Assembly: GCA_021815825.1 (NCBI GenBank)
Contig: JAKAZO010000026.1
Span: 1-35,149 of the forward strand
DNA from: Pseudomonadota bacterium
Lineage (GTDB): Bacteria > Pseudomonadota > Alphaproteobacteria > Acetobacterales > Acetobacteraceae
DNA length: 35,149 nucleotides
Direction of reading: 5' to 3'
The notes beneath the pieces were generated by a model that did no database searches, was not told where the DNA came from, and worked only from the letters and a program-made list of their open reading frames with translations. Positions 1 to 35,149 of this stretch are shown here, one piece after another. Every line of letters starts with the position of its first letter. Position 1 is the first letter of the stretch. The translations under genes were made by a program, and so were the position numbers.

Positions 1-100
1 TATCCAGCCGGCTCCAACTGGCGGCGACGAATTCGCCGGCGGCCGCGCCCATGTCGGCGCGGACGCGGATCAAGTGCGTCTCGATGGCGATGATCTTCAT
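1..100 (-). CDS. Enolase-superfamily protein (mandelate racemase/muconate lactonizing type), N-terminal fragment
   Basis: Reading the minus strand from an ATG at 100 gives 33 residues beginning MKIIAIETHLIRVRAD, and the frame is still open at the window edge. This opening is typical of the mandelate racemase/muconate lactonizing enzyme group, whose N-terminal capping domain starts with a short strand of the form MKIxxIETxxxRVP. A strong Shine-Dalgarno (GGGAGG) lies just upstream of the ATG, which supports the start. The catalytic barrel lies outside the window, so substrate and reaction cannot be given; members include sugar-acid dehydratases, racemases and lactonizing enzymes. It is divergent from the broken helicase gene to its right. 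The family call rests on about 30 residues and is therefore moderate. Confidence 0.7.
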   Translation of the reverse strand, partial: MKIIAIETHLIRVRADMGAAAGEFVAASWSRLD

Positions 101-169
101 GGGTCCTCCCGATACGGGCGACCGAGGCCCGCTTTCCGCCACCATAGCGCCGCCTTGGCGCGACGGGCA

Positions 170-1216
170 GGTGGAGGATTATGCGCTCGACCTGCAGGAT
201 TTCCACGCCGCCAGCCCCGCGGGGGAAGCCGAGCGCCGGCGCGTCGTCGTCTTCGTCAGACGCAAATTCGGCTTCGATGACAGTGAAGCGGCGGTGTTTC
301 TTGACATCGCGGCCCGCCATGCGGATTGGGCCGTGATCGTCGCCCTTGTCGGCAGCGGCCAGGAGATCAATACCGGCGAGCCGGGCTGGCGAGCCGGGGC
401 GAGGCGTTGGCCAAGCGCCCGGATTGGCAGGCCTGGCTGCCGGATTCGGTGATCGGCGGCCGTGATCCGCGCCGGCGCTTGTTCGCGGCGATGCCGCCGG
501 GCGCCCGGCGCGAAGCGGCACTGCATCTCGACGTGCCTGTCCGTTCGCTGCGCTCCGATGCTGCCGCGCCGTGGGTGGAGGCGGTGCTCGCCGGCGACGC
601 GGCGCGGGCGCGCCGGATTGCGGTGGAGGCGGGTGGCGTGCCGTTTCGCCTTACCCGCTCGCTCGACGCCTTACGGCAGCATCTGCGCGCAGAGGCCCGC
701 GGGACACGCCGGGCGGGCCTCGTTTGCAGCGCCGATGCCAAGCGGCTCCGCGGAGAGGGACTGTCGACCGATTTCCCGCATCTCGACGCCGATGCAGTCG
801 CCAACTGGTTTCTGAGGTCCTGGCCCGATGTGCGCGCGTCCGACGCACTGGAACTGCCGGCGACACAATTCGCCTGCCAGGGGTTGGAACTCGACCATGT
901 CGGGCTCTGCTGGGGCGGCGATCTCATCCGCCATGAGGGCGACGGCTGGCAGGTGCGCAAATTCCGCGGCAGCGCCTGGCAAATCGCCCGCGGTGCCGAC
1001 GATCGTGCCTGGCGGCTCAATACCTATCGGGTGCTGCTGACGCGAGCGCGTTATGAGACCGCGATCTATGTGCCCGGCGGCGATGCGGCGGACGTCACGC
1101 GCGCGCCGGAGATATTCGACCGTCTTGCTGCCTATCTGGCTGACTGCGGCGCGGTCTGGCTCGGCCGTATCGCGACGCCGGATCCCGCGGCTACCGCCGT
1201 CGAAACCCTGCTGTGA
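170..1216 (+). pseudogene. Decayed DUF2075 (Schlafen group 3-like) DNA/RNA helicase, C-terminal remnant
   Basis: Two overlapping frames together spell the C-terminal half of a DUF2075 helicase. The first ends ...VGSGQEINTGEPG near 386. The second continues LASRGEALAKRPDWQAWLPD from base 386, so one base is missing at about 384-386. The second frame keeps the helicase end motifs: ATQFACQGLELDHVGLCWGG and NTYRVLLTRARYETAIYVPG. The N-terminal nucleotide-binding half (Walker A) is absent. The segment where the family has VVFDEAQRAW reads VVVFVRRKFGF, so Walker B is lost as well. Similarity fades upstream of about 170, and the left boundary is approximate. This is best read as a dead, truncated gene. 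A sequencing error could explain the frameshift but not the missing ATPase half. Confidence 0.72.
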
Positions 1217-1218
1217 AC

Positions 1219-1267
1219 CGCATTCCGCGGGCAGGACAGGCCGCCCCTGTCCTGCCCGCACAATGCG
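1219..1267. terminator. Long stem-loop between convergent genes, probable bidirectional terminator
   Basis: A perfect 14-bp inverted repeat (GCGGGCAGGACAGG at 1227-1240 with its complement at 1246-1259) encloses a 5-nt loop. After a 2-nt internal mismatch the stem continues for 6 bp (CGCATT at 1219-1224 with AATGCG at 1262-1267). It begins 3 bases after the helicase remnant's stop codon and lies downstream of the convergent chemotaxis gene. A short T run (TTTT) follows a few bases later on the plus strand. Position and strength fit a shared terminator. Confidence 0.7.
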
Positions 1268-1341
1268 CTTGCGAATTTTCGAGCAGCGGGCAGACGCGTG
1301 ATGCGCGCCGAAGGACGCTCCCGACCACGCTCGGCCGTGCT

Positions 1342-2823
1342 TCAGGCGGCGAGCTGATCGGACAGGGTCTTCACCTCGCGGACGGCGCTATCGGTCTCGT
1401 GGATGGCCTCGGCGATCAGGCCTGACCCGCTGCGGATGCTCTCCACGGCCGTCGAGGCTGTCTGCATGTTGGAGGACATCTCGCGCGTCACCGCGTTCTG
1501 CTGCTCGACGGCTGCCGCCGTGGCTGCGGCGATCTCGTTGATCTTGCTGATCGTCTCCGAGATGCCACGAATCGCCGCCACCGCCTGGCCGGTCGCGCCC
1601 TGCACATTGGTGATCTGTGCCGCGACATTCTCGGTGGCCCGGCGGGTCTGTTCGGCCAGTGCCTTCACCTCGTTGGCGACGACGGCGAAGCCGCGTCCGG
1701 CTTCACCGGCGCGGGCGGCCTCGATCGTCGCGTTCAGCGCCAGCAGATTGGTCTGCGCCGCGATGGTCGTGATCAGCTGGACGATCTGTTCGATCTCGTG
1801 GGTGGCCTGCGACAGCGTCTCGATCGAACTCGTCGTGGAGCGCGCCTGTTCGACGGCTTGCCCGGTGATCGTCGAGGCCTCGGTCATGCGGCTGCTGATC
1901 TCGGTGATCGAACTGGCCAGTTCCTCCGCGCCGGCCGCCACCGCCTGGACATTGCCCGCGCTCTGCGCCGAGGCCGCGGCCGCGCTCGCCGCCTGGACGG
2001 TGGCGGTCGAGACCGCCTGGCCGATGGCTTCGAGATTGCGGTTGATATCGCGCGCGAGTTGCTCATGCTGCCGCCGCTTGTCGATCAGCGTCGTGATGTC
2101 GGCGGCGAATTTCGCCACTTTCGTGGGCTTGCCAAGCGCGTCCAGCACCGGGTTATAGCTTGCCTGCAGCCAGACCTCGCGCCCGCCTTTGGCGATTCTT
2201 CGGAACTCGCCGCTGTGGAACCGGCCGCTGCGCAGAATGGACCAGAATTCGTTGTACGCCGGACTGTCGCGCTCGGCCGGCGCCACGAACAGGCTGTGAT
2301 GGCGCCCGACCAGCTCGGCCTCGGTGTATCCCATCACGTCGAGGAAATTCTGGTTCACGGAGAGGATCTTGCCATCCAGGTCGAACTGGATCACGGCCTG
2401 CGATCGGTTGATGGCGGCGATCTGCGCCTCGAAATCCGCCTGTTGTTCGACCCGGCGGCTGATGTCGGTGGCGAACTTCACCACCTTGAGCACACGTCCG
2501 TTCACCATCACCGGAACGTACGAGCCGCTTAGCCAGACGACAGTGCCGTCCTTGCGCGCACGCGGAAACTCGCCGGTTCGTGCATCACCCTGCCGCAGAG
2601 CCGTCCAGAAGCCCTGGTAGGCGTCGCTCTCGCGGCTCTCGCGGTAGAGGAACATGCTGTGGTGGCGTCCAACGATCTCGCTCAGCGCATAACCGACGGT
2701 GCCGAGGAACAGGGCGTTGGCGTCGATGATGGTGCCGTCGGGCTTGAACTCGATCATCGCCTGGGCCCGGCCCAGCGCATCCAGCTCGGCGCGCGCGACA
2801 TTGGTGAATTTTGGCAACTGCAT
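1342..2823 (-). CDS. Soluble methyl-accepting chemotaxis protein with two PAS domains
   Basis: Predicted cytoplasmic chemoreceptor of 493 residues. Two consecutive PAS domains occupy roughly residues 10-125 and 130-247. They share the motifs VGRHHS and, after the core, the segments VVKFATDIS and VAKFAADIT. The C-terminal half is a long helical signalling domain with the conserved hairpin tip ([18 protein letters not shown]) that contacts CheA and CheW. No transmembrane segment is visible, so it would sense an internal or diffusible cue, as in soluble PAS-PAS receptors such as BdlA. The PAS ligand (heme, flavin or other) cannot be read from sequence. I chose the ATG at 2823 because AGAGGAG precedes it; an in-frame ATG at 2874 has no ribosome site. 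No other chemotaxis gene is nearby. Confidence 0.9.
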
Positions 2824-2922
2824 CTCGACGGCTACTCCTCTGGGCGGATCGTGACCCTTCCCAAGGCGCAGCATCGCAGCACGGGGCTAAGAAAGACTTA
2901 CGCGGGGTGTACCAGATCGCGC

Positions 2923-2958
2923 GCGCGCCGCCGCGCACGGCGCGTGGCGGCGGCGCGC
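2923..2958 (-). terminator. GC-only hairpin downstream of carD
   Basis: Arms at 2923-2934 and 2947-2958 (GCGCGCCGCCGC and its complement) pair perfectly. They continue inward through CACG/CGTG with one bulged base, leaving a 3-nt loop. The hairpin starts 16 bases beyond the carD stop on the minus strand. No T run follows, so it may terminate inefficiently, need Rho, or simply protect the mRNA 3' end. Confidence 0.5.
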
Positions 2959-2974
2959 TGGCCGCCTGGTGGGA

Positions 2975-3766
2975 TCAGGTGACGGTCTTGAGGAAGTCGG
3001 CGAGCTTCTGCGCCGCCGTTGCTTTGTCGGTACGATCGATCGCCGCCAGTTCGGCGGCGAGGCGGTCCATCGCGGCTTCGTAGATCTGGCGTTCCGAGAA
3101 GCTCTGGTCCGGCTGGGCGGCGTTGCGGTGCAGGTCGCGCACCACTTCGGCGATGGCAACCGGATCGCCGGAATTGATCTTCGCCTCGTATTCCTGAGCC
3201 CGGCGCGACCACATGGTGCGCTTGATCCGTGCCTTGCCGCGCAGCACCGCCATCGCCTCGTCGAAGCCCTTGCGCGAAGCCAGCTTGCGCAGGCCAGCGC
3301 TGCGCGCCTTGGCGACCGGCACACGCAGCGTCATGCGATTTTCTTCGAAGGTGATGTGGATGAGCTCGAGACGGTGGCCCGCGATCTCCTCCACCGCGAT
3401 GCGCTGCACGATCCCCACACCATGCGTGGGATAGACGACATAGTCTCCGGCGACATAGGTCTCCGCCGCGCTCGGCACCCGGCTGGGCGGGTGGCGCGGC
3501 CCCTCCACCTGGTTCACCGGCCGCGCCGCCGCCGGCTTCGCAGCCTGCTTCGGCTCCGGCGCCGGAGCCTCTTCGGCCGGCTTCGGCGCTTCCGCACGCG
3601 GTGCCGGTGCCGCAGTCTCCGGCTCCGCCCGGGCGGTCTCGGGCGTACGAGTCTTAGTGCCGACGCGCTTCGGCGATGGGTTGCCGGTCGATAGGGGCGC
3701 GGATGTCTCCGCGCGCGACTCGAGCGCGGCCGACGCGTCGATCTTTGCTGCTGCCGTCTGGTCCAT
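2975..3766 (-). CDS. carD: CarD/CdnL-family RNA polymerase-binding transcription regulator
   Basis: 263 residues. Residues about 104-263 form a complete CarD/CdnL protein. First comes the RNA polymerase beta-subunit interaction domain (YVAGDYVVYPTHGVGIVQRI), then the helical DNA-contacting domain (SRKGFDEAMAVLRGKARIKR and MWSRRAQEYEAKINSGD). The family stabilises the open promoter complex at many housekeeping promoters, including rRNA promoters. Unusually, about 100 residues rich in Ala, Pro, Glu and Lys/Arg precede the domain; alphaproteobacterial CdnL proteins are normally near 170 residues. The start is ambiguous: ATG at 3766 or an in-frame TTG at 3775. Both lie behind GGGGGATGA, and the TTG sits at the better spacing. 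It lies downstream of fdxA on the same strand, but a 410-base gap suggests its own promoter. Confidence 0.93.
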   Translation of the reverse strand: MDQTAAAKIDASAALESRAETSAPLSTGNPSPKRVGTKTRTPETARAEPETAAPAPRAEAPKPAEEAPAPEPKQAAKPAAARPVNQVEGPRHPPSRVPSAAETYVAGDYVVYPTHGVGIVQRIAVEEIAGHRLELIHITFEENRMTLRVPVAKARSAGLRKLASRKGFDEAMAVLRGKARIKRTMWSRRAQEYEAKINSGDPVAIAEVVRDLHRNAAQPDQSFSERQIYEAAMDRLAAELAAIDRTDKATAAQKLADFLKTVT

Positions 3767-4176
3767 CAAAAGCAATCATCCCCCGATATCAATCATCCTC
3801 ATGGCATGAGCGATGCACCCGATGGCCCACGCGACTCGATCCAGCGAACCCAGTCCGACCGAGCGAAACTAGGCCGACCGGGAAGATTCGGGCCGACCGA
3901 GCAAATGCGGGCCTGTACGTGCCACCGCGCGCCCTGGGGCGCGCCGCGGCATCGACATCCCGTGCATCGACACCCATGAACAGCTGACCGACATCAATGT
4001 ATCACAGATAGGCGGTCCGGTCACCGTGAACGTTTCGACATCATGGGGTATAGGGAGGTGTCACGGCGGGTGTCGTCGTATGGCGGATGGAAATAGTTAA
4101 CAATAATTAAGCATTCCGGCGCAGGCGTTGCTCCCGGGCGGCCGCCGGCCGCGCCAGGTCATGTCCGCCAGGCCAG
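3767..4176 (-). promoter_or_regulatory. 410-base carD upstream region
   Basis: No gene is supported here; short open frames in it resemble nothing I know and lack ribosome sites. It holds the 19-bp tandem repeat block (3836-3911), an imperfect dyad around GTCACCGTGAAC (about 4021-4032), and an unusually AT-rich patch (GTTAACAATAATTAAG, about 4096-4111) that stands out from the GC-rich surroundings. It probably contains the carD promoter, but I could not pick a convincing -35/-10 pair. Confidence 0.4.
3836..3911. repeat. Four imperfect 19-bp tandem repeats upstream of carD
   Basis: Units start at 3836, 3855, 3874 and 3893. The last three begin with the identical heptamer CCGACCG at exact 19-base intervals. 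Units at 3874 and 3893 match at 15 of 19 positions, 3855 and 3893 at 14, and the first, more degenerate unit matches the second at 13. The period is not a multiple of three, which argues against a coding repeat. The block lies 70-145 bases upstream of the carD ATG, where a repeated protein-binding site or a leader RNA element would sit. Confidence 0.65.
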
Positions 4177-4509
4177 TCACGGCGTGCCGGGCGCTGATGA
4201 GAACAGGTCGCCCTTTCCGGCTTTGCCGTTCCACTCCTCCGCATCCGCAGGCGGCTCGCCCTTGCGGGTAATGTTCGGCCATTGCTGGGCGTAGGTCCGG
4301 TTCAATTCCACCCACAGCGACGCCTTGTCGTCGCTGTCGGGCACGATCGCCTCGGCCGGGCATTCCGGCTCGCACACGCCGCAATCGATACATTCGTCGG
4401 GATGAATGACCAGCATGTTCTCCCCGACATAGAAACAATCCACCGGGCAGACTTCGACGCAATCCATGAATTTGCAGCGAATGCAGTTCTCGGTGACCAC
4501 GTAGGTCAT
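4177..4509 (-). CDS. fdxA: Seven-iron ferredoxin FdxA ([3Fe-4S][4Fe-4S])
   Basis: 110-residue ferredoxin of the Azotobacter FdI/FdxA type, a low-potential cytoplasmic electron carrier. Nine cysteines sit at 9, 12, 17, 21, 25, 40, 43, 46 and 50, the spacing of the seven-iron family. By homology, Cys9, 17 and 50 hold the [3Fe-4S] cluster and Cys21, 40, 43 and 46 the [4Fe-4S] cluster, leaving 12 and 25 free. The C-terminal half ([18 protein letters not shown]) is the usual family tail. I chose the ATG at 4509 ([17 protein letters not shown]) because AGGGGA precedes it; a longer in-frame start at 4551 adds a tail unlike the family. It lies between the S4 gene and carD. Its redox partner is not evident here. 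Confidence 0.95.
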
Positions 4510-4584
4510 CAACGGTCCCCTATCTATGCCCTCGGCTCCGGCCACCGGCACAGTCCGCGCCGGCGCGTCGCGATCAGGAAATGA

Positions 4585-4917
4585 TCAAGGCCCGCGATAT
4601 GACGGCGAATGCGGCACCGCGCAAGAGACCGGCGGCGTCGGTTCAGCAATCTTCTCATAGAGCCGCAGCGCCGCCGTGGCCGGGCCGCGGCGCGCCGCGA
4701 GCGCCAGCACACGGACAACGATGACCTCGCCCGGCAAGGGCACGGTCAATATGTCTCCGACGCGCACTCTGGTATGCGCTTTCGCCGTCGGCATGCGATT
4801 GACGCGGATCAGCCCTTCGCTGGCCAGGTGCGCGCAATCCGCCCGCGTGCGCCGGATCCGGGCACACCAGAGCCATGTGTCCAGGCGTTGACTGTCCTGC
4901 TGTTCATGCGTCGTCAC
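4585..4917 (-). CDS. S4-domain RNA-binding protein (Hsp15/HslR-like)
   Basis: 110 residues from a GTG at 4917, 13 bases after the helicase stop, so probably co-transcribed with it. Residues about 11-60 form an S4 RNA-binding domain (RLDTWLWCARIRRTRADCAH, then GLIRVNRMPTAKAHTRVRVGD), closest in style to Hsp15/HslR, which binds stalled 50S subunits carrying peptidyl-tRNA. After a beta stretch (LTVPLPGEVIVVRVLAL) comes a Pro-rich tail of no known role. No strong Shine-Dalgarno precedes the GTG, so expression may depend on coupling to the helicase. An upstream in-frame ATG at 5061 would overlap the helicase and adds residues unlike the family. Confidence 0.88.
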   Translation of the reverse strand: MTTHEQQDSQRLDTWLWCARIRRTRADCAHLASEGLIRVNRMPTAKAHTRVRVGDILTVPLPGEVIVVRVLALAARRGPATAALRLYEKIAEPTPPVSCAVPHSPSYRGP

Positions 4918-4930
4918 CGCGGCGCCGTCT

Positions 4931-7444
4931 TCAGCGGCGCAGCGCCGCGAGCGCGGCGAAGGGGCCGGAAGCCTGTGGAGGGGGCGGGCGAACCGGGCGG
5001 CGGTGCGCACGTGCGCGGCCCGCGCCCGCGGCAGGCGCGGCGAGCAGGGCGGGCCCGCCATCGGGGCAGGCTGCCGCCGGAACGAGGGCGAACCCGAGGC
5101 CGCGCAACACCGAGGAAAGATGCTCGGTCTTTACCGAGAGGCGCGACGCGAGCCCCGCCGGCACCGGTGCCGGTCCGTGTTTGAGCTGGCGCGCCAGCTC
5201 GGCGCCGACGCGCTCGGCGATATCGAGGCGCAGCAGCACCGGCCCGGCCGCCACCCAGCCCATGGCCGCCGCGAAACCCTCCGGCCAGCCGGTGGGCGGC
5301 GCGATCGCGACGCGGCCGGGCGGCACCGGCGCCGGTGCGCTGATCCCCCGGTCCACGGCCCAGAGCAGCCCGCGCAGGCGCTGCGGACCTGGCTTCAGCA
5401 ACGCTGGCATGAACAGCGCGTGCTGGCCGGCGCGAACGCCGAGCGCTCGCAGCCGGCCGCGCAGCGCCGGGCCGATCGGCGCGCCATCGGTCGCCGTCGC
5501 GCCGGGCGCGATGCCGAGGGTCTCGAGCAGCCGGTGCAGCGGCCCGCGCAGGGCCGCATCCGACGCCGAAGCGGCGGCGGCGGCGAAGAGCGGGGCCAGC
5601 TCGCGCTGAACCGTGGTGTCGAGGACGCGCTGCAGCCGCTGGCGCACCGCCTCACGCTGCGGCCCGTCCAGGAACTCGCTGGCCAGCGGTTCGGCACGGG
5701 GACGAAGTGGCTCCGCTCCGCGCGCCAGCCGGCCGACCGGCACGCCATCCCAGGTGATCTGCCCGTCCGAAGCGACGATGAAATCAGCATCCGCCGCCGC
5801 CGTCAGTGCGGCCACGCGCCGGGGCATCTCGCTGCCGAGTGCGCGACGCGCGGCGCGCAGGACCAAGCGGCGGTCATCGGCGGTGGCGTCGGGGTCGGGG
5901 TGGAATGTCAGTCCGGCGACGTGGCCGACCTCGTGGCCCTCGACGAGAACCGCGCCCGCGCGCGTCACCGCGGCGAGCAGTTCCTCGCCTTCGGTCGACT
6001 CGAGCCGGCGCATCAGGTGGCTGGCGCGGCGATCGACGAAGCGCGCCAGCAGCCGCTCGTGCAGCGCGTCCGAGAGTCGGTCCTCGACCGCGCGCGCGCG
6101 CTCCTGCCAGTGCACGGCGTTGCGCAGCCAGTCGGCCCGCGCCGCGATGAAGGCCCAGACGCGGATGCCGGCGAGGCGCGCCATCAGCGTGTCGATATCC
6201 CCCTCCGTGCGCGCCAGCGATTCGATCTGCCCGGCGAGCCAATCCTCTGGCAGCCGCCCCTCGCGCACGAGATGGGAGAAGACGCGGGCGCAAAGTCGCA
6301 TATGACTGTCATCGGCGAGCTTGCGGAAATCCGGGATCTGGCAGGCTTCCCAGAGCAGCCGCACGCGCGCCGGCCCGGTGGCGAGGCGGTGGGTCTCGGC
6401 GTCGCGCGCCAGGGCGATGAGGGTGAGCAGGTCGGCGGCATCGTTGCCGCGCACCAGGCCCCGCCGCGGCGGCGGCGCCGCCAGGGTGGCGAGCAGGGCC
6501 TCGACCGAGCTGAAATCGAGCGCGTCATTGCGCCAGCAGAGTTCACCGAGGGGTTCGAAGACGTGATCCTCGACGGCGCGGGCGATATCGTCGTCGAGCG
6601 GCGGGCAGGTGCCGGTGGTGCCGAAACTGCCGTCGCGCATGCCGCGCCCGGCGCGCCCGGCGATCTGCCCGAGCTCGGCAGCGCCGAGCGGGCGGCGGCG
6701 GTGGCCGTCGAACTTGCCGAGCCCGGCGAAGGCCACGTGATCCACGGCCATGTTCAGCCCCATGCCGATGGCGTCCGTGGCGACGAGGTAGTCGACCTCC
6801 TTCGCCTGGTAGAGCGCGACCTGGGCGTTGCGGGTGCGTGGCGAAAGCCGGCCCATCACCACAGCGCAGCCGCCGCGGCGTCGGCGGATGGTCTCGGCCA
6901 GGGCGTAGACCTCCTCGGCGCTGAAGGCGACGATGGCGGTGCGCGGCGGCAGCCGGGCGAGCTTGGTCGGCCCGGCATGCACCAGCTGGGACAGGCGCGG
7001 GCGTGTTTCCACCACCGCCTGTGGCACCAGCCGCTGCAGCAGCGGGCGGATGGTCTCAGCGCCCAGGAACATCGTCTCCACCAGCCCCCGGGCGCCGAGC
7101 AGACGCTCGGTGAAGACATGGCCACGATCGGGGTCGGCGCAGAGCTGGATCTCGTCCACGGCGACGAACTCGACGCTCTGCAGGCGGGCCGGCGGCATCG
7201 CCTCGACGGTGCAGGAGAACCAGCGAGCCTCCGGCGGGATGATTTTTTCCTCGCCGGTGATCAGCGCCACGTGCCGCGCGCCCTTGGCCGCGACCATGCG
7301 GTCATAGTTCTCGCGCGCCAGCAGCCGCAGCGGGAAGCCGATGATGCCGGACCGGTGCGCCAGCAGGCGCTCGATCGCGAGATGCGTCTTGCCGGTATTG
7401 GTGGGCCCGAGCACCGCGCGGACCCGCGGGGAGAAATCCGCCAT
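4931..7444 (-). CDS. Suv3-like DExH-box superfamily 2 helicase
   Basis: 837 residues, ATP-dependent, probably RNA-directed by homology to mitochondrial SUV3. Walker A is GPTNTGKT (13-20) and motif II is the Suv3-type DEIQ (97-100). Motif V is VATDAIGMGLN (221-231) and motif VI QIAGRAGRG (260-268). The remaining 550 or so residues are the helical C-terminal region plus an Ala/Pro/Arg-rich end. SUV3 works in mitochondrial RNA degradation; the bacterial role is less clear, and here an S4 RNA-binding protein follows directly. The ATG at 7444 was chosen because the first helicase motif begins 12 residues in; the open frame runs far upstream antisense to htpG, which is a shadow. Confidence 0.93.
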   Translation of the reverse strand: MADFSPRVRAVLGPTNTGKTHLAIERLLAHRSGIIGFPLRLLARENYDRMVAAKGARHVALITGEEKIIPPEARWFSCTVEAMPPARLQSVEFVAVDEIQLCADPDRGHVFTERLLGARGLVETMFLGAETIRPLLQRLVPQAVVETRPRLSQLVHAGPTKLARLPPRTAIVAFSAEEVYALAETIRRRRGGCAVVMGRLSPRTRNAQVALYQAKEVDYLVATDAIGMGLNMAVDHVAFAGLGKFDGHRRRPLGAAELGQIAGRAGRGMRDGSFGTTGTCPPLDDDIARAVEDHVFEPLGELCWRNDALDFSSVEALLATLAAPPPRRGLVRGNDAADLLTLIALARDAETHRLATGPARVRLLWEACQIPDFRKLADDSHMRLCARVFSHLVREGRLPEDWLAGQIESLARTEGDIDTLMARLAGIRVWAFIAARADWLRNAVHWQERARAVEDRLSDALHERLLARFVDRRASHLMRRLESTEGEELLAAVTRAGAVLVEGHEVGHVAGLTFHPDPDATADDRRLVLRAARRALGSEMPRRVAALTAAADADFIVASDGQITWDGVPVGRLARGAEPLRPRAEPLASEFLDGPQREAVRQRLQRVLDTTVQRELAPLFAAAAASASDAALRGPLHRLLETLGIAPGATATDGAPIGPALRGRLRALGVRAGQHALFMPALLKPGPQRLRGLLWAVDRGISAPAPVPPGRVAIAPPTGWPEGFAAAMGWVAAGPVLLRLDIAERVGAELARQLKHGPAPVPAGLASRLSVKTEHLSSVLRGLGFALVPAAACPDGGPALLAAPAAGAGRARAHRRPVRPPPPQASGPFAALAALRR

Positions 7445-7488
7445 GGCGGGAGTTTCCGGCCCCGGCGCGCCGAGTGCAAGCACCGAAC

Positions 7489-7536
7489 GATGACGCCCCA
7501 CCCGGATGATGCCCCACCCGGATGATACCACGCCGG
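7489..7536. repeat. 16-bp tandem duplication between helicase and htpG
   Basis: GATGACGCCCCACCCG (7489-7504) is followed directly by GATGATGCCCCACCCG (7505-7520), differing at one base. A partial third copy starts GATGATACCA (7521). The block lies in the 153-base divergent region, just upstream of the htpG promoter candidate. It could be slippage or a regulatory repeat. Confidence 0.6.
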
Positions 7537-7565
7537 TTGAAAGCGCCGCCTCAACGCCGCATATC
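7537..7565 (+). promoter_or_regulatory. Heat-shock (RpoH-type) promoter candidate for htpG
   Basis: TTGAAA at 7537-7542, a 17-base spacer, then CATATC at 7560-7565. This resembles the sigma-32 consensus (CTTGAAA and a CCATAT-like -10). The predicted start near 7572 would give an mRNA leader of about 25 bases before the htpG ATG. htpG is a classic heat-shock gene, which makes the assignment reasonable; it remains a motif match. Confidence 0.5.
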
Positions 7566-7597
7566 GCGCGGGCCGCCAGAAGGAGACCGGGGAGTCC

Positions 7598-9469
<1,872 letters not shown>

Positions 9470-9532
9470 GGCCCGCTACCGTCGCCGCCATCGGCCGCGC
9501 CGATCAGCGCGCGGCGAGAGCAAGGGGCGGCG

Positions 9533-10954
9533 ATGGTGGAACGGGAACTCGACAGTCTTGCGTCATGCCTGGCTGCGGAGGGGGGCGCGGCGCTGACACT
9601 GCACGCGGTGCGGCCGGGGGCGCTCGCCGCCTGGCTGGCGGCGCTGCCGGAGTCGGCGGCGCGGTTCCTCGCCGCGATCGGCTTCGGCGCCAAGGCGGGC
9701 GAACTGGCGCTGATTCCGGGAGCCGATGGGCTCGCCGCCGCGGCGCTCGGCCTTGGCGAGGACCATTCGCCGTATGTCTTTGGCGATCTCGCCTGGAAGC
9801 TGCCCGAGGGCAGCGTCTGGCGCCTCGTCCCCGGTGACTACGATCCCGCGACCGCCACGCTCGGTTTCTGCCTCGGCGCCTATCGCTTCACCGCGTTCAA
9901 GCCGCCGCGGCGGGCTCCGGCACGGCTGATCCCGCCGGCTGGAAGCGAGCAGGCGCTGGCCACGGCGCGCGCCGTGTGGATGGTGCGCGACCTGATCAAC
10001 ACGCCGGCCAATCATCTCGGCCCAGAGGAACTGGCGGACGCGGTTGCCTCGCTCGCCGCGCGGCATGGCGCGGTCTGCCGCCTGGTCCGTGGCGGCGCGC
10101 TGGAAGCGGCGTATCCGGCGCTGGCGGCGGTCGGTCAGGGCTCGGCGCGCCCGCCCGTCGTCGCCGTGCTGCGCTGGGCTGGCAGCGGCACGGGCGCCGA
10201 CTCGCCCCTCGTCTCGCTCTGCGGCAAGGGCGTCGTGTTCGATTCCGGCGGCTACGACCTCAAGCCGCCGGCAGCCATGCAGCGGATGAAGAAGGACATG
10301 GGCGGGGCGGCGACGCTGCTCGGCCTGGCGCGGATGATCATGAGCGCCGACCTGCCGGTGCGGTTGGCGCTGCGCGTCGGCTGCGTCGAGAACAGCGTCT
10401 CCGGCGCGGCGATGCGTCCGCTGGACATCCTGCGCACGCGCGCCGGGATATCCGTGGAGGTCGGCGACACGGATGCCGAGGGGCGGCTCGTGCTGGCGGA
10501 CCTTCTGGCCGAGGCCGGCGAGGAGAAGCCGGATGTGCTGATCGACTGCGCGACGCTGACCGGGGCGGCGCGAGCGGCGCTGGGACCGGACCTGCCGGCG
10601 CTGTTCTGCACCGACGAGGCGCTGGCCGCGGACCTGCTGGCCGCCGGGAAGGTGGTCCATGACCCGCTCTGGCGGTTGCCGCTTTGGGACGGCTACGATT
10701 CCTGGCTCGACAGTCCTGTCGCCCACTTAAACAACATTTCAGGAAAAACCTATGCCGGTGCGATCGTCGGTGGGTTATTCCTGCGTCGTTTCGTTGTCGC
10801 CGGACTGTCATGGGCGCACCTCGACCTCTACGCCTGGAACGATCAGGCGCGGCCGGGGCGACCCGAGGGGGGCGAGGCACAGGGGATGCGGGCGTTGTTC
10901 GTCACGCTCGCCGCGCGCTTCAGGCGGTCAGGCTTCGTGCAACCGAGCGAGTGA
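9533..10954 (+). CDS. Leucyl aminopeptidase-family protease (M17)
   Basis: 473 residues. Cytosolic two-metal aminopeptidase of the M17 (PepA) family, usually hexameric, removing N-terminal residues from peptides. The C-terminal catalytic domain holds the metal and catalytic signature: GKGVVFDSGGYDLKP (catalytic Lys, metal Asp, Lys), KKDMGGAA (metal Asp) and DTDAEGRLVLAD (Asp, Glu and catalytic Arg; the family often has NTDAEGR). The N-terminal domain is shorter and poorly conserved, as in the alphaproteobacterial subgroup of about 460 residues. AAGGGG precedes the ATG. It sits 63 bases after htpG, and the next regulator starts 38 bases later, so the three may form one transcript concerned with protein turnover. 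Confidence 0.94.
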   Translation: MVERELDSLASCLAAEGGAALTLHAVRPGALAAWLAALPESAARFLAAIGFGAKAGELALIPGADGLAAAALGLGEDHSPYVFGDLAWKLPEGSVWRLVPGDYDPATATLGFCLGAYRFTAFKPPRRAPARLIPPAGSEQALATARAVWMVRDLINTPANHLGPEELADAVASLAARHGAVCRLVRGGALEAAYPALAAVGQGSARPPVVAVLRWAGSGTGADSPLVSLCGKGVVFDSGGYDLKPPAAMQRMKKDMGGAATLLGLARMIMSADLPVRLALRVGCVENSVSGAAMRPLDILRTRAGISVEVGDTDAEGRLVLADLLAEAGEEKPDVLIDCATLTGAARAALGPDLPALFCTDEALAADLLAAGKVVHDPLWRLPLWDGYDSWLDSPVAHLNNISGKTYAGAIVGGLFLRRFVVAGLSWAHLDLYAWNDQARPGRPEGGEAQGMRALFVTLAARFRRSGFVQPSE

Positions 10955-10992
10955 TGCGCAGCGCCGAGATGGCGCTGCATGGAAGGGACAGA

Positions 10993-11382
10993 ATGATGGT
11001 GACCTCACCGACTAATGAACACCTCGTAACCATTCTCCGCGATACAATCGTTGCGCTGGTGCGCAAGGATGGCCCGGACCTTTCGGCGCGGCAGCTCGGG
11101 GTGTTCTTGACCTGCTATCTGCAGGATGGTTCGCACACGGTGCGAGGGTTGGCAGCGGAACTCAATGTTTCGAAGCCGGCGATCACCCGGGCGCTCGATC
11201 GGCTTGGGGATCTCGATCTGGCGCGGCGCAAGGTGGACCCGCTCGATCGCCGCAGCGTTCTGGTCCAGCGTACTTTGAAGGGTACTGCCTTCCTGCGCGA
11301 TCTGCGTGCGATCATGGCCGAGGCCAGCGCGCCGGCGAAGCGTGGGGCTGCGGAGACCGCGCGGAAGTCGGCCCACGGCTGA
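10993..11382 (+). CDS. Small MarR-like winged-helix regulator
   Basis: 129 residues, reading MMVTSPTNEHLVTILRD. Residues about 45-95 form a winged helix: TVRGLAAELNVSKPAITRAL gives helix-turn-helix and recognition helix, and RRKVDPLDRRSVLVQRT the wing with the DxRRS motif typical of MarR proteins. The C-terminal dimerisation helix is short and ends in a Lys/Arg/Ala tail, so it is smaller than a typical MarR (about 140-150). I chose the ATG at 10993 because GGAAGGGA lies just before it; an upstream ATG at 10954 overlaps the aminopeptidase stop codon. Its targets are unknown. Autoregulation or control of the aminopeptidase is possible but unsupported. Confidence 0.85.
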   Translation: MMVTSPTNEHLVTILRDTIVALVRKDGPDLSARQLGVFLTCYLQDGSHTVRGLAAELNVSKPAITRALDRLGDLDLARRKVDPLDRRSVLVQRTLKGTAFLRDLRAIMAEASAPAKRGAAETARKSAHG

Positions 11383-11400
11383 ACGCCCGTCGGCGGCCAT

Positions 11401-11414
11401 GCCGGCGCGCCGGC
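11401..11414. other. Perfect 14-bp palindrome between convergent genes
   Basis: GCCGGCGCGCCGGC reads the same on both strands and lies in the 38-base gap between the MarR-like gene and the convergent sugar-phosphate transferase. As a hairpin it would have little or no loop, so it is a weak terminator candidate at best. In GC-rich DNA such a palindrome may also be chance. Confidence 0.3.
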
Positions 11415-11420
11415 TGGTCT

Positions 11421-12449
11421 CTAGGGCAGTGTGGCCGTGTGGGGCTGTGCGGCGCAAGCTTGGCGCCAGCGGACGCCGACATAGGCGAGCCAGAGGATTT
11501 GCGGCAGCAGCGGCAGCATCAGGAAGGCCAGCTTGCCTTCCGTGCCGGCGCTGACGAAGCCGATGGCGCAGAGCCCGCCGAACGCGACGAAACCCCAGTG
11601 CACGAGCGTCACGGCGCGTGCATCCATGCCGCTGCGGTGGGCGAGTTGATAGAGATGGCCGCGATGCGCCTCGGTGACCCGCTCGCCGGCCAGCGCGCGC
11701 CGCAGCAAAGTGAAGGCGACGTCGAACAGCACGCCGGCCAGCAGCATCGGTACCAGAACGAACGACATCTCCACCTGTTCGAACCGGCTCGCCGCCACGC
11801 CCAGCGTGGCCAGGACGAAGCCGCAGAACTGGCTGCCGACGTCACCCATGAAAATGCGCGCGCGGGGGAAGTTGAAGGGCAGGAATCCGGCCAGGCCAGC
11901 GGCCAGCAGCAGCGCGGCGAAATAGACGAACCAGCCGCCCTGGCTAGCGGCGATCCCGGCCAGGAACAGCGCCGCGATCAATGCCGCCCCGGAGGCGAGG
12001 CCGTTCAGCCCGTCGATGAAGTTCATTGCGTTGGTGGCGAAGAGCACCCATGCCAGGGTGGCGATGGCGCCGAACCAACCGAGATCGACCGGGCCGAAAT
12101 AGGGCAGGCGGTAGACGCGCACGAACAACCCGCTGCCGATCGCCATCAGCGCCGCGAGGATCTGCGCGCCGAGCTTCACGGTGAACGGCCAGTCCCGGAG
12201 ATCGTCGAGCATGGCGACCAGGGCGATCGCCGCGGAGGCGAGGATGACGCCGCGGAAATAGGGATCCGCGAGGCGGGAGAACGCGGCGAAGCGGTAGAGC
12301 ACGGCGATGCCGATCATGAACGCCACCACCACGCCGACGCCGCCGCCCTTCGGGATCGGGTTCGCATGGGCCTTGCGCGCGTTCGGATGATCCAGCACGC
12401 GGGCCGCGATCATCATCCGCACGCAGCCGGCAGAGACCAGCGCGAGCAC
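11421..12449 (-). CDS. Polyprenyl-phosphate sugar-1-phosphate transferase (WecA/MraY superfamily)
   Basis: About 342 residues of a multi-pass inner-membrane enzyme that transfers a sugar-1-phosphate from a UDP-sugar to undecaprenyl phosphate, the first step of O-antigen or capsule assembly. Signature motifs appear in order: DHPNARKAHANPIPKGGG at the first cytoplasmic loop, AMLDDLRDWP (Mg-binding Asp pair), NAMNFIDGLNGLASG, and RARIFMGDVGSQFCGF. Many hydrophobic segments lie between them. It is WecA/WbpL-like rather than MraY, the peptidoglycan enzyme, because the loop sequences differ and no mur genes are near. The start is uncertain: GTG at 12449 is the first canonical start codon I found, but hydrophobic sequence continues upstream in frame. 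The gene faces away from the dehydratase at 12606 and shares its region. Confidence 0.88.
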   Translation of the reverse strand: MLALVSAGCVRMMIAARVLDHPNARKAHANPIPKGGGVGVVVAFMIGIAVLYRFAAFSRLADPYFRGVILASAAIALVAMLDDLRDWPFTVKLGAQILAALMAIGSGLFVRVYRLPYFGPVDLGWFGAIATLAWVLFATNAMNFIDGLNGLASGAALIAALFLAGIAASQGGWFVYFAALLLAAGLAGFLPFNFPRARIFMGDVGSQFCGFVLATLGVAASRFEQVEMSFVLVPMLLAGVLFDVAFTLLRRALAGERVTEAHRGHLYQLAHRSGMDARAVTLVHWGFVAFGGLCAIGFVSAGTEGKLAFLMLPLLPQILWLAYVGVRWRQACAAQPHTATLP

Positions 12450-12605
12450 GGCGAGGAAGGCGAGGTGGCGGAGGAAGGCGAACAGCGTCAGGGCGATGGC
12501 TCCGGCTCGGGGCGGCCGACCATGGCCGAAGCCGGCGCCGCGGACAACCCGGCCGGGCGCGCCCGGCGCTGGCCTTTGCTCGCCAACGCGCTATAGGGGG
12601 CGCAA

Positions 12606-14537
12606 ATGGCCAGCCGCCGCTCGGTTTCCCGAATCGCCCTCAATGTCCTGTTCGACGGGACGTTGGCTGCCCTCGCCGTGCCGCTCGCCCGCTGGCTGGC
12701 GAGCCCGGAGGGGGGCATCCTGCATCCCGTCTGGCCGCTCGCCCTCGGCGCCGCGGCGCTGCTCGCCGGCGGCCTGCCGTTCCGGCTCTCGACGCAGTAC
12801 TGGCGGTTCGCCGGCATCGGCGATCTGCTCAGCGTCGCCGGCGCCAGCCTTGGCGGGGCTGGTCTTTTCGCGCTGGTGTTGACGCTGGCCGGAGTGCCAC
12901 TGCCGAGCCCGAGCTTCCCTGTGGTGCATGCGCTCGCCCTCCTGGTGCTGCTCGGCGTGCCCCGTGTGGCCTACCGGCTGAGCCAGCGCCGCCGCGGCGG
13001 GCGCGGCGCCGGGGAGGCCGAGCCATCGGCGGCGCTGCTGGTCGGCGCCGAGGAGGGCACGGACCTGTTTCTGCGCGCGCTCGCCGACGAGCCGCGCGCC
13101 GGGCTGCGGGTGAGCGGCGTGATCGCGCTGTCCGCGCGTCAGCCGGGCCGGCGCATCCAGGGCCAGCCGATCCTCGGCACGCTGGCCGAGGTCGGCGCGG
13201 TCCTGGCGCGGCTGCGGACGGAGGGACGCCTGCCCGGGCTGCTGGTGGTGACCGCCGAGCTTTCGGGGGCCGATCTCGCGTGCCTGCTGGAGGCTGCCGA
13301 CCGCGAAGGCGTGGCCGTGCGGCGCGCGCCGCGGCCGACCGCGCTGCACCCGCCCCAGCGCCGAGGCGGGGCTGAACCGGGTGGCATCCAGCTGCGCAAC
13401 GTGATGATCGAGGACCTGCTCAACCGCCCGCAGGTGCCGCTGGACCGCGAGGCGATGGCCCGCCTGGTGCAGGGGCGGCGCGTGCTGGTGACCGGGGCGG
13501 GCGGCACCATCGGCTCGGAACTGGCCCGCCAGGCCGCGGCCCTCGGGCCGGAGACGCTGGTGCTGCTCGATAACGGCGAATACGCGCTTTGGCAGATCGA
13601 CCTGGAACTGTCGGAGAGCCATCCGCAGGTCCGCCGCCGCGCCATGATCGCCGATATCCGCGACGAGACGCGCCTGCGGGCGATCTTCCAGGATGTGCGG
13701 CCCGAGCTCGTGTTCCATGCCGCCGCCCTCAAGCATGTGCCGATGGTCGAGGCCAACCCGCTCGAGGGGCTGCTGACCAACGCCGCCGGCACCCGTCATG
13801 TCGCCGATGCGGCGCGCGCCGCCGGGGCGCTGGCGATGGTGCTGATCTCGACCGACAAGGCGGTGAACCCGACGAGCCTGATGGGCGCCTCCAAGCGCCT
13901 CGCCGAGATGTACTGCCAGGCGCTCGACATCGCTGCGCGGACCGCCGGTTCCGGCATGCGCTGCGTCACCGTTCGCTTCGGCAACGTGCTCGGCAGCACC
14001 GGCTCGGTGGTGCCGCTGTTCCAGCGCCAGCTCGAGCGCGGCGGGCCGCTGACCGTCACCCATCCCGATATGCGGCGCTATTTCATGACCGTGCGCGAAG
14101 CCGTCGGGCTGGTCCTGCAGGCCAGCGTACTGGGCGCCGGCGAGGCCGCGCTGCCCGGCGCGCGCGAGGGCGGGATTTTCGTGCTCGACATGGGCGAACC
14201 GGTGAAAATCGTCGATCTGGCGCGACAGATGATCCGGCTCGCCGGGCTCAGGCCGGAGATCGATGTCGAGGTTCGCTTTACCGGCCTGCGTCCCGGCGAA
14301 AAGCTCTATGAGGAGCTGTTCCATGGCCGCGAGCCGCCGGCCCCGACCGGCACGCCGGGGTTGCTGATGGCAACGCCGCGCACCGCGGACCCGGCCATCG
14401 TCGGGCGCGCCATCGATGAGATCGCCGCGGCCTGCCGCGCCTTGCAGGAGCGCCAGGCGCTGGCGACGCTGGCGCGGATGGTGCCGGAATTCGAGCACAA
14501 CGCCGCCGGCAGCGCCGCCGCACCGGCCAAGGGATGA
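12606..14537 (+). CDS. Membrane-bound nucleotide-sugar dehydratase/epimerase (CapD/FlaA1/WbpM family)
   Basis: 643 residues. Three or four hydrophobic segments in residues 13-120 anchor it in the inner membrane. A nucleotide-binding-like middle region follows, then a C-terminal extended short-chain dehydrogenase domain. The NAD(P) motif is TGAGGTIGSE (296-305), and HAAALKHVPMVEANP (371-385) is the family signature. The active site is of the Ser/Thr-Met-Lys kind (STDKAVNP at 415-422, Met426 and Lys430) in place of the usual YxxxK, as in WbpM, PglF and FlaA1 dehydratases. It probably converts UDP-GlcNAc to a 4-keto-6-deoxy sugar, but this is inferred from the family. The stop codon overlaps ATGs of the next gene, so it is likely co-transcribed with the aminotransferase. 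Confidence 0.93.
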   Translation: MASRRSVSRIALNVLFDGTLAALAVPLARWLASPEGGILHPVWPLALGAAALLAGGLPFRLSTQYWRFAGIGDLLSVAGASLGGAGLFALVLTLAGVPLPSPSFPVVHALALLVLLGVPRVAYRLSQRRRGGRGAGEAEPSAALLVGAEEGTDLFLRALADEPRAGLRVSGVIALSARQPGRRIQGQPILGTLAEVGAVLARLRTEGRLPGLLVVTAELSGADLACLLEAADREGVAVRRAPRPTALHPPQRRGGAEPGGIQLRNVMIEDLLNRPQVPLDREAMARLVQGRRVLVTGAGGTIGSELARQAAALGPETLVLLDNGEYALWQIDLELSESHPQVRRRAMIADIRDETRLRAIFQDVRPELVFHAAALKHVPMVEANPLEGLLTNAAGTRHVADAARAAGALAMVLISTDKAVNPTSLMGASKRLAEMYCQALDIAARTAGSGMRCVTVRFGNVLGSTGSVVPLFQRQLERGGPLTVTHPDMRRYFMTVREAVGLVLQASVLGAGEAALPGAREGGIFVLDMGEPVKIVDLARQMIRLAGLRPEIDVEVRFTGLRPGEKLYEELFHGREPPAPTGTPGLLMATPRTADPAIVGRAIDEIAAACRALQERQALATLARMVPEFEHNAAGSAAAPAKG

Positions 14538-14545
14538 TGACACGC

Positions 14546-15691
14546 ATGAGCGAGCCCGCGCCGCAGATTGCCTTTCTCGATCTGGCCGCACAGCAGCGGC
14601 GCCTGGAGCCGGGCCTGTCGGCCAGACTCGCGGCGGTGCTGGCGCATGGTCAGTTCATCCTCGGCCCGGAAGTCACCGAGCTGGAACAGCGCCTGGCCGC
14701 GTTCTGCGGCGCGCGGCACTGCGTCGGCGTCAGCTCCGGCACCGACGCGCTGCAGATCGCGCTGATGGCCGAGGGCATCGGCCGTGGCGACGCGGTGTTT
14801 CTGCCCGCCTTCACGTATACCGCCACCGCCGAGGTGCCGCTGGTGCTCGGCGCGACGCCGGTGTTCGTCGATGTCGATCCCGCCAGCTTCCAGATCGACC
14901 CGGCGCATCTGGCCCAGCGCGTCGCCGATGTCCGACGCGCTGGGCGGTTGCGGCCGCGGGCGCTGATCGGCGTCGATCTGTTCGGCCAGCCCGCGGATTG
15001 GCCGGCGCTCAGCCGCATCGCCGCGGCAGAAAGGCTGTTTACCCTCGATGACTGCGCCCAGAGCTTCGGCGCCAGCCTGCATGGCGACCGGCTGGGGCGG
15101 ATGGCCGAGGCGACGGCGGTCAGCTTCTTTCCCTCCAAGCCGCTCGGCGCCTATGGCGATGGCGGTGCGCTGTTCACCGAGGATGATACCCGCGCCGCGC
15201 TCTATCGCAGCCTGCGCAGCCACGGCGAAGGCACGACGCGCTACGAGGTGCTGCGCACCGGCATGAATGGACGGCTCGATACGCTGCAAGCGGCGGTGCT
15301 GCTGGCCAAGCTGGAGCTGTTCGAGGCGGATCTGGCGGCCCGGGAGCGTGTCGCTCGTCTCTATGATTCCCGCCTGGCGGGTCTCGTCGAGATTCCGGCC
15401 CGTGTGCCGAACTCCACCAGCGCCTGGGCGATCTACGCCATTCTGGTTGCGGATGCGGCGAGCCGGGCGCGGCTGCAGGACGGTCTGCGCGCGCGGGGGA
15501 TCCCGAGCGCGATCTACTATCCGCGTCCGCTGCACCGCCAGCCGGCCTATCTGCCGCACCATGACGGCGTCGCGCTGCCGGTTTCGGAGAGCCTCGCGGA
15601 GCGTATCCTCGCGCTGCCGATCCATCCCGATCTGTCGGCGGCGGCCGCCGAGGCCGTCTGCGCCGCGGTGCGCGCGGCGCTGGCGGACTAG
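14546..15691 (+). CDS. DegT/DnrJ/EryC1/StrS-family sugar aminotransferase (WbpE-like)
   Basis: 381 residues, a PLP-dependent enzyme that aminates a keto nucleotide sugar. Lys198 in SFFPSKPLGAYGDGGA is the Schiff-base lysine. GVSSGTDALQIALMAEG and DCAQSFGASLHG supply the PLP pocket. The opening (FLDLAAQQRRLEPGLSARL, GQFILGPEVTELEQRLA) and the MNGRLDTLQAAVLLAKLELF segment closely resemble Pseudomonas WbpE, which aminates UDP-3-keto-GlcNAcA. Pairing with a CapD-type dehydratase would instead suggest a 4-keto substrate, so the substrate is open. Three in-frame ATGs lie at 14534, 14537 and 14546. I chose the last because AAGGGA lies at a usable distance only for it. Confidence 0.92.
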   Translation: MSEPAPQIAFLDLAAQQRRLEPGLSARLAAVLAHGQFILGPEVTELEQRLAAFCGARHCVGVSSGTDALQIALMAEGIGRGDAVFLPAFTYTATAEVPLVLGATPVFVDVDPASFQIDPAHLAQRVADVRRAGRLRPRALIGVDLFGQPADWPALSRIAAAERLFTLDDCAQSFGASLHGDRLGRMAEATAVSFFPSKPLGAYGDGGALFTEDDTRAALYRSLRSHGEGTTRYEVLRTGMNGRLDTLQAAVLLAKLELFEADLAARERVARLYDSRLAGLVEIPARVPNSTSAWAIYAILVADAASRARLQDGLRARGIPSAIYYPRPLHRQPAYLPHHDGVALPVSESLAERILALPIHPDLSAAAAEAVCAAVRAALAD

Positions 15692-15712
15692 CCGCCGCGG
15701 AGCACGCGGCGG
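15692..15712. terminator. Stem-loop between convergent aminotransferase gene and clpA
   Basis: A perfect 8-bp GC stem (CCGCCGCG with CGCGGCGG) around a 5-nt loop starts immediately after the aminotransferase stop codon, in the 38-base gap before the clpA stop on the other strand. No T run follows. Position suggests a shared terminator. Confidence 0.45.
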
Positions 15713-15729
15713 TGGGGGCGCGATAGCCG

Positions 15730-18078
15730 TCAGCCGGCGATTTCGGCCTCCCGCTCCGAACCGCCGTCCTCGCCATCGGGTCGCGGCAGGGCGGGGACGC
15801 TCGGCTCGATGAACTCGAAGTCCAGTGCCCCGTCCTTCAGCCCGACCTTGACCGCGCCGCCCTTGGCGAGCCGGCCGAAGAGCAATTCCTCGGCCAGCGG
15901 CTTCTTGATCGTCTCCTGGATGACGCGCGCCAGCGGACGGGCGCCGTAGAGGCGGTCATAGCCGCGCTCGGCCAGCCACTCCTTGGCCGCGGAGGACAGC
16001 TCGATGGTGACGTTGCGGTCGGCGAGCTGGGCCTCCAGCTGCATGACGAATTTCTCGACGACGCGGGCGACGATCTCCGGCGTGAGCGCGGCGAACGCGA
16101 TGGTGGCATCGAGCCGGTTGCGGAACTCGGGGGTGAAGAGGCGCTTGATCGCATCCTCGTCCTCGCCCTCGCGCGATTCGCGGCCGAATCCGATCGCCTC
16201 CTTGGCGAGGTCCGAGGCGCCGGCGTTGGTGGTCATGATCAGGATCACATTCCGGAAATCGACCGACTTGCCGTTGTGGTCGGTGAGTTTGCCGTGATCC
16301 ATGACCTGCAACAGGATGTTGAACAGGTCGGCATGCGCCTTCTCGATTTCGTCCAGCAGCAGCACCGCGTGCGGGTGCTGGTCGATCGCGTCGGTGAGCA
16401 GGCCGCCCTGGTCGAACCCGACATAGCCCGGCGGCGCGCCGATCAGCCGCGAGACCGAGTGGCGCTCCATGTATTCGCTCATGTCGAAGCGGATCAGCTC
16501 GATGCCGAGCGTCTGGGCGAGCTGGCGGGCGACCTCGGTCTTGCCGACACCGGTCGGCCCCGAAAACAGGTAATTGCCGATCGGCTTCTCGGCATCGCGG
16601 AGCCCGGCCCGGGAGAGCTTGATCGCCGCCGCCAGGGCCTCGATCGCCTTGTCCTGGCCGAACACCAGGGCGCGCACATCCCGCTCCAGGTTGCGCAGCG
16701 TTTCCTTGTCGTCGGCGGAGACCGACTTGGGTGGGATGCGGGCGATCTTGGCGACGATTTCCTCGACATCGCGCAGTGTCACCGTCTTGCGCCGCTTGTT
16801 CTCGGGCAGCAGCATGCGGGAGGCGCCGACCTCGTCGATGACGTCGATCGCCTTGTCGGGCAGCTTGCGGTCGTGGATGTACTTGGCGGAGAGCTCCACC
16901 GCGGCGCGGATCGCCTCCTCCGTGTAGCGCACCTTGTGGTGCTTCTCGTAATTCGCCTTGAGCCCGCGCAGGATCAGCACCGAGTCCTCGACCGACGGCT
17001 CGTTGACGTCGATCTTCTGGAAGCGCCGGACGAGAGCGCGATCCTTCTCGAAATAGTTGCGGAATTCCTTGTAGGTCGTGCTGCCGATGCAGCGCAGATT
17101 GCCGGAGGCGAGCGCCGGCTTGAGCAGATTGGAAGCGTCCATCGCCCCGCCCGAGGTGGCGCCGGCGCCGATGACGGTGTGGATCTCGTCGATGAACAGA
17201 ATCGCGCCGGTCTGGTTCTCCAGCTCGGTGACGACGGCCTTCAGCCGCTCCTCGAAATCGCCGCGATAACGGGTGCCGGCCAGCAGGGCCCCCATGTCGA
17301 GCGCGAAAATGGTCGATTTGGCCAGCACCTCGGGAACGTCGCCCTCGACGATGCGCTTGGCCAGGCCCTCGGCGATCGCTGTCTTGCCGACGCCGGGGTC
17401 GCCGACATAGAGGGGATTGTTCTTGGTCCGCCGGCAGAGGATCTGGATGGTCCGCTCGATCTCGGTCTCGCGGCCGATGAGGGGATCGATTTTGCCGGCG
17501 AGCGCCTTCTTGTTGAGGTTGACGCAGTATGTGCCGAGCGCGTCCTGGCCGCGGCGGGCGTGCTTTTCCTCGCGCTCGTTCTCGGTCGGGGTTTCCGGAG
17601 TCTGGCTGGTGGCCCCCTGGACCGGGCGCTGAACGGAACGGCCCGGCGCCTTGGCGATGCCGTGGCTGATGAAGTTCACCGCATCCAGCCGGGTCATGTC
17701 CTGCAGCTGCAGGAAATAGACCGCATGGCTCTCGCGCTCGCTGAACAGGGCGACGAGGACATTGGCGCCGGTCACCTCGTCCCGCCCGGAGGACTGGACA
17801 TGGATCGCGGCGCGCTGGACCACCCGCTGAAAGCCCGCCGTGGGCTTGGGGTCGCCGGGCCGGTCGGTGCGCAGGCCGGCGAGATCCTTGTCCAGGAACT
17901 CGGTCAGGTCGCCGCGCAGCTTGTCGAGATCGACGCCGCAGGCACGCAGCACGGTGGCCGCATCGGCATCCTCGGTGAGGCCGAGGAGAAGATGCTCGAG
18001 CGTCGCGTATTCATGGCGCCGGTCGGCGGCGAAGCCGAGGGAACGGTGGAGCGTTTGTTCCAGGTTTCGCGACAGCAT
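15730..18078 (-). CDS. clpA: ATP-dependent Clp protease ATP-binding subunit ClpA
   Basis: 782 residues, the usual ClpA length. This is the AAA+ unfoldase that feeds substrates to ClpP. The N-terminal double Clp repeat (about 1-145) binds ClpS. Two AAA+ modules follow: D1 with GDPGVGKT (226-233) and FIDEIHT (about 295-301), and D2 with GPTGVGKT (507-514) and LLDEIEKAH. An IGF loop ([10 protein letters not shown]) in D2 is the expected ClpP-docking element. There is no coiled-coil middle domain, which separates it from ClpB. AGGAG lies about 12 bases before the ATG. clpS, its adaptor, is upstream on the same strand but 306 bases away; clpP is not in the window. Confidence 0.97.
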
Positions 18079-18384
18079 GGGCTCGACACCGCTCCTAAAA
18101 AAATACCTCAGTAGGTCCTTGGCGCCGGTGGACGCAGGTCAGCCGGTGCCGCTTGGGCCGTGACCACGCCCGGCACCCGCGCCAGACATCGACAGCTCGG
18201 CTCAGCCAGTCAAAGCCAGGCAGGACCCACTCTTCAGAACCGCCTCCGGGCTGGGCCAATGCTACGCATATGGTCGCGCCCGGGTCAGTGTGCACCCGTC
18301 TGCTTTCCGAAGTGTAGCGCGGCGAGAATTTTTCGCCGTATCCCAGCCGGCCCTGCCGCTCCTGCCGCATGGGCCCGATCGAGC
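18079..18384 (-). other. 306-base clpS-clpA intergenic region
   Basis: No gene is supported. On the minus strand just before clpA there is a short hairpin, ACCT-ACTG-AGGT, followed by seven T residues and then the AGGAG ribosome site. The stem is only 4 bp, too weak to call a terminator. The gap is long enough for a separate clpA promoter, but no convincing one was found. Confidence 0.35.
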
Positions 18385-18714
18385 CTATTCCTTCTCGATC
18401 GTGCATTGCAACGGGTGCTGGTTCTGCCGCGCCAGATCCATCACCTGTGTCACTTTGCTCTCGGCGACCTCGTAGGTATAGACGCCGCACACCCCGACGC
18501 CGCGGCGGTGCACGTGGAGCATGATGCGGGTGGCCTCCTCGCGCGTCTTCTGGAAGAAGCGCTCGAGCACGTGCACGACGAACTCCATCGGCGTGTAGTC
18601 GTCGTTCAGCATCAACACTTTGTACATCGAGGGCTTGCGGGTCTTCGGCCGGGCCTTGACCACCACCCCGGTGACCGGCCCATCGGTGCCGCCACGCTTG
18701 TCGCTATCGCTCAT
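18385..18714 (-). CDS. clpS: ATP-dependent Clp protease adaptor ClpS
   Basis: 109 residues. ClpS delivers N-degron proteins to ClpAP and binds both the destabilising N-terminal residue and the ClpA N-domain. The flexible N-terminal arm (1-27) is followed by the core. [16 protein letters not shown] (31-46) contains the Asn-Asp residues and Met43 that line the N-degron pocket, and [20 protein letters not shown] (65-84) completes the pocket and the ClpA interface. The frame ends CTIEKE, like other ClpS proteins. clpA follows on the same strand. No strong Shine-Dalgarno is visible before the ATG. Many alphaproteobacteria have a second ClpS; only one is present here. Confidence 0.96.
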
Positions 18715-18895
18715 CGTTCGTACTTTACATCCTGGCGGCGCACCGCCCCTATGCCGTCCGGGGAACGGACCGGTCCGGCATCACCGCCGAACAGCCTGGG
18801 ACAGCATATTGGAACCCGGCCCGCCGGGGAAAGCCCCTGGTGCGCGCCCGGAGGGCTGCCAGGCGACGACCGGCGCCGCAAAGGGCTGAAACGCG

Positions 18896-18926
18896 CGACG
18901 CCCGGGATGAGCCATCCCGGGCGTCG
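18896..18926 (-). terminator. Phasin gene terminator hairpin
   Basis: A perfect 14-bp inverted repeat (CGACGCCCGGGATG with its complement) closes a 3-nt loop 48 bases after the phasin stop. On the minus strand a short TTT follows within a few bases. The very stable stem suggests an intrinsic terminator or 3'-end stabiliser, though the T tract is short. Confidence 0.6.
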
Positions 18927-18974
18927 GTTCGAACGGGTTCGGCGGCAGGCGTGCCAGGTGCCGCCTGCTCGTTA

Positions 18975-19517
18975 TCAGACGGCGTGGGAGAACTTCTCGA
19001 CCGCAAGGGTCACGCGCGCGGCGATCGGCGCGACCGCCTGCTCGGCGAGCTTGAAGGAGGCGTCGCTGATGCGGCCGGTCTCCGACATCGACTTCTCCAG
19101 CGCCGAACGCGCCAGCGTGCTCTGCAGGTCAACCGCTTCCTTGAGGGACTTCACCGTGGTCAGCGTCTTGAACGCCGAAACGGTCTCCTCGAACTGCGCC
19201 TGGGCGTTGGCGGCGAACTGCTTCGAGAGGTCCTGCACGCCGGCGAACCAGATCTGGCTCGACTTGACGACGGCTTCGAGATTGCCCTGGTTGAACGCGA
19301 AAAGCTCTTCCGCCGTCTTCATGGCCTTCTCCACCTGCTGCTGCACCTGCCCCTGAACGGCCTCGATTCCACTCTGCATAATAACCTCACTCTTGGTTGC
19401 TGTCGGCTTATTCTTCGTCCCGCCCCGCACGACGGCGACGTCTGTGTCGGGGGTCGGCGTCGGCTCGGCATCGCGAACTGCCGCGGCAGCAGGCAATGCC
19501 TTCACTTTGCTCGTCAC
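18975..19517 (-). CDS. Phasin family protein (polyhydroxyalkanoate granule-associated)
   Basis: 180 residues. The region after residue 47 is a phasin domain (Phasin_2 type): amphipathic helices without cysteines, including AMKTAEELFAFNQGNLEAVV, SSQIWFAGVQDLSKQFA and TTVKSLKEAVDLQSTLAR. Phasins coat polyhydroxyalkanoate granules and control their number and size. The first 46 residues are an Ala/Pro/Thr-rich extension. Two starts are plausible: GTG at 19517 with an excellent AAAGGAGG, and ATG at 19379 (MQSGIEAVQGQ) with GTGAGG before it, giving 134 residues, nearer the core family size. It stands alone between clpS and dacA with its own promoter and terminator; PHA synthase genes are not in the window. 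Confidence 0.9.
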   Translation of the reverse strand: MTSKVKALPAAAAVRDAEPTPTPDTDVAVVRGGTKNKPTATKSEVIMQSGIEAVQGQVQQQVEKAMKTAEELFAFNQGNLEAVVKSSQIWFAGVQDLSKQFAANAQAQFEETVSAFKTLTTVKSLKEAVDLQSTLARSALEKSMSETGRISDASFKLAEQAVAPIAARVTLAVEKFSHAV

Positions 19518-19612
19518 GGTCTGCCTCCTTTATCGTGCAGCGCGGCGGTCTTCGCGGGTTGGAGCCGAACGGGATGCAAGCCGGCCACCCCTCGTTAGTC
19601 CGCCGCTTTTGC

Positions 19613-19621
19613 TGCACTGCA
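19613..19621. promoter_or_regulatory. TGC-N3-GCA operator-like site just after the phasin start point
   Basis: TGCACTGCA, inside the larger TTGCTGCACTGCAACA. It lies at about +5 to +13 relative to the predicted phasin transcription start, a classic repressor position. PhaR/AniA regulators of phasin genes in alphaproteobacteria recognise TGC-N3/4-GCA-type dyads, so PhaR is the natural candidate. Binding is inferred. Confidence 0.5.
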
Positions 19622-19632
19622 ACACAAGCTGG

Positions 19633-19660
19633 TAGATAGGCCATCCCGCCGTCGTGTCAA
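19633..19660 (-). promoter_or_regulatory. Sigma-70-type promoter of the phasin gene
   Basis: On the minus strand, TTGACA (19660-19655) is a perfect -35 box. After a 16-base spacer comes TATCTA (19638-19633), a good -10. The predicted start is near 19626, giving an mRNA leader of about 108 bases to the GTG at 19517. Confidence 0.65.
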
Positions 19661-19670
19661 GCGGTTTTGG

Positions 19671-19679
19671 TGCGATGCA
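19671..19679. promoter_or_regulatory. Second TGC-N3-GCA operator-like site upstream of the phasin promoter
   Basis: TGCGATGCA, within the longer dyad GTGCGATGCAC. It lies 10 bases upstream of the -35 box and 58 bases from the first site, center to center. The two sites bracket the promoter. Confidence 0.45.
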
Positions 19680-19828
19680 CAATTTAGTGATTCCGAGGCT
19701 TGCGCCGCCGCCGTCGCGTGCGTCCGCAACTGTTCCCGTTAACCCATTCATAGGCATCAGGTTTCGTCTGGACATCCGGGCCGGGCGGTTATAGGATCGC
19801 GCGACGCAATCGCATAGGGTCGAAGGGC

Positions 19829-21040
19829 ATGATTCTGGGTCTGCGGCAAGCCGCTTTGCAGTCGTTCGCGCCCAGCTTGCGCCTGCCATCCGGCCCCTTT
19901 TCGCGATTGCGGGCCGTGCTGCTGGCCGTGCTGCTGGGGTGCGCCATGCTTGGCGGCGGTCCAGCGTGGGCTCAGATCGGTTCGGACCGATACAGTTCCA
20001 TGGTGATCGACGCCAGCTCCGGCTCGATTCTCTCGGCGGCCAATCCGGACGCTCCGCGCTACCCGGCCAGCCTGACCAAGATGATGACCCTGTACATGAC
20101 GTTCGAGGCGCTGCGCGACCGCCGCCTCACGCTCGATGCCCCGGTGCCGGTTTCAGCCGCCGCCGCGTCCGCAGCCCCCTCCAAGCTCGGGATTCGGCCC
20201 GGGACCCGCCTCACCGTGCAGGAGGCGATCCTGGCCCTGGTGACGAAGTCCGCCAACGACGCCGCAGTCGCCCTGGCCGAACGACTCGGCGGCAGCGAGG
20301 ATCGCTTCGCGCAGATGATGACCCTGCGGGCGCGCGCCCTCGGCATGACACGGACGACGTTCCGCAATGCTTCGGGCCTGCCGGACCCGGAACAGGTCAC
20401 GACCGCGCGCGACCAGGCGACTCTGGCGCGCCATCTGGTCCGGGATTTCCCCGATCAGTACCGCTATTTCAGCGTCTCCGGATTCGTCTTCCATGGCCGC
20501 ACGATCCCCAACCATGACAATCTGCTGCGGACCTATGTCGGCGCTGACGGGATCAAGACCGGCTATACCGACGCGGCCGGCCATAATCTCGTTTCCAGCG
20601 CGACGCGCGGGGATGTGCGGCTGATCGGCGTGGTCATGGGGGCGGGCTCCAACCCCGAGCGGGATGCGCACATGATGGCGCTGCTCGATCAGGGGTTCGC
20701 GCGGATGAATGTGGCCGAGCCCGCTTCCGGCTCGATGCCGCTGCTGGCGCACCTGCCGTCCCTGGTGCCAAGCGCGCACGCGGCCACGGTGCAGGCGCGC
20801 GGTGCGCCCCGCGTGCATCTCGCCCATTCCCGCCACGGCACAACCGGGCGCGGCGTGGTTCGACTCGCGGCGCTGCGCGCGCGCCCCGCCGCGACCGCCG
20901 ACGGGCAGGAGACGGCGCGCGGCGCGCATCCGCATCGGCCGCACAAGGCGCAGTTCGCGGCGGCCAAGGGACAGGCGGAGCGGGCCTGCAGCACCTGTCC
21001 CACGCACACGCCGCGGAGCCACCAACTCGCCCGAAGCTGA
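19829..21040 (+). CDS. D-alanyl-D-alanine carboxypeptidase (S11, PBP5/6-like)
   Basis: 403 residues. Exported enzyme that trims the terminal D-Ala from peptidoglycan stem peptides. A signal sequence (basic then hydrophobic, RAVLLAVLLGCAMLGG) ends in PAWA, with likely cleavage after residue 48. The three penicillin-binding motifs are intact: S81LTK84, S141AN143 and K243TG245. After the catalytic domain (to about 300) there is no recognisable PBP5 C-terminal beta domain or membrane-anchor helix. Instead there is a roughly 100-residue tail rich in Ala, Arg, His and Pro with two cysteines (ACSTC). GAAGGGC precedes the ATG. It starts the plus-strand group dacA-map-radC. Confidence 0.93.
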   Translation: MILGLRQAALQSFAPSLRLPSGPFSRLRAVLLAVLLGCAMLGGGPAWAQIGSDRYSSMVIDASSGSILSAANPDAPRYPASLTKMMTLYMTFEALRDRRLTLDAPVPVSAAAASAAPSKLGIRPGTRLTVQEAILALVTKSANDAAVALAERLGGSEDRFAQMMTLRARALGMTRTTFRNASGLPDPEQVTTARDQATLARHLVRDFPDQYRYFSVSGFVFHGRTIPNHDNLLRTYVGADGIKTGYTDAAGHNLVSSATRGDVRLIGVVMGAGSNPERDAHMMALLDQGFARMNVAEPASGSMPLLAHLPSLVPSAHAATVQARGAPRVHLAHSRHGTTGRGVVRLAALRARPAATADGQETARGAHPHRPHKAQFAAAKGQAERACSTCPTHTPRSHQLARS

Positions 21041-21209
21041 CAGGCCAGCCTGCTTCTCCGCGCGGAGTACCGGCGGGCGTTGCGCCGCGCGATGGTCTGC
21101 GATGCGGATGGCCCGCGATGGCTGGCCGAGCGACGCCCTTGCGCGAGACGCCCGCGCCGCGCAACTGTTAGTGCTCATGCCAGGGCAAAGCCGCAAGGAG
21201 CAGGATGCG

Positions 21210-22013
21210 ATGGACGGAGGGGCCGAGGCGCGCTCGATCGTCATTCACGGGGCGGAGGATTTCGTCCCCATGCACGCGGCCGGGCGGCTCGCCGCCGAGA
21301 CGCTGGACATGATCGGGGCGCATGTCCGCCCCGGGGTGTCGACCGGGACGCTCGACGCACTGTGCCACGAGTTCATCCTGGCCCATGGCGCGGTGCCGGC
21401 GCCGCTGAACTATCGCGGCTTTCCGAAATCGATCTGCACGTCCATCAACCATGTGGTCTGCCATGGCATTCCCGGCGAGCGTCGGCTGGAGGATGGCGAC
21501 ATCGTCAATATCGACGTCACCGTGGTGCTCGGCGGCTGGCATGGGGATTCGAGCCGGATGTATGTCGCCGGCGTGCCGAGTCGGCGCGCCCAGGCGCTGA
21601 TCGACACCACTTACGAGGCCCTGATGCGCGGCATCGAGGTGGTCCGCCCTGGTGCCACGCTCGGCGATGTCGGGCACGCCATCCAGAGCTTCGTCGAGGC
21701 GCGGCGTTTTTCGGTGGTGCGCGATTTTTGCGGCCACGGCATCGGCCTGCGCTTTCACGAGCCGCCGAACGTGCTGCATTTCGGCCGCCCCGGCACCGGG
21801 CTCGTGCTGCGTCCGGGCATGTTTTTCACCATCGAGCCGATGGTGAATGCCGGCCGGCCGGAGGTGAAGGTGCTCGATGACGGCTGGACCGCCGTCACCC
21901 GCGATCGCAGCCTGTCGGCCCAGTTCGAGCACATGATCGGCGTCACCGAGCAGGGCTGCGAGGTGTTCACCCGCTCGCCCGCCGGGCTCGACGTTCCTGC
22001 CGCGGTCGGCTGA
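21210..22013 (+). CDS. map: Type I methionine aminopeptidase
   Basis: 267 residues, close to E. coli MetAP (264). It removes the initiator methionine from nascent proteins in the cytosol. The five metal ligands are present: Asp102 (NIDVTVV), Asp113 (WHGDSSRMY), His176 (CGHGIGLRFHEPP), Glu209 (FFTIEPM) and Glu240 (SAQFEHM). His83-85-region residues of ICTSINHVVCHGIPG form the substrate pocket. I chose the ATG at 21210, which AAGGAG precedes by about 10 bases; the frame is open far upstream through the dacA tail, but that part has no family similarity. radC follows after a short gap. Confidence 0.96.
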   Translation: MDGGAEARSIVIHGAEDFVPMHAAGRLAAETLDMIGAHVRPGVSTGTLDALCHEFILAHGAVPAPLNYRGFPKSICTSINHVVCHGIPGERRLEDGDIVNIDVTVVLGGWHGDSSRMYVAGVPSRRAQALIDTTYEALMRGIEVVRPGATLGDVGHAIQSFVEARRFSVVRDFCGHGIGLRFHEPPNVLHFGRPGTGLVLRPGMFFTIEPMVNAGRPEVKVLDDGWTAVTRDRSLSAQFEHMIGVTEQGCEVFTRSPAGLDVPAAVG

Positions 22014-22080
22014 ATTCGCCTGCCATCTTCCGGTGCCGCTCGCCGCGTGACACACTGTGTCCGCAACCGGGGGTGTGAGC

Positions 22081-22824
22081 ATGACGCGCGGTCTCGCGGA
22101 CGCCACAGGCATGTTGCCGCTGGAACCGGATGCCCCAGCCCCGCACGCGACGCCGGCGGGGGCTGAGGGACATCGGACGCGCCTGCGCGCGCGCCTGCTG
22201 ACCGCGGGCCCCGAGTCGCTGGCCGATCACGAAATGCTGGAGATGATCCTGTTCCTGGCGCTGCCGCGGCGCGACACCAAGCCGATCGCGCGTGCGCTGC
22301 TCACCCGCTTCGGCAGCTACACCGCCGCCATCGCCGCACCGCTCCAGGATCTGCGGGGGATCGATGGGCTGGGCGAGGCCGGGGCCGCCGCGCTCAAGAC
22401 CGTGCAGGCCGCCGCGCTGCGCCTGGCCCGCGCCGAGCTGGTGAACCGTCCGCTCCTGGCCAACTGGGACCGGCTGATCGAATACCTCACCGCCGCTCTC
22501 GCGCGCGAGCGGGTCGAGCAGTTCCGGGTTCTGTTCCTGGACAACCGCAATCGGCTTCTGGCGGATGAAATGCAGGCCCGGGGTACCGTCAACCACACCC
22601 CGGTCTATCCGCGTGAGGTGGTGAAGCGCGCCCTCGAACTCCAGGCGAGCGCGCTGATCCTGGTCCACAACCACCCGAGTGGCGACCCGTCGCCCTCGCG
22701 CGAGGACGTGGCGATGACCCTGGAGGTGAAGGAGGCGGCCGCGGCCCTCTCGCTCGTGCTGCACGATCACGTGATCATCGGCAACGGTCGCTGGCTCAGC
22801 TTCCGCCGTGAGGGACTTCTGTAA
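22081..22824 (+). CDS. radC: RadC family JAB/MPN protein
   Basis: 247 residues. The N-terminal helix-hairpin-helix region (HRTRLRARLLTAGPESLADH and LRGIDGLGEAGAAAL) is followed by a JAB1/MPN metalloprotein-like domain with the motif LVHNHPSGDPSPSREDVAMT and a later HDHVIIGNGRWLSFRREGLL. Named for DNA repair, but the biochemical role is not established; metal-dependent nuclease or isopeptidase-like activity has been proposed. The ATG at 22081 was chosen, preceded by GGGGGTGTG. An in-frame GTG at 22057 is possible. map-radC adjacency is common in alphaproteobacteria. The last 29 bases overlap the convergent tlyA gene. Confidence 0.94.
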   Translation: MTRGLADATGMLPLEPDAPAPHATPAGAEGHRTRLRARLLTAGPESLADHEMLEMILFLALPRRDTKPIARALLTRFGSYTAAIAAPLQDLRGIDGLGEAGAAALKTVQAAALRLARAELVNRPLLANWDRLIEYLTAALARERVEQFRVLFLDNRNRLLADEMQARGTVNHTPVYPREVVKRALELQASALILVHNHPSGDPSPSREDVAMTLEVKEAAAALSLVLHDHVIIGNGRWLSFRREGLL

Positions 22825-23590
22825 CCTCGTCGCGCGCCGCGGCGACGATGTCTGCGCGCTGCGCGGCGATGAGGAACTCGCGGTTGCCCTCGGGGCCGGT
22901 GATCGGGCTCTCGGCCAGACCGAGCACGCGCCAGCCGGGCAACGCGGCCCACCAGGCGGTGATGCGGCCGCACACGGCCTCATGCACGGCGGCGTCGCGG
23001 ACCACGCCCTTGCGGCCGACGGCGCCGGGTCCGGCCTCGAATTGCGGCTTGATCAGCGCCACCGCCCAGGCGCCGGGTGCGCAGAGCGCGAGCGGCGCCG
23101 GCAGCACCGTTTGCAGCCCGATGAAGCTGGCATCGCAGACCAGCGCGCCAACGGGTTCGCCGAGCGTGGCGGCGGTGAGATGGCGGGCATTGCACCGCTC
23201 GTGCACGATCACGCGCGGATCCGTGCGCAGTTTCCATGCGAGCTGTCCATGGCCGACATCGACGGCGTGCACGCGGCTGGCGCCATGGCTCAGCAGCACG
23301 TCGGTGAAGCCGCCGGTCGAGGCGCCGATATCGAGCCCGACGCGGTCCGCGGGCGACAGCCCGAACGCGGCCAGCGCGTGGGCGAGCTTGACGCCGCCGC
23401 GCGACACCCAGGGATGCTCCGCGCCGCGGACCGACAGCGGCGCGGTCGCCGGCAGCATCTCGCCGGGCTTGTCCACGCGCCGCTCCCCACTGAAGACCAG
23501 ACCGGCGAGGATCAGCGCCTGCGCGCGGGTGCGGCTCTCGGCCAGGCCGCGCTCGGCGAGGAGCTGATCGGCGCGGCAGCCGGCGGCCAT
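22796..23590 (-). CDS. tlyA: TlyA-family rRNA 2'-O-methyltransferase
   Basis: 264 residues. An N-terminal S4 RNA-binding domain (RADQLLAERGLAESRTRAQA to about residue 65) is followed by an FtsJ/RrmJ-type S-adenosylmethionine methyltransferase domain with the SAM motif LDIGASTGGFTDVLL and KPQFEAGPGAVGRKGVVRD. TlyA proteins methylate ribose 2'-OH groups of cytidines in 16S and/or 23S rRNA; which site applies here cannot be read. The ATG at 23590 gives the normal family start, and the upstream open frame is antisense shadow. It lies 10 bases after ispA, so it is probably the last gene of an xseB-ispA-tlyA operon. Its 3' end overlaps radC tail to tail. Confidence 0.94.
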   Translation of the reverse strand: MAAGCRADQLLAERGLAESRTRAQALILAGLVFSGERRVDKPGEMLPATAPLSVRGAEHPWVSRGGVKLAHALAAFGLSPADRVGLDIGASTGGFTDVLLSHGASRVHAVDVGHGQLAWKLRTDPRVIVHERCNARHLTAATLGEPVGALVCDASFIGLQTVLPAPLALCAPGAWAVALIKPQFEAGPGAVGRKGVVRDAAVHEAVCGRITAWWAALPGWRVLGLAESPITGPEGNREFLIAAQRADIVAAARDEVTEVPHGGS

Positions 23591-23600
23591 GCTCCGCGCC

Positions 23601-24539
23601 TCAGCTTCGGCGTGCCACCACGAAGGCGGCGAGTGCGCGCAGCGGGTCGGCGCGTGGGCCGAACCCGTCGAGATGGTCGGCGGCCTGCGCGGCGAGCCGC
23701 TCGGCCTGGGCGCGGGCGCGCTCGGGCCCAAGCATCGCCACCAGCGTCGCCTTGCCGGCGGCCGCGTCCTTGCCGGCCGTCTTGCCGGTTTCCTCGGTGG
23801 TGCCCTCGGCATCGAGCAAATCGTCGGCGATCTGGAAGGCGGCGCCGAGATCGCGGCCATAGCCGGCCAGCGCATGGCGGCGGGCGGCGGGAGCGCGGCC
23901 GAGAATCGCGCCGGCCTCGGCGCTGAACTGGATCAGCCGCCCGGTCTTCAGCGCCTGCAGCCGCGTCACCTCGGGGGGCGAGAGCGACCTGCCCTCGGCC
24001 AGCATGTCGATCATCTGGCCGCCGGCCATGCCGCGCGCACCCGAAGCGAGCGCAAGGGCGGCGACGAGTTCGCAGCGCGCCAGCGGGTCGGAGTGCGTGT
24101 CCTCATCGGCGAGCACCTCGAAGGCGCGGGTCTGCAGCGCGTCACCGGCGAGAATCGCCGTCGCCTCGTCGAAGGCCCGGTGCGTGCTCGGCTTGCCGCG
24201 GCGCAGGTCATCGTTGTCCATCGCCGGCAGATCGTCATGGACGAGGGAATAAGCGTGCAGCATCTCCACCGCGGCGGCGACGCGGGCGGCGCAGGTGTCG
24301 TTGACGCCCAACAGCGCCGCGCTCTCCAGCACCAGAAAGGCGCGCAGCCGCTTGCCGCCGCCGAGCGCGGCGTAGCGCATGGCCTCGACGAGCCGGACCT
24401 CGGGCCCCTCGGGCAGGGGCAACAGCGCATCCAGCGCCGCTTCGACGCGCGCCGCAGCGGATTCCAGCGCGCCGCGCAGCATCGCATCGGCGCGCGTGTC
24501 GGCGGGCGGGTTCGGCGGGGGAGAGGCTTCTGTGGTCAT
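23601..24539 (-). CDS. ispA: Farnesyl diphosphate synthase (polyprenyl synthetase)
   Basis: 312 residues. It condenses IPP with DMAPP and geranyl diphosphate to make farnesyl diphosphate, precursor of undecaprenyl phosphate, quinone side chains and hopanoids. The first Asp-rich motif DDLPAMD (102-108) is preceded by HAYSLVH, as in E. coli IspA. The second is DDLLD (239-243). GGGKRLRAFL and the LKTGRLIQFSAEAGA segment complete the site. The C5-C15 product length is inferred from the Tyr/Ser before the first motif and the two-residue insertion in it. AGGA precedes the ATG. It lies between xseB (21 bases) and tlyA (10 bases). Confidence 0.94.
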   Translation of the reverse strand: MTTEASPPPNPPADTRADAMLRGALESAAARVEAALDALLPLPEGPEVRLVEAMRYAALGGGKRLRAFLVLESAALLGVNDTCAARVAAAVEMLHAYSLVHDDLPAMDNDDLRRGKPSTHRAFDEATAILAGDALQTRAFEVLADEDTHSDPLARCELVAALALASGARGMAGGQMIDMLAEGRSLSPPEVTRLQALKTGRLIQFSAEAGAILGRAPAARRHALAGYGRDLGAAFQIADDLLDAEGTTEETGKTAGKDAAAGKATLVAMLGPERARAQAERLAAQAADHLDGFGPRADPLRALAAFVVARRS

Positions 24540-24560
24540 GCTGCGATCCTGCCGCCAGGC

Positions 24561-24818
24561 TCAGCCGAGTTCGCGAAGGCCGAGCGTGCCGCCCGCCTCG
24601 ACGATCGCGGCCACGCGGGCCTCGACCTCGGCGAGCTTGGCGGCACAGTGCCGGCGCAGCGCCTCGCCGCGCTCGTAGGCGCCAATCGCATCCTCCAGCC
24701 GCAGCTGGCCGGTCTCAAGGGTTTTGACGATCTGCTCGAGTTCGGCCAGTGCGTCCTCGAAGGCGAGGGTTCCCGGCTCGGGCGGCGGCGCCGGGCGCGC
24801 GCGGCTGGCCTCTGACAT
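24561..24818 (-). CDS. xseB: Exodeoxyribonuclease VII small subunit
   Basis: 85 residues. XseB binds several copies to XseA, forming exonuclease VII, which degrades single-stranded DNA. The protein is the typical two-helix form: LAFEDALAELEQIVKTLE, then GQLRLEDAIGAYERGEALRR and a C-terminal helix (HCAAKLAEVEARVAAIVEA). A Pro/Ala-rich N-terminal 20 residues is also common. GAGGAG lies 10 bases before the ATG at 24818 and fixes the start; the much longer frame upstream is antisense to ffh. First gene of the probable xseB-ispA-tlyA operon, divergent from ffh. xseA is not in the window. Confidence 0.94.
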   Translation of the reverse strand: MSEASRARPAPPPEPGTLAFEDALAELEQIVKTLETGQLRLEDAIGAYERGEALRRHCAAKLAEVEARVAAIVEAGGTLGLRELG

Positions 24819-24979
24819 GATGGCAGCTCCTCGGAAGTCCGACCAGGCGGTCACGCTGTCTGGTAGCGGCTTCGCGGGCCGCCGCCAAGTATCGCGCTGC
24901 TCCCAGGCTAGGGCGGGGACGGCGTGCGCGTCTCTAAGACCATGAGGGGTCTGGACCGCGATCCGAGCGGCCGCGATGC

Positions 24980-25009
24980 TTGACGGGGCCGCCGCGGTAC
25001 GCGCATAGC
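24980..25009 (+). promoter_or_regulatory. Promoter candidate for ffh
   Basis: TTGACG (24980-24985), an 18-base spacer, and CATAGC (25004-25009). The -35 is close to consensus and the -10 is weak but typical of GC-rich alphaproteobacteria. The predicted start near 25015 would place the two leader stem-loops at the very 5' end of the mRNA. Confidence 0.42.
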
Positions 25010-25014
25010 TCCCT

Positions 25015-25060
25015 ATCCCCGCCGGGGATGCCGCCGCTCCGCGAGGGTTCGCGCAGCGGC
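25015..25060 (+). other. Two consecutive stem-loops in the ffh leader
   Basis: The first is ATCCCC-GCC-GGGGAT (25015-25029), a perfect 6-bp stem. The second pairs 25033-25044 with 25049-25060 (GCCGCTCCGCGA with TCGCGCAGCGGC, one mismatch) around a 4-nt loop. It ends 22 bases before the ATG and leaves the GAGGG ribosome site free. They could stabilise the mRNA or act as a regulatory leader. Confidence 0.45.
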
Positions 25061-25082
25061 GCGCTTTGCGTTGAGGGTCCTG

Positions 25083-26456
25083 ATGTTCGAAAGTCTCTCC
25101 GGCAAGCTCTCCGGCGTCTTCGACCGGCTCCGCGGGCGCGGCGCGCTCAACGAGGCGGACGTCGCCGAGGCGCTGCGCGAGGTCCGCCTCGCGCTGCTCG
25201 AGGCCGACGTCGCCCTGCCGGTGGTCAAGACCTTCATCACCGAGGTGCGCGAACGCGCCGCCTCCGCCGAGGTGATCGAGAGCGTCACCCCCGGCCAGCA
25301 GGTGATCAAGATCGTCAACGACGTGCTCGTCGCCCAGCTTGGGGGTGCCGGCGCCGTGCCGGTCAACCTCAATGCCGTCGCGCCGGTGCCGATCCTGATG
25401 GTCGGGCTGCAGGGGTCGGGCAAGACCACCACCGCCGGCAAGCTCGGGCTGCGCCTGACCCAGCGCGAACGCCGCCGGGTGCTGCTCGCCAGCCTGGACA
25501 CGCAGCGCCCGGCCGCCCAGCTGCAGCTCGCCCAGCTCGGGGAACGGGCCGGCGTCGCCAGCCTGCCGATCGTCGCCGGCCAGACGCCGGTCGAGATCGC
25601 CCGCCGCGCCATGGAGACCGGCCGGCGCGAGGGCTACGACGTGGTCATCCTGGATACCGCTGGCCGGCTCTCGATCGACCAGGCGCTGATGGACGAGGTC
25701 CGCGCGGTCCGCGATGCCACCAGCCCGGCCGAAACGCTGCTCGTGGTCGATGCGATGACCGGGCAGGACGCGGTCAACACCGCGCGGGCTTTCAACGAGG
25801 CGCTGGGTGTCACCGGCATCGTGCTGACGCGGATGGACGGCGATGCCCGGGGCGGCGCGGCGCTGTCCATGCGTGCCGTGACCGGGGCGCCGATCAAGCT
25901 CATCGGCGTCGGCGAGAAGCTCGACGCGATCGAGGAGTTCCATCCCGAGCGCGTCGCCGGCCGCATCCTGGGCATGGGCGATGTCGTCGGGCTGGTCGAG
26001 CGTGCCGCCGAGACCATCGACCAGGAGGAGGCGGAGAAGCTCGCCGCGAAGATGGCCAAGGGCCGCTTCGATCTCGAGGACTACGCCAAGCAACTGCGCC
26101 AGATCACGCGCATGGGGAGTCTCTCCTCCATCCTCGGCATGCTGCCCGGTGCCGGCAAGCTCGCCGGCCAGATCGACGAGAGCAAGCTGGACACCAAGAT
26201 GCTGAAGCGGCAGGAGGCGATCATCGCCTCGATGACGCCCAAGGAGCGGCGCGCGCCGGACATCATCAAGGCCAGCCGCAAGCGCCGCATCGCCGCCGGC
26301 TCCGGCGTGACGGTCGCCGACGTCAACCGGCTGCTCAAGCAGTTCGACGATATTTCCGCGATGATGAAGCGGATGAACAAGCTCGGCCAGAAGGGGCTGA
26401 TGCGCCACGGGCTCGCGGCGCTGATGCCCGGACGACGCCAGCAGACCTGGCGCTGA
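25083..26456 (+). CDS. ffh: Signal recognition particle protein Ffh
   Basis: 457 residues. SRP GTPase that, with 4.5S RNA, targets nascent membrane proteins to FtsY. It has an N domain (1-95), a G domain with [14 protein letters not shown] (G1, about 108-121), [16 protein letters not shown] (G3), [14 protein letters not shown] (G4) and [20 protein letters not shown], and a methionine-rich M domain (from about 330) with [16 protein letters not shown] and the RNA-binding [12 protein letters not shown] chose the ATG at 25083 (MFESLSGKL) with GAGGG in front; a TTG at 25071 would add four residues. First gene of the ffh-rpsP-rimM-trmD-rplS group. No 4.5S RNA gene was seen in the window. Confidence 0.97.
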
Positions 26457-26493
26457 ACCGACCCGATTTCCCCCTGTAGGAGGCTTTCCCGAT

Positions 26494-26832
26494 ATGAGTC
26501 TGAAAATCCGTCTCGCCCGCGCCGGCGCCAAGAAGCGGCCGTACTACCACATCGTGGTCGCCGACAGCCGTTCCCCGCGCGACGGACGGTTCCTCGAGCG
26601 GCTCGGCAGCTACAACCCGATGCTGCCGGCGGAGCATGCGGAGCGCGTGCGCCTGTTCACCGAGCGGCTGCAGCACTGGCTGAGCCAGGGCGCGCAGCCG
26701 ACCGAGCGCGTCGCGCGCTTCCTCGGCGCCGCTGGCCTTGCGCCCGCGCCGGTCTACCGCGAACAGCCGCTGCAGTCGGCGCCCAAGAAGAAGGCGCAGG
26801 AGCGCGCCAAGGCCGCTACGGCGGCGGGCTGA
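26494..26832 (+). CDS. rpsP: 30S ribosomal protein S16
   Basis: 112 residues. The core is standard S16: [40 protein letters not shown] and a helical segment with [18 protein letters not shown]16 binds 16S rRNA early in 30S assembly. The C-terminal 30 residues are a Lys/Ala-rich extension common in alphaproteobacteria. A strong AGGAGG (about 26477-26482) lies 11 bases before the ATG. It follows ffh by 37 bases. Confidence 0.97.
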
Positions 26833-26864
26833 GGCAGCAACGGACGGGTCCAGGGCAGAGGGGC

Positions 26865-27407
26865 ATGATGACGGAGCGGCGGGTCCTGCTCGGGGTGATC
26901 GGTCGTCCGCATGGCGTGCGGGGGCTGGTGCACGTCCAGAGCTATACCGCCGACCCGGCCGCTCTCGCCGCCTACGGGCCGCTGACCGACGAAGCGGGGC
27001 GGCGCTACACGCTGAGCTGGCGCGGCGCGGGCATCGCCGAGATCACCGAACTCGACGCCGAAGGCCATCCCGAACGCGACGCCGGCGAGCCGCGTCGCGT
27101 CGCCGACCGGACCGCAGCCCAGCGCCTGACCAACCGCCGCCTCTACATCGATCGGGCGGCGCTGCCCCCGCCCGCGGCGGACGAGTTCTACCTCGCCGAC
27201 CTGATCGGGCTGGAGGCACTGGGACCGGGAGGGGCGCTCGGCGAGGTGGTGGCGGTGCATGAATACGGCGCCGGGACGAGCCTGGAGATCGCCCGCCCCG
27301 GGGCACCCCCCTTGCTGGTGCCCTTCACCCGCGCGGCGGTACCCGAGGTGGATCTCGACCATCGCCGCGTTCTTGTGTGTCCGCCGGCGGAGACGATGGC
27401 GCGATGA
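26865..27407 (+). CDS. rimM: Ribosome maturation factor RimM
   Basis: 180 residues. RimM binds S19 and the 16S rRNA head during 30S maturation. The N-terminal RimM barrel ([20 protein letters not shown]) is followed by a PRC-barrel ([16 protein letters not shown], then [17 protein letters not shown] and [19 protein letters not shown]). The start has two adjacent ATGs (26865 and 26868) behind AGAGGGG. The stop overlaps the trmD start by ATGA, indicating translational coupling. Confidence 0.96.
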
Positions 27408-28120
27408 CCTGGCGGGCCGATGTTCTGACGCTGTTCCCGGACATGTTTCCCGGTCCGCTCGGGCTCTCGCTCGCCGGGCGGGCGCACGGCGAGGGCGTGT
27501 GGTCGCTGGCGGCGCACGACATCCGCGCCCACGCCATCGACCGCCATCGCAGCGTCGATGACACACCCTTCGGTGGCGGGGCGGGGATGGTGCTTCGCCC
27601 GGACGTGGTGGACGCGGCGCTGGCCGCGGTCGATGACGGCAGGCCAGCGATCCTGCTCAGCCCGCGCGGCGTGGCGCTGAACCAGGCCCGCGTGCGCGAC
27701 CTGGCCGCCGGCCCGGGCGTGGTGCTGCTCTGCGGCCGCTACGAGGGCGTCGATCAGCGCGTGATCGAGGCGCGCGCGCTCGAGGAGATCAGCATCGGCG
27801 ATTACGTGCTCTCCGGCGGTGAGCCGGCGGCGCTGGTTCTGCTCGATGCCTGCGTGCGGCTGCTGCCCGGGGTGATGGGCGCGGCGGTCAGCGCGGAGGA
27901 GGAGAGTTTTTCCGCCGGGTTGCTCGAATATCCCCACTATACCCGTCCCGCCCTGTGGGCCGGGCGGGCGGTGCCGGAGGTGCTGCTCTCCGGCCATCAT
28001 GCCGCCATCGCCGCCTGGCGGCGGGCGGAGGCGGAGCGGATCACCCGCGAGCGGCGCCCCGACCTGTGGGCGCGGCGCCACGCGGCCGGCGCGGTTGCCA
28101 GCACGGTGCCGGCGCCGTAA
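27404..28120 (+). CDS. trmD: tRNA (guanine(37)-N1)-methyltransferase TrmD
   Basis: 238 residues. SPOUT-class methyltransferase that makes m1G37 in tRNAs with G36 and prevents +1 frameshifting. The knot-forming SAM site appears as [15 protein letters not shown] and [17 protein letters not shown]. The N-terminal [18 protein letters not shown] and [14 protein letters not shown] are family signatures, with [20 protein letters not shown] further on. The ATG overlaps the rimM stop (ATGA). Confidence 0.97.
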
Positions 28121-28146
28121 GAAATCTTGACGAGAGGATGACACTC

Positions 28147-28560
28147 ATGAACCTGATCCAGACGATCGAGGCCGAGCAGGTTGCCCGCCTCACCGCCCAG
28201 CGCCCGGTGCCGGAGTTCGCGCCCGGCGATACGGTGCGCGTGATGGTCAAGGTGCTGGAAGGCGAACGCAGCCGGACCCAGGCGTTCGAGGGCGTCTGCA
28301 TCGCCCGCTCCAACAAGGGGCTGAACAGCAACTTCACCGTGCGCAAGATCAGCTATGGCGAGGGCGTGGAACGCGTATTCCCGCTCTATTCGCCGATGAT
28401 CGCCGAGATCCTGCGCATCCGCCGCGGTGATGTCCGCCGCGCCAAGCTCTATTATCTGCGTGGGCGCAGCGGCAAGTCGGCGCGCATCGCCGAGAAGGCG
28501 CGCACGATCGAGACTGCGGTGCCGGCGGTGGCCGAACCCGCCGCCGAGGCGGGCGCCTGA
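28147..28560 (+). CDS. rplS: 50S ribosomal protein L19
   Basis: 137 residues. L19 lies at the 30S-50S interface. Family features include [59 protein letters not shown] and [19 protein letters not shown]. An Ala/Glu/Pro-rich tail follows. I chose the ATG at 28147 ([11 protein letters not shown]) because GAGAGGA lies about 8 bases upstream; an in-frame ATG at 28138 overlaps that ribosome site. Confidence 0.97.
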
Positions 28561-28614
28561 CGGTTCGCGGCGGTCGGGTCGGGAAGCCGGCCCGCCGGAC
28601 GGATAGGGGGGAAC

Positions 28615-30027
28615 ATGGGCGCGGGCATGCAACGCACGCTGTTCGACAAACTCTGGGATAGTCACGTCGTCGAGCGCCTGCCCGACGGCACGTGCGTGCT
28701 CTATATCGACCGGCATCTGGTGCACGAGGTCACCAGCCCGCAGGCCTTTGAAGGTCTGCGCCTGGCGGGGCGAGCCGTGCGCCGACCGGAGGCGACGGTC
28801 GCCGTGGTCGATCACAATATCCCGACCTCCGACCGCCGGCGCGGCATCAGCGAACCGGAGAGCCGGCTGCAGGTCGAAACGCTGGAGAAGAACGTCGCCG
28901 AATTCGGCGTTCCCTACTTCCCGGTGCTCGATCCGCGTCAGGGGATCGTCCACATCGTCGGGCCGGAGCAGGGGATCAGCCTGCCGGGCATGACCATCGT
29001 CTGTGGCGACAGCCACACGTCGACGCACGGCGCGCTCGGCGCCCTGGCCTTCGGCATCGGGACCTCCGAGGTCGAGCACGTGCTGGCGACGCAGACGCTG
29101 CTGCAGCGCCCGGCGAAGAACATGTTGATCGAGGTCTCCGGCCGGCTGCCGATCGGGGTGACGGCGAAGGACATGGTGCTGGCGATCATCGGGCGTATCG
29201 GCACCGCTGGCGGCACCGGCCATGTCGTCGAATATGCCGGCGAGGCGGTGCGCGCGCTCGACATGGCGGGGCGGATGACGGTGTGTAACATGTCGATCGA
29301 GGCCGGCGCGCGCGCCGGGTTGATCGCCCCCGATGAGACCACGTTCGCCTACGTGAAGGGCCGTCCCTACGCGCCCGCCGGCGACGCGTTCGAGCGCGCG
29401 GTGGCCTATTGGCGAACGCTGCCCGCCGATGACGGCGCCCACTACGACAAGCGCGTTCATCTCGACGCCGCGGAGATCGCGCCGATGGTGACCTGGGGCA
29501 CCAGCCCGGAGGCGGTGGTGCCGATCACCGGCGCCGTGCCCGACCCGGAGACCGAAGCGGATGAAACCGCGCGCGCGCAGATGCGGCGGATGCTGGACTA
29601 CATGGGGCTGAGCGCGGGCCAGCGCATGACCGAGGTGCCGATCGACGTCGTATTCATCGGCTCCTGCACCAATGGCCGCATCGAGGATATCCGCGCCGCC
29701 GCCGCCGTCGCGCGCGGCCAGCGGGTGGCGGCGGGCGTGCGTGCGCTGGTGGTGGCGGGTTCGGGTCTGGTCAAGCAGCAGGCCGAGGCCGAGGGGCTCG
29801 ACCGAGTCCTGATCGAGGCCGGGTTCGAGTGGCGCGAGCCGGGCTGCTCGATGTGCCTTGGCATGAACCCGGACAAGCTGGCGCCGGGCCAGCGCTGCGC
29901 CAGCACGTCGAACCGGAATTTCGAGGGACGGCAAGGGCCGGGCGGGCGCACCCATCTGGTCTCGCCGGCGATGGCGGCCGCGGCGGCGCTGCGCGGCCGT
30001 CTGGCCGATGTGCGGGAGTTCGTCTGA
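28615..30027 (+). CDS. leuC: 3-isopropylmalate dehydratase large subunit
   Basis: 470 residues. With LeuD it isomerises 2-isopropylmalate to 3-isopropylmalate in leucine synthesis, using a [4Fe-4S] cluster. Cluster cysteines appear in FIGSCTNGR and [13 protein letters not shown]. Other aconitase-family segments are [20 protein letters not shown] and [27 protein letters not shown] lies a few bases before the ATG at 28615; a second in-frame ATG at 28627 is possible. It is 54 bases after rplS and overlaps leuD by one base (TGATG). No leucine leader peptide or attenuator was seen. Confidence 0.97.
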
Positions 30028-30647
30028 TGGACGCGTTCACGACCCTGACCGCGATCGCCGCACCGCTGCCGCTGGCGAATGTCGACACCGACAAGATCAT
30101 TCCCGCACGCTTCCTCAAGACCATCAAGCGAACCGGGCTCGGCGTGCATCTGTTCGACACGCTGCGCTATCGCGCCGATGGCAGCGAAAACCCGGACTTC
30201 GTGCTCAACAACGAGCCATACCGGCGTGCGCAGATCCTGATCGCGTTTGAAAATTTCGGCTGCGGGTCCTCGCGCGAGCACGCACCATGGGCGCTGCTGG
30301 ATTTCGGCATCCGCGCCGTGATCGCGCCGGACTTTGCTGATATTTTCTACAACAACTGCTTCAAGAATGGCATCCTGCCGGTGCGCCTGCCGCGCGCGGT
30401 GTGCGAGCAGCTGATGGCGGATGCGCGCATGGGCAACAACGCACGTGTGACCATCGATCTCGCCCGCCAGGTCGTGTTGCGGCCGAACGGGGAGGAGATC
30501 GGCTTCGAAATCGACCCGTTCCGTAAGCATATGCTTCTCGAAGGGCTCGACGAGATCGGCCAGACGCTGCAGCACGCGGCGCAGATCGACAGTTTCGAGC
30601 GCGAACGCCAGGCATCTCAGCCCTGGCTGCCATCCTTGCACGCCTGA
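30027..30647 (+). CDS. leuD: 3-isopropylmalate dehydratase small subunit
   Basis: 206 residues, the swivel domain that completes the LeuC active site. Family motifs are [40 protein letters not shown] and [20 protein letters not shown]. The ATG overlaps the leuC stop (TGATG), so the two chains are translationally coupled, which fits a 1:1 heterodimer. leuB follows 11 bases later. Confidence 0.97.
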
Positions 30648-30658
30648 GGGGGAATTCC

Positions 30659-31771
30659 ATGGCCTCGAACAAGCGCCTGCTCATTCTGCCCGGCGACGGC
30701 ATCGGTCCCGAGGTCATGTACGAGGTGCGCCGCGTCATCGACTGGATGGAGCGGCGTCGGGCGGTGACCTTCGAGCTCGACGAGGATCTGGTCGGTGGCG
30801 CCGCCATCGAGGCCACTGGCAAGCCGATCCAGCCGGCCACCGTGGAAAAGGCGAAGGCGGCGGACGCGGTGCTGTTCGGCTCGGTGGGTGGGCCGCAATG
30901 GGACCGGCTCGGTTTCGATCTGCGCCCGGAACTCGCGATCCTCACGCTCCGCCGCGAGCTCGGCCTGTTCGCCAATCTGCGTCCCGCGGTGGTGCTGGAT
31001 CCGTTGGTCGATGCCAGCACGCTCAAGCCGGACATCATCCGCGGCCTCGACCTGATGATCGTTCGCGAGAGCACGGGTGGGCTCTATTTCGGCGAGCCCC
31101 GCGGCATCGAGACGCTCCCCGATGGCCGCAAGCGCGGCGTCAACACCGAAGTCTACACCACCGACGAGATCGAGCGGGTCGGGCGCGTCGCGTTCGAGCT
31201 GGCGCGCAAGCGGCAGAACCGGCTGTGCTCGGTGGAGAAGGCGAATGTCATGGAGTCCGGCCTGCTGTGGCGCCAGACCATGACGGCGCTGCGCGAACGC
31301 GAATTCGCCGACGTGGAATTGTCCCACATGTACGCGGACAATTGCGCCATGCAGCTGGTTCGCAACCCGCGCCAGTTCGACGTGATCGTCACCAGCAATC
31401 TGTTCGGTGACCTGCTCTCGGATCTTGCCTCGATGCTGACCGGCAGCCTCGGCATGCTGCCCTCGGCAACGATCGGCGCGCCGGAGGCCGGTGGCAAGCG
31501 GCACGCGCTCTACGAACCGATCCACGGCAGCGCACCGGACATCGCCGGCCGCGGCATCGCCAATCCGCTCGCGCAGATTCTCAGCTTCGCCATGCTGCTG
31601 CGCTACTCTTTCGGCATGGACGAGGAAGCCGGACTGATCGAGCACGCCATCGTCACGGTGCTCGGCAGCGGCCTGCGCACGGCCGACATCATGGCGCCTC
31701 ACTGCGCCAAGGTCGGCACGCAGGTGATGGGCGAGGCGGTCGTGCGCGAGTTGGACAAGCTCGCACCGTAA
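30659..31771 (+). CDS. leuB: 3-isopropylmalate dehydrogenase
   Basis: 370 residues. NAD-dependent oxidative decarboxylase that converts 3-isopropylmalate to the precursor of 2-ketoisocaproate. Motifs are LLILPGDGIGPEVMYEVRRV, LFANLRPAVVLDPLVDAST (substrate arginine), RESTGGLYFGEPRG, and metal-binding MYADNCAMQLVRNPRQFD with NLFGDLLSDLASMLTGSLG, then HGSAPDIAGRGIANP. GAGGGGG precedes the ATG. Last gene of the leucine block. Confidence 0.97.
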   Translation: MASNKRLLILPGDGIGPEVMYEVRRVIDWMERRRAVTFELDEDLVGGAAIEATGKPIQPATVEKAKAADAVLFGSVGGPQWDRLGFDLRPELAILTLRRELGLFANLRPAVVLDPLVDASTLKPDIIRGLDLMIVRESTGGLYFGEPRGIETLPDGRKRGVNTEVYTTDEIERVGRVAFELARKRQNRLCSVEKANVMESGLLWRQTMTALREREFADVELSHMYADNCAMQLVRNPRQFDVIVTSNLFGDLLSDLASMLTGSLGMLPSATIGAPEAGGKRHALYEPIHGSAPDIAGRGIANPLAQILSFAMLLRYSFGMDEEAGLIEHAIVTVLGSGLRTADIMAPHCAKVGTQVMGEAVVRELDKLAP

Positions 31772-31782
31772 GGCCCATCGAT

Positions 31783-31800
31783 GGCCCCCTTGCGGGGGTT
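31783..31800 (+). terminator. Weak hairpin after leuB
   Basis: CCCCC (31785-31789) pairs with GGGGG (31794-31798) around TTGC, with two extra G-T pairs at the base. Only two T residues follow. It begins 12 bases after the leuB stop. A modest terminator candidate between leuB and the tRNA gene. Confidence 0.35.
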
Positions 31801-31831
31801 GGCGGGTTCGGCTACATCGCTCGCCTTGGCG

Positions 31832-31908
31832 GCGCCCGTAGCTCAATTGGATAGAGCACCAGACTACGGATCTGGGGGTTAGGAGTTCGAATCTCTTCGG
31901 GCGCGCCA
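31832..31908 (+). tRNA. tRNA-Arg (anticodon ACG)
   Basis: 77 bases form a full cloverleaf. The acceptor stem GCGCCCG pairs with CGGGCGC, followed by discriminator G and an encoded CCA. The D-arm has GCTC-AATTGGATA-GAGC. The anticodon stem CCAGA/TCTGG holds loop CTACGGA, anticodon ACG, which reads CGU (CGC and CGA after deamination to inosine). The T-arm AGGAG-TTCGAAT-CTCTT includes the TTCGA loop motif; one G-T pair is in the stem. It follows leuB by 60 bases. Confidence 0.97.
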
Positions 31909-32310
31909 ATCCAGTACAGAACTCTGAACGCCGACTTCGCCGGATGTCCCGCCCGCGGCGGCGCGCGGGGTGCGCAGAGGCACGGACTTCGTTCCCTTGA
32001 TGCGGACTTCCTCGTCCGCGACCTCGGCGCGCTCCTGGCGGCGGTCGCGTGCGCTGGGGGGTCGCTTCCTGCCGCTCCGGTTGAAGCAGCCCCATTTCCA
32101 GATGCTTCGTGACCACCGATCGAGCCGGTCCGTCGGGACCGAGCGTCCCCCGTGTCCCGTGCGCCCGTCTACCGGCAGCGTGCGATAAACCCTCGCGGGC
32201 CGTGCTCGTCCTGGCCTCGGGAACCGCGCCGCCGTGGACCGCACCGGCGCGCGGGGACATTTGACAGACGATCGGAATAATCGTCGTCTCGCGGTGAATC
32301 GAAGGGCGGA
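31909..32310. other. 402-base region between tRNA-Arg and oxyR without a supported gene
   Basis: Open frames cross it on the minus strand, but they run through the tRNA gene or leuB and match no family I recognise. No second copy of the tRNA 3' end, no integrase and no repeats were seen. The right end holds TTGACA (32261-32266) and the dyad at 32267-32285, described separately. Confidence 0.5.
32261..32285 (+). promoter_or_regulatory. TTGACA box and inverted repeat upstream of oxyR
   Basis: TTGACA (32261-32266) is followed directly by the dyad GACGAT-N7-ATCGTC (32267-32285), which ends 25 bases before the oxyR ATG. LysR-type regulators commonly autoregulate through a dyad near their own promoter. 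I do not see a good -10 box at 16-18 bases, so the promoter itself is uncertain. Confidence 0.4.
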
Positions 32311-33222
32311 ATGGTTCACCTACCCTCGCCACAGCAGCTCCGCTACCTCCTTGCGCTGGCCGAACATCTCCATTTCGGCCGCGCCGCCGCCGCCTGCGCC
32401 GTGACGCAATCCACCCTTTCTGCCGGCGTTCTCGCGCTCGAACAGCTGCTCGACGCCGAAATCCTCGTACGCGACGGCGGCAAGCGGGTGGTGTTCACCG
32501 CGCTCGGCGAGGAGATCATCGGCCGCGCGCGCGAGGCGCTGGCGGCGCTGGGGGCGTTGGCGGAGACGGCGGCTGCGGCGCGGGAGCCGATGTCGGGGCC
32601 GCTGCGGCTCGGTGTCATTCCGACCATCAGTCCCTTTCTGTTGCCGCGCATGATGCCGCGGCTGCGCGCCACCTATCCGGCGCTGCGCCTCTACCTGCGC
32701 GAGGACACGACGGAGCGGCTGCTGGACCGGCTGGGAGCCGGCGGGCTCGATGCGGTGCTGCTGGCACTGCCGTGCGACTGTGCCGGCAGCGAGACGCTGG
32801 CGCTCGCGCGCGACCCGTTCCTGCTCGCCTTGCCGCCCGGCCATCCGCTTGCCCGCCACACCCGCGTGCCCGTTTCCGCGCTCGCGTCCGAGCGGCTGCT
32901 GCTGTTGGAGGACGGGCATTGCCTGCGCGATCAGGCGCTGGCAGCCTGCGGCGAGACCGGTGCCAGGCACGATGCGTTCGCCGCCACCAGCCTGCACACC
33001 TTGGTCCACATGGTCGCGGGCGGGCTGGGTGTGACGCTGCTGCCGCGCCTCGCGGTGGCCGGCAAGGTCGCGGCCGGAACGGAGATCGTTCTGCGCGAGC
33101 TGGATGGAGCCGGCGCCTGGCGAACGCTCGGCCTCGCTTGGCGTCCGCGGGCGGCCCGGGCGGAGGAATTCCGCGCCCTCGCCCCGCTGATCGGCGCCGC
33201 TTGCGAGGACAGGAGCGATTGA
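32311..33222 (+). CDS. oxyR: OxyR, peroxide-sensing LysR-type regulator
   Basis: 303 residues. The N-terminal winged helix-turn-helix (PQQLRYLLALAEHLHFGRAA, TQSTLSAGVLALEQLLDAEI) is followed by the sensor domain. Redox cysteines Cys204 and Cys213 lie in LEDGHCLRDQALAAC, with the same 9-residue spacing as Cys199/Cys208 of E. coli OxyR, and the adjoining FAATSLHTLVHMVAGGLGVT also matches. Such proteins form a disulfide on hydrogen peroxide and then activate defence genes. GAAGGGCGGA precedes the ATG. The usual neighbours (katG, ahpC) are absent here; a cytochrome P450 gene follows after 52 bases on the same strand. Two further cysteines (155 and 157, PCDCAG) are not part of the classical switch. 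Confidence 0.93.
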   Translation: MVHLPSPQQLRYLLALAEHLHFGRAAAACAVTQSTLSAGVLALEQLLDAEILVRDGGKRVVFTALGEEIIGRAREALAALGALAETAAAAREPMSGPLRLGVIPTISPFLLPRMMPRLRATYPALRLYLREDTTERLLDRLGAGGLDAVLLALPCDCAGSETLALARDPFLLALPPGHPLARHTRVPVSALASERLLLLEDGHCLRDQALAACGETGARHDAFAATSLHTLVHMVAGGLGVTLLPRLAVAGKVAAGTEIVLRELDGAGAWRTLGLAWRPRAARAEEFRALAPLIGAACEDRSD

Positions 33223-33274
33223 CGCTGCCGTTCCCGCCTCCTAGCGTTCGAGGATGGCAATAGGGGGGAGGGCC

Positions 33275-34492
33275 ATGGACCGGCAGGAGGTATCGGCAGC
33301 GCCGTTCGACCTGCGCGCGCTCCCGGAGTCGTTCTACGAGAATCCCTATCCCACCTATCACACGCTGCGCCGCGAAGCGCCGGTGCTGCGCCTGCCGGAC
33401 GGCACCTGGCTGCTCACCGGCCATGCCGAGCTGGTCCGCGTCTATCGCGATCCCACGGTCTTCAGCTCGGCGAAGAAGGTCGAGTTCCTGCCCAAATTCG
33501 GCGACTCCCCGCTCTACGAGCACCATACCAACAGCCTCGTCTTCTCCGATCCGCCGCTGCACACGCGCGTGCGCCGCGCCATGGTGGGCGCGCTCACCAG
33601 CCGCGCCATCGTCGAGATGGAAGCCGCCGTGGAGGAGCTCGTCGCGCGGCTGCTCGATCGTGCCGAGCGCCTTGGTCGGTTCGACCTGATCGGCGATTTC
33701 GCCGCCGCGATCCCGGTCGAGGTCATCGGCAACCTGCTCGGCGTGCCGCACGACGAACGCGGGCCGCTGCGCGACTGGTCGCTTGCCATTCTCGGCGCGC
33801 TCGAGCCGTCGATCACGCCGGAGATGTTCGCCGCCGGCAATCGCGCGGTGAGCGAATTCATCGAGTATCTCCGCATCCTCGTTGCCGATCGCCGGCGCCG
33901 GCCCGGCGATCCGGCGCACGACGTGCTGACGCGGCTGATCCAGGGCGAGGGCGGCGCCGAGCCGCTGTCCGAGACCGAGTTGCTGCAGAACTGCATCTTC
34001 ATCCTCAATGCCGGGCACGAGACGACCACCAATCTGATCGGCAACGCGCTCTACACGCTGCTCGAATGGCCCGGCGAGGCGGCCCGGCTGCGGACCGAGC
34101 CGGCGCTCATGCGCACCGCAGTGGAGGAGTTCCTGCGCTTCGAGAGCCCAGTTCAGCTCGGCAACCGCCGCGCCCTCGCCGTCGCCGAGGTGGGCGGGAT
34201 TGCCCTGCCCGAGGGTGCTCTGGTCACGCTCGCGCTCGGCGCCGCCAATCGCGACCCGGCGGTGTTCGCCGACCCCGATCGGCTCGACCTGGCGCGGGAG
34301 CCGAACCGGCATCTCGCCTTCGCCTTCGGTATCCATCAATGCGTCGGGCTCAATGTCGCGCGCATGGAGGGCCGCATCGCCATCGGCCGGTTCCTGGAGC
34401 GATTCCCCCGCTTTCGGCTCGCCGGCCCGGTGCGGCGCGGCATGCGCGCGCGGTTCCGCGGCTTTCTCTCCATTCCGGTCGAGGCCGGTTGA
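33275..34492 (+). CDS. Bacterial class I cytochrome P450
   Basis: 405 residues, soluble, without a membrane anchor. Heme-binding FAFGIHQCVG has Cys356 as the thiolate ligand. The I-helix oxygen-activation motif is NAGHETTT (245-252) and the K-helix ExxR is EEFLR (Glu285, Arg288). SDPPLHTRVRR (91-101) is the usual C-helix region. Class I P450s need a ferredoxin and a ferredoxin reductase, neither of which is adjacent; FdxA at 4177 is a different type and a partner role would be speculation. The substrate is unknown. GGGGGGAGG five bases before the ATG at 33275 decides the start over an in-frame ATG at 33254. A transporter gene starts 2 bases after its stop, implying co-transcription. Confidence 0.95.
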   Translation: MDRQEVSAAPFDLRALPESFYENPYPTYHTLRREAPVLRLPDGTWLLTGHAELVRVYRDPTVFSSAKKVEFLPKFGDSPLYEHHTNSLVFSDPPLHTRVRRAMVGALTSRAIVEMEAAVEELVARLLDRAERLGRFDLIGDFAAAIPVEVIGNLLGVPHDERGPLRDWSLAILGALEPSITPEMFAAGNRAVSEFIEYLRILVADRRRRPGDPAHDVLTRLIQGEGGAEPLSETELLQNCIFILNAGHETTTNLIGNALYTLLEWPGEAARLRTEPALMRTAVEEFLRFESPVQLGNRRALAVAEVGGIALPEGALVTLALGAANRDPAVFADPDRLDLAREPNRHLAFAFGIHQCVGLNVARMEGRIAIGRFLERFPRFRLAGPVRRGMRARFRGFLSIPVEAG

Positions 34493-34494
34493 GC

Positions 34495-35149
34495 ATGGCT
34501 GCGCTGGGCCGCCGCCGCTTCGCCACCACCGCCGCCGCTCTGGCGCTCGCGCCGCCGCTCGCGGCCCAGCCCCGTCCATTGCGCATCGGCGTGCTCACCG
34601 ACGAAACCGGCCCCTATGCCGACAGCGGCGGCGCCGGCTCGGTCGTCGCCGCGCGACTCGCCGCCGCGGATGCCGGGGCGACGGTGCTCGGGCGGCCGGT
34701 GGAGATCGTCCACGCCGACCACCAGAACCGGCCGGACATCGCCGCCGCCATCGCCCGCCGCTGGTACGACACCGAGGGCGTCGATGCGATCACCGATCTG
34801 CCAGTCACCGCGATCGCGCTGGCCGTGCTCCAGGTGGCGCGCGAGCGCCGGCGGACGGTGATGATCACGGCTGCGGCAACCTCCGACATCACGGCGAAAT
34901 ACTGCACCCCGACGAGCACGCATTGGGCCGACGACACCCACGCGCTGACCGCCGGCACCGCGGGCGCGGTGGTGGGGAGCGGGGCGAAGACCTGGTTCTT
35001 CATCACCGTCGATCACGCCTTTGGCGCGGCGATGCAGCGCGACGCGGCCGCGGTCATCGCGGCGTCCGGCGGCTCCGTGCTCGGCAATGGCCGCCACCCG
35101 ATCGGGGAGACGGACTATGCCGCGCTGCTGGTCCGCGCCCAGGCGTCCG
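34495..35149 (+). CDS. ABC transporter substrate-binding protein (Leu/Ile/Val-binding type), partial
   Basis: The frame from the ATG at 34495 stays open to the window edge (218 codons), so the C-terminal part is missing. The N-terminus has a twin-arginine-like signal (GRRRF, then TTAAALALAPPLAAQ), suggesting export to the periplasm. The mature part starts LRIGVLTDETGPYADSGG and continues IVHADHQNRPDIAAAIARRW, the usual form of Peripla_BP_6 receptors for branched-chain amino acids, amides or aromatic acids; AATSDITAKYC and TWFFITVDHAFGAAMQRDA also fit. The start is 2 bases after the P450 stop. A tight P450-receptor pair suggests uptake and oxidation of the same small molecule, but the ligand cannot be read. 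Confidence 0.88.
   Translation, partial: MAALGRRRFATTAAALALAPPLAAQPRPLRIGVLTDETGPYADSGGAGSVVAARLAAADAGATVLGRPVEIVHADHQNRPDIAAAIARRWYDTEGVDAITDLPVTAIALAVLQVARERRRTVMITAAATSDITAKYCTPTSTHWADDTHALTAGTAGAVVGSGAKTWFFITVDHAFGAAMQRDAAAVIAASGGSVLGNGRHPIGETDYAALLVRAQAS

Follow-up and report, generated by a model that had tools for sequence, protein, structure and literature searches.

A phasin promoter in an Acetobacteraceae genome, bracketed by a conserved pair of operators, is probably controlled by PhaR

The phasin gene in a 35,149-nucleotide stretch of an Acetobacteraceae genome (contig JAKAZO010000026.1 of assembly GCA_021815825.1, hereafter the window) is preceded by a promoter that is probably under the control of PhaR (probability about 0.87): two PhaR dimers would clamp the promoter, and PHA would titrate PhaR away. 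This analysis established the operator sequences and how widely they are conserved, the promoter-like sequence they enclose and the presence of a PhaR gene in the genome. By analogy with other species, PhaR would bind and repress this promoter, be titrated by PHA and act there in the oligomeric state seen elsewhere, and phasin would be released on PHA formation, as the initial annotation of the sequence had predicted. The promoter is real. Its kind and its two-operator layout are already known, because passages of PMC12849132 describe footprints at Ralstonia eutropha phaP1, and the promoter is largely ordinary.

On the minus strand, the promoter region reads TGCATCGCA, 10 nt, TTGACA, 16 nt, TATCTA, 11 nt and TGCAGTGCA (Table 1). 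On the plus strand, the two sites read TGCACTGCA (19613-19621) and TGCGATGCA (19671-19679). Direct reading confirmed that two TGC-N3-GCA sites bracket the phasin promoter at a distance of 58 bp, centre to centre, as the initial annotation had stated. Its description of the promoter as near-consensus held for the -35 hexamer and was generous for the -10 hexamer, which is weak. The promoter was absent from the output of a consensus scan that required at least four of six matches per hexamer and, in the second hexamer, a T as the sixth base. Each operator is a TGCRNYGCA palindrome flanked by T at -7 and A at +7. The upstream operator sits directly before the -35 hexamer, and the downstream operator falls around the start of transcription, taking the start as predicted from the position of the -10 hexamer.

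Table 1. Features of the phasin promoter region and its flanking genes, in positions of the window.
Feature	Position	Strand	Basis and remarks
Phasin gene, GTG start, 180 aa	18975..19517	-	PF09361, E 4.3e-20; TIGR01841 above cut-off
Shine-Dalgarno sequence AGGAGG	19524..19529	-	Upstream of phasin GTG
Downstream operator including T-7/A+7	about 19610-19624	-	Centre about +9 from predicted start
Downstream PhaR-type operator core TGCAGTGCA	19613..19621	-	Predicted; about +5 to +13; direct read and family conservation
Predicted transcription start	19625..19625 (about +/-2)	-	From position of -10 hexamer
-10 hexamer TATCTA	19633..19638	-	16-nt spacer; 3/6 against TATAAT
-35 hexamer TTGACA	19655..19660	-	6/6 to consensus
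Upstream operator including conserved T-7/A+7	about 19668-19682	-	Centre about -50 from predicted start; 10 nt to -35
Upstream PhaR-type operator core TGCATCGCA	19671..19679	-	Predicted; direct read and family conservation
D-Ala-D-Ala carboxypeptidase gene, divergent neighbour	19829..21040	+	PF00768, E 4.5e-61

The gene downstream of the operator pair was identified as a phasin gene by both PF09361 and TIGR01841, and its GTG start with a GAGG-type Shine-Dalgarno sequence recurred in two genomes of the same genus (L008 and L009). Elsewhere in the window, an 840-aa open reading frame (5003-7525, plus strand) lies directly before an HSP90 gene; it may or may not be a gene, and no Pfam match was found for it at E 0.001.

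The motif TGCNNNGCA (TGCN3GCA) occurred 22 times in the window, against 18.9 expected. Single motifs were therefore not enriched and one site by itself would mean little, which favors the view that a common 6-base motif fell into this arrangement by chance in GC-rich DNA. The conservation of the pair argues against that view. Phasin was found in 102 of the 150 Acetobacteraceae genomes searched, and the upstream region was read for 101 primary loci; the phasin of G012, at a contig edge, was excluded, and the pair is nonetheless present on that contig (C215). A strict pair was present in 93 of the 101 loci, representing 66 of 71 genera, and in only 22 of 5050 Markov-resampled 700-bp regions (0.44%). 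The spacing was 54-60 bp in all 93 strict loci (mean 56.9, sd 1.4), with 48-66 bp permitted in the search. Six of the eight remaining loci had a pair with one mismatch, and in the other two (L129 and L136) a pair was not found even with one mismatch allowed. Second-copy phasin loci of the family had the pair in four of nine cases. In a second family collection (the best 80 of 156 loci, with organisms partly shared with the first), the pair was present at 54-60 bp in 79 of 80 loci, including those of the cultured Rhodopila globiformis (L208, spacing 58 bp), Acidisphaera rubrifaciens, Acidisoma silvae and Limobrevibacterium gyesilva. The chance reading is refuted by this conservation in the two collections, and we assign it a negligible probability.

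The conserved features extended beyond the palindromic arms. The middle triplet was R-N-Y at both sites in all 93 loci, with any triplet permitted in the search. T at -7 was present in 92 upstream and 90 downstream sites, and A at +7 in 93 and 92, respectively. In L008 and L009, both arms were kept and the upstream site varied in its middle bases (ATC, GCC, GTC), always as R-N-Y. Across the family loci, the upstream site preferred the flanks TTGTGC...GCACAA and the downstream site TGCTGC...GCAGCA; the two sites thus represent slightly different flank classes at fixed places. As called by script, the upstream core ended 8-12 nt before the -35 hexamer in 92 of 93 loci, the promoter spacer was 17 or 18 nt in 81 of 93 (16 nt in the genus of the window) and the downstream core started 6-12 nt past the -10 hexamer.

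In genome-wide scans, the pair pattern covered only pairs whose first site, on either strand, begins with TGCA. Among the matches listed, it was found in at least 90 of the 150 family genomes and its reversed control gave six matches in five genomes; a single-site scan gave 412 sites among the matches listed, compared with 158 for the reversed pattern. In the source genome, the matches listed for pairs with a TGCA first site were the phasin promoter and a second pair at G000:C46:64442-64509, which has no evident promoter. A promoter-like pair was also seen near a contig end (G004:C77:217-280) in another genome, one that yielded no gene in the phasin search; it may belong to a phasin gene cut by the assembly.

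PhaR is the predicted ligand of both operators. The source genome has one PhaR match (PF05233, E 1.6e-18; PF07879, E 2.1e-30), and PhaR was detected in 117 of the 150 family genomes and in 97 of the 102 that carry phasin. The conserved extended motif of the family phasin promoters is identical to PhaR motifs given in passages of published work. These motifs are YTKNTGCRNYGCANMAR in R. eutropha, where positions 1-4 and 7 from the centre are conserved (PMC12849132), TGCRNYGCASMA in Bradyrhizobium (PMC6201568), a longer, AT-armed WNWD2NYGCRNYGCRNH2WNW in Sinorhizobium meliloti (PMC12542648), and TG[N]TGC[N]3GCAA in Herbaspirillum and CTGC[N]3GCAG in R. sphaeroides (PMC3206438). The claim of the initial annotation that PhaR recognises this class of site is supported by the motif identity, the phaR gene in the genome and the conservation of the pair in the family, the class and beyond.

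A regulator other than PhaR might read the pair, or the upstream site might serve the divergent carboxypeptidase gene. Five phasin-bearing drafts, in which PhaR (PF05233, PF07879) was not found, all keep the pair (G039, G065, G075, G094 and G113, with loci L016, L025, L125, L012 and L013, respectively), as would be expected of another regulator. These drafts consist of 200-1240 contigs each, and assembly gaps are a likely, though not proven, explanation for the missing PhaR. The carboxypeptidase gene was beside phasin in 80 of 80 loci of the second collection (best 80 of 156) and divergent in all 69 of those loci whose upstream flank spanned 2800 bases or more. Synteny is therefore uninformative on whether the pair controls the divergent gene, and it was dropped as a means of excluding such control. 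The orientation of the promoter argues against the divergent gene: in 90 of the 93 pairs, a -35-like TTG located 6-13 nt past the upstream core is oriented toward phasin. Against another regulator, the motif is that of PhaR and the same pair marks phasin genes throughout the class and outside it. We consider both variants very improbable, and the carboxypeptidase gene is not thought to be part of the switch.

PhaR-like sites were over-represented upstream of phaR itself. A strict site was present in 7 of 30 phaR loci (1.0% by chance) and a site with one mismatch allowed in 18 of 30 (10.3% by chance); no site was found in the other 12 even with one mismatch, and these 30 loci include L044, L048 and L053, all three without a site. 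This over-representation fits with autoregulation of phaR. The initial annotation had proposed a search for the same pair upstream of phaC or phaR in this genome: the phaR gene of the source genome has one upstream site with one mismatch, and a strict site was not found in the stretches fetched for its two phaC loci. Nor was a strict site found in the stretches fetched for the two other phasins of the genome (L003 on C116 and L004 on C106). L004 has a single site matching at 5 of 6 positions about 170 bp before the phasin domain match, and a phaC lies about 4 kb away on that contig. These negatives count against the PhaR reading, as do the 12 phaR loci without a site, the second-copy phasin loci without the pair, L129 and L136, the weak -10 hexamer and, above all, the five drafts that keep the pair. 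By eye, two stretches of contig C73 of the source genome (L001:1-80 and about 825-905) show repeats: the contig end carries short tandem repeats, which fall within the last part of the phaR frame or close to it, and upstream of phaR some 40 bp are duplicated.

Three published phasin promoters resemble that of the window, as described in passages of the cited papers. At R. eutropha (Cupriavidus necator) phaP1, PhaR footprints lie directly upstream of the -35 hexamer (BS1) and around the start (BS2) (PMC12849132; restated in PMC3206438), so that the palindromes, the motif and the downstream phasin gene are as in the window. A third PhaR site is predicted inside the R. eutropha gene (PMC12849132). 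Binding and repression were demonstrated in R. eutropha (PMC12849132), whereas the promoter of the window is known from its sequence. Bradyrhizobium diazoefficiens phaP1 also is a phasin gene with two TGCRNYGCA-type sites, footprinted there with PhaR (PMC6201568). Its sites are 29 bp apart (positions -101 and -72 relative to the start codon) and flank only the -35 hexamer (PMC10888616), whereas those of the window flank the whole promoter at 58 bp. S. meliloti phaP1, controlled by AniA/PhaR, has two copies of the palindrome, which are 18 bp apart by table coordinates and flank the -35 hexamer (PMC12542648); this phasin gene is derepressed upon PHB accumulation (PMC12542648). With its 58-bp spacing, the window does not have the rhizobial layout, in which only the -35 hexamer is flanked at 18-30 bp.

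The proposed cycle is modelled on these systems. Free PhaR would bind both palindromes, one centred at about -50 and abutting the -35 hexamer, the other centred at about +9 on the start region. The bound dimers, which might associate into a tetramer, would clamp the promoter and exclude RNA polymerase. When PHA begins to form, the granule surface would attract PhaR, leaving both operators vacant, and phasin would be made. Phasin would then coat the granules, PhaR would be freed and repression would be restored. A review summarises such a titration cycle (passages of PMC9049629), and passages of PMC6201568 report that PHB nearly abolishes PhaR binding in Bradyrhizobium.

The pair was also common outside the family. 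In a collection of 289 genomes of the class, a phasin matching the profile was found in 104 and the upstream regions of 89 loci outside the family were read; 31 matches (weaker, second-copy or at contig edges) were excluded from the fetched loci. Of the 89 loci, 88 had one or more sites carrying T at -7 or A at +7, and 73 had two or more. The median spacing was 55-60 bp in 37 of the 43 class families that have a pair. The medians of the other six were 30, 41, 48, 64, 67 and 68 bp. The 41-bp median (family f81) was rejected as an artefact of the rule for choosing pairs, being the mean of 64 and 18; in one f81 locus (L279), two of three sites are 47 bp apart. The 64-bp median comes from one locus (family f112) and matches no step in spacing. 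Among the 21 phasin loci that were readable outside the class, 16 had a pair at 56-61 bp and five had a single site.

In one further phasin search, the best 30 loci and 20 more were fetched; L319 and L359 were excluded from the spacing counts as short. Layouts other than the common one were confined to particular lineages. The spacing was 45-50 bp in 29 of 30 loci of family f13 (L327-L355 and L244), where the downstream site nearly abuts the -10 hexamer, and 60-67 bp in all 12 readable loci of family f105 (L316-L326, L242 and L253), with values of 60, 61, 64, 65, 66 and 67 bp and seven loci at 67. Family f159, with large genomes and many phasins, had 29-30 bp in all 10 fetched loci and in L379, which is the arrangement published for Bradyrhizobium (passages of the papers cited above). 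Family f160 had 21-22 bp in 7 of 10 fetched loci and 29-31 bp in three, and L373 had a single strict site. The gap from the upstream site to the -35 hexamer was nearly constant, with means of 9.9-11.4 nt across the four groups measured. The mean distance from the -35 hexamer to the downstream site was 37.5 nt in f13, 47.2 in the family of the window (30 loci), 47.9 outside the class and 54.0 in f105.

These distances bear on how the two operators would act together. The initial annotation had called the layout classic for looping or for two bound dimers. The layout itself was upheld; a steric block by two dimers fits it equally well, and the co-variation of gaps that might have pointed to looping was absent from a second sample. 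In the simpler version of the PhaR reading, each operator acts alone, the downstream dimer blocking the start or escape of RNA polymerase and the upstream dimer blocking its alpha subunit or sigma at -35, and the spacing reflects promoter anatomy only. The near-constant placement of the upstream core before the -35 hexamer, both in the family and across the four groups, is consistent with independent action, as is the absence of gap co-variation among 109 loci. Passages of the published work lend further support: one copy of the palindrome, either one, was enough for PhaR binding in S. meliloti electrophoretic mobility shift assays (PMC12542648), and the R. eutropha authors favored steric hindrance (PMC12849132). 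Against independence, mutation of either box weakened binding in Bradyrhizobium (PMC10888616), and two-site fragments of R. eutropha phaP3 were shifted at a lower PhaR concentration, from which the authors inferred cooperation (PMC12849132). We lean slightly toward independent action.

Alternatively, one PhaR tetramer may bridge both operators, with a short loop of about 58 bp holding the promoter in the repressed state, as with LacI. The tight spacing in the 93 strict family loci would be expected of a loop, and the spacings of two other families, near 48 bp in one and up to 67 bp in the other, depart from it by about one helical turn. According to passages of PMC10888616, Bradyrhizobium PhaR in solution occurs mostly as a tetramer, and the Paracoccus protein is a homotetramer. 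The R. eutropha authors compared the layout to the lac operators (passages of PMC12849132), and the signs of cooperation between sites in R. eutropha (PMC12849132) and Bradyrhizobium (PMC10888616) also favor a loop. However, the family has seven spacing values, and by arithmetic a helical repeat of 10.5 bp makes 58 bp about 5.5 turns, placing the operators on opposite faces of relaxed DNA. Compensation between the two gaps was considered as a sign of looping and rejected. It was present in the first sample (r -0.33, 93 loci; r -0.40, permutation p 0.0018, with one locus per genus, n 66) but absent in the second (109 loci; raw r -0.02; independent contrasts r -0.016, p 0.43) and is therefore not used as evidence for looping. 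We consider bridging by one tetramer unlikely.

The spacings hint that the downstream site, mostly at about 57 bp and in some families at about 48 or 67 bp, moves in steps near one helical turn. The dual PhaR operator of Proteobacteria may then follow a helical-register rule, with the upstream site fixed to the -35 hexamer, the downstream site shifting among about 48, 57-58 and 67 bp and PhaR contacting itself in a fixed rotational setting. If this rule holds, PhaR must touch itself across the promoter. The one-turn steps between families were recognised after the fact, and the graded spacings within f105 (60-67 bp) and f13 (45-50 bp) leave room for continuous drift. We regard the rule as tentative and rather doubtful.

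Neither the family-wide conservation of the pair nor the lineage-specific shift of the downstream site was described in the passages of the cited papers or, by title, among the open-access papers searched, a scope that sets aside subscription papers and databases such as RegPrecise; the whole word PhaR was absent from the RegPrecise paper PMC7744130. The analysis adds support, drawn from sequence, for a PHA-responsive switch in the Acetobacteraceae, a family for which the open-access titles searched included none on PhaR. The two-operator layout of the R. eutropha type was the commonest among the phasin promoters sampled in the class, and close spacing around the -35 hexamer was seen in the rhizobial-type families sampled. 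The natural spacing variants (45-50, 54-60 and 60-67 bp) provide material for distinguishing looping by PhaR from mere blocking of the promoter.
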